From: Acidisoma sp. L85
GTDB taxonomy: Bacteria; Pseudomonadota; Alphaproteobacteria; Acetobacterales; Acetobacteraceae
Assembly: GCF_009765865.1 (NCBI RefSeq)
Contig: NZ_LMUQ01000005.1
Coordinates: forward strand, 1 to 51,897
Direction of reading: 5' to 3'
Length of the DNA stretch: 51,897 bases
Each line of letters starts with the position of its first letter. Position 1 is the first letter of the stretch. A model generated the notes under the pieces. It made no database searches and was not told the origin of the DNA. It worked only from the letters and a program-made list of their open reading frames with translations. Shown here in pieces: positions 1-51,897 of this stretch. The position numbers were made by a program, and so were the translations under genes.

Positions 1-1
1 C

Positions 2-82
2 ACCCGCTACGACCGCTGCGCACACACCTTCTTCTCCGCCATCTGCATCGCAGCCAGTGTCACCTTCTATCTCAAAGAATGA
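2..82 (+). pseudogene. C-terminal end of an IS5-family transposase (cut by window edge)
   Basis: The open frame enters from the left edge and ends at a TGA at 80-82. The 26 visible residues, including TRYDRCAHTFFSAICIAASV, have the look of the extreme C-terminus of IS5-group DDE transposases, where an R-Y-D/E-K/R motif is followed by a hydrophobic helix. Immediately after the stop, bases 81-95 (GAGTCCTGACCCTAG) look like the outer inverted repeat of such an element, so the insertion sequence probably ends near 95. Whether the copy is intact cannot be judged because the rest lies outside the window. The family call rests on a short segment. Confidence 0.6.
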
Positions 83-177
83 GTCCTGACCCTAGCCCGT
101 TGGGCAGAGTTGCCCACCGATCAGGTGAAGCGCGAGACGTGAGTTTCGCTTTGCCTACTGGCCCTGGAGAGAAGCGC

Positions 178-462
178 ATGTCTGCTGCCAATGGCGTCAC
201 CAATAACACTGGCATCGAGCTGTATACAAAAACCTCAGACTCGCCGCTGACGTTTCAACCGATCGGACCCGTCATTACGCCCCAAATCATGGCCGGGCCG
301 GTCTACGTTGCGGGTCACGCGGATCCGCTCGGGAGCTACGTCCAGATCAACGGCGCGAAAATGCCGAATCCCACACAGCTGGGCGACTTGAACACTGGTC
401 ATATTCGGGCAATCTTTAACGCTCGGAAGCTGCTGACCAACAATGGTCCGCCCGCAACCTGA
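178..462 (+). CDS. Small protein of unknown function
   Basis: A 94-residue frame begins at the ATG at 178, preceded by the purine-rich GGAGAG at about 166-171. The frame is open further upstream, to 79, but that extension runs into the insertion-sequence end and has no ribosome site. The protein has no signal peptide, membrane segment or family motif that I recognise. It is rich in Pro, Gly, Thr and Asn, and its middle (VYVAGHADPLGSYVQINGAK) reads like a beta-rich soluble fold. It lies directly beside the IS5 end and has no obvious partner. It could be a real accessory gene or a relic of one disturbed by the insertion. Confidence 0.4.
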   Translation: MSAANGVTNNTGIELYTKTSDSPLTFQPIGPVITPQIMAGPVYVAGHADPLGSYVQINGAKMPNPTQLGDLNTGHIRAIFNARKLLTNNGPPAT

Positions 463-773
463 CCCAATAAATTGGATGCGCAAGCGTGGGATCACCTTGA
501 ACTCGTAAATGCTCCAATGCCAGATTGGGCGGTGCGTGAATCTAGGAATGCGATCTCCGCTCTCCGACGCGCGGCGATAGGTCTATCTCAGCGAGGGGAG
601 CCAAGCTTCGGCGAATCGTTCTGTTGGGGCCAGCCAAGGAAATTGAATAAACCTCGCCCTGCACAAATCTGGCGCGGCCTCCCAACCTACGGCCCCGTCG
701 ATTTCTCCAAACCGCCGCCGGGTCACCGGTAGCAGTTTGGTGTCTCCAAGGAGTATGACCATCTCACCTTGAG
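463..773. other. Stretch of about 310 bp without a convincing gene
   Basis: An 86-codon frame starts with TTG at 472 and runs to 732 on the plus strand. It lacks a ribosome site and any recognisable motif, so I do not call it. Near the right end, AAGGAG (748-753) sits almost on top of an ATG at 755 that opens a five-codon ORF (ATG ACC ATC TCA CCT TGA). That ORF ends at 772, one base before the helicase start at 774. The AAGGAG is 20 bases from the helicase ATG, too far to serve it directly, so start coupling through the mini-ORF is possible but unproven. Confidence 0.4.
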
Positions 774-3617
774 ATGCCCCTCCCACACGTGAACCCGCCG
801 CCGGATATTTCCGCGGCACTCCCCGACTGGACCGCCCTGGTCTCCGGCGCCGGCCGCGCCGCGCTGGCGACGGCGGAAGGCGAGGTGCTCACCCTCCGCG
901 CCGAGGCGGTGGCCGACCGGCTGCGGGCCGAGGGTCCGCCGCTCGTCGTCCACGCGCCCTCCACCTGGCGGCGTCTCGGCCTGGCGCCCGTCGCGGCCTA
1001 TGACCTGCTCGAGCTTTTCGCCTTCGTGGCGCCCGCCGAACCCGCCGTGCCGACGCCGCGCGGCCTGGCTTCGGCGCTCGGCCTGGAACCGCCCCGCGCC
1101 GGGCTCGAAGCCGCCGCCGCCGCTCTCCCTGAAATCGCCGCCGCTCTGCTGCGCCGCCTTCAGACCGAGGCGCATCTGCCCCGCAACGCCGATGCCGGCG
1201 CCCTCGCCGGCCGCATGGCCCGCGCCGGCTGGGGCTGGGGTCCGCTCATCGTCGAAACGCTGGCCCTCGCCGGCCATGGCGCGAGCGGCTCAGAAGTTGC
1301 GGCCCTGAAGGTCTGGCGCCGTCTCCCCGAATGGGAGGAGCAAGCCGCCCCGCCGCCGCCTTCCGCCCATGCCGTCGCCCCGCACGAAGCCCGCACCCGC
1401 CTCGCGCAGCTCGTCGGACCGGAGGCGGAGCAGCGCCAGGGCCAGGCGGATTTTGCCTCCGCCGCCAGCGCCGCCTTCGCCCCGCGCGAGACCGAGGGCG
1501 CGCCGCATCTCGTGCTCGCCGAGGCCGGAACAGGCACCGGCAAGACCCTCGGCTATGTCGCCCCCGCCAGCCTCTGGGCGGAGCGCAATGGCGCGCCGGT
1601 CTGGATCAGCACCTTCACCCGCCATCTGCAACGCCAGGTCGAAACCGAACTCGCCCGCCTCTTCCCCGACCCCGCTGAGCGCCGCCGCCGCGTCGTCCTG
1701 CGCAAGGGGCGGGAGAACTACCTTTGCCTGCTGAACTTTGAGGATGCCGTCACCAATGCGACCGGCGGCGCCTTCAACCCGGGCGCCATCATCCCCCTGG
1801 GCCTCATCGCGCGCTGGGCGGCCCTGACCTCGGATGGCGACATCCTGGGCGGCGACCTGCCCGGCTGGTTCATCGAGATCTTCGGCACGCCCACCGTCGC
1901 GGCCCTCGCCGACCGTCGCGGCGAATGCATCTACGCCGCCTGCACCCATTGGAAACGCTGCTTCGTCGAACACGGCATCCGCCGCGCCCGCGAAGCCGAC
2001 CTAGTCGTCGCCAATCACGCGCTGGTCCTGACCCAGGCCGCCTGGGGCGGTCTCGACGACGCCACCGTCCCCACACGCTACGTCTTCGACGAAGGCCACC
2101 ATCTCTTCGATGCCGCCGACGCCGCCTTCTCGGCCGAACTCTCGGGACGGATGACCGCCGAGCTGCGGCGCTGGCTGCTCGGCACGGAAGGCAGCCGCGC
2201 GCGGGGCCGTGGCCTCGCGGTCCGCATCGGCGATCTCGTGGCCGACCGTCCGGAATTGCTGACACCGCTCGAAGCCGCACTCACCGCCGCGCGCGCCTTA
2301 CCGGCCCCCGCCTGGCCGAGCCGGCTGGAGACGGATGGGCCCGAACTGACCGGCCTGGAAGCCGGCCGCGCCAATCCCGCCGAGGCGTTTCTACGTGCCC
2401 TCCGCCGCCAGATCCTCGCCCGCCTCCCCGGCGCCGCGAGTGAGGACGACGCCCGCACCGGCTTCTCCTCCGAAAGCGATCTGCACCCCGTCGAGCCTGA
2501 TGTCATCGCGGCGGCGGATCGCTTCGGCCGGGCGCTGGCCCGTATCGCCGAACCGCTCGGCACCCTCATGCATCGCCTGCTCGCGCGGCTCGACGAGGAT
2601 GCCGACAAGCTCGACAGCGCAAGCCGGGCGCGCATCGAGGGTCTCGGCCGCACCATTTCCCGCCGTGCCATCGATCCGCTGACCGCTTGGCAGATCATGC
2701 TCAAGGAATTGGCCGAGCCCCCGGCAGCCCCCGGCACGCGGCCGACCCATGTCCAATTCCTCCGCCTCGATCGCGGCGAGGCTGGCGACCGGGACGCCGC
2801 ACTGCTGCGGCATTGGCTCGACCCTACCATCCCTTTCGCCACCACTCTCGCCGCCCCGGCCCACGGTCTGCTGGTGACCTCGGCCACTTTGCGCGACGGC
2901 GGGGAGGCGGATCCCGAACTCGCCTGGACCGCCGCCGAGGCGCGGGTCGGTGCCGGACATCTGCCGCTCCCGGCGATCCGCGCCGCGCTTTCCAGCCCCT
3001 TCGACTATGCCGCGCGAACCAAGGCTTTCGTGGTGACGGATGTCGATGTCGGCGACCCGGCGGCGCTGGCGGCCGCTTACCGCACCCTGTTCCTGGCCTC
3101 GGGCGGCGGCGCCTTGGGCTTGTTCACCGCCATCGGACGGCTCCGCGCCACCTACCGCCGCATCGCCCCGGCGCTGGAACAGGCGGGCCTGCCGCTCTAT
3201 GCGCAGCACGTCGATGCGATGAACAATGCGACGCTCGTCGATATCTTCCGCGCCGAGGAGGATAGCTGCCTGCTCGGCACCGATGCGATGCGTGACGGCG
3301 TGGACGTGCCGGGCCGCGCGCTGCGCCTCGTGGTATTCGAGCGCGTGCCCTGGCCGCGCCCCGATATCCTGCATCGCGAACGCCGCATCCATCTCTCGGG
3401 CGCCAAGCCCAAAAGCTATGACGACCGCGTCGCGCGCCTCCGCCTCCGCCAAGCCTTCGGCCGTCTCATCCGCCGCGCCGACGACCATGGCGTGTTCGTC
3501 TTACTGGACCGCCGTACGCCGACCCGATTGCTGGCCGCCTTTCCGCCAGGCGTGACAGTGCAACGCGTGGGCCTCGCGGAAGCGGCGGCGGAAACGCGGG
3601 GATTCCTGTCGGCGTGA
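774..3617 (+). CDS. DinG/Rad3-type ATP-dependent DNA helicase
   Basis: This 947-residue protein is an XPD/DinG-like superfamily 2 helicase that should unwind DNA 5'-3' using ATP, probably in repair or in clearing R-loops and stalled forks. Walker A is EAGTGTGKT at residues 250-258 and the Walker B/DEAH box is DEGHH at 439-443. The C-terminal half carries helicase motifs such as LLVTSATL, LGTDAMRDGVDVPG and a late QAFGRLIRR arginine-finger motif. Cysteines between the Walker motifs (around GECIYAACTHWKRC) fit the Fe-S cluster of this family. The N-terminal 240 residues are an Ala/Pro-rich extension of unknown role. An in-frame stop at 756 limits upstream extension. The gene is monocistronic and ends in a convergent region with a palindromic repeat. 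Confidence 0.88.
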   Translation: MPLPHVNPPPDISAALPDWTALVSGAGRAALATAEGEVLTLRAEAVADRLRAEGPPLVVHAPSTWRRLGLAPVAAYDLLELFAFVAPAEPAVPTPRGLASALGLEPPRAGLEAAAAALPEIAAALLRRLQTEAHLPRNADAGALAGRMARAGWGWGPLIVETLALAGHGASGSEVAALKVWRRLPEWEEQAAPPPPSAHAVAPHEARTRLAQLVGPEAEQRQGQADFASAASAAFAPRETEGAPHLVLAEAGTGTGKTLGYVAPASLWAERNGAPVWISTFTRHLQRQVETELARLFPDPAERRRRVVLRKGRENYLCLLNFEDAVTNATGGAFNPGAIIPLGLIARWAALTSDGDILGGDLPGWFIEIFGTPTVAALADRRGECIYAACTHWKRCFVEHGIRRAREADLVVANHALVLTQAAWGGLDDATVPTRYVFDEGHHLFDAADAAFSAELSGRMTAELRRWLLGTEGSRARGRGLAVRIGDLVADRPELLTPLEAALTAARALPAPAWPSRLETDGPELTGLEAGRANPAEAFLRALRRQILARLPGAASEDDARTGFSSESDLHPVEPDVIAAADRFGRALARIAEPLGTLMHRLLARLDEDADKLDSASRARIEGLGRTISRRAIDPLTAWQIMLKELAEPPAAPGTRPTHVQFLRLDRGEAGDRDAALLRHWLDPTIPFATTLAAPAHGLLVTSATLRDGGEADPELAWTAAEARVGAGHLPLPAIRAALSSPFDYAARTKAFVVTDVDVGDPAALAAAYRTLFLASGGGALGLFTAIGRLRATYRRIAPALEQAGLPLYAQHVDAMNNATLVDIFRAEEDSCLLGTDAMRDGVDVPGRALRLVVFERVPWPRPDILHRERRIHLSGAKPKSYDDRVARLRLRQAFGRLIRRADDHGVFVLLDRRTPTRLLAAFPPGVTVQRVGLAEAAAETRGFLSA

Positions 3618-3624
3618 TGTCGTT

Positions 3625-3737
3625 GGTTTGAGCCGTGCTCATTCCACCTCGTCATGCTCGGCGAAGGCCGAGCATCCACGCCTTCCTTGCACGACGAAGG
3701 CAAGGCGTGGATGGCACGCCTCCGCGTGCCATGACGG
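3625..3737 (+). repeat. Three-armed palindromic repeat, copy 1
   Basis: Three nested or adjacent inverted repeats: a left arm ATGCTCGGC-gaa-GGCCGAGCAT, a central stem CCACGCCTT...AAGGCGTGG, and a right arm ATGGCACGC...GCGTGCCAT, bracketed by CGTC and GACG that can pair with each other. The copy is nearly identical to 51251-51364 and related to 21753-21851 and to 34050-34135 (inverted). It sits between the convergent helicase and glycosyltransferase genes. It resembles REP/MITE-type elements in style; I know of no name for it. Confidence 0.85.
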
Positions 3738-3772
3738 AGCTCTGGGGCGTGATTCAAATAGATCATCCCGCC

Positions 3773-5341
3773 CTAACCAGCCGCCGCGAACGTCCTCTCC
3801 AGCCACGCCTCCACCAAACCCACATCGATCGTAATGTCGCGCAGGCCAAAGAGGTTGCGCCGGGGATCCTGCAGCCGAGGATCGTTGAAGACCGGGTCGT
3901 CCGAGGCGCCATCTTTGCCAGTCAAAGCGGCGTAGCGGAAACCGCCTTCCGGTGCGAGCGACGCATAGGCATCCGTGCCGTACAGCGGATGAAAGAACTC
4001 CAGAACATGCGTGCCCGGCTGGCACAGCACGATATTGGTAAGCCCAGCACCATGCGCGCCGATGACATGGCTGGCCGCGGCGAAGGCGGCAGCTTGTTCG
4101 GCAAAGCTGATCTGACTCGCGAGCAAAATCGTGAAGCCATGGGCCGTCAGCAACCGGCAAAGCTCGGCCTCATTGGTCACCCGGCGCGAGGTCGCATCAC
4201 CACGCGAAATATAAAGCCGCAGACTTGGAGTCGCCGTTATTTCCGGCGCCAGAGTTCGGCGCAGATAATCGATCGCCCAGCCAGCGCCGAGATGCGCGGG
4301 ATGCTGCAATTCTCGGCAAGTGCTCGCGACCCACAAGCGGCCGACGCGCAGTCGCGCAGGCCGGCCCGTGCCGAAAACATGACGCACACCGCAACGCTCC
4401 AGAATGGCGCGCTGAAACTCCACGACTGGCTCGGGACCGATGACGGTGACCTCATCGAGCCGCAGCCCGGCCTGCGCATAGCAAGCGAGGCGTGTCACCT
4501 GGTCGAGCATGAAATGCGACAGGTTCGGCGGGTGGGAGAAACGATCGCCGATGATGACGGCTTCCTCGCAGGCGGCGTGCTCAACCTCGCTCAGTCTGGC
4601 GAGGTGGCGCTCGAACAACGCGGGGAAGTCGCAGATCGAAACATCCCAGTGCGGCCGACCGGCGGAGTCCCGGACCATGAAGACATCGCCATCGGTCAAA
4701 ACCTCGGCATCCTGCAAACAGGCGACCGTGACCGCCGGCCGCGAGGCATTCACGGCGAGGCGAAGCAGCGCCGGTATCGGCGGCCCGCCGAGAATCTCGA
4801 TCGTGCAAGCCGCGCGGGTGCTTGCGGGGAAAACCATGCGATCGGTTCTGGCCGCATCCACACGCGGATTGCCCGGCGGCCCGAGATAGGGCTCCGCCGA
4901 CCGGCCGGTCATATTGAGCAACGGCCGGATCTCATACAGTGCGGCGATCGGCTTTTGCGGGGAGTGAGCGGCATGCGTCTCGAAAACATCGAGCATGTCG
5001 TTCGGGCGGCCCCGCTGCGCGAAGGACATGAACAGCGCACGGGACGCCGCCGGCGATCCTGAAGACTCGGGATGCAGCGCTTGTGCAAAGCCGAAGAGCA
5101 GAAAGGCCAGTTCGGGCTTGCCGCGGATCTCGTAAGCCTCGGCGGCGCGGAAGAGAATCCAGTAATTCGTAATGCGCAGGCGCCAGAACAGACTCTCGAA
5201 GAGCCAGCACACCGCGTCGTCCCGCTTATCCGCCGCGAGCCGCGACATATGCGACAGCAGCCTCTCTTCCTGCGCCTCGGCGGCCAGAATTTCCTCGACC
5301 AGCACGCGGGTGGCGGCCTCGGCTTCCGTCGAGGGGTTCAT
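3773..5341 (-). CDS. GT61-type (DUF563) glycosyltransferase
   Basis: A 522-residue protein. The second half has the signature of DUF563/GT61 glycosyltransferases: GDRFSHPPNLSHFMLDQVTR, then a Rossmann-like region, then IGAHGAGLTNIVLCQPGTHV near the C-terminus, where the HGAGLTN loop probably contacts the nucleotide sugar. The N-terminal 150 residues are helical and lack a signal peptide. Its substrate is unknown; surface polysaccharide or glycoprotein decoration is the usual role. The start at 5341 (MNPSTEAEAAT) is chosen because its ATG overlaps the TGA of a 35-codon upstream ORF as ATGA, indicating coupling. A longer open frame to 5605 overlaps that ORF and reads as non-coding sequence. Confidence 0.8.
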   Translation of the reverse strand: MNPSTEAEAATRVLVEEILAAEAQEERLLSHMSRLAADKRDDAVCWLFESLFWRLRITNYWILFRAAEAYEIRGKPELAFLLFGFAQALHPESSGSPAASRALFMSFAQRGRPNDMLDVFETHAAHSPQKPIAALYEIRPLLNMTGRSAEPYLGPPGNPRVDAARTDRMVFPASTRAACTIEILGGPPIPALLRLAVNASRPAVTVACLQDAEVLTDGDVFMVRDSAGRPHWDVSICDFPALFERHLARLSEVEHAACEEAVIIGDRFSHPPNLSHFMLDQVTRLACYAQAGLRLDEVTVIGPEPVVEFQRAILERCGVRHVFGTGRPARLRVGRLWVASTCRELQHPAHLGAGWAIDYLRRTLAPEITATPSLRLYISRGDATSRRVTNEAELCRLLTAHGFTILLASQISFAEQAAAFAAASHVIGAHGAGLTNIVLCQPGTHVLEFFHPLYGTDAYASLAPEGGFRYAALTGKDGASDDPVFNDPRLQDPRRNLFGLRDITIDVGLVEAWLERTFAAAG

Positions 5342-5445
5342 CGCCGCATGACATCCACCAACGCGCCGTCTGGCTGCCCCGGAACCGCCCAATCCTTCAC
5401 GCGGCCGAGGCCTATGAGCTTGTCTAAGGGGCTGTCCTCGCTCAT
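5338..5445 (-). CDS. 35-residue small protein, translationally coupled to the glycosyltransferase
   Basis: Reading leftward from 5445, the frame starts MSEDSPLDKLIGLGRVKDWA and continues through a short Pro/Gly linker to VDVMRR, then stops. The TGA at 5340-5338 overlaps the ATG of the downstream glycosyltransferase as ATGA. A good ribosome site, TTGGAGCA, lies six to nine bases before the start, whereas the glycosyltransferase itself has none of comparable quality. The first half looks like a short amphipathic helix (LDKLIGLGRVKDW). It could be a partner peptide of the glycosyltransferase or only a leader that feeds ribosomes to it. I do not recognise the family. Confidence 0.55.
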   Translation of the reverse strand: MSEDSPLDKLIGLGRVKDWAVPGQPDGALVDVMRR

Positions 5446-5487
5446 GATTGCTCCAACGTGGTCCGCGGAGCGCAGTTACGCTGAATT

Positions 5488-5500
5488 CGTGACTATCACG
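5488..5500. promoter_or_regulatory. Perfect 13-bp palindrome between divergent genes
   Basis: CGTGACTATCACG (5-bp arms, 3-bp centre) lies in the 113-bp gap between the coupled small ORF/glycosyltransferase on the minus strand and the UPF0114 gene on the plus strand. Its place suggests an operator, but no regulator gene adjoins it. Confidence 0.3.
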
Positions 5501-5558
5501 TGAAGGCCTGCGCGCCACCTCGTTCAGGAACACCGTTTGGCCATCGCACCGGACCCCG

Positions 5559-6107
5559 ATGAAACACTTTCCCGCCCGCTTCATCCTCGCCAGCCGCTGG
5601 CTCATGGCGCCGCTCTATATCGGGCTGATCGCCAGCTTCCTGCTGCTGCTGGTTCGGTTTTTCCGCAAGCTCTACGATCTCTTCGCGCACGCGCCGACGC
5701 AGAGCACCAACGAGGTCATCGTCGGAATCCTCTCTCTGGTGGAGCTTTCCCTCGTCGGGAATCTCCTCATCATGGTGATCTTCTCGGGCTATGAGAACTA
5801 CGTGGCCCGGCTCTATGGGCCCAATACACAAGAGCGTCCGAGCTGGATGGAGCATGTTGATTTCAGCGACATCAAGCTCAAGCTCATCGGCTCGATCGTC
5901 GCCATCACCGCGATTCAGCTCCTCGAGATCTTCCTCGATATCGATCAAGAGAGCGAGCGGACGATGCTCTGGGCGGTCATCATCCACGCCACCTTCGTCA
6001 CCTCTTGCGTGCTGCTGGCGGTCATGGACTGGCTGTCGATGGGCACGGCGAACCTCATCTCGACAGGCACGAAACCGCCGCCGTCACGCGACAAGCATCA
6101 ACCTTGA
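5559..6107 (+). CDS. UPF0114 (YqhA-type) inner-membrane protein
   Basis: A 182-residue membrane protein of the UPF0114/TIGR00645 family, whose biochemical role is not established. The sequence shows membrane segments at roughly residues 13-35 (WLMAPLYIGLIASFLLLLV), 52-73 (VGILSLVELSLVGNLLIMVI) and 105-125, plus a final one near 145-165. The conserved family stretch FSGYENYVARL follows the second segment. Length is typical of the family. It stands alone and converges on aruI with only 24 bp between the stops. Confidence 0.88.
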   Translation: MKHFPARFILASRWLMAPLYIGLIASFLLLLVRFFRKLYDLFAHAPTQSTNEVIVGILSLVELSLVGNLLIMVIFSGYENYVARLYGPNTQERPSWMEHVDFSDIKLKLIGSIVAITAIQLLEIFLDIDQESERTMLWAVIIHATFVTSCVLLAVMDWLSMGTANLISTGTKPPPSRDKHQP

Positions 6108-6131
6108 AACGACGCCTGTCGCATCACCCCT

Positions 6132-7751
6132 TCACCTAGCGCCCGTCACGCAGCCATCCAGACCGAACTCGATGAGGCTCGGCCCCTCGCGCCCGGCGGC
6201 TGACCGCAACGCCGCCTCCAGCGAATCACCCGCACCGAGGCGTGTCGCGTTCCAGCCGTAGGCGCGCACGAGCTGCTGGAAGTCCGGCGTGAACAGATCG
6301 ACGCCCACCGGCGCCACGCCCGAGCGGCGCATCGCCGCCTTGATCTCACCGTACCCGCCATTGTTCAGCAGCAGCAGGATCACCCGCGCCCCGGACTCCT
6401 TGGCGGTGCCAAGCTCGGCCAGCGAGAATTGCAATCCGCCATCACCGCAGAGGCAGACCACTGGCCGCTCTGGTGCTGCGATCGCGGCGCCCACGGCGGC
6501 CGGCAGGCCGTAGCCCAGCGCGCCATACCCCGTCGCGGCATTGAACCAGCCACGCGGCGCGGAGCCGCCGAAATAGAGATTGCCGGCATAGACCTGCCGT
6601 GTGGAATCACCGACCACGATCGCATCCGGCAGTACCGCGCGCACCGTTTCGAGGCAGTCGAGGTCGAAGCGATCGATCGCCTCGATACCCACAAGCGCCG
6701 CATGCCGCGCGGCCGTCGCCCGCGCCGCGCCATCCGCGCTCACCTGCCCCAAACCATCGAGCAGCCGCGCGAGCGTGCCGCCGGCGTCGCCAATCAATGT
6801 GATGTCCGGAGACACCCCGCGCATGGCCTGTTCAGGGTCGATATCGACGCGAATGAGACGGCCCGGAATTCCGAAGCCACCCTCGTCCCACATGTCGTAA
6901 TCGGTCGGGCCAAGTTCCGTGCCGACCGCCAGCACCACATCGGCCTCACCGATCAAAGCGCGCACACCGGCAAGCGAGGCGCTCAGCGGCACGTTGAGCG
7001 GATGGTCATGCGGCAGCAGCCCGCGTGCATTGATGGTGAGTACCACCGGCGCGTCGAGCCGCTCGGCCAGCGCCAAAATCTCCCGGCCAGCGCGCTGGGC
7101 GCCCCCACCGGCGAGCAGCAGCGGCCGCCGGGCATAGGCAAGCTCGTTCCGCGCGGCATCGAGCGTCGCGGCATCGGGCAAAGGCAGCGCGACCGTCGCT
7201 GGCGCACGATTTCGCACCAGGTCGCCAGCCGGCGCCGAAAGCAGCGTCGTCGGCAAAGCGATATGGACCGGTCGTGGCCGCGCACCATCGAAGACCGCGA
7301 AGGCACGGTCGAGTACCTGCGGCAGTTCCGCCGCCGTCCGCACCGTATGCGAAAAGGCCGCGACGCGCTGCGCGACGCCTTGCTGGTCCGGCAATTCATG
7401 CAGCCAGCCGTCTCCAGAACCATCGCGCCCGGCCGGATTGACGCTCGAAATCACCAGCATGGGAATCGAATCGCCATAGGCCTGCGCCATCGGCGTCGCG
7501 ATGTTCGTGACGCCCGGCCCGGTGATGACGAAGCAGACGCCTGGCCGGCCGGTGGCGCGCGCATAGCCATCCGCCATGAAGCCGAGCGCCGCCTCGTGCC
7601 GCGCGCTGATGTGGCGGATCGTGCTGGAGGCGAGGCCGCGATACAGCTCCACCGTATGCACGCCCGGAATGCCGAAGACGGTATCGACGCCGCGCGCCCG
7701 CAGCAGATCGATCAGCGCTTCGCCGACAGTGCGGCCCGCCGCCTCACTCAT
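6132..7751 (-). CDS. aruI: Thiamine-diphosphate-dependent 5-guanidino-2-oxopentanoate decarboxylase (AruI-like)
   Basis: This 539-residue enzyme of the acetolactate-synthase fold should decarboxylate 2-ketoarginine to 4-guanidinobutanal, the second step of the arginine transaminase pathway. The N-terminal domain has GIPGVHTVELYRGL and the ThDP-activating glutamate in ISARHEAALGFMADGYARAT. The C-terminal domain has the cofactor/Mg motif GDGGLQFSLAEL ending NNGGYGEI. The start at 7751 (MSEAAGR) overlaps the stop of the upstream aminotransferase as ATGA, so the two form one operon. The partner gene is what separates AruI from general acetolactate-synthase-like enzymes. Benzoylformate- or acetolactate-type substrates remain possible alternatives. 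Confidence 0.8.
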   Translation of the reverse strand: MSEAAGRTVGEALIDLLRARGVDTVFGIPGVHTVELYRGLASSTIRHISARHEAALGFMADGYARATGRPGVCFVITGPGVTNIATPMAQAYGDSIPMLVISSVNPAGRDGSGDGWLHELPDQQGVAQRVAAFSHTVRTAAELPQVLDRAFAVFDGARPRPVHIALPTTLLSAPAGDLVRNRAPATVALPLPDAATLDAARNELAYARRPLLLAGGGAQRAGREILALAERLDAPVVLTINARGLLPHDHPLNVPLSASLAGVRALIGEADVVLAVGTELGPTDYDMWDEGGFGIPGRLIRVDIDPEQAMRGVSPDITLIGDAGGTLARLLDGLGQVSADGAARATAARHAALVGIEAIDRFDLDCLETVRAVLPDAIVVGDSTRQVYAGNLYFGGSAPRGWFNAATGYGALGYGLPAAVGAAIAAPERPVVCLCGDGGLQFSLAELGTAKESGARVILLLLNNGGYGEIKAAMRRSGVAPVGVDLFTPDFQQLVRAYGWNATRLGAGDSLEAALRSAAGREGPSLIEFGLDGCVTGAR

Positions 7752-8968
7752 GCCGCACCCGCTATGGCTGGGGTGAGTGTGGCGAGGAAACCGCCGATGC
7801 GGCTGCACGCATCATCGAGGATCTCCTCGCAAACGGTGAAGGAGAGGCGCAGGTATTTGGCCGTTTCGATCCCGAAAGCCGCGCCGTCCAGCACGGAAAC
7901 ACCGGTGGCGCGGAACAGGGCCCAGGCGAATTCATTGGCGCTCAATCCGGTGGCGCTCACATCCACCATCATGAACATGCCGGCCTCGGGCACCGTGCAT
8001 CGCAGCTCGGGATAATGGGCGAGGCGCCGCGCGACGAAATCACGCCGCGCCCTGTAGACTTCTCGCATCTCGGCGACCGGCGCGTCCCCCAGGGACAGCG
8101 CATGCTCGGCCGCCGCCTGCACGAAGCCCGGCAGCCCGTAAAGCGTGCAGAGCGACAGATTGACCGCATGCGTCACGAATTCTTGCGGCCCGACGGCCCA
8201 GCCGATCCGCCAGCCTGTCATGGCATGGGATTTGGAAAGGCTGGTGATGGTGATGGTTCTTTCCGCCATCCCAGGCAATGCGGCGACAGGAAGGTGCGGC
8301 CGGTCGAAGGTCAGCGCGCCGTAAACCTCGTCGGCGATGACCCAGAGGTCATGCGCGCGCGCCACTGCCGCCAGCGCCGCCAACTCCTCCGCCGTCATCA
8401 CGGTGCCGGTCGGGTTGGATGGGTTGGCGATGAGAATGGCGCGGCTGCGCGGCGTGACACGGGCGGCCAGCGCCGCCGGATCGAGCCTGAATCCACCCGG
8501 CGCCGCAGGCACGGGCACGGGCACCGCGCCCGAAGCCCGGATCACCGCCTCATAGGTCACATACATCGGCTGCGGCACCAGCACCTCGTCCCCGGCATCG
8601 CAGAGGCAAAGGGTGGTGACGAACAAGGCGTTCTGCGCCCCGGCCAGGATGACGACGTTTTCCGCCGAGGTCTGGCACCCGGTCGCCCGCTCGTGACGGT
8701 CGGCCACCGCCTGCCGCAGGCCGGGCCGGCCCTGGACATCGGCATAATGCGTGTCGCCATTCCGTAGCGCATCCACAGCGGCCTCGACGATCGTCGGAGG
8801 CGTCTCGAAATCCGGATCGCCAACGCTCAGCAGAATTACATTCTCGTTTCGTCGGCGCGCTTGCACAGCCGCATAGTGGATTTCCCAGGCCGCGGCGCCG
8901 GGACCGCCGACGCGGTCAACCATCGAGGAGAAACGAGACCGGGTGGCGGCGGCGAGGTTTGTGTCCAT
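7748..8968 (-). CDS. aruH: Arginine:pyruvate transaminase (AruH-like), PLP fold type I
   Basis: A 406-residue class I/II aminotransferase. The PLP lysine is K246 in SLSKSHAMTGWRIGW, the pyridine-nitrogen aspartate is in IADEVY (residues 211-216), and the arm N-P-S-N-P-T-G motif is present. From memory of the Pseudomonas AruH family, the stretches LLSVGDPDFETP, THYADVQGRPGLR and VPQPMYVTYEAV match it closely. It should transfer the alpha-amino group of L-arginine to pyruvate, giving 2-ketoarginine and alanine. The next gene, overlapping by 4 bp, is the matching decarboxylase. A TetR regulator diverges 127 bp upstream. Confidence 0.82.
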   Translation of the reverse strand: MDTNLAAATRSRFSSMVDRVGGPGAAAWEIHYAAVQARRRNENVILLSVGDPDFETPPTIVEAAVDALRNGDTHYADVQGRPGLRQAVADRHERATGCQTSAENVVILAGAQNALFVTTLCLCDAGDEVLVPQPMYVTYEAVIRASGAVPVPVPAAPGGFRLDPAALAARVTPRSRAILIANPSNPTGTVMTAEELAALAAVARAHDLWVIADEVYGALTFDRPHLPVAALPGMAERTITITSLSKSHAMTGWRIGWAVGPQEFVTHAVNLSLCTLYGLPGFVQAAAEHALSLGDAPVAEMREVYRARRDFVARRLAHYPELRCTVPEAGMFMMVDVSATGLSANEFAWALFRATGVSVLDGAAFGIETAKYLRLSFTVCEEILDDACSRIGGFLATLTPAIAGAA

Positions 8969-8996
8969 GGCCGCTGTGGTAGACGATCCGGGCCTT

Positions 8997-9017
8997 CTTG
9001 ATCAATCGTTCAGCAAG
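8997..9017. promoter_or_regulatory. Candidate operator between aruH and the TetR gene
   Basis: CTTGATCAA-tcg-TTCAGCAAG is an inverted repeat with seven of nine positions matching per arm. It lies in the 127-bp divergent gap between aruH and the TetR-family gene, about 30 bp upstream of the aruH start, so binding there could block aruH transcription. Its AT-rich arms around a CG centre are of the kind used by BetI-like TetR proteins. Confidence 0.45.
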
Positions 9018-9095
9018 GGGCATCGCGCTTCCCATGCCGGTGCTGTTAGAAGCAATTGAAGGCTTTCCTCGGAGCGGCAACTGGCAAACGACATT

Positions 9096-9707
9096 GTGGA
9101 GCCCGAACGGAAATACCGGCGCGTAAAGCCGGCGCTGCGGCGCGAACATCTGGTGACGTCCACCCTGCGATGCCTCGCCGAGCAAGGGGCGGCCGGCGCC
9201 TCCATCCGACGCATCGCCGCCGCCGCCGGCGTCTCCACCGGCCTCATCAATCATCACTACGCCCATCTCGAGGATCTCGTCGCCGAGGCCTATGACCACT
9301 TGGCGACCCGTGTGCTGCGGGACATCCTGGCTGGCGTCGCGGAGGCCGGCGGCGATCCGCGCCAGCGCCTCACGGCCTTCTTCACAGTCTCCTTCTCCGC
9401 CGCCGTGCTGGATCCGGATTACCTCAGTGCTTGGCTCGTTTTCTGGAGCATGATCCGCCACTCCGAAGCGATGAAGACAGTCCACACCCGCACGAACGAG
9501 GAATATCGCCGGTCGCTCGGAGACTTGCTCGCCGACCTCATACGAGATCGCCAGCCGGCGCGGACCCCGGACCTCCGGCTCGCCGCCGCCGGGCTATCGG
9601 CCTTGCTCGACGGGCTATGGCTCGCCTGGTGTCTCAACCCCCAAGGCCTCACCGCGCAGGAAGGCGTCGCGATCTGTGAGGATTGGGTGGAGGCGCATCT
9701 TCGGTAA
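9096..9707 (+). CDS. TetR-family regulator, BetI-like
   Basis: A 203-residue one-domain repressor. Residues 17-63 form the TetR DNA-binding domain (REHLVTSTLRCLAEQG then the recognition helix in GVSTGLINHHYAHLEDL). The remaining helices form the ligand/dimer domain, where AWLVFWSMIRHSEAMK and LDGLWLAWCLNPQGLT resemble the BetI C-terminal domain. It diverges from aruH-aruI and is the natural candidate to control them, possibly in response to arginine, 2-ketoarginine or guanidinobutyrate; that is inference. The GTG start at 9096 is uncertain: GGAG at 9071-9074 is far away and would suit an in-frame CTG at 9081 or ATT at 9093 better. Confidence 0.8.
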   Translation: MEPERKYRRVKPALRREHLVTSTLRCLAEQGAAGASIRRIAAAAGVSTGLINHHYAHLEDLVAEAYDHLATRVLRDILAGVAEAGGDPRQRLTAFFTVSFSAAVLDPDYLSAWLVFWSMIRHSEAMKTVHTRTNEEYRRSLGDLLADLIRDRQPARTPDLRLAAAGLSALLDGLWLAWCLNPQGLTAQEGVAICEDWVEAHLR

Positions 9708-9712
9708 CCAAC

Positions 9713-9750
9713 GAAAAACGGCGCCCGATCGGCTGGGCGCCCCGTTCTTC
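9713..9750 (-). terminator. Rho-independent terminator of the Hint-domain gene
   Basis: On the minus strand GGCGCCC-agccgatc-GGGCGCC is followed by GTTTTTCG, a GC stem with a T run, about 55 bp beyond the stop of the Hint gene. On the plus strand the same stem is followed by CCGTTCTTCCTT, so it may weakly end the TetR transcript too. Confidence 0.65.
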
Positions 9751-9798
9751 CTTCAGCCGTTCAGACAAGGGAGGAGCGTCGCGGCTCCTCCCCAACCT

Positions 9799-11662
9799 TC
9801 ATGCCGCGACGGCCCAATCCTGCTCGGCCGCAATGACCGTCACCGTGACCGTCACCACACGCTCAACCTCGCTTGGCCCGAAGTCGAGCAGCGCCTGCCC
9901 ATCTGTCCAGCGCCAGGTGGCTTCACCCAGCCGCTCGATCGCATGGACACCGAGGGCCAGGCGATGATCCTCGAGATCGAGCGCCACCTCATCGACTGTT
10001 ACCTCGGCGATCGCCGCCCCCAATCGCCGCTCGTCGCCAGGCGCCCTGGCGGCGACCGAAGCCAAGCGGAGAAGGCCACCACCCGCCGGCAGCGCGATCG
10101 AGTGCTTACCTTGGGTTTCGAGCCACAAGGTCTGAGCGGCACCCCCGCCATAACCGAGGATGATCGCTCGGCCCTCCAGCCGCGCCCGGATGACCGCGAG
10201 GTCGAGACCGCCTTCCACCAAGGGCGCACAAGCCTGGGTCTGCCACGCCTCGGAGGTGAGATCGGGCTCCAGGTCGGCATACAGATCGACCGAGCCTGGA
10301 GCGTTCGCGAACATCCCCCGGTTGCCCGTATCGAGCCAGCTTTCCGCTGCCGCCCCTTCCGCCAGCAGCAGGTCATGACGCGGCAGTTCGACATGGTAGT
10401 AGGTAATCCCCGCCATGCTGGTGTCGCGGGTGATGCTGCTGCCATTGACCAGCAACCGCGCCGGAACCAGCTTGCCGCCCAGGCCCATGGCATGTTCCGG
10501 GCTGACAAGAAGATCGCGCGAGGGCACACCTTCTCCGAGCGACCCCTCGCTGAGGCGGATCGGCGCCACATCCGGCCGGGATGCAAGGCTGAAGCGGCGA
10601 TGGCCGATCCACCTCACCCGCGCCACGTCTCCCAAGGCTGTCAACACCCAGTCGCCTTCACGCAGTGCCTCGACAGCGACGTCGCCATTCGTCGTGGCGA
10701 TCCGGGTGCCTTCGGCGAAGCAGATCACCAGGATGCCGCCACGGCCGTCGGTCGTGAGCGCCAGCTGACCCGGAGTACTACCGGCCGCCAACTTCACCGT
10801 GACCGTCCCGAGCGTGCCAGACACGGTAAGTGTCTCGGCGCCCGAACTGAAGGTGATGCTGCTGCTCGTTACGGCCGAGCCGATCCCCGTGATGTCGATG
10901 GTCTTCCCGCCCACGGCCGGATCGGTGAAACCCGAAATGGCAGCGGCCGGCGCCAAGTTTCCATCGATCGTCAACTGCTCGGGACCACTGCCGCTGAAGA
11001 CGATCGCACCGTTGTTTACGCTGGATGTCAGATCGGCCGGCTTCGACAATGATCGTGCCGTAATTCTGTATCGCGGAGGCGACCGCGCCCGCATCGACAA
11101 TCAACGTCGCGCCCGCCAGGACCGTTCCGCCAGAAACCGGCGTTCCGTCAGGCAGCAGGTTGTCTGGGCCTATCGCCACAACTGCCCCGGACTGGAGCGC
11201 GGGTGAGAGCGGAGCCGAGGCCGAGTCGCCATTAAAAGGGGTTACGTCCACCAGGTAACCGTCGACGTTCGGACCCTGCGGCCCGTATGTGACGGAAGTT
11301 GCGGCGTCGGTCGCCGCGTTGCTTATTTGTATAAATGGCCCGCCCGCCATCCCATTAAGGGATACCAGGTAAGAATTTGGACTCGTTTCGAGTATGGTAC
11401 CTGTCAGATTCACTTCTTGGCCTGACAAGTCCGTGTAGCTGATCGTAATTGACGCACCAGCAGAAACGGTCCCCTGAATAAGGACGGTATTTGATGCGGG
11501 AGCGTCCGGGAAACTAGCCCATTGCGATGACGCTGGCGTTGTTGCTACTAGCAGTTCCTGACTTGCGTCCTCCTCCCCAGCGTTCAAGATTTGATTCGTC
11601 GTGACGCTCGCGATCTGAGACGTGGATATGGCAAACGGTGCGGTGGGGTAAGTATAGGGCAT
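9799..11662 (-). pseudogene. Hint-domain surface/secreted protein gene broken by a +1 frameshift
   Basis: Two overlapping frames make one protein of about 620 residues. The first starts at 11662 (MPYTYPTAPFAIS, ribosome site AAGGA at 11671-11675) and gives a low-complexity Ser/Thr/Gly-rich beta-repeat segment ending GTIIVEAG. The second continues DLTSSVNNGAIVFSGSG and leads into a Hint_2-type domain beginning CFAEGTRIATTNGDVAVEAL, with SPEHAMGL and a later GYGG segment, ending at 9799. One extra G/C at 11035-11036 separates the frames; omitting it restores VEAG-DLTSS. The N-terminal half is less GC-rich than its neighbours. Such proteins are thought to be self-processing or surface-associated. 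A sequencing error or recoding would make it functional. Confidence 0.72.
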
Positions 11663-11960
11663 TTCGCAATTCCTTGTGCGAGACTAGTGATTCTGTCGGG
11701 AGAAGCGTGTGCGGAAACCGGCAGGACAGCCGATCTGCGGACTGTCTATGCTGGTTCCGAAAGGCAATGACCTAAGTCGATGCCGATTGGGCGCCAGGGT
11801 CTTCGATGTTTCCGTTTGCCATAAAGGTCGACTACCGATTCCATGTTCTCTCAAACCCTGCACGTCTGGATCGGATACGCACCGAAAATCGGATCAAAAT
11901 CGTAAAGACCGGGTGGTCGGCCATGTGGAAATGCCGTCAGCCAATCTGGTTTGATATTAA

Positions 11961-12034
11961 GTTGCAGCGATGCGCATCGGCATTTATCTGTGCGCGACAA
12001 CAGCTAAATGCTTCGACCGCTTAACGTTGGCTCG
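11961..12034 (+). repeat. Diverged direct repeat, copy A
   Basis: Aligns with 12122-12193 at roughly three bases in four by eye. Shared blocks include TTGCA near the start, CGGCATT, CTGTG and CGCTTAA-GTTGG at the end, with two single-base gaps. It is not coding in any supported frame. Confidence 0.5.
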
Positions 12035-12121
12035 CCCTGCATCTGATACTGCCAGCAGCCTGCCGGTTCCAGGCGAGTTGGCCTGGGGAAGCGCCGTTAC
12101 CTGAGCTGACCGAGTGCTCAA

Positions 12122-12193
12122 TTGCAATGATCCGCGCCGGCATTACCTGTGTGCGGAAATAGCGAATTTCCTCGGGCGCTTAAAGTTGGTTGT
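12122..12193 (+). repeat. Diverged direct repeat, copy B
   Basis: Second copy of the unit at 11961-12034, about 160 bp downstream in the same orientation. It keeps CCGGCATT, CTGTGTGCGGAA and CGCTTAAAGTTGG. The two could be remnants of duplicated 3' ends of one gene or of a small element. Confidence 0.5.
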
Positions 12194-12415
12194 TGGACTA
12201 TTGCTGTCTGGGCACCCAGTGCCGCCACGTTGCAGCGCATCCTGAACTCGGATCAAGCTGAGCGTGCAAGGCAAAACACGGAGGAAGAGGAGTTTCCCAC
12301 CCCCATCCTGTTGAGATTTTCAAAAGATCACAGCTGGCGCAGCCAAGGTTTAGGGATCGCTTGAGACCGAGCCGGCACTGGCTTGCTGCGCGTAGCCCGG
12401 CCGCGCAGCTCAATC

Positions 12416-12434
12416 CCCTTCCTACAAGGGAGGG
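12416..12434. repeat. Small GC hairpin CCCTTCC-tacaa-GGGAGGG
   Basis: A 7-bp stem (one G-T pair) with a five-base loop. It shares the CCCyTCC...CAAGGGAGGG pattern with hairpins at 12499-12517 and 51180-51200, which suggests a small dispersed hairpin family. No T run follows, so it is not a standard terminator. Confidence 0.4.
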
Positions 12435-12498
12435 TCAGAACGGGTTCAGTATGCGCCGATAAGTCAGCCTTCGGCGCTTGCACGAACCCACGCCAAAA

Positions 12499-12517
12499 CC
12501 CTTCTTTGCAAGGAGGG
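12499..12517. repeat. Small GC hairpin CCCTTC-tttgcaa-GGAGGG
   Basis: A 6-bp stem around TTTGCAA, 65 bp from the similar hairpin at 12416-12434 and about 80 bp beyond the stop of the minus-strand dehydrogenase gene. It may serve as part of that gene's 3' end. Confidence 0.4.
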
Positions 12518-12598
12518 GGAGAAAGAGTTGCGCGCTCGACCAGCGTAGGCCCGAAAATCCTACAAGCGGCGCATTCTCTCGCCGAAGGGCGCCCCGCC

Positions 12599-13528
12599 TC
12601 AATCCGGCTGCGTGACCTTATGCGCCATCAGCGCCATGAGCCGCCGGTCGCGCCATTCCTGGCGGGCCTTATGCTCGGCCTCCGGCACGGCCTCGCGGCG
12701 GTCCGCGTGCAGGCGTTCGATCGAGGCGCCGGACCAGCTTGGCACTGTCGAATGCGCCATCATGTCGCTGAAGCCGGGGCCGTAGCGGTCAACATAGTCG
12801 CGCAGACCGCCGGGGGCGTTGAGGTCGATGGTCTCGAACGGACCCATGAAGGACCAGCGGAGGCCGAGGCCGTGCTTCACCGTGTTGTCGATATCCGAGG
12901 GGTCGGCGATGCCGGTCTCGACCAGGGACATGCCCTCGGCGATCAGCGCCGCCTGGAGGCGGTTGAGGATGAAGCCGTCGATCTCGCGCTTCAGCACCGC
13001 CGGCACCATGCCCGCCTGCTCCATCAGCGTCTTAGTCCGCGCCACCGTATCGGGTGTCGTCCAGGGCGCCGGGCTGAGCTCCACCAGCGGAATGAGATAG
13101 GGCGGGTTGACCGGATGGGCGACCAGGCAGCGGCCACGGCCGGGGAGCGCCTCGGTGAAGGCGCTCGCGCGGATCGCGGTGGTGGAGCTGGCGAGCACCG
13201 TATCGGGCGCGGCCAGGCGATCCAGCTCGGCGAAGAGCGTGGTCTTGTCGGCAACGCGCTCCGGCCCGTTCTCCTGCACATGGGCGGCGCCGGCGAGGCA
13301 GTCGGCCAGGCTGGCGGCGGGCTTTATGGCGGCCAGCACGGCCTCGGGCGTGCGGCCATGAAGCAGGCCCAGCTCGGCGAGCTCCGGCAGGCGGTGGCCG
13401 ATGAAGTCGAGGGCGGCATCGGCGGCGGGCGGATGCGCATCCCAGATCGAGACGTCGAGACCCGCGCGGGCGAAGACCATGCTCCAGGAGCGGCCGATGA
13501 GGCCCGTGCCGATGACCGCGATTTTCAT
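12599..13528 (-). CDS. 3-hydroxyacyl-CoA dehydrogenase-family oxidoreductase (lambda-crystallin/carnitine dehydrogenase-like)
   Basis: A 309-residue NAD-dependent enzyme. The Rossmann motif is IGTGLIGRSWSMVFARAG at residues 6-23; the catalytic histidine lies in LVAHPVNPPYLIPLVELSP; EIDGFILNRLQAALIAEG begins the helical C-terminal domain. The length and the absence of a CoA-tail domain fit short family members such as L-gulonate 3-dehydrogenase or carnitine dehydrogenase, so a free hydroxy acid is more likely than an acyl-CoA substrate. The start at 13528 (MKIAVIG) puts the Rossmann strand at the N-terminus; the frame stays open far upstream, antisense to the kinase, without coding character. 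It diverges from a glycerate kinase gene, which hints at hydroxy-acid metabolism. Confidence 0.8.
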   Translation of the reverse strand: MKIAVIGTGLIGRSWSMVFARAGLDVSIWDAHPPAADAALDFIGHRLPELAELGLLHGRTPEAVLAAIKPAASLADCLAGAAHVQENGPERVADKTTLFAELDRLAAPDTVLASSTTAIRASAFTEALPGRGRCLVAHPVNPPYLIPLVELSPAPWTTPDTVARTKTLMEQAGMVPAVLKREIDGFILNRLQAALIAEGMSLVETGIADPSDIDNTVKHGLGLRWSFMGPFETIDLNAPGGLRDYVDRYGPGFSDMMAHSTVPSWSGASIERLHADRREAVPEAEHKARQEWRDRRLMALMAHKVTQPD

Positions 13529-13592
13529 TTTGTCTCGTTCCCTCGCCGTCCGCCGGCCTTGCTGATCCTCGGCCAGAGCCAGTCCCGCGAGG

Positions 13593-13611
13593 CGCCGCTT
13601 GTCAAGCGCCG
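13593..13611. promoter_or_regulatory. Inverted repeat in the dehydrogenase/glycerate kinase divergent gap
   Basis: CGCCGCTTG-t-CAAGCGCCG, eight of nine arm positions paired, lies 23 bp before the glycerate kinase ATG and 65 bp before the dehydrogenase start. Position and symmetry suit an operator shared by both genes. A transcript hairpin that hinders kinase translation is the other reading. Confidence 0.35.
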
Positions 13612-13633
13612 AGGAACAGGCGATGCCCCGGCT

Positions 13634-14902
13634 ATGGCATGGAACGACACGCAGGCCCGCGCGGCGCTGAGGGCGATCTTCGACGCGGCGGTGGCCGCCG
13701 CCGATCCCCGGCTGACCCTGGCCGCCCATCTTCCGCCGCCGCCGCGCGGTCGCTGCGTGGTGGTCGGCGCGGGCAAGGCCTCGGCCCTGATGGCGGCGGC
13801 GCTGGAGGCGGCCTGGCCCGACGTGGCGCTCTCCGGCCTCGTCGTGACGCGCTACGGCCATGCTGTGCCGACGACGCGGATCGAGGTCATGGAATCCTCG
13901 CATCCGGTGCCCGATGCGAATAGCGAGATCGCGGCGCGGCGCATGCTGGATTGCGTGCGCGGGCTTGGGCCCGAGGATCTGGTCATCGCCCTCATCTCCG
14001 GTGGCGGTTCGGCGCTGATGGCCTTGCCGGCCGAGGGGCTGACGCTCGCCGACAAGCAGGCGGTCAACCGCGCGTTGCTGGCGAGCGGGGCGCCGATCGG
14101 GGCGATGAATGCGGTGCGCAAGCATCTGTCGGGCATCAAGGGCGGCCGCCTCGCCGCCGCCGCGCAGCCGGCGCGGGTGCTGACCCTCGCCATCAGCGAT
14201 GTGCCGGGTGACGATCCCGCCATCATCGCGAGCGGTCCCACCCTGCCCGACGATACGACGGCGGCCCAGGTTGCGGCGATCCTGGCGCGTATTGCGATGC
14301 CGCTGCCGGCCGCTGTGCTCGATTACCTCGCGCGGCGGGAGGAGACGCCCAAGCCCGGCGATTTCCCCGTCGAGGTGCGGATGGTGGCGACGCCGATGAT
14401 GGCGCTGCGGGCCGCCGCCAAGGCCGCCGAGGCGCAGGGGCTCTCGCCGCTGATCCTCGGCGATGCGCTGGAAGGCGAAAGCCGCGAGCTGGGCATCGTG
14501 CTGGCGGGTATCGCGCTGAGCGTCGCGCGGCATGGCGCGCCGGTCCGGCGCCCCGCTGTGCTGCTGTCGGGCGGCGAGACCTCAGTGACGATCGGCGCCA
14601 AGACCGCCGGGCGCGGCGGACGCAATACCGAATGCCTGCTCGGTCTGGCGCTCGCTCTGAATGGCGCGCCGGGGATCTGGGCACTGGCTGGCGATACCGA
14701 TGGCATCGATGGGGTTGAGACGGCGGCAGGCGCGATTGTGACGCCGGAGACGTTGGCGCGCGCTCGGGCCGCCGGGATCGATCCGCATGCGGTGCTCGCG
14801 GGCCATGACAGCTACACCTTGTTCTCCGCGCTCGCCGACCTCGTCGTGACGGGGCCGACGCTCACCAATGTCAACGATATCCGCGCCGTCTTGATCGCCT
14901 GA
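13634..14902 (+). CDS. Glycerate 2-kinase / hydroxypyruvate reductase family (MOFRL)
   Basis: A 422-residue protein of the GckA/TtuD family. The N-terminal DUF4147 domain carries VVVGAGKASALMAAALE, ALISGGGSALMALPAEGL and NAVRKHLSGIKGGRLAAAA. The C-terminal MOFRL domain carries LLSGGETSVTIGAKTAGRGG and ALAGDTDGIDGVETAAGAIV. Members phosphorylate D-glycerate to 2-phosphoglycerate with ATP; old annotations as hydroxypyruvate reductase (TtuD) refer to the same family. The start at 13634 (MAWNDTQAR) gives normal length. It diverges from a hydroxy-acid dehydrogenase and is followed 33 bp later by rph, which is probably a separate housekeeping unit. Confidence 0.87.
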   Translation: MAWNDTQARAALRAIFDAAVAAADPRLTLAAHLPPPPRGRCVVVGAGKASALMAAALEAAWPDVALSGLVVTRYGHAVPTTRIEVMESSHPVPDANSEIAARRMLDCVRGLGPEDLVIALISGGGSALMALPAEGLTLADKQAVNRALLASGAPIGAMNAVRKHLSGIKGGRLAAAAQPARVLTLAISDVPGDDPAIIASGPTLPDDTTAAQVAAILARIAMPLPAAVLDYLARREETPKPGDFPVEVRMVATPMMALRAAAKAAEAQGLSPLILGDALEGESRELGIVLAGIALSVARHGAPVRRPAVLLSGGETSVTIGAKTAGRGGRNTECLLGLALALNGAPGIWALAGDTDGIDGVETAAGAIVTPETLARARAAGIDPHAVLAGHDSYTLFSALADLVVTGPTLTNVNDIRAVLIA

Positions 14903-14935
14903 GGCGGCCCGGTTTCTCCACAAAGGACACTCTCC

Positions 14936-15667
14936 ATGCGACATTCCGGCCGCGCCGCAGACGCGCTGCGCCCCGTCTCCATCACCACCGGCTTCGCGCG
15001 CCATGCTGAAGGCTCGGCCCTCATTCGCATGGGCTTTACCGAGGTGCTCTGTGTCGCCAGCGTCGAGAGCCGGGTGCCACCCTTCCTGCGCGGGCGCGGC
15101 GAGGGCTGGGTGACGGCTGAATACGGCATGCTGCCCCGCGCCACCCATACGCGGGGTGACCGGGAGGCGGCGCGCGGCAAGCAATCCGGCCGCACGCAGG
15201 AAATCCAGCGACTTATCGGGCGTTCGCTGCGGGCGGTGGTGGACCGCAAGGCGATGGGCGAGATGTCGATCACGCTCGACTGCGACGTGCTCAATGCCGA
15301 TGGCGGAACGCGCTGCGCCGCCATCACCGGCGCCTATGTCGCGCTGGCGCTGGCCTTCCGGCACCTGGTAGCCAAGCGGGTCATCGCGGCGGCGCCGCTG
15401 ACCGGGCAGGTGGCGGCGGTGTCCTGCGGGCTGGTGGCTGGCGAGGCGGTGCTGGATTTGGATTACCTCGAGGATTCGGATGCCGATGCAGACAGCAACT
15501 TCGTGCTGACGGCGGCGGGCGGCATCGTCGAGATCCAGGCGACCGCGGAAAAGACGCCCTTCACCGATATGGACTGTCTGGCGCTGATGAGCCTCGCCCG
15601 CACCGGCACGCGCGCGCTGTTCGCGGCGCAGACGGCGGCGATCGAGGCGGCGGAGCCCGTGGCCTGA
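14936..15667 (+). CDS. rph: Ribonuclease PH
   Basis: A 243-residue phosphorolytic 3'-5' exoribonuclease that trims the 3' ends of tRNA precursors. Recognisable stretches are [20 protein letters not shown], the RNA-binding loop [18 protein letters not shown], the phosphate-binding [18 protein letters not shown], and the catalytic [19 protein letters not shown]. The N-terminus [13 protein letters not shown] corresponds to the usual MRPSGRxxxxLRP. Its stop overlaps the start of rdgB (TGATG), the common rph-rdgB arrangement. Confidence 0.95.
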
Positions 15668-16272
15668 TGGCCCGCCCGCTCGACCCTGGCGCGCGGCTGG
15701 TTCTGGCCAGCCACAATCCCGGCAAGCTCGTCGAGATCCGCGAGCTGCTGGCGCCTTGGGACATCCATGTGGTCTCCGCAGGCGAGCTTGGCCTGCCGGA
15801 GCCGGAGGAGACCGAGACCAGCTTCGCCGGCAATGCGCGGCTGAAGGCCCAAGCGGCGGCCGTGGCGAGCGGGCTGCCGTCGCTCTCCGACGACTCCGGC
15901 TTCTGCGCGGCGGCGCTGGGCGGCGCGCCGGGCATCTATTCGGCGCGCTGGGCGGGACCTGGGAAGGATTTCCGCGTCGCCATGGAGCGTGTGAATGCCG
16001 AGGCTGAGGGGGCGGAGGATCGCGGCGCCTGGTTCATCTCGGCGCTGTGCCTCGCCTGGCCGGATGGGCATTACGAGATCTTCGAGGGCCGGGCGGACGG
16101 CGTGATGGTCTGGCCGCCCCGCGGCAAGCGGGGGTTCGGCTACGACCCGATGTTCCTGCCCGAAGGCGAGCACCAGACCTATGGGGAGATGGACCCGGCC
16201 CGCAAGCATGCGACCAGCCATCGCGCGCGGGCCTTCGCGGCTTTGGTGCGGGGATGTTTGGGGCGGGTTTGA
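15667..16272 (+). CDS. rdgB: RdgB/HAM1 inosine/xanthosine triphosphate pyrophosphatase
   Basis: A 201-residue nucleotide-pool sanitiser that hydrolyses dITP, ITP and XTP to monophosphates, keeping deaminated purines out of DNA. The substrate loop [10 protein letters not shown] is at residues 15-24, [20 protein letters not shown] holds the metal-binding aspartates, and [11 protein letters not shown], with a later [12 protein letters not shown] segment, gives the base-recognition end. The ATG lies in the rph stop (TGATG), so the two are coupled. The following 224 bp, before the ABC importer, hold nothing that I can name. Confidence 0.95.
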
Positions 16273-16496
16273 GAATCGGAAAGTTTTCGGCCGATCCGGC
16301 GGGCAATAACGTCATGATCAGCGATGCGTATCTCGCCCAGGGGCCGAGCATCCAGGCCTTAACCTCCACGCTGCGGCTTTGGCTCCGGAGTCGATGCTTG
16401 GCTCGACTTACGCATTCAGCACGTAAAGCTTCGCTTTTCGTATCGCGAGTGGTTTACCCGAGCCCCTAAGGTCCCGCTGGTCAGGGTTGCGAAAAA

Positions 16497-18089
16497 ATGA
16501 GGATGAGAACGGATATGCGGGATCTTCGTGGCGCCTCGAAACGAGACAACCTCGGCAACCTTCCGCGCCGTGACCTTCTCCGGCTGGCCCTCGCCGGCGG
16601 CGCCCTAAGCGCCAGCGGCCTCATCCTTCCGTCCGGCGCCCGGGCCGCCACGCCGAAAAAGGGCGGCACCCTGCTCGTCGGCTGCGCCGGCGGCGGCGCC
16701 AAGGACACGCTCGACGCGCATCAGGCCGTGACCTACCCCGACATCGCCCGCAACTTCGCGATGTATGAGACGCTGGCGACCATCGCGCCCGACTACAGCT
16801 TCCAGATGCTGCTCGCGACTGAGATCACCCCGAACAAGACGGCCGACCTCTGGACCGTGAAGCTCCGCAAGGGCGTCACCTTCCACAACGGCAAGCCGCT
16901 CACCGCCGATGACGCCATCTTCTCGATCAAGCGCATCATAGACCCGAAGACGCCGGGCGGCGGTGCTGCCGGTCTCGCGGATATCGACGCGAATGGCCTG
17001 ACGAAGATCGACGACCTCTCCTTCTCGATCAAGCTCAAGCGCGCCAACGCCATCATCGACCGCGAACTCGCGCAATATACCAACAGCATCATTCCCATCG
17101 GCTACGACGTGAAGAACCCGGTCGGCACCGGGCCGTTCCGCTTCGGCAGCTTCACGCCGGGCGACCGCACACACATGCCCGCTTATTCAGGCTATTGGCG
17201 CACCGGACTGCCCTATGTCGCCGAGCTGGTCATCATCGACTTCCCGGACGACACGGCGCGCATCAATGCCCTGATGGGCGGCCAAGTGCATGTCATCGAC
17301 AACGTGCCCTTCGCGCAGACCGTGCCGCTGGGCATGACGCCGGGGCTCAAGACGCTGGTCGCGAAAACCGGCGGCTGGCTGCCTTTCACCATGCGCGTCG
17401 ATCAGGCGCCCTTCAGCGACGTGCGCGTGCGCCAGGCCATGCGCCTCATCGTCGATCGGCCGCAGATGATCGCCCAGGCGCTGTCGGGCCAGGGCTCGGT
17501 CGCGAATGATTTGTTCTCGCCCTTCGACCCCTCCTTCAACCACAGCCTGCCGCAACGCCATCAGGATCTCGACCAGGCCAAATCGCTGCTCAAGGCGGCC
17601 GGTCATGCCGACCTCGCGGTCGAACTCGTAACCGGCGACGTCGCCGCCGGGCTTGTCGAGGCCGCGCAGGTTTTCGCCCAGCAGGCCCAGGGTGCCGGCG
17701 TGACGGTGAATGTCCGCAAGGTCGATAGCGGCGTCTTCTACGGCGACGACTATCTGAAATGGACCTTCGCGCAGGATTTCTGGTTCACCCGCGACTATCT
17801 GAGCCAGGTCGCCTCCTGCCAGACGCCCACCGCGAGCTTCAACGAAACCCATTGGTCGGATCCGAAATTCGAGGCGCTGGTCAGCGAAGCACTGACCACC
17901 GTCGATTTCGCCAAGCGCACGGAGCTCATCCACGCCGCGCAAGCCATCGACTACGACACCGGCGGCTATATCATCTGGGGCTTCCGCGATCAGGTCGATG
18001 GCTATTCCAGCAAGATCGGCGGTCTGGTGCCCTCGCGCACCGGCAATCCGCTCGGCAATTACGGCTTCGCGCAAATGTATTTCGTGTGA
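16497..18089 (+). CDS. Periplasmic substrate-binding protein of a peptide-type ABC importer (SBP_bac_5)
   Basis: A 530-residue binding protein. A Tat-type signal is visible: twin arginines R24-R25 in LPRRDLLRLALAGG, a hydrophobic stretch, and a probable cleavage after ARA near residue 50. The mature part shows family-5 motifs: KGGTLLVGCAGG, LWTVKLRKGVTFHNGKPLTA, GTGPFRFGSF and VRVRQAMRLIVDR. Such proteins carry di/oligopeptides, but also opines, glutathione or amines, so the ligand is open. ATGs at 16503 and 16515 are alternative starts. It heads a four-gene operon that encodes a whole importer. Confidence 0.9.
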   Translation: MRMRTDMRDLRGASKRDNLGNLPRRDLLRLALAGGALSASGLILPSGARAATPKKGGTLLVGCAGGGAKDTLDAHQAVTYPDIARNFAMYETLATIAPDYSFQMLLATEITPNKTADLWTVKLRKGVTFHNGKPLTADDAIFSIKRIIDPKTPGGGAAGLADIDANGLTKIDDLSFSIKLKRANAIIDRELAQYTNSIIPIGYDVKNPVGTGPFRFGSFTPGDRTHMPAYSGYWRTGLPYVAELVIIDFPDDTARINALMGGQVHVIDNVPFAQTVPLGMTPGLKTLVAKTGGWLPFTMRVDQAPFSDVRVRQAMRLIVDRPQMIAQALSGQGSVANDLFSPFDPSFNHSLPQRHQDLDQAKSLLKAAGHADLAVELVTGDVAAGLVEAAQVFAQQAQGAGVTVNVRKVDSGVFYGDDYLKWTFAQDFWFTRDYLSQVASCQTPTASFNETHWSDPKFEALVSEALTTVDFAKRTELIHAAQAIDYDTGGYIIWGFRDQVDGYSSKIGGLVPSRTGNPLGNYGFAQMYFV

Positions 18090-18125
18090 CGGGCGCGTCG
18101 CATTGATGTCCCGGCGCCGTGGCCG

Positions 18126-19079
18126 ATGATCCGCGTTCTGCTGCGCCGCTTCGGCCTCGGCATCGTCACCCTGATCTGCGTTTCCATTCTCGTCTTCGCG
18201 GGAACGCAGGCGCTGCCGGGTGATGCCGCGCAGGCAATCCTCGGCAAGACCGCGACACCCGAGCGGCTTGCCGCGCTGCGCAGCGCGCTGCATCTCAACC
18301 AGCCGCTGCTCAGCCAATACACCACCTGGATCGGCGGCATCCTGCACGGCAATTTCGGTGAATCGCTCGCATCCGAAAGCCCGGTCGCGACACTGATCGC
18401 GCCGCGTGTCGTCAACTCCGCTTTCCTCGTCGTGGTCTCGGCGATCTTCGCGATCCCGCTATCGCTCGCCATCGGCGTCGTCTCGGCGGTGTGGCGGGAC
18501 GGCTTGGTCGATCATGCGCTGTCCGCCATCACGCTGATTCTGGCGGCGGTGCCGGAATTCGTCATCGGCATCGCGCTGATCGTGCTGCTGGCAACCAATG
18601 TCACGCATCTGCTGCCCGCCGTCGCCATGCTGGATGACAGCGTGCCGCTGTGGCGACAGCTCGGGCAGACGGTGCTGCCGGTGCTCACCCTCAACCTCGC
18701 TGTCATTCCCTATATGAGCCGCATCATGCGCGCCTCGATGATCGAGGTGATGGAGAGCGAATACATTCAGATGGCGCGGCTGAAAGGCATGCCGCCCGGC
18801 CGTGTCATCCTGCGTCACGCGCTGCCCAATGCCATCGTGCCCTTCGTCCAGGTGACGGCGCTGCAGCTCGCCTGGCTGGCCGGCGGCATCGTGGTGGTGG
18901 AGGTGGTGTTCCACTACCCCGGCATCGGCCAGGCATTGGTGGACGCCGTCTCCAACCGAGACCTGCCGGTGGTGCAGGCGCTCACGCTGCTGGTCGGCGC
19001 GGTCTATGTGCTGCTCAACCTCGTCGCCGATATCGCGACCATCCTGCTGACGCCGCGTCTGCGGACTTCGCTGCGATGA
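18126..19079 (+). CDS. ABC importer permease, DppB type
   Basis: A 317-residue inner-membrane permease with an N-terminal segment at about 9-29 and five more in the C-terminal core. It begins LLRRFGLGIVTLICVSILVF, continues with the family's LRSALHLNQPLLSQYTTWIG and GILHGNFGESL, and ends with the EAA loop in the form EYIQMARLKGMPPGRVILRH, which docks on the ATPase. It should pair with the DppC-type permease whose ATG overlaps its TGA by 4 bp. It sits 36 bp after the binding protein. Confidence 0.92.
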   Translation: MIRVLLRRFGLGIVTLICVSILVFAGTQALPGDAAQAILGKTATPERLAALRSALHLNQPLLSQYTTWIGGILHGNFGESLASESPVATLIAPRVVNSAFLVVVSAIFAIPLSLAIGVVSAVWRDGLVDHALSAITLILAAVPEFVIGIALIVLLATNVTHLLPAVAMLDDSVPLWRQLGQTVLPVLTLNLAVIPYMSRIMRASMIEVMESEYIQMARLKGMPPGRVILRHALPNAIVPFVQVTALQLAWLAGGIVVVEVVFHYPGIGQALVDAVSNRDLPVVQALTLLVGAVYVLLNLVADIATILLTPRLRTSLR

Positions 19080-19954
19080 GCGCCACCGCGACGATCGCCG
19101 CCGCCCCGCCCGCGCGCCGCCGTTTCGCGTTGCTGCGTGACGCCTGCCGGCTGACCCGGACCCGCATCGGCATCGCGACGGTCGCGCTGGTCGTGCTGAT
19201 CGCCATCGTCGGTCCTTGGATCGCGCCGCATCCGCCCAATGCCTTCGTCGCCCTCCCCTATTCGCATCCGAGCCACGCGGCGCCGCTGGGTGCCGATTAC
19301 CTCGGGCGGGACGTGCTCAGCCGTTTCCTCTGCGGCGGGCGCGCCATCCTGGTTCTGTCCCTGCTCGCCACCGTCATCGGCCTGGTCGGCGGCGTTCTCA
19401 CCGGCCTCGTCGCCGCCTATGCGGGCGGCAAGGTCGATGAGCTGCTGATGCGGATCATGGATATCCTCCTCGCTTTCCCGCAGATCGTCCTCGTGCTGCT
19501 GCTGGTGGCGGGTTTCGGCCCGCGGCTTTGGCTGATCGTGCTGACCGTCGCACTCGGCCATCTGCCGCGTGTCGCCCGTGTCGCACGTGCCGCCGCCGCC
19601 GAGGTGGTGGAACGTGATTTCGTGCGCGCCGCCGAAGTGCTGGGCGAAAGCCGCACGCATCTGCTGCTGGTCGAGATCCTGCCGAACATGTCCTCGCCGC
19701 TGCTGGTCGAGTTCGGCTTGCGGCTGACCTATTCGATCGGGCTGATCGCGGGCGTCAGCTTCCTCGGCTTCGGCCTGCAACCGCCGGCCGCAGATTGGGG
19801 GCTGATGATCAACGAGAACCGCATCGGAGTCGTCATCCAGCCCTGGCCCGTGGTGCTCCCGGTCGCCGCCATCGCCGTGCTCACCATCGGCATGAACCTG
19901 ATCACGGACGGCATCGCCCGCGCCGCCATCGGCATCGGCCGCAGCGCACCATGA
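19076..19954 (+). CDS. ABC importer permease, DppC type
   Basis: A 292-residue permease. The N-terminal cytoplasmic tail is followed by RIGIATVALVVLIAIVGPWI, then the periplasmic motif GADYLGRDVLSRFLCGGR that marks DppC/OppC proteins. The EAA loop is VERDFVRAAEVLGESRTHLL. The start at 19076 is set by a 4-bp overlap with the dppB-like stop; the frame remains open upstream inside that gene but without coding character. The stop overlaps the ATG of the fused ATPase by 4 bp, so the three products are made in series. Confidence 0.92.
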   Translation: MSATATIAAAPPARRRFALLRDACRLTRTRIGIATVALVVLIAIVGPWIAPHPPNAFVALPYSHPSHAAPLGADYLGRDVLSRFLCGGRAILVLSLLATVIGLVGGVLTGLVAAYAGGKVDELLMRIMDILLAFPQIVLVLLLVAGFGPRLWLIVLTVALGHLPRVARVARAAAAEVVERDFVRAAEVLGESRTHLLLVEILPNMSSPLLVEFGLRLTYSIGLIAGVSFLGFGLQPPAADWGLMINENRIGVVIQPWPVVLPVAAIAVLTIGMNLITDGIARAAIGIGRSAP

Positions 19955-21720
19955 CCGAAGAAGTCCGCGTCTCCGCCTTGCGGGTCGAGGTCGCCGCGCG
20001 CGGCCATGACATCGTCGATGAGGTCAGCTTCACCATCACCCCCGGCGAAGTGCTCGGCCTGGTCGGCGAGAGCGGTTCCGGCAAGACGACGATCGGCCTC
20101 GCCCTTCTTGGCCATTGCCGGCGCGGCGCGCGCATCGCCGGCGGCGAGGTTTCGGTCGGGCCGCAAGGGATTATCGGCACGCCGCCCGCCGAACTCCGCG
20201 CCCTACGCGGCAGCCTGGTCGCCTATATCCCGCAGGATCCTGGGACGGCGCTGAACCCGGCGATGCGCCTGGGCGAACAGCTCGACGAAATGCTGAGCGT
20301 CCATCTCCCGCAACTGAACGCCGCCGCGCGCGAAGACCGCATGGGGGAGTTGCTGCGTGACGTGGCGCTGCCCGACACGCCGGACTTTCGCCGCCGCTAT
20401 CCGCATCAGGTTTCGGGCGGCCAGCAGCAGCGCCTCGCCATCGCCATGGCCTTCGCCTGCCGTCCCAGGCTGATCGTACTCGACGAGCCGACCACCGGGT
20501 TGGATGTGACGACCCAGGCGCATGTCCTGCGCACGGTCCGCGAACTCTGCGCCCGCCACGGCGTCGCCGCGCTTTATGTCAGCCACGATCTCGCGGTGGT
20601 GGCCGAACTCGCGCAGCGCGTGGCGGTGATGTATGCCGGCCGTCTGGTCGAGGCCGGCACGGCGGCAGAGGTTTTCGCGGCACCGCGCCACCCCTATACG
20701 CGCCGCCTGCTCCAGGCGATGCCGGACCCGGAGGGGCGTCATCAGCTCGTCGGCATTCCCGGCCACGCGCCCGGACCCGGCCATCGGCCGGAGGGCTGCT
20801 TCTTCAAGCCGCGCTGCGACCTCGCCACCGACCTCTGCGACGTCTTCCCGCTCGAGACCGAGATTTCCGCCACCCATATGGCGCGCTGCTGGCATCAGGA
20901 ACAGCCGGAACCCGAGGCGCCGCTCGCGCGCCAGCACACGCTCCCCGCCGCGCCGAAAGAGCCCGTTCTTAGCCTGCGCGCGGTCAATGCCGCGTACGGC
21001 GAAGCACAAGTGCTGCACGACATCGCCTTCGACATCGGCGCGGGCGAATGCCTCGCGCTGGTCGGTCAATCGGGCAGCGGCAAGACCACTTTGGCGCGCG
21101 GTATCGCGGGACTACATCGCGAGGTCTCGGGCACAATGACGCTCAGCGGCGCGGTCTTGCCGCCTGGCATCCGGCAGCGCCCGGCGGCGCAGCGGCAGCG
21201 CATCCAATACATTTTCCAAAACCCCTACGCCTCGCTGAACCCGCGCCGCACGGTGGGCGAGATCATCGCTCGCCCGTTACGGCTTTTCGCGGATCTCGGC
21301 GCGGAGGCGGCGCGCGGCCGCGTGGTGCGCGAACTCGACCGCGTTTCGCTGCATGCACGGCTGCTGGACCGTTATCCGGACCAGCTCAGCGGCGGTGAAC
21401 GCCAGCGGGTCGCGATCGCCCGTGCGCTCGCCGCCGAACCCCGGCTGCTGATCTGCGACGAAGTGACTTCCGCGCTCGATGTTTCGGTGCAGGCGGCGGT
21501 GATGGCGCTGCTGTCGGAACTGCGGACCGAGATGAACCTCGCGATGCTCTTCGTGACCCACAATCTCACTCTGGTCCGCAGCTTCGCGGATCGCGTGGCG
21601 GTGATGAACCAGGGCCGCATTGTGGAACTGCGCGAAACCGAGGCGATCTTCCGCGCCCCGGCCGATGACTACACGCGAGCGCTGCTGTCGGATACGCCGG
21701 GATTGGGAGCGGCGGCTTAG
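19951..21720 (+). CDS. Fused double ATPase of a peptide-type ABC importer (DppD-DppF fusion)
   Basis: A 589-residue protein containing two complete ABC ATPase domains. Domain 1 (about 5-260) has Walker A GESGSGKTT, the signature VSGGQQQRLAIAMA and Walker B LIVLDEPTTGLD, followed by the Cys-containing oligopeptide-type tail (GCFFKPRCDLATDLCDVFPL). Domain 2 (about 335-585) has Walker [24 protein letters not shown] and LLICDEVTSALD. Separate DppD and DppF subunits are the norm; the fusion fixes a heterodimer and is known in alphaproteobacteria. Both sites look catalytically intact. It ends the importer operon, just before palindromic repeat copy 2. Confidence 0.92.
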   Translation: MTEEVRVSALRVEVAARGHDIVDEVSFTITPGEVLGLVGESGSGKTTIGLALLGHCRRGARIAGGEVSVGPQGIIGTPPAELRALRGSLVAYIPQDPGTALNPAMRLGEQLDEMLSVHLPQLNAAAREDRMGELLRDVALPDTPDFRRRYPHQVSGGQQQRLAIAMAFACRPRLIVLDEPTTGLDVTTQAHVLRTVRELCARHGVAALYVSHDLAVVAELAQRVAVMYAGRLVEAGTAAEVFAAPRHPYTRRLLQAMPDPEGRHQLVGIPGHAPGPGHRPEGCFFKPRCDLATDLCDVFPLETEISATHMARCWHQEQPEPEAPLARQHTLPAAPKEPVLSLRAVNAAYGEAQVLHDIAFDIGAGECLALVGQSGSGKTTLARGIAGLHREVSGTMTLSGAVLPPGIRQRPAAQRQRIQYIFQNPYASLNPRRTVGEIIARPLRLFADLGAEAARGRVVRELDRVSLHARLLDRYPDQLSGGERQRVAIARALAAEPRLLICDEVTSALDVSVQAAVMALLSELRTEMNLAMLFVTHNLTLVRSFADRVAVMNQGRIVELRETEAIFRAPADDYTRALLSDTPGLGAAA

Positions 21721-21752
21721 GACGATCGGCGCGGAGGCAGATGCCCCCTACT

Positions 21753-21851
21753 CGTCGTGGCATGCGAAGGCATGCCATCCACGCCTTTTAGTGGCCGGGA
21801 CGTTTCGCCAAAGTTAAGGCGTGGATGGCACGCCTTCGCGTGCCATGACGG
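21753..21851 (+). repeat. Three-armed palindromic repeat, copy 2 (variant)
   Basis: Keeps the central stem CCACGCCTT...AAGGCGTGG and the right arm ATGGCACGCC-ttc-GCGTGCCAT, with flanking CGTC...GACG. The left arm is replaced by a different hairpin, TGGCATGC-gaa-GGCATGCCA, which itself resembles the right arm. It lies between the convergent importer ATPase and oxidoreductase genes. Confidence 0.8.
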
Positions 21852-21877
21852 GAAAACGGGTTTGGCTGAACCAGAAC

Positions 21878-22882
21878 CTAAACCGCCACCCACTCCCCGC
21901 TGCCCGCCGCGCGGAACACCGCATCGATCACCCTCATATTCGCCACCGCATCCTCAAGCGGAAACTCCAACGGTGCCCGGCCCAATATCGCCGCCGAAAA
22001 CGCATCACCTTGCAGCGTATACTGGTTCGCGAGAGCGAAACTCTCGACCACCGCGCCGGATCCGTTCAGCGCCGCGCCGTCATCGATCACGATGCGGCAA
22101 GCCTCGTCGAACGGCGCGTTGAACGGAATGAGCACCTCCAGCCGCGCCTTCGTGCCAACAATCGTCACCCGCTGATGCGGCGCGAGCCGCGTCGAGCACG
22201 TGAACGTCAGGTGACCCTTCGGAAACGCGACAACCGCGCTGGTCAGCTGGTCGGTGCCCATCTCGGGATCGCGCTCGATCAACCCGGCGACCCGCAGCGG
22301 CTCCGCGCCGAAAACAAACCGCGCGGTCGAGATGGCGTAGCAGCCGATATCCATCAACCCGCCGCCGCCGATCTCCGGCAGATTGCGGATGTTCTGTGGA
22401 TCATCGAGATAGTAGCTGAAGAATGTCTGGATCGCGCGAACCTCGCCGAGCCGTCCCTCATGCACCAGCGCCCGAACCCGCTGCCACCACGGCGCATGCC
22501 GCACCATGAAAGCCTCGGCCACGATCAGGCCCGCACGGTCCCGCGCGCCGATCAGCGTCGTCGCCTCCTCCGCATTCAGCGCGATGGGCTTCTCGCACAG
22601 CACATGTTTGCCGGCTTCCAAAGCGCGAAGCGTCCAGGGCACATGCAGATGATTGGGCAGCGGATTGTAGATCGCATCGATTTCCGGATCGGCCAGCAGC
22701 GCCTCGTAGCTGCCATAGGCGCGCGGAATGCCAAGCTCCTTCGCCACGCGATCGGCGGAAGCCTGATCGCGGGACGCAATGGCCGTGATGCGGCTGATCT
22801 TTCCTTTCTGCATCGCCGGGATGACATGCTCGCGTCCGATCTTGGCCGTGCTCAGCACGCCCCAATTCACTGTGTCGGCCAT
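21878..22882 (-). CDS. Gfo/Idh/MocA-family NAD(P)-dependent oxidoreductase
   Basis: A 334-residue dehydrogenase. The N-terminal Rossmann region begins WGVLSTAKIGREHVIPAMQK (the G-x-G is altered to S-T-A-K-I-G, as in some members) and includes YNPLPNHLHVPWTLRALEAG and HVLCEKPIALNAEEA, which holds the EKP lysine of the family. The C-terminal alpha/beta domain has GGGLMDIGCYAISTARFVFG with the catalytic D-x-G-x-Y-x(3). Such enzymes oxidise sugars, cyclitols or related diols; the substrate is unknown. It follows the cdhR-like regulator by 6 bp on the same strand, so it is probably co-transcribed with it. A place in carnitine breakdown is not obvious. Confidence 0.88.
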   Translation of the reverse strand: MADTVNWGVLSTAKIGREHVIPAMQKGKISRITAIASRDQASADRVAKELGIPRAYGSYEALLADPEIDAIYNPLPNHLHVPWTLRALEAGKHVLCEKPIALNAEEATTLIGARDRAGLIVAEAFMVRHAPWWQRVRALVHEGRLGEVRAIQTFFSYYLDDPQNIRNLPEIGGGGLMDIGCYAISTARFVFGAEPLRVAGLIERDPEMGTDQLTSAVVAFPKGHLTFTCSTRLAPHQRVTIVGTKARLEVLIPFNAPFDEACRIVIDDGAALNGSGAVVESFALANQYTLQGDAFSAAILGRAPLEFPLEDAVANMRVIDAVFRAAGSGEWVAV

Positions 22883-22888
22883 CGTTTC

Positions 22889-23938
22889 CTATTCCCTATC
22901 TGATCCACGCGAAGCCGGCGGCACCGTCGCGGGCCGCAAGGCCCAGGACCCGCCGCCCTGCTCCCGCGCCTCCACCGGGCTCATCCCGAAGCGCGCGCGG
23001 AAGGCTCGCGCGAAAGCCGAGGCCGAGCCGAAGCCATAGGCGCTCGCGACCTCCGCCACGTTGTGACCGCTATGCTGCAACATGCGCTTGGCCGCCGCTA
23101 GCCGCAGATCGAGATAATAGGCGTGCGGCGACATGCCGAGCTGCGCGCGGAACCGCGTCTGCAGCGTGCGCGTCAGCAACCCAGCCCCCGCCGCCAATCG
23201 CGGCACCGGCACCGGCTCCTCCAGATTGCGCTGCATGACGCCGATCACCGAGGCCAGCGCCGGATCCGCCGCCGCGAGCCGCCCAAGCGACACGATCGGC
23301 TGTGGCGCCGAGGAAGCCTGCGCCTGCTCATAGATGAAGATGCTCGCGACATTCAGCGCCAGTGGCAGTCCATGCTCCGCGCTGATCATCGCGAGCATCA
23401 TGTCCAGTGCCGGGGCCGCGCCGCCCGCCGTCCAGCGCGTGCGATCCATCACGAAACGGTCGCTGACGACCTCGACCTTGGGGAAGGTGGCGGCGAACTC
23501 CTCCAAATCCTCCCAATGCGTCGTGGCGCGATAGCCATCCAGCAGCCCGGCTCGGCCGAGCACCCAAGCACCGGCCTCGATCCCCGCGATAGACAACCCG
23601 CGCCGCGCGACGGCGCGCAGATCGGACGCCAGGCTCCGCCCGATCGCCAGTGCATCGAAGGCGGCAACAACGAAAAGGCCATCCCGCACCTCCGCCGGCG
23701 CGAACGCCCCCGCCACGCCAACCGTTACGCCGGAGCTGCTCGCCGGCAGGTCGCCGCCAAGCGAGACGAGGCGCCAGCGATACAGTTCCTGGCCCGAGAC
23801 GCGATTGGCCGCCCGCAAGGGCTCGATGGTAGCGGCCAGCGACATCATGGAGAACTGATGCAGCACCAGAACATCGAGGCAGCTCGGCGCTCCGGGAAGA
23901 CTCGTCCGGCGCGAAACGGAATAGGGCGCGGCAGGCAA
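22889..23938 (-). CDS. GlxA-family (DJ-1/PfpI + AraC) transcriptional activator, CdhR-like
   Basis: A 349-residue regulator with an N-terminal DJ-1/PfpI-like sensor domain (DVLVLHQFSMMSLAATIEPLR to about residue 200) and a C-terminal AraC DNA-binding domain with two helix-turn-helix units. The second is recognisable in HNVAEVASAYGFGSASAFAR followed by FRARFGMSP. The sensor contains GIEAGAWVLGRAGLLDG, where the nucleophile elbow of true DJ-1 enzymes has drifted, as is usual in regulators. It diverges by 111 bp from the carnitine catabolic genes, the same arrangement as CdhR and carnitine dehydrogenase in pseudomonads, which suggests activation by carnitine. Related GlxA proteins sense betaine, arginine and choline derivatives. 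Confidence 0.85.
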   Translation of the reverse strand: MPAAPYSVSRRTSLPGAPSCLDVLVLHQFSMMSLAATIEPLRAANRVSGQELYRWRLVSLGGDLPASSSGVTVGVAGAFAPAEVRDGLFVVAAFDALAIGRSLASDLRAVARRGLSIAGIEAGAWVLGRAGLLDGYRATTHWEDLEEFAATFPKVEVVSDRFVMDRTRWTAGGAAPALDMMLAMISAEHGLPLALNVASIFIYEQAQASSAPQPIVSLGRLAAADPALASVIGVMQRNLEEPVPVPRLAAGAGLLTRTLQTRFRAQLGMSPHAYYLDLRLAAAKRMLQHSGHNVAEVASAYGFGSASAFARAFRARFGMSPVEAREQGGGSWALRPATVPPASRGSDRE

Positions 23939-23962
23939 TGGTGGGCCTCTCCCTCGACCAAG

Positions 23963-23990
23963 AACGTATCGTCACCTTCGCGAAACGTAT
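23963..23990. promoter_or_regulatory. Direct repeat AACGTAT, 21 bp apart: candidate AraC-type operator
   Basis: AACGTAT occurs at 23963-23969 and again at 23984-23990, with 21 bp from start to start, two helical turns. Tandem half-sites on one DNA face are typical of AraC-family activators. The pair lies in the 111-bp gap between the GlxA/AraC regulator and the carnitine genes, about 60 bp before the first catabolic ATG. Confidence 0.5.
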
Positions 23991-24049
23991 AGCACCCCGC
24001 CCGCTGAGCGACCACCCTTCCGCCACCGCATCCACCGCCGGAGCACGCC

Positions 24050-24961
24050 ATGATCTGGGACGCTTTCATCACCTGCGCCGTCACCGGCGTCGGTGCCTCG
24101 ACCGAGAAGAACCCGCATGTCCCGGTAACCCCCGCCGAGATCGCCGCCGCCTCCATCGAAGCGGCGCGCGCGGGTGCCGCCATCGCCCATATCCACGTTC
24201 GCGACCCGAAGACCGGCAAAGGCTCGCGCGACGTGGCGCTTTACGCCGAGGTGGTTGACCGCATCCGCGCCTCTGATGTCGATGTCGTCATCAACCTCAC
24301 CGCGGGCATGGGCGGCGACCTGGTGCTGGGCGGCGTCGATGCGCCGCTGCCGCTCGATATGCGCTCGACGGATCTGGTTGGCGCCGAGGAACGGCTCGCC
24401 CATGTCACCGCGCTGCTCCCGGAGATCTGCACCCTTGATTGCGGCTCGATGAACTTCGCCGAGGGGGACTACGTGATGACCAATACGCCCGGCATGCTGC
24501 GCGCCATGGCGAAGCGCGTGCAGGCGCTCGGCGTGCGTCCTGAGATCGAGGTTTTCGATACCGGCCACCTCGTGCTGTGCAAGCAACTCATCCGCGAGGG
24601 CCTCATCGATGATCCCGTGATGATCCAGCTTTGCATGGGCATCCCCTATGGCGCGCCTGATGATCCGCAGACCGTCATGGCAATGGTGAACAACCTGCCC
24701 GCCGGCGCGATCTTCTCCGGCTTCTCGATCGGCCGCATGCAACTGCCTTTCGCCGCCATGGCGCTGCTCGCCGGCGGCAATATCCGAGTCGGACTCGAGG
24801 ACAATATCTGGCTCAACCGCGGCGTGCCCGCGACGAATGCGCAGCTTGTCGAGCGGGCCGTCACCATCATCCAGGCGATGGGCGCCCGCGTCCTGACCCC
24901 GGCGGAGGTCCGCGCGAAGCTCAAGCTGCAAAAGCGCGATCATCGGGGTCGCGCGGCGTGA
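24050..24961 (+). CDS. Beta-keto acid cleavage enzyme (BKACE), probable 3-dehydrocarnitine:acetyl-CoA cleavage enzyme
   Basis: A 303-residue TIM-barrel enzyme. The zinc ligands H47 and H49 lie in [16 protein letters not shown], the place they occupy in 3-keto-5-aminohexanoate cleavage enzyme, and the third ligand region is [13 protein letters not shown]. The MGGDLVLGG and [18 protein letters not shown] loops line the pocket. BKACE enzymes join acetyl-CoA to a beta-keto acid, giving acetoacetate and a new CoA ester. Beside a carnitine dehydrogenase the expected substrate is 3-dehydrocarnitine and the product betainyl-CoA. It overlaps the next gene at GTGA. Confidence 0.85.
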
Positions 24962-26415
24962 GCGGCGTGAAGCACTGCGCTATTGTCGGCGGCGGCGTCA
25001 TCGGCGGCGGCTGGGCGGCGCGCTTCCTGCTCGCCGGCCACGATGTATCCGTCTTCGACCCGCATCCCGAAGCAGAACGGCGGCTGCGCGAAATGATCGG
25101 CCTTGCCGAACGCGCGCTGCGCAAGCTGACGCCACTGCCGTTGCCCGCGCGGGGCCGGTTGAGTTTTGCGCCGACGCTGGCGGAAGCCGTCGCCTCCGCC
25201 GATCTGATTCAAGAAAGCGCGCCCGAGGTTGAAAGCATCAAGCAGAAGATCCTCGCGGAGATCGACCGTCACGCAAAGCCGGACGCGCTCATCTGCTCCT
25301 CGACCTCCGGCCTGCTGCCGACCCGCATCTCCGCCGAGATGACGCATCCCGAGCGCTTCCTCGTCGCACACCCCTTTAACCCGGTTTATCTCCTGCCGCT
25401 GGTCGAGCTTTGCGGTGGCGAGAAGACCGCGCCGGAAACCATCGAACGCGCCCGGACCTTCTTCGCGAGCCTCGGGATGCATCCGCTGCATGTCCGCAAG
25501 GAGATCGACGGCTTCATTGCCGATCGCCTGCTCGAAGCCCTGTGGCGCGAGGCGCTGTGGCTCGTGAATGACGGCGTCGCCACCGTCTCGGAGGTGGATG
25601 ATGCGATCCGCTTCGGTGCCGGCCTGCGCTGGGCCTTCATGGGCACGTTCCAGATCTACCGCCTCGCGGGCGGCGAAGCCGGGATGCGCCATTTCATGGC
25701 CCAGTTTGGCCCGACGCTGAAACTGCCCTGGACGAAGCTCATGGACGTGCCGGAGCTAACCGAGGAATTGCTCGACACGCTGGACCAACAATCCAACGAA
25801 CAAGCCGCCGGCAGAGGCTTTCGCGAGATGGAGGCAAAGCGCGACGACTGCCTCATCGGCATCTTGCAAGCGCTGCGCAAGCAAGATTTCGGTGCCGGTC
25901 AGACGCTCGCGGCCTTCGAGCGCGGTCTGCGATCCGGCACCGCCACAGCGTCGCCACGCCGTTGGCACGCGGGCACGGTTCCCGCCGAATGGATCGACTA
26001 CAACGGCCACATGAACGACAGCCGCTATTCGCAAGTTTTCAGCGAAGCGACGGACATCATGCTGAGTGACATCGGCATGGATGAGGCGATGCTCGCGCGC
26101 GGTTTCAGCTATTACACGGTGGAATCCCACGTCATCCATCGCGACGAGATGAAGCAGGACGAAGGCTTCTTCGTGACCACGCAGATTCTCGCCGCCGACG
26201 AGAAGCGCCTGCGCCTCTTCCACCGGCTGCACCACGCCGGCGACAACCGGCTACTCGCGACTGGCGAGATGATGCTGTTGCACGTGGACACCAACGCCCG
26301 TCGCGCGTGCAGCGCGGATTCCGCCGTCGCCGCGCGCGTGGAAGCTCTCGCGTCCGCCGACCGGGTCCTGGAATGGCCCGCGGAGGCTGGCCGCGCGATC
26401 GGCGCGCCGCGATGA
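24958..26415 (+). CDS. lcdH: L-carnitine 3-dehydrogenase fused to a hotdog thioesterase
   Basis: A 485-residue fusion. Residues 1-320 form an NAD-dependent 3-hydroxyacyl-CoA-dehydrogenase-like enzyme: [20 protein letters not shown], the catalytic-histidine region [19 protein letters not shown], and [20 protein letters not shown]. Residues 330-480 form a 4HBT hotdog domain with the motif [19 protein letters not shown]. The pairing fits carnitine breakdown: the first half makes 3-dehydrocarnitine and the thioesterase releases glycine betaine from betainyl-CoA made by the BKACE enzyme between the two steps. The GTG start at 24958 overlaps the BKACE stop. The family knowledge of this fusion in rhizobia is from memory. 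Confidence 0.87.
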
Positions 26416-27341
26416 GCCTCGCCGATCTGGACGACGAGGTTCGCGCCTTCATCGCCAAGTCCGAGTCTTTCTACCCGGCCAGCGCCAACGAAGCGTCGCC
26501 CGCCGAAAACCGCACGATCTATGACCGCATGTGCGCGGCGTTCGACCGGCCTCGCCCGCCTGGCCTTGTCGTCACCGACGAAACCCTGAGCGCAACCGAC
26601 CCCGCCCGCACACTGCCCATCCGCCGCTACCGTCCGCCATCCGCGCCAAGAGGCCGGTTGGTGCTCTATTTCCACGGCGGTGGCTTCGTGGTTGGCGGTT
26701 TGCACAGCCATGATGGCGTCTGCGCCGAACTCGCCGCCGCGTCGGAGCATGAATTGGTCGCCCTAGATTACCGGCTGGCGCCCGAACACCTTTACCCCGC
26801 CGCGCTCGACGATGCGGAAGCCGCCTACCTTTCGCTCCACTCCACCGCACAGCGCATCGTGGTCGCCGGAGACAGCGCGGGCGGCAACCTCGCCGCCGCC
26901 CTCTGCCTCCGGCTCCGCCGCAAGGGGCTGCCGCTGCCAGTCGGCCAGGTTCTGATCTACCCAGGCCTCCATCCGAAAGCCGGCCGCGCCGAGGGAACTT
27001 GGCGCGCCGACGTCCCGATGCTGCGGGCCTCGGACATCCTGGTCTACCGGCGCCTCTATACCGGGCAAGACGCCTCTGACACCAAGGACGCCGAACTCGC
27101 CCCCCTTGCCGCGAAAGACTTCGCGGGCCTGCCGCCAGCGGCAATCTTCGCCGCCGATATCGATCCGCTGGCGGAGGACGCGGCTGATTACGCAGCCGCC
27201 CTCAGGGCGGCCGGGGGGGCCGCGACCCTCGACCCAGGCATCGGCCTCGTCCACGGTCATTTGCGCGGCCGTCACAGCAGCGCGCGAATTAAACGGAACT
27301 TTTCTGAGATCGCGGCAGCATTGCACTCGCTCTGCGCATAA
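26412..27341 (+). CDS. Alpha/beta hydrolase (HSL/BAH family), possible acylcarnitine esterase
   Basis: A 309-residue hydrolase of the hormone-sensitive-lipase family. The oxyanion motif is LYFHGGGFVVGGLHSHDG, the nucleophile is S155 in VAGDSAGGNLAAAL, and the likely partners are D251 in FAADIDPLAEDA and H281 in GLVHGHLRGR. Its ATG overlaps the carnitine dehydrogenase stop, so it is the last gene of the catabolic operon. Pseudomonads feed short-chain acylcarnitines into the pathway by an esterase, and this enzyme could do the same here. That role is inferred from position only; the family is broad. Confidence 0.82.
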   Translation: MSLADLDDEVRAFIAKSESFYPASANEASPAENRTIYDRMCAAFDRPRPPGLVVTDETLSATDPARTLPIRRYRPPSAPRGRLVLYFHGGGFVVGGLHSHDGVCAELAAASEHELVALDYRLAPEHLYPAALDDAEAAYLSLHSTAQRIVVAGDSAGGNLAAALCLRLRRKGLPLPVGQVLIYPGLHPKAGRAEGTWRADVPMLRASDILVYRRLYTGQDASDTKDAELAPLAAKDFAGLPPAAIFAADIDPLAEDAADYAAALRAAGGAATLDPGIGLVHGHLRGRHSSARIKRNFSEIAAALHSLCA

Positions 27342-27561
27342 GAGATCTACCGCGCCGTGAGGGAGCGACTGCTATGCACGCATAGGCTGCGGCACAGCTA
27401 TGCGATTAATAAGCCAAAATACGGAATACCCCTCACGAAACCGTTATTGATGTGATCGAGGCATGAATTCTATGAAAACGTCAGGCGTTATGTTGCGGCG
27501 CACCAAGCGCTAGTTACACATCAACAGGATGGTGATCGCGAAAAAGACACGGCCATCTGGT

Positions 27562-27581
27562 CTGGCGCCACGTGACGCCGG
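27562..27581. promoter_or_regulatory. 20-bp imperfect palindrome upstream of the repeat-protein gene
   Basis: CTGGCGCCACGTGACGCCGG is symmetric about CACGTG with two mismatched pairs. It ends 14 bp before the ribosome site GGAG (27595-27598) of the 15-residue-repeat gene, so it would lie in the leader or over the start of transcription. It may be an operator or an RNA hairpin. Confidence 0.4.
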
Positions 27582-27605
27582 CCATCGACTAAACGGAGAC
27601 TCGAT

Positions 27606-28214
27606 ATGAAAAACTTTTTGATGGCCGCCGTCGCCGCAGTCAGCCTTGGCATGACGGGCGCCGCCGTAGCAGCTACCCAGCCGATCCAGCACCAGGGCGT
27701 CGCCCAGCAGGCCCGGAATGAGACGGTTCTGCCGAACCAGCGCCCCTCATACCTCGCCCGTAACGAGCAGGTCTCGCCCCAGCAGCGCCCGGCATATCTC
27801 TCGCGCAACGAGACGGTGCTACCCAATCAGCGCCCGTCCTACCTTGCTCGCAACGAGCAGGTCTCGCCGCAGCAGCGCCCGGCTTACCTCGCCCGCAACG
27901 AGCAGGTCTCGCCGCAGCAGCGCCCGGCTTACCTCGCCCGCAACGAGCAGGTCTCGCCCCAGCAGCGTCCGGCCTACCTCGCCCGCAACGAGCAGGTTTC
28001 GCCCCAGCAGCGCCCGGCCTACCTTGCTCGCAACGAGCAGGTCTCGCCCCAGCAGCGTCCGGCCTACCTTGCTCGCAACGAGCAGGTCTCGCCCCAGCAG
28101 CGTCCGGCCTACCTCGCCCGCAACGAGCAGGTTTCGCCCCAGCAGCGCCCGGCTTACCTCGCCCGTAACGAGCAGGTTTCGCCGCAGGAGCGTCCGGCTT
28201 ACCTAGCCGCGTAA
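27606..28214 (+). CDS. Exported protein of eleven 15-residue tandem repeats, function unknown
   Basis: A 202-residue protein. Residues 1-23 are a clear Sec signal (KNF, then AAVAAVSLGMTGAAVA, cleavage after VAA). After a 13-residue linker, residues 37-201 are eleven exact-length repeats. Units 2 and 4-11 read RNEQVSPQQRPAYLA with single changes (YLS in unit 2, PQER in unit 11); units 1 and 3 read RNETVLPNQRPSYLA. Each unit is polar, Pro/Gln-rich and net basic (two Arg, one Glu), with one Tyr. No Cys, no lipobox and no wall anchor are seen. The ribosome site GGAG lies seven bases before the ATG and a strong terminator follows. I do not recognise the family. Polymer or wall binding, or an intrinsically disordered periplasmic role, are guesses. 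Confidence 0.8.
   Translation: MKNFLMAAVAAVSLGMTGAAVAATQPIQHQGVAQQARNETVLPNQRPSYLARNEQVSPQQRPAYLSRNETVLPNQRPSYLARNEQVSPQQRPAYLARNEQVSPQQRPAYLARNEQVSPQQRPAYLARNEQVSPQQRPAYLARNEQVSPQQRPAYLARNEQVSPQQRPAYLARNEQVSPQQRPAYLARNEQVSPQERPAYLAA
27714..28208 (+). repeat. Eleven tandem 45-bp repeats inside the exported-protein gene
   Basis: The array is in frame throughout and differs mostly at synonymous sites (CTCGCC/CTTGCT, GTC/GTT, CCC/CCG, CGC/CGT). Units 4 and 5 are identical, and another neighbouring pair is identical as well, which points to recent duplication by slippage or unequal recombination. It has no spacers, so it is not a CRISPR array. Confidence 0.9.
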
Positions 28215-28282
28215 CGTCAACCAAGACGATACCGGCAGCGCCAATCGAAATCTGGCGTTGCCGCGAGGTTAAGAGCACAAGA

Positions 28283-28312
28283 CGGAGCGCTCAACACGAG
28301 CGCTCCGTTTTT
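28283..28312 (+). terminator. Strong rho-independent terminator after the repeat-protein gene
   Basis: A perfect 10-bp stem CGGAGCGCTC / GAGCGCTCCG with loop AACAC, followed by TTTTT, 68 bp after the stop of the repeat-protein gene. The minus strand has no matching T run, so it acts on the plus strand. Confidence 0.9.
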
Positions 28313-28334
28313 GTTGGGCGCTACTGGAAAAATC

Positions 28335-28952
28335 TCAAATCACCGGATTACCTGAAGCCACGACTGGGCTTATCCGTTTGTGCTTCAGCACACAGGCAGC
28401 GACTTCCGGACGCATCATCCAGCGCCAGTGCTTGTCATCCTCCTGCTCCGTGGTATCGACGCCAGTCGCAAGCGCCATTGTCCAAATCTCGGAACCATCC
28501 GCCCGCAGCCCAGGCTGGTAATTGAACTCGGTGGCGAGTTCCTTCCCCAACGAGCCCATCATCTTGCTCGCCATGGAATACGACGAATAGCCCGCGACCT
28601 TCGCGATCTGCTTCATGGTCATGATGCGGTCGTCTGCGTCGTACCAGCCGTTCAGCATCAGCCAATGCCTCGGTGTTATTTTCTCCTGGAGCAGGCGGAA
28701 CGCCGCGGCATACCGCTCCTCCTCAGGCACCGATTGCAGCCGGCCGGCCTCGCGCTCCGCATCGCGCTGATCGAGCGCCGCCTGCATCGCGGCAACCGTC
28801 GCCTCAAGCGTCCGCCCCTCGACCTCGACAAAGTGATCATTCGCTTTTCGGATCACCCGGCCATCCAGCAGGGCGCGCGCCTTGAACATCTTGCCTTGGA
28901 TCATCGTCCGGATGACGTAATGGCCGTGAATATATTCGGTGGGCGGCTTCAT
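28335..28952 (-). CDS. Conserved-looking protein of unknown function, possible DNA-binding domain
   Basis: A 205-residue soluble protein with an excellent ribosome site (AGGAGGAG at 28961-28969, complement) before its ATG. Residues 1-60 are a small basic region; 60-90 are a charged helix. Residues 90-140 (ITPRHWLMLNGWYDADDR, then QIAKVAGYSSYSMASKMM, then GSLGKELATE) resemble a winged-helix-like module that I associate with proteins encoded beside HNH or McrA-type endonucleases. The C-terminal WRWMMRPEVAACV is also of that type. No nuclease motif is present here. It is convergent with the repeat-protein gene and 142 bp beyond the cysH stop on the same strand. Function unknown; a regulatory or DNA-binding role is a weak inference. 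Confidence 0.6.
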   Translation of the reverse strand: MKPPTEYIHGHYVIRTMIQGKMFKARALLDGRVIRKANDHFVEVEGRTLEATVAAMQAALDQRDAEREAGRLQSVPEEERYAAAFRLLQEKITPRHWLMLNGWYDADDRIMTMKQIAKVAGYSSYSMASKMMGSLGKELATEFNYQPGLRADGSEIWTMALATGVDTTEQEDDKHWRWMMRPEVAACVLKHKRISPVVASGNPVI

Positions 28953-29094
28953 ATCGTTGGCTCCTCCTTAAGGGCGGGGCGTCCCCACCCAAAAGCTTCG
29001 GCCTATCCTAACACGCCCTCGAGCGAGCGCGACTTTAGCGGCTCGCGGGACGATCGGCTCACGGAATATCCGCCCGGTCGCCGATAAGGCTATT

Positions 29095-29835
29095 TCAACC
29101 CTGCGCCGGCAGCGCCTGATGGATGCCGCATTCCGTCTTGGCCGTGCCGGGCCAGCGTCCTGAACGGCGATCCGCGCCGGGCGCCACTGGCAACGTGCAG
29201 GTCGCGCAGCCGATGGAGGCGAAGCCATAGGCTTCCAGCGGATGACGCGGCAAATCCCGGGACGCAAAATGCCTGGCGATCCGCTGCTCGGTCCAATGCG
29301 CCAGCGGGTTGACCTTGACGCGCCCTGAAGGCTCGCGCTCGAACACCTGCAAAGCGCCACGGCCCTTGGCCTGGAACCGCTTGCGGCCCGTAATCCAGGC
29401 AGAGAAGCCGCCGAGCACCGCCTGCAGCGGCAAGGTCTTCCGCAGCGTGCAGCAACGATCCGCGTTCTGACGCCACAGCGCGCCATTCGCATCATGCGTC
29501 GCGATCTGCAGTGAGGCCGGCGTGACGATCCGAACATCCGTCAAACCTAGTCGGTCGATCAGCGCGTCCCGATAGGCGAGGGTCTCGGGAAAGAGCTTCC
29601 CGGTGTCCAGGAAGACTACGGGAGTCGCGCGATCGATCTCCGCCGCGAGGTCCAGCAGCACAGCCGATTCGGTTCCGAAAGAAGAAACAAGCGCGATTGA
29701 GCCCGCGAAAAGCTGGGTCATCGCGAGGCACAGCACCGCCGTCGCATCCGTCTCATCGATACAGGCCAAGGCACGCGCCAACTCATCGTCCGAGGTTTGG
29801 CCGTTCGTCTGGAGCGTTGCGAGTGCGGAGGACAT
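29095..29835 (-). CDS. cysH: Adenylylsulfate (APS/PAPS) reductase
   Basis: A 246-residue reductase that turns activated sulfate into sulfite, using thioredoxin or glutathione. The PP-loop-like start is ALVSSFGTESAVLLDLAAEI, followed by VVFLDTGKLFPETLAYRD. Paired cysteines RCCTLRKTLPL and GCATCTLPVAPG are the 4Fe-4S ligands that mark assimilatory APS reductases rather than cluster-free PAPS reductases. The C-terminal ECGIHQ holds the catalytic cysteine. An alternative ATG at 29880 adds 15 residues and has GTGGAAAA just before it; the shorter form has no clear ribosome site, so the start is uncertain. It diverges from the sulfate importer. Confidence 0.9.
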   Translation of the reverse strand: MSSALATLQTNGQTSDDELARALACIDETDATAVLCLAMTQLFAGSIALVSSFGTESAVLLDLAAEIDRATPVVFLDTGKLFPETLAYRDALIDRLGLTDVRIVTPASLQIATHDANGALWRQNADRCCTLRKTLPLQAVLGGFSAWITGRKRFQAKGRGALQVFEREPSGRVKVNPLAHWTEQRIARHFASRDLPRHPLEAYGFASIGCATCTLPVAPGADRRSGRWPGTAKTECGIHQALPAQG

Positions 29836-29904
29836 GAGGAGGAAGCAGCCTGTAGCGAGAGGAACTCCTAAGGAGAACATTTTTCCACGAAATACAATAC
29901 TACC

Positions 29905-29925
29905 TACGAACTAAAGAAATTCGTA
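29905..29925. promoter_or_regulatory. Inverted repeat TACGAA-n9-TTCGTA in the cysH/sulfate-importer gap
   Basis: A perfect 6-bp inverted repeat with a nine-base AT-rich centre lies about 25 bp upstream of the longer cysH start, in the divergent region before the sulfate-binding protein gene. The spacing suits a LysR-type (CysB/Cbl-like) regulator. No regulator gene is present nearby. Confidence 0.4.
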
Positions 29926-30123
29926 ACTCGATAACCGACGTCATAGAGAATTTCCAACCACTTTCGTTGTCCGATAGGAAACTCTGCCCTGACTCGTCAG
30001 TGGCTTCGGGCCGGAGCGCGCCGCCCCGGTCATCGGCGCCCTTGATTCGGGCACCGTCTTCGCCCCAGATGCCGCCCTCGCCGCGCCTCCGGGGCCGTGG
30101 CATTAGCCAGCAGGAGAGCGTTC

Positions 30124-31161
30124 GTGGTTGGCAAATATCCCCTCAGCCGTCGCGCCGCCGTGCGTCTCGGAGCCGCCGGGCTCGGCGCCTCCGCCTTCGC
30201 GGCCCGGCGCTCCAGTGCCCTGGCCGGCGTGAGGAAAACGCTCCTCAACGTATCCTATGACCCGACGCGGGAGCTTTACGCCGATTACGATTCCGCCTTC
30301 GCGACCCTGTGGAAACGCAAGACCGGCGATGACCTGGCGGTGCGCGTCTCCAACGGCGGTTCCGGCGCCCAGGCGCGTGCGGTCATCAGCGGGCTAGATG
30401 CCGATATCGTGACCCTCGCCCTGGCCTACGATATCGACGCCATCGCAAAGAGCGGGCTGCTCTCGACCGCGTGGCAAGAACGCCTGCCGGATAACAGCAC
30501 GCCCTATACCAGCACGATCGTCTTCCTGGTCCGCGCAGGGAATCCGCGTGGCATCAAGGATTGGCCAGACCTCATCCGTTCCGGCGTGCAAGTCGTGATG
30601 CCAAGCCCGAAGACCTCCGGCGGCGCGCGCTGGGGCTTCCTGGCGGCCTATGGCTGGGCGCTCGAGGAATATGGCGGCAGCCCCGCCAAGGCCGATGCCT
30701 ATGCGAAGGCCCTGCTCCAAAACGTCCCGGTGCTCGATGCCGGCTCGCGCGGCGCCACGCTCACCTTCACCCGGCGCGGTATCGGAGACGTTCTCATTTC
30801 CTGGGAAAACGAGGCGCATCTCGCCATCGCGCAGGGCGGCAAGAACTTCGAGATCGTGACGCCCTCCATCAGCATCCTCGCCGAGCCCCCCGTCGCCGTC
30901 GTGGACAAGGTAGCCGACCGGCGCGGCACCCGGGCGATCGCCGAAGCCTATCTCCAGAACCTCTACACCCCCGCCTCGCAGGAGATCTGCGCCCGCCATT
31001 TCTACCGGCCGCGCCTCACGGAGGTCGCGCAACGCTTCGCGGCGCAATTCCCGGCCATTAAGATGTTCACCATCGCCACCTTCGGCGGCTGGACCACGGC
31101 GCAGCAGCGCTTCTTCGCGGATGGCGGGGTCTTCGATCAGGTCTATGGCGGGAGCCGATGA
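30124..31161 (+). CDS. sbp: Periplasmic sulfate-binding protein
   Basis: A 345-residue binding protein of the Sbp/CysP family. A Tat-like leader ([20 protein letters not shown]) is followed by [18 protein letters not shown], where the SYDPTREL motif is the sulfate-binding protein signature. [20 protein letters not shown] and [20 protein letters not shown] supply further ligand contacts. The GTG at 30124 is preferred because AGGAG (30112-30116) lies seven bases before it; an upstream GTG at 30097 lacks such a site. First gene of the sulfate import operon, with its stop overlapping the cysT ATG. Confidence 0.93.
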
Positions 31162-32075
31162 CGGAGGCCGGAAGGGAGGCGCCATCCCCGGCCCTTCCGG
31201 CGCATCCGCGACGCGACGCGGTGCTCCCCGTCCGGCAGCGCCGCGTCGGCTGGTTCCCCCGGCATAGTATTCTGCCGGGCTTCGGCCTCAGCCTCGGGAT
31301 AACCCTGCTCGTTCTCAGCATCATCGTTCTCCTGCCGCTCGCGGCGATGATGGGCGATGCGACCAGTCTGGGCTGGTCCGGCTTCACGAAACTGCTCGCC
31401 TCGCCGCGCGTTCAGGGAGCCTTCCGGGTCAGTCTCGTCTGCTCGCTGCTTGCGGCCGTGACCTCCGCGATCTTCGGCCTGCTCATCGCCTGGGTCCTGG
31501 TCCGCACGCGCTTTCCCGGACGGCGCCTGGCCGATGCCATGGTCGATCTGCCCTTCGCCCTGCCGACGGCGGTGGCCGGCATCGCCCTTTCCACCCTCTA
31601 TGCCCCTAACGGCTGGCTCGGCGCCCTGCTCGCGCCTCTGGGCATTCATGTCGCCTACACGGTGGCCGGCGTCTATGTCGCGCTCACCTTCGTCGGCCTG
31701 CCCTTCGTCGTTCGCAGCGTGCAGCCCGTTCTGCAGGATCTTGAGGCGGAGCAGGAGGAGGCGGCGACCACGCTCGGAGCCAACCCCTTGCAGATCTTCC
31801 GCCGCGTGCTTCTGCCGGCGATCCTGCCGTCGCTTTGTTCCGGTTTCGCGATGGCTTTCGCCCGCGCGCTCGGCGAATATGGCTCCGTCATCTTCATTTC
31901 CAGCAATCGGCCCATGCAATCCGAGATCGTGCCGCTGCTGATCGTGAACCGGCTCGAGGAATTCGACTTCAACGGCGCCGCCGCGATCGGCACGCTGATG
32001 CTCGTGCTGTCCTTCTGCGTGCTGCTCGGCATCACGCTTCTGCAACGCCTCACGCTCAGTCCCCGGCATGCGTGA
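31158..32075 (+). CDS. cysT: Sulfate/thiosulfate ABC importer permease CysT (CysU)
   Basis: A 305-residue permease with an Arg-rich cytoplasmic N-terminus and about six membrane segments. The order [20 protein letters not shown], then [20 protein letters not shown] (the EAA loop that contacts CysA), then [20 protein letters not shown] is diagnostic of CysT. The ATG overlaps the sbp stop by 4 bp, and its end overlaps cysW by 8 bp. Confidence 0.94.
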
Positions 32076-32913
32076 CCGCGCGGCCTCGCCTCATCAAGGC
32101 GGCTGGACCATCGCGCTCATCGCGGTAGCGCTGCTCTTCATGACGCTGTTCTTGCTGTTGCCCTTGGTCACGGTCTTCGCGCAGGCCTTCGCCTCCGGCA
32201 TTCCGGCCTATCTCGCCGGCATCGCCGATCCCAATGCGCTCTCGGCGATCCGTCTGACGCTGCTGGTCGCGGCAGTGACCTTGGTCGTGAACGTGATCTT
32301 CGGCCTGGCCGCCTCCTGGTGCCTCGCGCGCTTCGCCTTCCCCGGCCGCAGCCTCATCCTCACGGTGCTGGATCTGCCGTTCTCGGTCTCGCCAGTGGTG
32401 GCCGGTCTCATGCTGGTGCTGCTCTACGGACGGCAAGGCTGGTTCGGACAGTGGCTGGAGACGCATGACCTCCGCATCATCTTCGCGCTGCCCGGCATGA
32501 TCATCGCGACCATCTTCGTGACCCTGCCCTTCGTCGCGCGCGAACTCATTCCGTTGATGCAGGAGCAAGGCGCCGAGGAGGAGGAGGCCGCGATCCTGCT
32601 TGGCGCTTCGGGCTGGCAGACCTTCCTGCGCGTGACGCTGCCTAAGCTGCGCTGGGGCCTGCTCTATGGCGTTCTGCTCAGCAATGCCCGCGCGATGGGC
32701 GAATTCGGCGCCGTCTCGGTGGTGTCGGGCAATATCCTGGGGCTGACCGACACCATGCCGCTGCATATCCGGGCGATGTATGACGACTACAACATCGTCG
32801 CCGCCTTCGCCGTCGCCTCCCTCCTCGCCTGCCTCGCCTTGCTGACGCTGGTCGCCAAGACGATTTTGGAACGGCGCTTCCTCGGCGCCCAGCGGGAGGC
32901 GCGGATCGCCTGA
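32068..32913 (+). CDS. cysW: Sulfate/thiosulfate ABC importer permease CysW
   Basis: A 281-residue permease. Six membrane segments are apparent, starting with [20 protein letters not shown]. CysW-specific stretches are [20 protein letters not shown], the EAA loop [20 protein letters not shown], and [20 protein letters not shown]. It forms the heterodimeric pore with CysT. The start at 32068 lies inside the end of cysT, and its TGA overlaps the cysA ATG (TGATG). Confidence 0.94.
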
Positions 32914-34007
32914 TGCCCGCCCATGTCGCCATTCAGGGCGTGTCCCGTCGCTTCGGCGACTATACGGCCCTGCACGATGTCACGCTGGAAATCGCGCCCG
33001 GCGAACTCGTGGCCGTGCTCGGTCCCTCCGGCTCCGGCAAAACCACGCTGCTGCGGATCGTCGCGGGTCTGGAGATGCCGGATCGCGGCCAGGTTCTGAT
33101 CAATGGCGAGGACAACGTGATGCGCCCGCCACGCGAACGTGGCGTCGGTTTCGTCTTCCAGCATTTCGCGCTGTTCCGGCACATGACGGTGTTCGAGAAC
33201 ATCGCCTTCGGCCTCCGCGTCCGCCCCCGCGCCGAACGTCCGAGCCGCGCGGATATCAACAAGCGCGTGAAGGAGCTGCTCGACCTCGTCCAACTGAGCT
33301 GGCTCGAGAAGCGCTACCCCGCCGAGCTTTCCGGTGGCCAGAGGCAACGCGTGGCCCTGGCGCGCGCCCTGGCGATCGAGCCGCGATTGCTATTGCTGGA
33401 CGAGCCCTTCGGCGCGCTGGACGCCAAGGTTCGCAAGGAACTCGGGCAGTGGCTCCGGGAGCTGCATCATGGCGTTGCCGTTACGGGCGTGTTGGTGACG
33501 CATGACCAGGAGGAGGCGCTGGAGCTTTCCGACCGCATCGTGCTCATGTCGCAAGGACGCGTCGAGCAGGTGGGCACACCGAACGAAGTCTATACCCGCC
33601 CGCGCAACCCCTTCGTCTTCGAGTTCCTCGGCGAGACCAGCCACATCCCCTGCCGCCTTCTGGCCGGTGCGCTTGCCACCGCCGGCGGCGCGCAGACGGC
33701 ACAGAATGGCGTCGCGGCCGCCGTCGCCGATGGTGAGTCCACGCTATTCGTGCGTCCGCATGACCTTGGGCTGCGAGCGGACCCGTCTGGACCCGCGACG
33801 ATCCGCCACATCACCCCGAGTGGACCCTGGGCGCGGGTCGAGTTTTTGCTCGAGGGCAGAAGCCTCTACGCCGCCTTGCCGCTGGACAGTATCGCCGGGT
33901 CAGGTCTGACGCCGGGTGGCACCGCCATGCCACTACCCCGCCGCGGCGTTCTCTTTGCCGATGGGCGGGGAACCATGGATGAGCCGCTGCACTGGGCGGT
34001 GTCTTGA
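32913..34007 (+). CDS. cysA: Sulfate/thiosulfate importer ATPase CysA
   Basis: A 364-residue ABC ATPase powering the importer. Walker A is [18 protein letters not shown], the signature is [19 protein letters not shown], and Walker B is [20 protein letters not shown]. The CysA-type phrase [20 protein letters not shown] is present. Residues 240-364 form the shortened TOBE-like regulatory domain typical of CysA ([10 protein letters not shown], then [11 protein letters not shown]). Last gene of the operon; the transcript runs into palindromic repeat copy 3. Confidence 0.94.
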
Positions 34008-34049
34008 TGCGTGATATCTTTGGTTTAGGCCGCGCGGCTCAAGGATCGG

Positions 34050-34135
34050 TTATGGCACGCGAAGGCGTGCCATCCACCCCTCGCCTGCGGGAAACAAGGA
34101 AGGCGTGGATGCTCGGCTTTCGCCGAGCATGACGT
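34050..34135 (-). repeat. Three-armed palindromic repeat, copy 3 (inverted)
   Basis: On the minus strand it reads CGTCATGCTCGGCGAAAGCC GAGCAT, CCACGCCTTCCTTG, a divergent centre, GGTGGATGGCACGCCTTCGC and GTGCCATAACC, that is, the same left arm and right arm as copies 1 and 4. The central stem is weakened (CCACGCCT against AGGGGTGG). It lies between the convergent cysA and hpf genes. Confidence 0.83.
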
Positions 34136-34152
34136 AGGAGTATGCGCGCCTG

Positions 34153-34752
34153 TCAAACCGCGGCGGGATCGATCCAGCCGATATTGCCGTCCTGCCGGCG
34201 ATAAACGACGTTCAATTGCCCTGTCACGCTATTGCGGAACATCATGAGCGGCTGATCCGCCAGATCCATCCGCATGACCGCTTCACCAACGGTCAAATGC
34301 ACAATCACCGCCGGATTCTCGGCGACCACGGTCGCGAAATGTCCCGTTGGGCCGGGCGGAGTTTCGGAGTCATCCTCCTGTTCCTCCTCCTGCTGATGAA
34401 GAATGTAATGCTGTGCATTCTCGGCTTCACTGGGCGTGTCCCGCTGCGCGCCGTCACGCGCATGCTCGTTCACGCGCCGCCGATAGCGCCTCAGTCGCTT
34501 AGCGATATGCTCAGCGGCATCATCAAACGCGGCATTCGCATCAGCCGCTTCGCCCTCGCCTCGTAAAGTGAGACCGCGGCCCGCATGCATATTGATGTCA
34601 CAGGTAAAGAAACTGCGGGCACGGCTGAAAGTAACTTGGGCCTCCAAGGCAGAACCGAAATACTTTCGCGAGATCGTATCCAGCATCCCCGAGACGCGCT
34701 CACGCAATGCGTCTGAAAGATCGACCTGCTTGCCGGAAACGGTGATCTGCAT
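34153..34752 (-). CDS. hpf: Ribosome hibernation-promoting factor, long form
   Basis: A 199-residue stationary-phase factor that silences ribosomes by dimerisation. The N-terminal ribosome-binding domain (MQITVSGKQVDLSDALRERV to about 105) ends in a basic helix KRLRRYRRRVNEHA. An acidic linker (QQEEEQEDDSE) leads to the C-terminal dimerisation domain (ENPAVIVHLTVGEAVMRMDL, FRNSVTGQLNVVYRRQDGNI). That second domain is what marks the long form able to make 100S dimers alone. The start at 34752 follows GGGGGA. It follows rpoN by 109 bp, the standard rpoN-hpf order. Confidence 0.93.
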   Translation of the reverse strand: MQITVSGKQVDLSDALRERVSGMLDTISRKYFGSALEAQVTFSRARSFFTCDINMHAGRGLTLRGEGEAADANAAFDDAAEHIAKRLRRYRRRVNEHARDGAQRDTPSEAENAQHYILHQQEEEQEDDSETPPGPTGHFATVVAENPAVIVHLTVGEAVMRMDLADQPLMMFRNSVTGQLNVVYRRQDGNIGWIDPAAV

Positions 34753-34861
34753 TCTGTCCCCCGATGTTCTTGGCCAACGCTGCACGCACGGCATCATCGC
34801 CAAAGCCGGTTTCCCTAATATGAATCACTGGGCGTTCGCGGCGAGGAGTCAATGCCTTGGC

Positions 34862-36331
34862 TCAGGCGGCTGTCTTGTCCCGCTTTCGCTGGAGCGAGGC
34901 GGGAATGCGCAGCGCCTCACGATACTTGGCCACGGTCCGGCGGGCTATGTCTACGCCCTCCTGGCGCAGGATCGCCACAATCGCATCATCGGACAGAATA
35001 TCAGCTTGGCTCTCAGCGCCGATCAGCGCCCGGATGCGATGACGTATCGCTTCAGCGCTGAAAATCTCGCCATCTGTTCCGGCAATTGCGTTGGTAAACA
35101 AGAATTTAAGTTCGAAAACGCCACGCGGCGTGGCGATAGATTTATTGGCCGTTACCCGGCTGACGGTGCTCTCATGCATGCTGATAGCATCGGCGATCTC
35201 CCGCAGCGTCAATGGCCGCAGATGCGAAGCGCCGTGACGCAAAAAGCCATCCTGTCGCCGCACCACCTCGGCCGTCACCTTCAGGATCGTCTGCGCCCGC
35301 TGGTGGAGAGACTTCACCAGCCAATTCGCATTCTGCAGCCGCTCAGACAAAAAAGCCCGATCCTCCGGTCCCGCACGTCCCAATACATGAGCATGGAGAT
35401 CGTAATTGACGAGCACCCGCGGCAACGTCTCGCGATTAAGCTCAATATACCATCCGCCCTCGGCGACGGGGCGCAGAAGCACGTCCGGTATCAAGGGCTG
35501 TAGCGGGGTCCCTTCTTCCCGTGCGCCCGGCTTGGGATCGAGGCTCTTGAGTTCCGTGATCATCACGGCGAGCGCGCCCTGCGTGACGTGACAAAGAGTC
35601 GCCAGACGGGCGTGATCGCGCCGCGCCAGAAGATCGAGGTTATCGACCAGGCAAGCCATCGCCGGGTCGAGGCGCCGGCGGTCGATAAGCTGGGCGCGGA
35701 GGCATTCCCGCAGGTCGAGGGCGAAAAGCCCGACCGGATCGAATCCCATCATCCGCTCGCGCACGGCCTCGACACGCGCCAGAGGCACCACCAGCCCGTC
35801 GGCCACCTCGGCCGGCGTCACCGTCATGCGGCCGGCGCCATCCAGCGCGCCGATGAGCTGGGCACCGATCAGCCGATCGGTGTCGTCGGAAAAGCCGAGC
35901 CGGAGCTGTTGCGCCAGATGTTCCCGCAAGGACCACGGCGACTCAGCGCGGTCGCTCGCCTCCCATTGCCCATCGGAGACCCGGCTCTCGGTCCAATCCG
36001 CGCGCGACGAAACGGCACCCGCCGCTTCCTCGATCCGGTCGGCAACCGCTTCGGCGATCGGCTCAGCCCCGCCGTCCGCCTGAAACGCGCCCACCGCCGC
36101 CACCAGGTCGTCATTGGGCGCCACGCGCTCGGATAGTGCCTCTTCGCCGGGCTCGGCCGCTTCTTCCCGCTCCAGCAACGGATTGCGGTCAAGTTCCTCC
36201 TGCACGAAGTCGGCGAGTTCGAGGTTGGAATACTGCAGCAGCTTGATGGCTTGCCGGAGCTGCGGAGTCATCACCAGCGTCTGCGACTGGCGAAGCGATA
36301 GCTGTGGTCCGATCCTTGGTCCGAGCGCCAT
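34862..36331 (-). CDS. rpoN: RNA polymerase sigma-54 factor
   Basis: A 489-residue sigma-54. Region I is the Gln/Leu-rich start (QLSLRQSQTLVMTPQLRQAI, QYSNLELADFVQEEL); the acidic region II follows to about 120. The core-binding domain has VGLFALDLRECLRAQLIDR. The HTH region contains LTLREIADAISMHESTVSRV, and the RpoN box ARRTVAKYRE is near the C-terminus, contacting the -24 element. All expected parts are present. It sits between lptB and hpf on the same strand. No enhancer-binding protein gene is visible in the window. Confidence 0.95.
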   Translation of the reverse strand: MALGPRIGPQLSLRQSQTLVMTPQLRQAIKLLQYSNLELADFVQEELDRNPLLEREEAAEPGEEALSERVAPNDDLVAAVGAFQADGGAEPIAEAVADRIEEAAGAVSSRADWTESRVSDGQWEASDRAESPWSLREHLAQQLRLGFSDDTDRLIGAQLIGALDGAGRMTVTPAEVADGLVVPLARVEAVRERMMGFDPVGLFALDLRECLRAQLIDRRRLDPAMACLVDNLDLLARRDHARLATLCHVTQGALAVMITELKSLDPKPGAREEGTPLQPLIPDVLLRPVAEGGWYIELNRETLPRVLVNYDLHAHVLGRAGPEDRAFLSERLQNANWLVKSLHQRAQTILKVTAEVVRRQDGFLRHGASHLRPLTLREIADAISMHESTVSRVTANKSIATPRGVFELKFLFTNAIAGTDGEIFSAEAIRHRIRALIGAESQADILSDDAIVAILRQEGVDIARRTVAKYREALRIPASLQRKRDKTAA

Positions 36332-36375
36332 GGCTGTCAGGCTAGAACCTCCGCACCTGAGGGTGAGCCGGCAGA

Positions 36376-37140
36376 CTACAGGCTGAAACGCTCTCCGAGA
36401 TAGACTCGACGTACATCCTCGTGGCTCACGACTTCGGAGGGGCGTCCCTCCATCAGCACCTGCCCGTCATGCAGGATATAGGCCCGATCGATGATTTCGA
36501 GGGTCTCGCGCACGTTGTGATCGGTGATCAGCACCCCGATGCCGCGATGCTTGAGATGGGAAACCAGATCGCGGATTTCGCCCACCGCGATGGGGTCGAT
36601 GCCCGCCAGCGGCTCGTCGAGCAGGATATAGCCTGGCCGCGTCGCCAGGGCCCGGGCGATCTCCACCCGCCGCCGCTCGCCGCCGGACAGCGCGAGCGAG
36701 GGCGTGCGGCGCAAATGCGCGATACCGAATTCGTTGAGAAGTCCGTCCAGCATGATCTGCTGCTTGTCGGCATCCGGCTCGCTGATCTCGATCACCGCCT
36801 TGATGTTCTGCTCGACATTGAGGCCGCGAAAGACGCTCGCCTCCTGCGGCAGGTAGCCGATCCCCAGGCGGGCGCGGCGATACATCGGCAGCGCTGTGAT
36901 CGTGTTGCCGTCGAGCGTGATCTCGCCGCTGTCGGGGCGGACGAGGCCCATGATCATGTAGAAGGTCGTGGTCTTGCCGGCGCCATTGGGACCGAGCAGG
37001 CCCACCGCCTCGCCACGCTTGACGGTGAGCGACACGCCTTTGACCACTGGCCGCTGCTTGAAGCTTTTGCCGAGGCCTCGCGCGACGAGGCCGCTGCGGT
37101 TGACGGGCGCTACGGGGCCCGCGCGGGTTGGTTCTCTCAT
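36376..37140 (-). CDS. lptB: LPS export ATPase LptB
   Basis: A 254-residue ATPase of the LptB2FG transporter that extracts lipopolysaccharide from the inner membrane. Walker A is LGPNGAGKTTTFYMIMGLVR; LSGGERRRVEIARALATRPG is the signature; YILLDEPLAGIDPIAVGEI is Walker B, with the LptB-type DPIAV. PMYRRARLGIGYLPQEASVF is also characteristic. The basic Pro-rich N-terminus (about 17 residues) may be an over-extended start. It follows lptA by 31 bp. Confidence 0.94.
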   Translation of the reverse strand: MREPTRAGPVAPVNRSGLVARGLGKSFKQRPVVKGVSLTVKRGEAVGLLGPNGAGKTTTFYMIMGLVRPDSGEITLDGNTITALPMYRRARLGIGYLPQEASVFRGLNVEQNIKAVIEISEPDADKQQIMLDGLLNEFGIAHLRRTPSLALSGGERRRVEIARALATRPGYILLDEPLAGIDPIAVGEIRDLVSHLKHRGIGVLITDHNVRETLEIIDRAYILHDGQVLMEGRPSEVVSHEDVRRVYLGERFSL

Positions 37141-37171
37141 GCGCCCTCGTGTTGCGTCTTGGCGGCGGAGG

Positions 37172-38233
37172 TCAAGGCGCGGGATGGACCTTCGGCCGCT
37201 TTTCGGGTGCGGGCGCGGTTGTCGTCGCCTGGGCGGCCTGGTTGGGCATGATCAGCCCCTCCACCCGCGCGCCGGGATGCGCGAGCAGACGGGACACGCC
37301 GGTCTTCATATTGACCAGCGCCTCGGCGCCCGTCAGCTCGTTCTGGCCACGGGTGATGTGAACATTGCCCGCCAGACGAGCGATCCCGATCGAAGGCACG
37401 TAAACGCCGCGATCGCCCTGCACGATATCGGTCGCGGTCTGAACGACGACATGGCCGATCGCATCGACGCGCTTGAGCTTGCCCGAGGGATCGACGGGAT
37501 CCGCCGCGTTCTGAGCGGTCGCCTTGCCCGCCGGGGCGGCCGCCTGGCCCGGCGCCGGTGTCGCATCGGTATAAGCAACCAGCACGTCGCCCGCGATGCG
37601 GCGGCCATCCTTGGTGACGACCACCGCGTTGCCCCGCGCCACCGCCATATGCTGGCTCGACCAGTATTCGAGGGAATCGCGCGAAGTGATCACGTAGTCA
37701 GCCGTCGCGAGCTTGAGGTGCGCGCCGGTCAGCACCAGCACCGCCTGGTCCATGTCATAGGCCGCATGGTCCCCGAAAGCCTGGTCCGTCGGCGTGTAGA
37801 TATGGACGGCGCCCCGCGCCTCCAGCAGGTAGATCTCGTTTCCCCCTTCGCTGCCATCGCCGGGCAACCCAGTCGGAGCCGAGGGCGCGGCCGGCGCCGC
37901 AGCCGGCTTCTGGCCGGGTGCCGCCGGTTTCTTGCGGTAATGGGCGATAAGCTGGTCCGAGGTAATCGTCACATTGCCGCGCACCGCTTTCGCGGACTGA
38001 TCGGCAATCACCTCTTGCTGCATCTGCCGCCACTCGATCCCGCCTTGCGAGGTGATGGAGATCGGACCGCCCTTCGAGAGGTTCAGCGCCTGCGCGGCGA
38101 CAGGTGACGACACACCACCTCCGGCCGCGGCCGCCAGCAGCACGCCGAGGGCCACGGCGCCGCCTTGGCGCCTCATCCGTCTTATCGCTCGCAGGGAGGC
38201 CGGATTACGCGTGCTAGCGAAAGCCGGGTTCAT
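37172..38233 (-). CDS. lptA: Periplasmic LPS bridge protein LptA (OstA-like)
   Basis: A 353-residue protein, nearly twice the length of enterobacterial LptA. The signal region GGAVALGVLLAAAAGGGVSS is followed by the OstA-like fold: GGIEWRQMQQEVIADQSAKA, VRGNVTITSDQLIAHYRK, and repeats such as MAVARGNAVVVTKDGRRIAG and GIARLAGNVHITRGQNELTG. Two Pro/Ala-rich insertions (about 110-130 and 250-265) and a Pro-rich tail explain the extra length. It should carry LPS across the periplasm between LptC and LptD. Its ATG overlaps the lptC stop as ATGA; an internal ATG at residue 20 is an alternative start. Confidence 0.88.
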   Translation of the reverse strand: MNPAFASTRNPASLRAIRRMRRQGGAVALGVLLAAAAGGGVSSPVAAQALNLSKGGPISITSQGGIEWRQMQQEVIADQSAKAVRGNVTITSDQLIAHYRKKPAAPGQKPAAAPAAPSAPTGLPGDGSEGGNEIYLLEARGAVHIYTPTDQAFGDHAAYDMDQAVLVLTGAHLKLATADYVITSRDSLEYWSSQHMAVARGNAVVVTKDGRRIAGDVLVAYTDATPAPGQAAAPAGKATAQNAADPVDPSGKLKRVDAIGHVVVQTATDIVQGDRGVYVPSIGIARLAGNVHITRGQNELTGAEALVNMKTGVSRLLAHPGARVEGLIMPNQAAQATTTAPAPEKRPKVHPAP

Positions 38234-38922
38234 GACCCCCCGTTCAGGACCAGCTTGGCCGGCCCTGTGAAGAAAATACGGGTCCCGTGGTCCGTCAGCG
38301 TAAAGCCCTTCGCGTCGAGCGTGCCGAAGGGGCCTTCCGCGCTGACCGGGTCCTGGCCCTTCGCGGTGTCGTTCTTCAGGTTCACGACGGCGGCATGGGT
38401 GCGCAGCGTGGTGCCGTCATCGCGATAAAGGGTCACGTGGTCGCTGAGGTCGAGATGCTGCACGTGGGTATGATAGAGCCCGGCGCGTGACTGAACCATA
38501 AGCCAGGCCCCGCCCTTCAGCGTGATGTCCCCGGCCGGCTGCGTCAGGGTCACGTGCTCCGCATCGTTCTGCACGGCCTGGGCGGCGGTCAAAGTGAAGG
38601 GACGGCCGGAATCGTCCACGCCCTGGTAATGCGCCTTGGTCATACTACCCTGGCTCGACGCCTCAGTGCCTGGCGCGATATGGTAGGAAATCCGAGCGGG
38701 ATTGTGCCGGTTGCCGATCTCGGGCCACAGCACAACCAGGCTCAGCAGCGCCAGCGCGCCCACCGGCAGCAGGCGTTTCAGCCACACAACCAGGATGCGG
38801 CGACGCGCCAGCTTGTTCGCCGAGGGCAGCCGCCGTCCACGCCAATGCGGGCGATTCGCCTGGAGCGCCGTATCCGCGTCGGAGCGGCTCAGCAGACCCA
38901 GACGATCCGGAATGGCGCTCAT
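38230..38922 (-). CDS. lptC: LPS export protein LptC
   Basis: A 230-residue bitopic protein with one membrane segment near residues 46-66 (VVWLKRLLPVGALALLSLVV) and a periplasmic beta-jellyroll (AHYQGVDDSGRPFTLTAAQA, GDITLKGGAWLMVQSRAG, and GPFGTLDAKGFTLTDHGTRI). It receives LPS from LptB2FG and passes it to LptA. It overlaps kdsD upstream and lptA downstream by 4 bp each. The order kdsD-lptC-lptA-lptB-rpoN supports the call more than sequence similarity, which is weak in this family. Confidence 0.9.
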   Translation of the reverse strand: MSAIPDRLGLLSRSDADTALQANRPHWRGRRLPSANKLARRRILVVWLKRLLPVGALALLSLVVLWPEIGNRHNPARISYHIAPGTEASSQGSMTKAHYQGVDDSGRPFTLTAAQAVQNDAEHVTLTQPAGDITLKGGAWLMVQSRAGLYHTHVQHLDLSDHVTLYRDDGTTLRTHAAVVNLKNDTAKGQDPVSAEGPFGTLDAKGFTLTDHGTRIFFTGPAKLVLNGGS

Positions 38923-39905
38923 GCAACCCCCGCACGCAAAAGATCATGGATATGGAGCAGCCCAACCGGGCGGCTCCCTGAATCGACCACGAAAAGGCTG
39001 GTGATCGGCGGCCCCTTCGCGTTCATCCGGTGCAAAGCCTCGACCGCCAGAAGATCGGGCGAGACGACACGCGGCGCCGCACGCATCACCTGTCCCACCG
39101 ACTGCGTTAGTAGTCCAGGCCCCATGGCGCGGCGCAGGTCTCCGTCCGTGATGATGCCCGTTAGTACGCCATCGTCATCAACGACCCCGAGGCAGCCCAC
39201 CGCCTTCTCGGTCATCACGAGCAGGGCGTCGGCCATGATCATCCCGGGCGGCGCCAAGGGCAGCGCATCGCCGTGCCGCATGAGTTCGCTGACCCGCTTG
39301 AGCTTCGCGCCCAGACGGCCGCCGGGGTGAAACTGGCGGTAGTCGGTGGCCGTAAACCCTCGCCGTGTCAGCAGCGCCACCGCGAGCGCATCGCCAAGTG
39401 CCAGCTGCATCGTGGTGCTGGTGGTCGGCGCCAACCCCATTGGGCAAGCCTCTTCCGTCTCGGGCAGCACCAGCACGACGTCGGCGGCCAGCGCCAGCGT
39501 GCTTTCGCCGCGCGCCGTCATGGCGATCAGGCTGAGCCCGAAGCGCCGGCTATGGGCCACCAGATCGGCGAGTTCGGCGGTCTCGCCCGAATTGGACAGT
39601 GCCAGCACCGCATCTCCCGGCAGGATCATGCCGAGATCGCCGTGGGAAGCCTCGCCGGGATGGACGAAATGGGCAGGCGTGCCGGTGGAGGCAAAGGTCG
39701 CCGCGATTTTCCGGGCGATATGCCCCGACTTGCCCATGCCGGTGACGATGACCCGCCCCTCGGCGCGGAACAGCAGCGACACAGCCCGGCCAAAACTACC
39801 GTCGAGCCCATGCGCCAGCGCTCCGAGGGCGTCCGCCTCGGTGGCGAGCACTCTCCGGGCGACCGCGAGGTCGTGGTCGGAAGCGAGGGTGGTCACGGCC
39901 GTCAT
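38919..39905 (-). CDS. kdsD: D-arabinose 5-phosphate isomerase (KpsF/GutQ type)
   Basis: A 328-residue enzyme that converts ribulose 5-phosphate to arabinose 5-phosphate, the first step to the LPS sugar Kdo. The SIS domain (about 40-175) shows VIVTGMGKSGHIARKIAATF, TPAHFVHPGEASHGDLGMI and LALSNSGETAELADLVAHS. Two CBS domains follow (from about 205: MRHGDALPLAPPGMIMADAL and a second ending near 325). Such CBS pairs often bind nucleotides. It heads the LPS-export operon, linking Kdo supply and LPS transport. Confidence 0.92.
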   Translation of the reverse strand: MTAVTTLASDHDLAVARRVLATEADALGALAHGLDGSFGRAVSLLFRAEGRVIVTGMGKSGHIARKIAATFASTGTPAHFVHPGEASHGDLGMILPGDAVLALSNSGETAELADLVAHSRRFGLSLIAMTARGESTLALAADVVLVLPETEEACPMGLAPTTSTTMQLALGDALAVALLTRRGFTATDYRQFHPGGRLGAKLKRVSELMRHGDALPLAPPGMIMADALLVMTEKAVGCLGVVDDDGVLTGIITDGDLRRAMGPGLLTQSVGQVMRAAPRVVSPDLLAVEALHRMNAKGPPITSLFVVDSGSRPVGLLHIHDLLRAGVA

Positions 39906-40209
39906 GCCAGGTTCAGACTCATCCAGAAGGGTCTCGAGCTAGCCAAGCGGGGCCGGCGGAGCGGCAGCGCCAAAATGAAGCGGTGAAGAAATGCTTTCCG
40001 ACTCGGCGGACGCGCGATCAACTTTCCGCACTGCATATTTCACGCTGGCGTTATAGTCATCCAAAAGCGGCAGCGACATGGCAAATTGGTAATCAGTCGT
40101 CTCGCGAGATACCGCCAAGGCGATCCCATGACGCAGGGTTGCGGAATCCGCAGCCTTCGCGGTCAGCACCGCGCTTTGCGGCGGTCGCCGCGCGGCTCAT
40201 CCTAAGGAC
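39906..40209. other. Divergent 304-bp gap between kdsD and the MFS gene
   Basis: It should hold the promoters of the kdsD-lpt-rpoN operon and of the efflux gene. A minus-strand frame (39939-40169; possible ATG at 40079 giving 46 residues, MSLPLLDDYNASVKYAVRKV...) has no ribosome site or known motif and I do not call it. No operator symmetry is obvious. Confidence 0.4.
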
Positions 40210-41634
40210 ATGGGCCTGACTTTGCCGGTAGCCAAATCCTCCCCGAACGCACCCAGTTTTCGCGTCATCGCCCTCATTGTCGCGGTCGCGCTGTTCATGG
40301 AGCAGTTGGACGCGACGGTGATCTCGACGTCCTTGCCGGCAATGGCCCGCAGCTTCGATGTCAAGCTGCTGCACATGAGCGTGGCGCTTACCTCCTATCT
40401 GCTCAGCCTGGCCATTTTCATCCCGGCGAGCGGGGTCATCGCCGACCGTTTCGGCACCCGGCGCGTCTTCAACGGCGCCATCATCCTCTTCACTCTGGGC
40501 TCCATCCTCTGCGCCCAGGCGCCGAGCCTGTCGCTGCTGGTGGCCGCTCGGGTCATCCAGGGGGCGGGGGGCGCCATGATGATTCCGGTCGGCCGCCTCA
40601 TCCTGCTGCGCGCGGTACCGAAGAAAGACATGGTCTCGGCGATGGCCTGGTTCCTGATCCCGGCGCTGATCGGGCCGGTGATCGGCCCGCCGCTCGGCGG
40701 CTTCATCACCACCTATCTGTCCTGGCGCTGGATCTTCTACATCAACATCCCGATCGGCGTGCTTGGCGCGATCCTGTCGACCCTATTGATCCCCGATATC
40801 CGCGAGGGCGGCGGCCTGCGGTTCGATCTGCCGGGTTTCCTGCTCTCCGGCGTCACCCTCGCCTGCCTCACCTTCGGCTTCACGCTGGCGACGCGCGGTT
40901 CTGACACGCGGGAGGGGATCCTCCTGCTACTCGGCGGCATCCTCGGCGGCGCAGCCTATATCCTCTACGCACGTCGCCGCTCCAACGCGATTCTGGATCT
41001 GCGGCTGATGCGGATTCAGACCTTCCGGGTCTCGACCATAGCCGGCTCCCTCTCGCGCATCACCTGGGGCGCGGTGCCGTTCCTGCTGCCGATGATGATG
41101 CAGCTCGGCTTCGGCTTCAGCGCCGCGCAAAGTGGCCTGATCACCTTCACCACGGCGGCCGGCGCGATGGTGATGAAATTCGTCGCCGGGCCAATTCTAA
41201 GGCGCTTCGGCTTTCGCAATACGCTGATCTGGAACCAGCTCCTCGCCACCGCCTGCATCGCCGCCTGCGCCACGTTCCAGCCTGGCACACCGATGCCGCT
41301 GATCTACGCGGTGCTTCTGGTTGGAGGCTTCTTCCAGTCGCTGCAATTCACCGCCTACAACACCATCGCCTATGCCGACCTGCGGCCCGAGCGCATGAGC
41401 GCCGCCACCGGCTTCTACACCGTCTTCCAGCAATTGATGCTCTCGCTGGGAATCTGCCTCGCCGCCGCGGCACTCTCCGCGACATCGAGCCTCGCCGGGC
41501 GGCATGTCCCGGACCTCGGCGACTTCCACATCGCCTTTCTCGTGGTCAGTGCGGTGTCGCTGCTCTCGGGGCCGTTCTGCGCCCGCTTGCCCGCCACCGC
41601 GGGTGCCGAAATGAGCGGGCACCGGGCCGCCTGA
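40210..41634 (+). CDS. MFS efflux protein, DHA2 (EmrB/QacA) family
   Basis: A 474-residue proton-driven drug or toxin exporter with about fourteen membrane segments. The first contains MEQLDATVISTSLPAMARSF, the DHA2 motif with the membrane aspartate. GVIADRFGTRRVFNGAIILF is the motif A loop. RVIQGAGGAMMIPVGRLILL is motif B, and PALIGPVIGPPLGGFITTYL is the antiporter motif C. RWIFYINIPIGVLG completes the set. The substrate is unknown. There is no adjacent EmrA-like membrane-fusion gene, so it likely works alone in the inner membrane. It converges on a glycosyltransferase gene with only 7 bp between stops. Confidence 0.9.
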   Translation: MGLTLPVAKSSPNAPSFRVIALIVAVALFMEQLDATVISTSLPAMARSFDVKLLHMSVALTSYLLSLAIFIPASGVIADRFGTRRVFNGAIILFTLGSILCAQAPSLSLLVAARVIQGAGGAMMIPVGRLILLRAVPKKDMVSAMAWFLIPALIGPVIGPPLGGFITTYLSWRWIFYINIPIGVLGAILSTLLIPDIREGGGLRFDLPGFLLSGVTLACLTFGFTLATRGSDTREGILLLLGGILGGAAYILYARRRSNAILDLRLMRIQTFRVSTIAGSLSRITWGAVPFLLPMMMQLGFGFSAAQSGLITFTTAAGAMVMKFVAGPILRRFGFRNTLIWNQLLATACIAACATFQPGTPMPLIYAVLLVGGFFQSLQFTAYNTIAYADLRPERMSAATGFYTVFQQLMLSLGICLAAAALSATSSLAGRHVPDLGDFHIAFLVVSAVSLLSGPFCARLPATAGAEMSGHRAA

Positions 41635-41641
41635 GAAGACT

Positions 41642-44600
41642 CTACAGCTCCCCCGAAACCGCCGCAAAGGCGCGGCGGCCCGTCAGAACGCGCCGATAGA
41701 CCCGGTCATACTCCGCCGCCATCGCCGCTGTGTCGTAAGTGACGCCCTCGCCCTCCTGCCACCGGCGCACCTCCTTCCGGGCGCGCGTGAACTCCGCCGG
41801 CTTCGCCGCCAGACTCTGCAGCCGGGCGAGAAGCTCCGTCGCCGTGCTCTCCACCGGCATTAGCCAGCCGCCACCCTGCCGAGCAATGCGCTCCGCGACC
41901 GCGCCAATATCGAGCGCGAGCACCGGCAGACCACAGGCCCACATCTCGGTCAGCGTGTGACTCCAGGTCTCCGCCCAGATCGAGAAGATCGCGCCGAGAT
42001 GCGGGCGGATCTCGGCCGCGCGGGCGGCGAATTCGTCACGCTGATAGCGACCATGCAGCACGACATTGGCGGAAGCACTGACAATCCCGGGATCGCCGAG
42101 GATATGGAATTCCACGCTGTCCCCAGCCATCGCCGCAAGCTCGTTCACCAGATGCGAGCCTTTGGCCGGCGAGAGATTGCCCGGCAACAACACCCGCAGC
42201 CGCTCGCCCTTGGCGGGGACGCTCGCGACATTGGCCATCGCCTCGAAGGACCGGCCGTGCGGGATAACGTCGAATCCCTTGGCCGCGACAGCCGGAAACG
42301 CATCTGAGACAATCCCCGCGGCCGATGCGGACGTCGTCACATAGGCGTCGCAAGCCGCGAGCGAGAGCCGCATCTTGTCGCGCCAGCGATGAACGAAGCG
42401 ATGCTTGAGATGCGGCACCTCGGACGCCGGCCAAAGCTCCGCCTGGCAATAGCCATCGCCTTCCGTGCAGCGCCCGGCGCAGAAGCGGCGGTTCTCGTCG
42501 AGCAGTTTGACGGTGGGACAGACGGTGTAGAAGTCGTGGAAGGACATCACCACCGGCGCGCCGAAACGCTGCGCGACGCGCGGCAGGTCGATGCTATGCC
42601 AGCCCAGGTGGCGGATATGCACAAGCTCGATCGCGCGGCGCAGAAGAATGCCACCGACAAGCTCGTCGTAATCATGGGAGCGGTGGTCAGCCATCTTGAT
42701 CGGCTGCGGCAGCTCCAATGTCTCGACAGGTCGCGCGAAACCGTCCTCCGCGCGATAGAGCAGCAACCTCTCCGCATCGCAACGCAGAAGCCAGGCGTCA
42801 TAGCGATCCGCGAGCGCCGCCATGAGGTCACGATTGGTCTGCGGCGTGCCGCCCGTCTCGGTCGACACCACGAAGAGCACGCGCGGGCGGATCGATTCCC
42901 GCTTGAGCCGGGCGGCTCCCGCCTGCATCCGCCACCGCGCCGCCGCGATGAGCGGATCGCGCTTCATCGCATCCACCAGCGCGCCGTATTCCGGATAGCG
43001 CACATCCAGCGTTTCGCGCGCCCGCAGGATTAGCTCGCTCTGAGCCTCCTTGAAACTCGCGGAACGCTTGTGGAAGACCAGCGTGCGGTCATCCAACACG
43101 TGAGTCCAGCCGAGCCCCCGCGCACGCAGGCAAAGGTCGTTCTCCTCCCCATAACCACGTGGGAAAGCCGCCTCGTCGAAACCACCCGTCTCGTCCAGGC
43201 AATCACGCCGCAGATAGAGGCAGAAACCATGGCCAGTCGGCACCGTCGGATAGAACGGCCCGGCCCCCTGAGCCGCCAGCCGCGCGGCGGTTTCGATCGT
43301 GCCGCCCGCCAGCGCATTGTCGGTCCCCGAATGCGGAAAGGAGAAGATGCCCGCGTTGGTCGACATCGGCGTCGCCGAACCGTGCCTCGGGTGGCTGTAG
43401 GCCGCCGCGCGCAGCCCCTCCAGCCAGCGCGGTCCCACCGCCGTATCCGAATTGAGCAGCACGACATCGTCTCGCCCCGCCAGGGCAATGCCATGGTTGC
43501 AGCTACGGGTGAAACCGCGATTCTCCGCGCTGCGATGGATCTCGACCCCGGCTCGCCCTTCGTAGCGCGACAGCGCTTCCCTCACCGCCGGATCGGGGCT
43601 CGCATCGTCGAGCAGGATGAGACGCGCCGGCAGGGTGGTCCAGGCCACCAGGCTCTCCAGACACAGCGCCAGATCCTCGGCCGCGTTATAGATCGGCACG
43701 ATGACCGCGATGCCCCGCGCGGCAAGGGACGGAATGAGATGCGGCACCAGCCCGCCACGCGACGCCTGCGGGACGAGTTCGGCCTCGACCACGCCACGCA
43801 ACAGCTTGGCCGAGCCGAGCGGCCGGGCAGCTAGTTGCGTACGGCCACCCTCCGACGGCGTAAGACCAAGCGGCAGACGAAAACCGCCGATGGTTTGCGA
43901 AATCCGCTCTCGCTTCAGATCGATGCGCGCCCGATCCGCGCTCACCGTCGCGAGCGGCGTATTATCCGCGAGAATCTCGATGTCCAAGGCGAGATCGGGA
44001 AACTCTCGGGCCACGGCCCAGCCGTGCAGCCGGCTCTTGTCGATCTTCTCGACCCGACCCGAAACGGCCGGCGCCAGATCGGCATCCAGCGCGACCACCG
44101 CGCGGTCGTCGCAGATCAACTCGTAGCGATGACTGCCCCCGTCCAGCAGAAACAGGTTTGGTTCGCGCGCGGCGATCCTCGTCAGCAAGGCGCGGAGCGG
44201 CAGATGGAAGCCGAAGGGCTGTGTTCGGGCCGCCTCGAAGGGCAAGTCGCCGCGGGGCACGTCGAGTTTGAGCGGCACATCAAGCCAGCCGTCGAAACGC
44301 AGCACCGGCGCTTTGCCGGAAATCCGCAGCGCCGGATCGAAGATCCAGCCCCAAACACCGTCCAGGCCGACATGCTCGATCGTGCCGAGCGGTTCGAAGG
44401 GCGCATGGCGGACGGTGGCAAGCGAGAAGGCCAGCGGCGCCAGCCCATCGGCCGAGGTGGTGATCCCCGCTTCCGCCGGGAGTTCGCCGTCGACCGGTGC
44501 GACCAACTGGAACGCGCAGGCGCCAAGACCCGTCTCGGTGAGGTCCGGCCGCGTGTGATAAGCGCGAAGCGGCAGTTGCGCGCCGTCCCATAAAGTGACG

Positions 44601-44743
44601 ACCGCGGCCGGCGGAGGCCTGACGCCGCCTGACTCCGCAAGCCAGCCCGTGAGAAGGACAAAACCCTCCCCGGTGAACACAGCGTCGAGATTGCCCTTCA
44701 GTTGCTTCACCCAACCGCAATATCTGTACGACTCGCCGTCCAT
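41642..44743 (-). CDS. Large bifunctional glycosyltransferase (GT2 plus GT4)
   Basis: A 1033-residue cytosolic protein with three parts. Residues 1-340 are beta-rich and unrecognised, with a repeated style (PLGTIEHVGLDGVWGWIFDP and VEKIDKSRLHGWAVAREFPD look like two related units). Residues 345-590 are a GT-A (GT2) domain: GIAVIVPIYNAAEDLALCLE, LILLDDASPD, and VVLLNSDTAVGPRWLEGLRA. Residues 640-1030 are a GT-B (GT4) domain: VLFVVSTETGGTPQTNRDLM, RLRVLLPGNLSPAKGSHLVN, and HTLTEMWACGLPVLALDIGA. Two transferase activities suggest stepwise assembly of a surface glycan. It diverges from the PIG-V-like gene. Confidence 0.87.
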   Translation of the reverse strand: MDGESYRYCGWVKQLKGNLDAVFTGEGFVLLTGWLAESGGVRPPPAAVVTLWDGAQLPLRAYHTRPDLTETGLGACAFQLVAPVDGELPAEAGITTSADGLAPLAFSLATVRHAPFEPLGTIEHVGLDGVWGWIFDPALRISGKAPVLRFDGWLDVPLKLDVPRGDLPFEAARTQPFGFHLPLRALLTRIAAREPNLFLLDGGSHRYELICDDRAVVALDADLAPAVSGRVEKIDKSRLHGWAVAREFPDLALDIEILADNTPLATVSADRARIDLKRERISQTIGGFRLPLGLTPSEGGRTQLAARPLGSAKLLRGVVEAELVPQASRGGLVPHLIPSLAARGIAVIVPIYNAAEDLALCLESLVAWTTLPARLILLDDASPDPAVREALSRYEGRAGVEIHRSAENRGFTRSCNHGIALAGRDDVVLLNSDTAVGPRWLEGLRAAAYSHPRHGSATPMSTNAGIFSFPHSGTDNALAGGTIETAARLAAQGAGPFYPTVPTGHGFCLYLRRDCLDETGGFDEAAFPRGYGEENDLCLRARGLGWTHVLDDRTLVFHKRSASFKEAQSELILRARETLDVRYPEYGALVDAMKRDPLIAAARWRMQAGAARLKRESIRPRVLFVVSTETGGTPQTNRDLMAALADRYDAWLLRCDAERLLLYRAEDGFARPVETLELPQPIKMADHRSHDYDELVGGILLRRAIELVHIRHLGWHSIDLPRVAQRFGAPVVMSFHDFYTVCPTVKLLDENRRFCAGRCTEGDGYCQAELWPASEVPHLKHRFVHRWRDKMRLSLAACDAYVTTSASAAGIVSDAFPAVAAKGFDVIPHGRSFEAMANVASVPAKGERLRVLLPGNLSPAKGSHLVNELAAMAGDSVEFHILGDPGIVSASANVVLHGRYQRDEFAARAAEIRPHLGAIFSIWAETWSHTLTEMWACGLPVLALDIGAVAERIARQGGGWLMPVESTATELLARLQSLAAKPAEFTRARKEVRRWQEGEGVTYDTAAMAAEYDRVYRRVLTGRRAFAAVSGEL

Positions 44744-44894
44744 TACCCGATCGGAACATTATTGTGCAAGTGCGAACTAAGCACCTAATGCTTTTTCGGG
44801 ACGAGGCCCGGCCAGTGCAGCCGTGATTCCGCCTGTCTTCCGCCCTAATCAGTCGCTTGAATGATATCTTCGACCAAAAAAAGGACTACCCCCT

Positions 44895-46205
44895 GTGTCG
44901 CAGCGACTGATCGAGCCGATGCCGGATGGCGGGGTCGCTGCTGCGGAGGCTCTGGCAGGTGGCGCCTCGCCACCGGTTTTGCTGCCACAACGGCGGCGCC
45001 CAATCTCCGACACCCTCGCTATTCGCGCCCGAGAGCTTTGCACAGCTCATCCAATCCTCGTGACGGTTGTGTTGCTCGGCCTGTTTTCGCTGCTGCGACT
45101 TGCGCTCTATGTGCTGATCGCTGATGGCCACGGCGGCTTCGCCCACGCGATCTGCAAATATGACTGCTACTGGTACCAGGACACCGCGCGGCACGGCTAC
45201 GACCTCACCTCACGCGGCGATACGGCCGGCAATACCGCCAACTGGGCCTTCTTCCCGCTTTACCCGATGCTGCTCGGCATCTTCGCGGCGCTGCGGCTGA
45301 GCGACGCGGCGCTGACCGCCGCCGGCGTGATGCTCTCGACCGCCTGCTTCATCGCCTTCGGCACCCTTGGCGCCCTCTACCTGCGCCACACCGCCACCGA
45401 TCGCACGAAAGCCGAAGGCTTCGCGCCCCTCCTCGCCTGGCTCGGCTTTCTCACCCTCTGGCCCGGCACGCTGTATTTTTCGATGCCCTATTCCGAGGCG
45501 CTCTACGCGCTGCTGATGACGGCCTCGCTCTTCGCCCTCATTCGCCAGCGCCCGGTAGGCTCCGCGATCGGCTGCGCTCTGCTCGATGCCACGCGACCGA
45601 CCGGCCTGCTAATGGTGCCGGTGATCGCCGTCGAGCGGCTGCGCATGCTCTGGGGCGCCTGGCACAGCGGCGCTTTGCGGCGCGACCCCATCGGCCACGC
45701 CGCCGCCCTCATTCTACCGCTGGCGATCGCACCACTCGGCCTCGTCGGCTTCGTCGCTTATCTCTATTGGCATGTCGGTGACGGCCTCGCCTTCGGGCAT
45801 GTCCAGGCCGCCTGGCATCGGCATTCCCTCCCGCCCTGGGATTTCCTCTGGGAGGGTTTGGTGGCTCATGACTGGTCGCAGGTTTTCGCCTCGCCCGCCC
45901 ATGAAAGCCTGTCGGTCGAGGCGGCGGTAGGCATCCTCGGTCTGGTGCTTGCGCTCCGCCAGGCACTGGTGGGTCGCTACGCCGAGGCCTGGCTGATCGG
46001 CGCCAGCATCCTGATGGCGAGCACGGCCGGCCTGCAATCCCTCCCGCGATTCCTGCTGACCAACCCGATCACGATCCTCGCGCTATTCCGCATCCTGCGC
46101 GGCAGTTTCTTGCCCCGCGTCTTCTGGGGAGTGACGGTGGCACTCGGCGCGTTTCAGCTTCTCATGATGCTAGGCTGGTACACGAATGCGCCGATCCTTT
46201 CTTAA
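44895..46205 (+). CDS. PIG-V-like membrane mannosyltransferase
   Basis: A 436-residue polytopic protein with about ten membrane segments after an N-terminal cytosolic tail of 55 residues. The luminal-loop motif CKYDCYWYQDTARHGYDLTS and NWAFFPLYPMLLGIFAAL is the signature of the PIG-V/GPI mannosyltransferase II-like family, where the aspartate binds metal or the polyprenyl-phosphate sugar. In bacteria such enzymes move a mannose or similar sugar from a lipid carrier onto an extracytoplasmic acceptor. The GTG start at 44895 gives MSQRLIEPM. It overlaps the next gene by 20 bp, implying they work together. Confidence 0.84.
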   Translation: MSQRLIEPMPDGGVAAAEALAGGASPPVLLPQRRRPISDTLAIRARELCTAHPILVTVVLLGLFSLLRLALYVLIADGHGGFAHAICKYDCYWYQDTARHGYDLTSRGDTAGNTANWAFFPLYPMLLGIFAALRLSDAALTAAGVMLSTACFIAFGTLGALYLRHTATDRTKAEGFAPLLAWLGFLTLWPGTLYFSMPYSEALYALLMTASLFALIRQRPVGSAIGCALLDATRPTGLLMVPVIAVERLRMLWGAWHSGALRRDPIGHAAALILPLAIAPLGLVGFVAYLYWHVGDGLAFGHVQAAWHRHSLPPWDFLWEGLVAHDWSQVFASPAHESLSVEAAVGILGLVLALRQALVGRYAEAWLIGASILMASTAGLQSLPRFLLTNPITILALFRILRGSFLPRVFWGVTVALGAFQLLMMLGWYTNAPILS

Positions 46206-46851
46206 ATCCCCCAAGCGCCCGCTCGCCGCTGGCGCCTTGTGTCTCGGTCTCGCGCTGATGGGTGGGGAAGGCGCCGTCATGGCGGCGGCACTCTGGGCGC
46301 CGCAGGTCAGCCCGCAATACCGCGCAGTCTATATGACGCGCAGCCAAAGCTGCTGGCTGCCGCCGGAGGAACAGGCGGCGGCGCGTGCCGATCCGTATCT
46401 CGCGCAACGCTCCGGCACCCTGCGCATCGACCAGCTCGATCATCGCGAGACCTGCAGCCTGCTACCGGAAGGCTGGGCGCTCGGCACCCGCCGCACGCCC
46501 AATGGCCAGGTCTTCATTCGCACCGGGATGGCGCGGATCGTTCTTCCCGTGCAGCCCGGCCAAACCGCGGCGGAGCTTACGCTGGAAGGTTACGCACCGC
46601 CCCGCATCGCCAACCGCGTCTCATCCGTGGTTATTGAGCCTGAGGTGGATGGCGTCTCCGCTCTGCCCATCACTCTGCGCGTCGGCCAGAGGAGAGTGCT
46701 GACCCTGCCTTTGCCCGCCACCGGCCCTGACCGGCCGCGCCTCGTCACCATCACCCTACGCGCGCCTCAGCCCGAAGCGCTGCACGCCCTGAATATGAGT
46801 GACACGCCGCAATATTCCGGCGCGATGCTGTGGAGCATCGACCGCAGATAG
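46186..46851 (+). CDS. Exported or anchored protein of unknown function, partner of the PIG-V-like enzyme
   Basis: A 221-residue protein starting at 46186, inside the last 20 bp of the mannosyltransferase gene. The N-terminus is basic (MRRSFLKSPKRPL) followed by the hydrophobic AAGALCLGLALMGGEGAVMAAA, an uncleaved anchor or signal peptide. The rest is beta-rich with two cysteines (QSCWLPPEEQ, ETCSLLPEGW) that could form a disulfide in the periplasm. AELTLEGYAPPRI and RRVLTLPLPATGPDRPRLVT look like a carbohydrate-binding or immunoglobulin-like beta sandwich. I do not recognise the family. It probably presents or receives the glycan made by the preceding enzyme. Confidence 0.65.
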   Translation: MRRSFLKSPKRPLAAGALCLGLALMGGEGAVMAAALWAPQVSPQYRAVYMTRSQSCWLPPEEQAAARADPYLAQRSGTLRIDQLDHRETCSLLPEGWALGTRRTPNGQVFIRTGMARIVLPVQPGQTAAELTLEGYAPPRIANRVSSVVIEPEVDGVSALPITLRVGQRRVLTLPLPATGPDRPRLVTITLRAPQPEALHALNMSDTPQYSGAMLWSIDRR

Positions 46852-46956
46852 CGGCGCCGCAGCACATGGGTCGAGTTCATGTCTGCTCGCGCCGCCGCAC
46901 CTCGACGGTGCGGTGAACGCCGACATTCAACGCTTATTGCCGCGAAGCGGTCAGAC

Positions 46957-47277
46957 TCAACCAATATCGATGAGAACGGCGCCATCCTCGACACGGACGG
47001 GATAGGTTCGCAGGTTCACGCAGACGGGCGCACCCTTCGCGTCACCGGTACGATAATCGAAGCGGCCGTTATGTTTCGGGCATTCGATGATGTTGCCCAT
47101 CACCAGCCCATCCGCGAGATGCACCTTCTCGTGGGTGCAAAGCCCGTCCGTCGCGTAATATTCGTCGTCCTCGCTGCGATAGACGGCGAAGGTGCGTCCC
47201 GAATGGTCGAAGCGGATCACATCCTCCGCCTCGACATCATCGGTCTTGCAGGCTTCCACCCAGCTCTTCTCGGCCAT
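46957..47277 (-). CDS. Rieske-type [2Fe-2S] ferredoxin (MocE-like)
   Basis: A 106-residue soluble electron carrier. The cluster ligands are in CTHEKVHLADG and CPKHNGRFDYRTG, the C-x-H...C-x2-H pattern of Rieske ferredoxins. It follows the desaturase gene by 36 bp on the same strand, so it should pass electrons to that di-iron enzyme. The pair corresponds to MocD/MocE of the rhizobial rhizopine loci. No ferredoxin reductase gene is seen, so one elsewhere must be used. Confidence 0.9.
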   Translation of the reverse strand: MAEKSWVEACKTDDVEAEDVIRFDHSGRTFAVYRSEDDEYYATDGLCTHEKVHLADGLVMGNIIECPKHNGRFDYRTGDAKGAPVCVNLRTYPVRVEDGAVLIDIG

Positions 47278-47313
47278 TGGACCCGTTTTCCTCGTCTGTC
47301 TTGATGTCGGAGT

Positions 47314-48387
47314 TTAAGCAGCAATCGGCTGGGCGGTAAGTTCCTCAGCCGAACGAGCATTCGCCGGCAGGACGCGCACCACATGATATTCGGGGTCGTG
47401 ACGCTGGCGGAGCACCGCCGGGATGATCTCCCGATAAGTCTCCAGCAGCCCATGATACGGCGGCGGCGTATCGCCCTTGATCGCGGCATGCAGCCTCGGC
47501 AGCGCGTGATAGGGAACCATCGGGAACATGTGGTGCTCCACATGGTAGTTCATGTTCCAATAAATGAAGCGGAAGATCGGATTCATATAGACCGTGCGGC
47601 AGTTCAGCCGGTGGTCGAGCACATCCTCCGCCAGCCCCGCATGCTGCGTCAGGCCGAAGACCAGGTAGAGCCAGGCGCCGTAGAAGGACGGCAGACCCAC
47701 CAGCACCAGCGGCATCCAGCTATGCAGGACGAAGGACAGCGCGATCACGCCGAGAATGATGACGGCCCAGATCCGCGCCGTGCGGAACACCTTCGGCTGC
47801 TCCATCTCGGGAATATAGCCGCGCTCCTCAGGCGTCAGGTAGCCAAAGGTGTGGATCGCCACCTCGCGCAGCTCGTTGAGGCCGCTGTTGATGGCAAGAA
47901 AATTCGAGAGCAGGCTGAGCATTTTCGGCGGCCTCGGCACACCGATCTCCGGGTCGCGCCCGACGATGATCGTATCGGTGTGGTGGCGCGCGTGGCTCCA
48001 GCGCCAGCAGGTCGGCTCGCGCAGCACCATGAAAGAGGCCATCTGATAGATGACATCATTCATCCAGCGCGTCTTGAACGCCGTGCCGTGCCCGCATTCG
48101 TGCCAGCGGCTGTCGGAGGCCGAGCAATACAGGACGCCATAGACCGCGAAGAACGGCACCGCCCACCAGCTGCCCCAAAGGGCGATGCCGAGGCCGCCAA
48201 ACACGGCCAGCGAAGCGAACCAGATCAGCGTGTCCCGGATGGCCGGGCCATCCTTGCGCTTCATCAGTTCCTTCATCTGCTTCCGCGCCACCGGCGAGGA
48301 ATACCAGACGGCGGAGGCAAGCCCTGCCTCCACGGCGGCACGTCCCTGAGGCCCGGAAAGACTATAGTCGCGAACGACTGCAGACAT
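47314..48387 (-). CDS. Membrane di-iron fatty acid desaturase/hydroxylase (MocD-like)
   Basis: A 357-residue membrane enzyme. The three histidine boxes are present: WHECGHGTAF, WSHARHHTDT and NYHVEHHMFPMVPYHALPRL. Hydrophobic segments lie near 55-95 and 200-245. Members desaturate or hydroxylate acyl chains or other hydrophobic compounds with O2. The Rieske ferredoxin encoded next in the operon is the likely electron donor. The same pair in rhizobia acts on rhizopine, but a lipid substrate is equally possible. It diverges from a LacI-type regulator by 147 bp. Confidence 0.88.
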   Translation of the reverse strand: MSAVVRDYSLSGPQGRAAVEAGLASAVWYSSPVARKQMKELMKRKDGPAIRDTLIWFASLAVFGGLGIALWGSWWAVPFFAVYGVLYCSASDSRWHECGHGTAFKTRWMNDVIYQMASFMVLREPTCWRWSHARHHTDTIIVGRDPEIGVPRPPKMLSLLSNFLAINSGLNELREVAIHTFGYLTPEERGYIPEMEQPKVFRTARIWAVIILGVIALSFVLHSWMPLVLVGLPSFYGAWLYLVFGLTQHAGLAEDVLDHRLNCRTVYMNPIFRFIYWNMNYHVEHHMFPMVPYHALPRLHAAIKGDTPPPYHGLLETYREIIPAVLRQRHDPEYHVVRVLPANARSAEELTAQPIAA

Positions 48388-48463
48388 CGGCTGCTCCCTC
48401 TGATCAGGCTCTATGAACCCGTTGCCGCAGCTTTAGCCTAACCCGGCCGAGGATCTCAACGCC

Positions 48464-48482
48464 TTGCGATAATTCCTAGCAA
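48464..48482. promoter_or_regulatory. Candidate LacI-type operator between desaturase and regulator
   Basis: TTGC-gataattccta-GCAA is a short inverted repeat with an 11-base AT-rich centre in the 147-bp divergent gap. Symmetric TTGC...GCAA ends suit LacI-family sites, but the arms are only 4 bp and the usual central CG is lacking. Confidence 0.25.
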
Positions 48483-48534
48483 ATTCTATCATGACCGCCT
48501 GCAAGCCGAATGAGAGAATGAGCATGGCGATAGC

Positions 48535-49569
48535 ATGACGCAGCGAGCGACGATCAGCGATCTGGCACGCGCCGCGGGTGTCAGCGTCGCGACCGTGGAT
48601 CGGGTGCTGAACCAGCGCCATCCGGTGCGGGAGGACACTGCCAACCGCGTGCTGCGCGCCGCCGAGTCCCTCGGCTTCCACGCCGCCGCCCTCATGCGCC
48701 GCCGGGTCGAGGGCGAGCTGCCCGTGCGCCGTCTCGGCTTCCTTCTCCAGCGACGCGCCACCAGCTTCTACCAGCAGCTCGCGCAGGCTCTGACTTCGGC
48801 CACCGAAGCGGCCTCCGCCATCCGGGGCCGGCCGATCGTTGCTTTCATGGAGGAACTTACCCCCAGCGCGGTTGCCGCCACGATGAAGGAACTCGGGCCA
48901 GGGGTTGATGCACTCTGCATTGTCGCCCTGGACCATCCACATGTCTCTGAGGCGGTGGCCTTGCTGCGCGAACGCGGCGTCCCCTGCTTCACCCTGCTCT
49001 CCGATGTCTCCGCTGAGGGCCGCGCCGGCTATATCGGCCTCGACGGCCGCAAAGTGGGGCGAACCGCCGCCTGGACCGTCGCGCGAACCGCGCGCCGCCC
49101 GGGCTCGGTGGGCGTCGTGCTCGGCAGCCATCGCTACCTCGGCCAGGAACTCGCCGAGATCAGCTTCCGCTCCTATTTCCGCGAGCATGCCCCGGCCTTC
49201 ACGCTGCTGGAAACGATGATCAACCTGGAGGACCCGCATATTGCCCAGGAAGCGACCATCACCCTGCTGCGGCGCCACCCGGATCTCGTCGGCCTCTATG
49301 TCGGTGGCGGCGGGGTGGAGGGAGTGATCCAGGCGCTGCGCGACGCCCCGCCGGAACAGCGCCCGACCCTCGTCTGCAACGAGATGACCCCGGAAACCCG
49401 CGCCGCCCTCATCGACGATATCGCGACGCTGGTGCTCAACACGCCCGTAGGGCCTTTGGCCGCGCGATGCGTCGAGGCCATGGTAGCGGCGATTGGCGCG
49501 CCACTGCCTGCCTCGCCGAGCCAGATCCTCTTGCCCTTCGAGATATTCGTGTCCGAGAATATCCCCTGA
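48535..49569 (+). CDS. LacI-family transcriptional regulator
   Basis: A 344-residue regulator. The N-terminal helix-turn-helix ATISDLARAAGVSVATVDRV is followed by the hinge region ADSLGFHAAALM-like AAESLGFHAAALMRR. The sensor domain (from 65) is of the periplasmic sugar-binding type (FLLQRRATSFYQQLAQALTS, LYVGGGGVEGVIQALRD, and ending with LPFEIFVSENIP). Effectors of this subclass are often sugars or cyclitols. It diverges from the desaturase/Rieske pair and could also affect the aldehyde dehydrogenase gene 114 bp downstream. Other ATGs just upstream are out of frame. Confidence 0.88.
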   Translation: MTQRATISDLARAAGVSVATVDRVLNQRHPVREDTANRVLRAAESLGFHAAALMRRRVEGELPVRRLGFLLQRRATSFYQQLAQALTSATEAASAIRGRPIVAFMEELTPSAVAATMKELGPGVDALCIVALDHPHVSEAVALLRERGVPCFTLLSDVSAEGRAGYIGLDGRKVGRTAAWTVARTARRPGSVGVVLGSHRYLGQELAEISFRSYFREHAPAFTLLETMINLEDPHIAQEATITLLRRHPDLVGLYVGGGGVEGVIQALRDAPPEQRPTLVCNEMTPETRAALIDDIATLVLNTPVGPLAARCVEAMVAAIGAPLPASPSQILLPFEIFVSENIP

Positions 49570-49683
49570 ACAACCCCTCGGCCGCCCCTTAACAGGATGC
49601 GGATCCCCGGCTGCGGAATGGGCAGCCCCACGCCTGTCTGCTAATCTGGCACTAACCCAAAACAACCGCACGGGAGTGAGCAC

Positions 49684-51162
49684 ATGCTCGATACGGTCAC
49701 GACGCTGCCGCTGAAGGACAGCACGCTGCTACGGCAGGCCAACCTGCTCGACGGCAAATGGATCCAGGCCGACAGCGGCAAGACCATGGCGGTCACCAAT
49801 CCGGCGACGGGCGCCGTCATCGGTCACGTTCCCGTCTGCGGCGCCGATGAGACGCGCCGCGCGATCGAGGCCGCGAACCGGGTGCAGCCCGCCTGGCGCA
49901 AGCTTCTCGCCAAGGAGCGCGCGGCGATCCTGCGCAGGCTCTTCAACCTTATGATGGAGAACCAGGAAGACCTGGCGACCATCATGACCGCCGAGCAGGG
50001 CAAGCCCCTCACCGAAAGCCGTGGCGAAATCGCCTATGCGGCGAGCTTCATCGAGTGGTTCGCTGAAGAGGGCAAGCGCATCTATGGCGACGTGATCCCC
50101 GAGACCGGCCCAGGCCGCCGCATCCTGGTGACCAAGGAGCCGATCGGCGTTTTCGCCGCCATCACGCCCTGGAACTTCCCGGCCGCGATGATCACCCGCA
50201 AGGCCGGTCCCGGCTGGGCCGCTGGTTGCACCGGCGTCATCCGCCCGGCGAGCGAGACGCCCTTCTCCGCCCTCGCCCTCGGCGTCCTGGCCGAGCGCGC
50301 CGGCATGCCCGCCGGCGTCTGCAACGTGCTGACGGGTGCGAGCCGCATCATGGGCGCGGAACTCACCTCCAACCCGCTGGTGCGCAAGCTCACCTTCACC
50401 GGCAGCACGGAAGTCGGCGCTCAGCTCCTCGCCCAATGCGCGCCCACCATCAAGAAGACCAGCATGGAACTCGGCGGCAATGCGCCGTTCATCGTGTTCG
50501 ACGATGCCGATCTCGATGAGGCGGTAAAGGGCGCGATCATCTGCAAGTTCCGCAACACCGGACAGACCTGCGTCTGCGCGAACCGCATCATGGTGCAGGA
50601 CAGCGTCTATGACGCCTTCGCTGCCAAGTTCAAAGTGGCGGTCGAGGCGCTGCAGGTCTCCGACGGCATGGTGGCCGGTGCAACCCAGGGCCCGCTCATC
50701 AACAAGGCCGCCGTCGAGAAGGTCCAGGAGCATATCGCCGACGCGGTGAGCCATGGCGCGACCATCGTGACCGGCGGCAAGCCGCATTCCTTGGGCCACA
50801 CTTTCTTCCAGCCCACGGTGCTGGCGAATGTTCCACGTGAAGCAAAAATCTTCTCGGAGGAAACCTTTGGGCCAGTGGCGCCGCTGTTCCGCTTCAAGAC
50901 CGAAGAGGAGGCGATCAGGCTCGCCAACGACACGGAGTTCGGTCTCGCGGCATATTTCTACGCGCGGGACGTCGGCCGCATCTTCCGCGTCTCCTCGGCA
51001 CTGGAATACGGCATCGTCGGCATCAATGAGGGCGTCATCAGCACCGAGGTCGCGCCTTTCGGCGGCATGAAGTCCTCGGGCCTCGGCCGTGAGGGCAGCA
51101 AATACGGCATCGAAGACTACCTCGAAATCAAATACATCACCCTCGGCGGCCTCGGCGGCTAA
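49684..51162 (+). CDS. gabD: NAD(P)-dependent succinate-semialdehyde dehydrogenase
   Basis: A 492-residue aldehyde dehydrogenase. The general base E262 is in SMELGGNAPFIVFDDADLDE and the nucleophile C296 is in FRNTGQTCVCANRIMVQ, the standard spacing of 34. TPWNFPAAMITRKAGPGWAA binds the cofactor. The C-terminal GGMKSSGLGREGSKYGIEDY and LEIKYITLGG match GabD-type enzymes, which oxidise succinate semialdehyde to succinate (GABA and, through guanidinobutyrate, arginine degradation). The related glutarate-semialdehyde dehydrogenase (DavD) cannot be ruled out. It could finish the route started by aruHI, though it is 40 kb away. Confidence 0.88.
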   Translation: MLDTVTTLPLKDSTLLRQANLLDGKWIQADSGKTMAVTNPATGAVIGHVPVCGADETRRAIEAANRVQPAWRKLLAKERAAILRRLFNLMMENQEDLATIMTAEQGKPLTESRGEIAYAASFIEWFAEEGKRIYGDVIPETGPGRRILVTKEPIGVFAAITPWNFPAAMITRKAGPGWAAGCTGVIRPASETPFSALALGVLAERAGMPAGVCNVLTGASRIMGAELTSNPLVRKLTFTGSTEVGAQLLAQCAPTIKKTSMELGGNAPFIVFDDADLDEAVKGAIICKFRNTGQTCVCANRIMVQDSVYDAFAAKFKVAVEALQVSDGMVAGATQGPLINKAAVEKVQEHIADAVSHGATIVTGGKPHSLGHTFFQPTVLANVPREAKIFSEETFGPVAPLFRFKTEEEAIRLANDTEFGLAAYFYARDVGRIFRVSSALEYGIVGINEGVISTEVAPFGGMKSSGLGREGSKYGIEDYLEIKYITLGGLGG

Positions 51163-51179
51163 GGGCTCCAGTGGCGACT

Positions 51180-51200
51180 CCCCTCCCCGCAAGGGAGGGG
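51180..51200. repeat. GC hairpin CCCCTCCC-cgcaa-GGGAGGGG
   Basis: A perfect 8-bp stem starting 18 bp after the gabD stop. No T run follows. It shares its sequence pattern with the hairpins at 12416-12434 and 12499-12517. Confidence 0.55.
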
Positions 51201-51250
51201 ATGGGGGTGGGGAAGGCACCCACCGGCGTGGCTCTGGAGCGGAGTTTCTT

Positions 51251-51364
51251 GGTTTAGCCGTGCTCATCCCACCACGTCATGCTCGGCGAAGGCCGGGCAT
51301 CCACGCCTTTCCTTGCGGGACGAAGGCAAGGCGTGGATGGCACGCCTTCGCGTGCCATGACGGA
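51251..51364 (+). repeat. Three-armed palindromic repeat, copy 4
   Basis: About nine in ten bases match copy 1 over the full length, including the lead-in GGTTTAGCCGTGCTCAT. Left arm ATGCTCGGCGAAGGCCGGGC AT (one G-T pair), central stem CCACGCCTT...AAGGCGTGG, right arm ATGGCACGC...GCGTGCCAT, closed by CGTC...GACG. It lies between the convergent gabD and rpmB genes. Confidence 0.87.
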
Positions 51365-51440
51365 TGTTTGGGTCGCGGTTCTGTATCAGATCAGCACAAT
51401 CTGATCCTTCCTCCGAGGAGGGATCGGCTTACCCACAAAC

Positions 51441-51473
51441 CAAAAAGGCCCACCGGTTTCCCGGGGGCCTTTC
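51441..51473 (-). terminator. Rho-independent terminator of rpmB
   Basis: On the minus strand AAAGGCCCCCGGG-aaac-CGGTGGGCCTTTTTG forms a GC-rich stem ending in a T run, about 40 bp beyond the rpmB stop. Confidence 0.85.
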
Positions 51474-51514
51474 CATATCCACCAATCCGCGGAGCCGCGC
51501 CCCGCAGCGAAACC

Positions 51515-51814
51515 TTAGGCCGCGGCGGCCTTGCGGGCCTGGGCGCGCTCAAGACGGCGCTTGAGGATTTTCGCCTCAGGCGTCAGCTGGCGCGAGGCCG
51601 TGGTCAGCAGGAAGTTGTCGATGCCGCCATTGTGCTCAATCGTGCGGATACCGTTCGTGGTCACCCGCAGGCTGATCGGCGCGCCGAGAATATCGGACAT
51701 CATCGAGGTGTCTTGCAGATTTGGCAGGAACCGGCGACGCGTCTTGTTATTCGCATGGCTGACATTGTTGCCAGATTGCACAGTCTTGCCAGTGATCTCG
51801 CAGCGACGGGACAT
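51515..51814 (-). CDS. rpmB: 50S ribosomal protein L28
   Basis: A 99-residue ribosomal protein of the long alphaproteobacterial form. [20 protein letters not shown] and [13 protein letters not shown] are the L28 signature; the C-terminus is basic and Ala-rich ([14 protein letters not shown]). The start at 51814 follows GAGG; the frame is open further upstream but without similarity. The gene is cut off from gabD by the hairpin-rich gap. Upstream, 51863-51886 can form GCCCGCC-n10-GGCGGGC, possibly the terminator or leader hairpin of a neighbouring transcript. Confidence 0.96.
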
Positions 51815-51897
51815 CAGAAACCTCAAAACAACAATCGGGGCGCGTGCGTGCTTAAATCTCACGCCCGCCACCCGGGAGAGGCGGGCTTATCGCCAAA

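Follow-up and report, generated by a model that had tools for sequence, protein, structure and literature searches.

CGTC REPs, in the passages of Di Nocera et al. 2013 (PMC3733652) that deal with them, have a CGTC tag, a stem that starts with AT, a 4-nt loop and a CCA tail, and are arranged as head-to-head heterodimers with a complementary spacer. Those passages report no transposase associated with this class and state that the way in which it multiplies is an open question. They also report that REPs are biased to convergent and co-directional intergenic gaps, often near a 3' end, and that the GTAG REPs, which are associated with a RAYT, are likewise palindromes outside genes, with an end that in many cases provides the TAG stop of a neighboring gene.

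Some mobile elements are similar in other respects. According to PMC2170065, the target of IS630 elements is TA, which is duplicated on insertion; ISY100, the example treated there, is autonomous and not miniature. A preference for CTAG is indicated by the title of a paper that PMC2170065 cites (Tenzen and Ohtsubo 1991). RUP of pneumococcus is a non-coding intergenic element of 107 bp that has a TA target and whose ends resemble those of an IS630 element in its host genome; the portions of PMC2229807 that describe it mention no REP dimer and say that RUP appears to target IS regions rather than gene ends. MITEPsy1 of Pseudomonas syringae is a 100-nt MITE with IS5-type ends that, in the corresponding part of PMC3189936, inserts after CTAG or YTAA. 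No paper among the matches listed in our literature search (titles and the starts of abstracts, with subscription journals mostly outside) linked CGTC REPs to IS630, and the relevant sections of PMC3281130, PMC12306157 and PMC6006769 contain nothing on such a link.

We analyzed a stretch of 51,897 nt from contig NZ_LMUQ01000005.1 of Acidisoma sp. L85 (the window), together with copies of its repeats elsewhere in the genome. These copies resemble the described CGTC REPs in tag, stem, loop, tail, dimer arrangement and spacer, and differ from them in that many dimers lie within a unit that has IS630-type ends and stands at a fixed distance from a stop codon. They share with GTAG REPs a position at TAG stops, but the GTAG tag and the Y1 transposase are both absent here. 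The probable explanation, in our judgment, is an IS630-type MITE of about 164 bp that carries CGTC REPs, is targeted to TA and is retained where it is harmless.

A CGTC REP dimer within a longer unit

Four three-armed palindromes had been predicted in the window from its letters, and we found all four (Table 1), with paired cores shorter than the extents given in the original prediction, from which the names of flanking genes are taken. The left hairpin held to be common to the copies is kept in copy 2 as a pairing but not as a sequence (GGCATGC replaces GCTCGGC), and the closure by CGTC and GACG breaks down in copy 3, where GACG is lost and the core terminates in AACC. The window also contains a palindromic C-/G-rich stretch, CCCCTCCCCGCAAGGGAGGGGATGGGGGTGGGG, at 51180-51212 between the gabD stop and copy 4, and a tandem repeat of a 45-nt unit at 27657-28253 (9 overlapping 237-nt copies, spacing 45), which falls mostly within a called gene at 27606-28214 and corresponds to a 15-residue protein repeat.

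Table 1. Features of the four copies, in window positions.
Feature	Position	Strand	Evidence
Copy 1 unit, two outer inverted ends, MITE-like	3611..3772	+	End scores left 31, right 19; end-pattern match 3611-3635
TGA stop of plus-strand gene 774-3617, within copy 1 left end, offset -7	3615..3617	+	
Copy 1 core, CGTC REP head-to-head dimer, three arms	3650..3736	+	Covariance model 107.2 bits (one of the model's own seeds); fold
TAG stop of minus-strand gene, adjoins copy 1 right end, offset 0	3773..3775	-	
Copy 2 core, CGTC REP dimer, alternative left arm	21753..21850	+	87.1 bits
Copy 3 core, CGTC REP dimer, GACG closure lost	34048..34134	-	84.7 bits
Copy 4 unit, two outer inverted ends	51238..51400	+	End scores 23 and 25
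Copy 4 core, CGTC REP dimer	51275..51362	+	109 bits

By a covariance-model search of the 6.38-Mb draft genome, in which the best 150 of 7567 candidates were scored, we found that the 150 scored hits represent at least 146 distinct places in the genome, a count that is a lower bound because at most 150 candidates were scored. The 48 aligned seeds were picked by an exact right-arm 17-mer, with window copy 3 as the exception. The common core is CGTC-[AT GCTCGGC GAAG GCCGAGC AT]-CCACGCCTT-spacer-AAGGCGTGG-[AT GGCACGC CTTC GCGTGCC AT]-GACG, and its third arm is the paired spacer. The stems are of 9 bp and start with AT and the loop is GAAG or CTTC, where CGTC REPs have stems of 8-9 bp and loops of 4-5 nt; CCA lies behind the left hairpin, and CGTC stands outside the hairpin at one end in columns that are near-invariant among the 48 aligned copies. 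Most copies are head-to-head dimers in intergenic positions at gene 3' ends. Judged by its sequence, the core is thus a CGTC-tagged REP head-to-head dimer, a known kind (PMC3733652).

Six folds of the four cores (two cores were folded on both strands) have z values of -6.6 to -11.6 relative to shuffles, and 98.1% of cells in the 48 aligned copies are paired. Double changes are more frequent than in shuffles (15 versus 1.8 in these 48 copies), but all of them fall in the left hairpin, where they trace back to two alternative arm types with three copies each, so they represent few events. The left arm is GCTCGGC in 108 of the 146 copies, and the other 38 have other left arms. In 31 of the 146 copies (for example at loci L003, L007, L015 and L020) the right hairpin carries a G/C-rich insertion of about 15 nt, such as GGGGGGCCGCCCC, which is apparently a second, nested palindrome. 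An Rfam scan of the window gave no match at gathering level. The Caulobacter sRNA CC3552, also an alphaproteobacterial RNA family of about 100 nt, has a weak similarity far under its gathering score (17.1 bits versus 50), and we rejected it as an identity.

Many of the CGTC REP dimers lie inside a longer unit of about 164 bp with outer inverted ends, which is the new feature here. The unit ends have the consensus CTAG-AGCGKGATG...TTGAACCG. The outer flanks read TAG followed by AGCGGGATGTCTTTGGTTTGAACCGTGCTCATTCCACCA-CGTC on the left and, reading inward, TAG followed by AGCGTGATGATCTAATATTGAACCGCGACCCAAAGATC-CGTC on the right, and form imperfect inverted repeats. By end score, 145 unit ends were detected on 94 of the 146 copies, with both ends on 51 copies and no outer end on the remaining 52. 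The length of the 51 two-ended copies is 156-181 bp (median 165). In the window, no outer end of copy 2 passed the score; one outer end of copy 3 was seen by eye, below the score threshold, beside a stop codon at 34005-34007 (stop-core distance 40); and neither end of copy 4 abuts a stop codon (offsets 75 and 114).

In the 1.46 Mb read, an independent profile of the whole unit matched 169 places, of which 147 coincide with listed copies, and reached both ends in 43 of the 169. A pattern made from the ends alone had 38 matches in the genome, versus none for a reversed control: 35 at 34 listed copies, one at a truncated dimer and two at single CGTC palindromes. Three further units and 22 further profile places stand outside the counts that refer to the 146 copies. 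At loci L150 and L152, IS630-type ends surround a single palindrome (CGTCATGG...CCATGACG) where a dimer would be expected.

IS630-type ends, TA sites and stop codons

The suggestion that a RAYT gene might accompany the repeats did not hold: we found no Y1 transposase (PF01797) in the genome, while five of 14 control genomes were positive. The transposase matches that we did find comprise 13 to PF13340 and seven to PF13358. Among these 20 loci, two (L267 and L268) have unit-type ends on both sides, and both are IS630-type, with elements of 1052 and 1043 bp that are identical at 1017 of 1052 aligned positions. Their ends are CTAGAGCAGGATGGTTTTGGCTTGAA and CTAGAGCGTGATGCATTTAGCTTGAA. Counting CTAG, unit and IS ends agree at 22/27 positions left to left, 20/27 right to right, and 21/27 and 18/27 crosswise, and the best local scores at the two IS ends are 18 and 15-16, versus 9 and 11 in one shuffle per locus. 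Independently, by pairing TA-flanked ends, we found the IS terminal repeats GAGCAGGATGGTTTTGGCTTGAAT and GAGCGTGATGCATTTAGCTTGAAG (18/24 alike); TA flanks both ends of both copies. The encoded protein matches IS630 (NCBIfam NF033545) with 161.7 bits against a cut-off of 100, and a single full-length reading frame was seen in neither the L267 nor the L268 copy. The repeat unit resembles an IS resident in the genome in its terminal inverted repeats and, at 156-181 bp, is far smaller than the IS630 elements, as is typical of an IS630-derived MITE. A further IS630-type locus (L272, 915-2066) has different ends (CTAGTGGAT...), likewise starting in CTAG.

The units have a precise relationship to stop codons. 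A gene's 3' end is faced by 117 unit ends, and in 31 of these the offset of the stop codon is 0, whereas no other listed offset has more than six; the 31 stops are TAG in 26 cases and another codon in five. Distances between stop and core are most often 38-40 nt, on either side, because the outer flank is conserved. Among facing stops that lie 37-41 nt away from the core, 47/59 are TAG, compared to 54/160 elsewhere (P = 1e-9). TA is present just outside 59 of the 145 unit ends, and just outside 31 of the 114 that have no abutting stop, compared to 3.1% of control intergenic positions. In 20 copies one end adjoins a stop and the far end was detected as well; TA stands at the far end in 8 of them. 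CTAG is scarce in this genome (232 observed versus 928 expected from base composition, in 280 kb). Paired outer 4-mers gave no support for a target duplication, with 4 perfect repeats in 51 versus 2.1 when shuffled. We found no empty site with a clean TA duplication, and the gaps downstream of gabD in 30 loci yielded no usable one.

To assess whether stop codons are hit more often than TA sites in general, we took as a null the TA sites downstream of stops in gaps free of the element and gave each a weight according to the flank preference seen in the copies. With limits of 100-150 bp, stop codons make up 37-41% of weighted TA sites in convergent gaps and 28-32% in co-directional gaps, and the observed numbers are 20/56 and 10/33; with limits of 60 and 300 bp the expected shares are 50/40% and 30/23%. 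None of these narrow nulls (60-300 bp) leaves an excess of stop codons, with P from 0.99 to 0.20. A null drawn from whole gaps (13% and 8% expected) did give an excess, but we judge the narrower one fairer because copies avoid gene fronts, and we make no claim that stop codons are recognized as such. TA targeting combined with tolerance only behind genes explains the stop-codon share; that is, TA targeting and loss of harmful insertions suffice for it.

These observations fit a simple mechanism. A complete copy, about 164 bp long, would be a miniature inverted-repeat transposable element, in which the outer 27 bp or so on each side would serve as terminal repeats of the IS630-family (Tc1/mariner-like) kind and the inside is the CGTC-tagged REP head-to-head dimer with its three-armed fold. 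An IS630-type transposase acting in trans would excise the unit and paste it into TA, with CTAG preferred and TA duplicated. If the element starts with G at both ends, its anatomy implies that a hit on the TA of a TAA or TAG stop would rebuild TAG, and the end of the protein would be unchanged. Stop codons account for a large fraction of the TA sites found shortly downstream of genes in this genome. Insertions within or before genes would probably be lost, and the survivors would be copies at gene 3' ends, chiefly between convergent genes.

Gene orientation and alternative explanations

In the window, the original prediction of nine convergent gaps, four of them occupied, is borne out: with 9 convergent, 25 co-directional and 8 divergent gaps counted, copies are in 4/9 convergent gaps and in 0/33 others (Fisher P = 0.001). 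Exclusive placement between convergent genes does not extend to the whole genome. The count by flank orientation that had been proposed as a check gave, for the at least 146 copies, 82 convergent, 55 co-directional and 3 divergent positions, 5 called intragenic (in three of which the host gene is a called ORF of 114-126 nt) and 1 at a contig edge. As controls we took 14 hand-picked 20-kb stretches with none of the 146 copies inside, which have 21 convergent, 130 co-directional and 22 divergent gaps of at least 1 bp; all gaps come from an ad hoc codon-usage gene caller that we wrote, trained on this genome and applied also to the congener G003. Convergent gaps hold 82/140 listed intergenic copies and make up 21/173 control gaps (P about 2e-18), and divergent gaps hold 3/140 versus 22/173 (deficit P = 0.0005). 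The copies are therefore not spread without regard to orientation, and the 55 co-directional and 3 divergent copies make the convergent bias strong, not exclusive.

This bias is what would be expected of a functional RNA or DNA element of any origin, positively selected between convergent genes as a two-way transcription barrier or a stabilizer of RNA 3' ends. We regard that explanation as possible but rather doubtful. It agrees with the very stable fold and with the conservation of the hairpins: among copies chosen by one end (30 of the 38 pattern matches used), conservation is 0.92-0.94 in the core arms, 0.79-0.80 in the inner flanks and 0.77 at the opposite end. However, a consensus scan for intrinsic terminators (a stem followed by a T-tract) called none in the four cores of the window and marked two weak stems at left outer ends (3610-3622 and 51230-51246), and copies in co-directional gaps show no preferred orientation (26 run in the direction of the genes and 29 opposite to it); neither result supports the two-way terminator that had been proposed. 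The abutment of stop codons follows from the TA target, and many convergent gaps are empty (5/9 in the window, and 98 in the stretches read). Hairpins more conserved than ends are not predicted by one simple insertion, and the conservation of the core arms above the outer parts, together with the variable left arms, points to selection on, or exchange of, hairpins after insertion, which leaves room for a host role such as an RNA-end barrier.

Alternatively, the CGTC REP dimer might move by itself through a hairpin-specific enzyme, the IS630-like ends belonging to a separate insertion that received a dimer by chance. Copies in which no end was detected (52/146), copies with other left arms (38/146), the two units that enclose one palindrome where others have a dimer, and the occurrence of the REP half in Defluviicoccus and another alphaproteobacterial MAG would all be compatible with this, but the CGTC core is present in all 38 end-pattern matches and no Y1/RAYT transposase was found in the genome, and we consider it unlikely. 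We consider it very improbable that the source of the outer ends is a different transposase family whose target is of the YTAR type, IS5 for example, or that the likeness to IS630 ends is due to chance. The unit flanks do fit YTAR too, MITEPsy1 is a precedent for an IS5-type MITE inserting after CTAG or YTAA (in the part of PMC3189936 cited above), and the similarity to the IS630 elements extends over only about 27 positions on each side. However, both ends are absent from all 13 PF13340 (IS5-type) loci, the subgroup that the search covered, whereas both IS630 copies carry them at their exact termini with scores above shuffle.

An IS630-type MITE retained where it is harmless is thus the reading that we prefer. 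Among the explanations offered at the outset, the IS630-type ends of many copies and the avoidance of divergent gaps speak most for a MITE that is tolerated only at gene ends; the word "only" overstates the case, since 55/140 listed intergenic copies are co-directional.

Relatives and the spread of CGTC REPs

We compared gene ends next to the element with orthologs in four congeners (of 38 eligible genes 34 were listed and 18 compared; the comparison covered 30 loci for 11 genes, among them, judged by their C-terminal sequences, probably GyrB and DNA polymerase I). The same last residue is found in 21 of the 30, so the orthologs mostly end at the same residue and the element sits at native gene ends. 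The orthologous stops are TGA in 16, TAA in 7 and TAG in 7, so TAG is at about its base rate, which does not tell whether TAG predates the element.

Core matches were found in 13 of 40 genomes of relatives, and we fetched 20 stretches from among the matches listed. In G003, the 15 copies among the matches listed include 6 convergent, 9 co-directional and no divergent ones, and in 9 of the 15 a facing stop lies at 37-41 nt from the core, with outer sequence that is related but different. Two IS630 loci were found in G003, and the ends of neither match those of its units, an argument against a simple one-to-one partnership in that genome. Among 27 IS630 loci of other genomes, several of them cut by contig ends, five have a (C)TAGAGC-type end scoring at least 14. 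In three other genera (5 stretches, 6 copies), outer ends were not evident by eye. The exact core pattern had no matches in named genomes other than its own, and the left REP half alone matched 12 stretches, from Defluviicoccus and another alphaproteobacterial MAG. At a site in G003 (L212) orthologous to one in strain L85 (L012), inspection by eye showed another palindromic element, whose arms are unrelated, again directly behind a TAG stop.

As a tentative extension, CGTC REPs might have spread in this genus inside IS630-type miniature transposons that carry them as cargo and that rebuild the stop codons into which they insert, with the hairpins kept by selection or exchange after the ends decay. 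If so, many isolated CGTC REPs elsewhere could be remnants of such units. CGTC REPs are said to lack a transposase, and the IS630-type ends found here supply a testable answer: the unit has a boundary, a target (TA, often CTAG) and a transposase family that resides in the genome, which makes the multiplication of CGTC REPs directly testable. The stop-codon arithmetic also gives a simple, non-functional reason for the pile-up of repeats at gene ends, a position that is otherwise read as evidence of a role in RNA, and the unit suggests how one class of REPs may spread through a genome.
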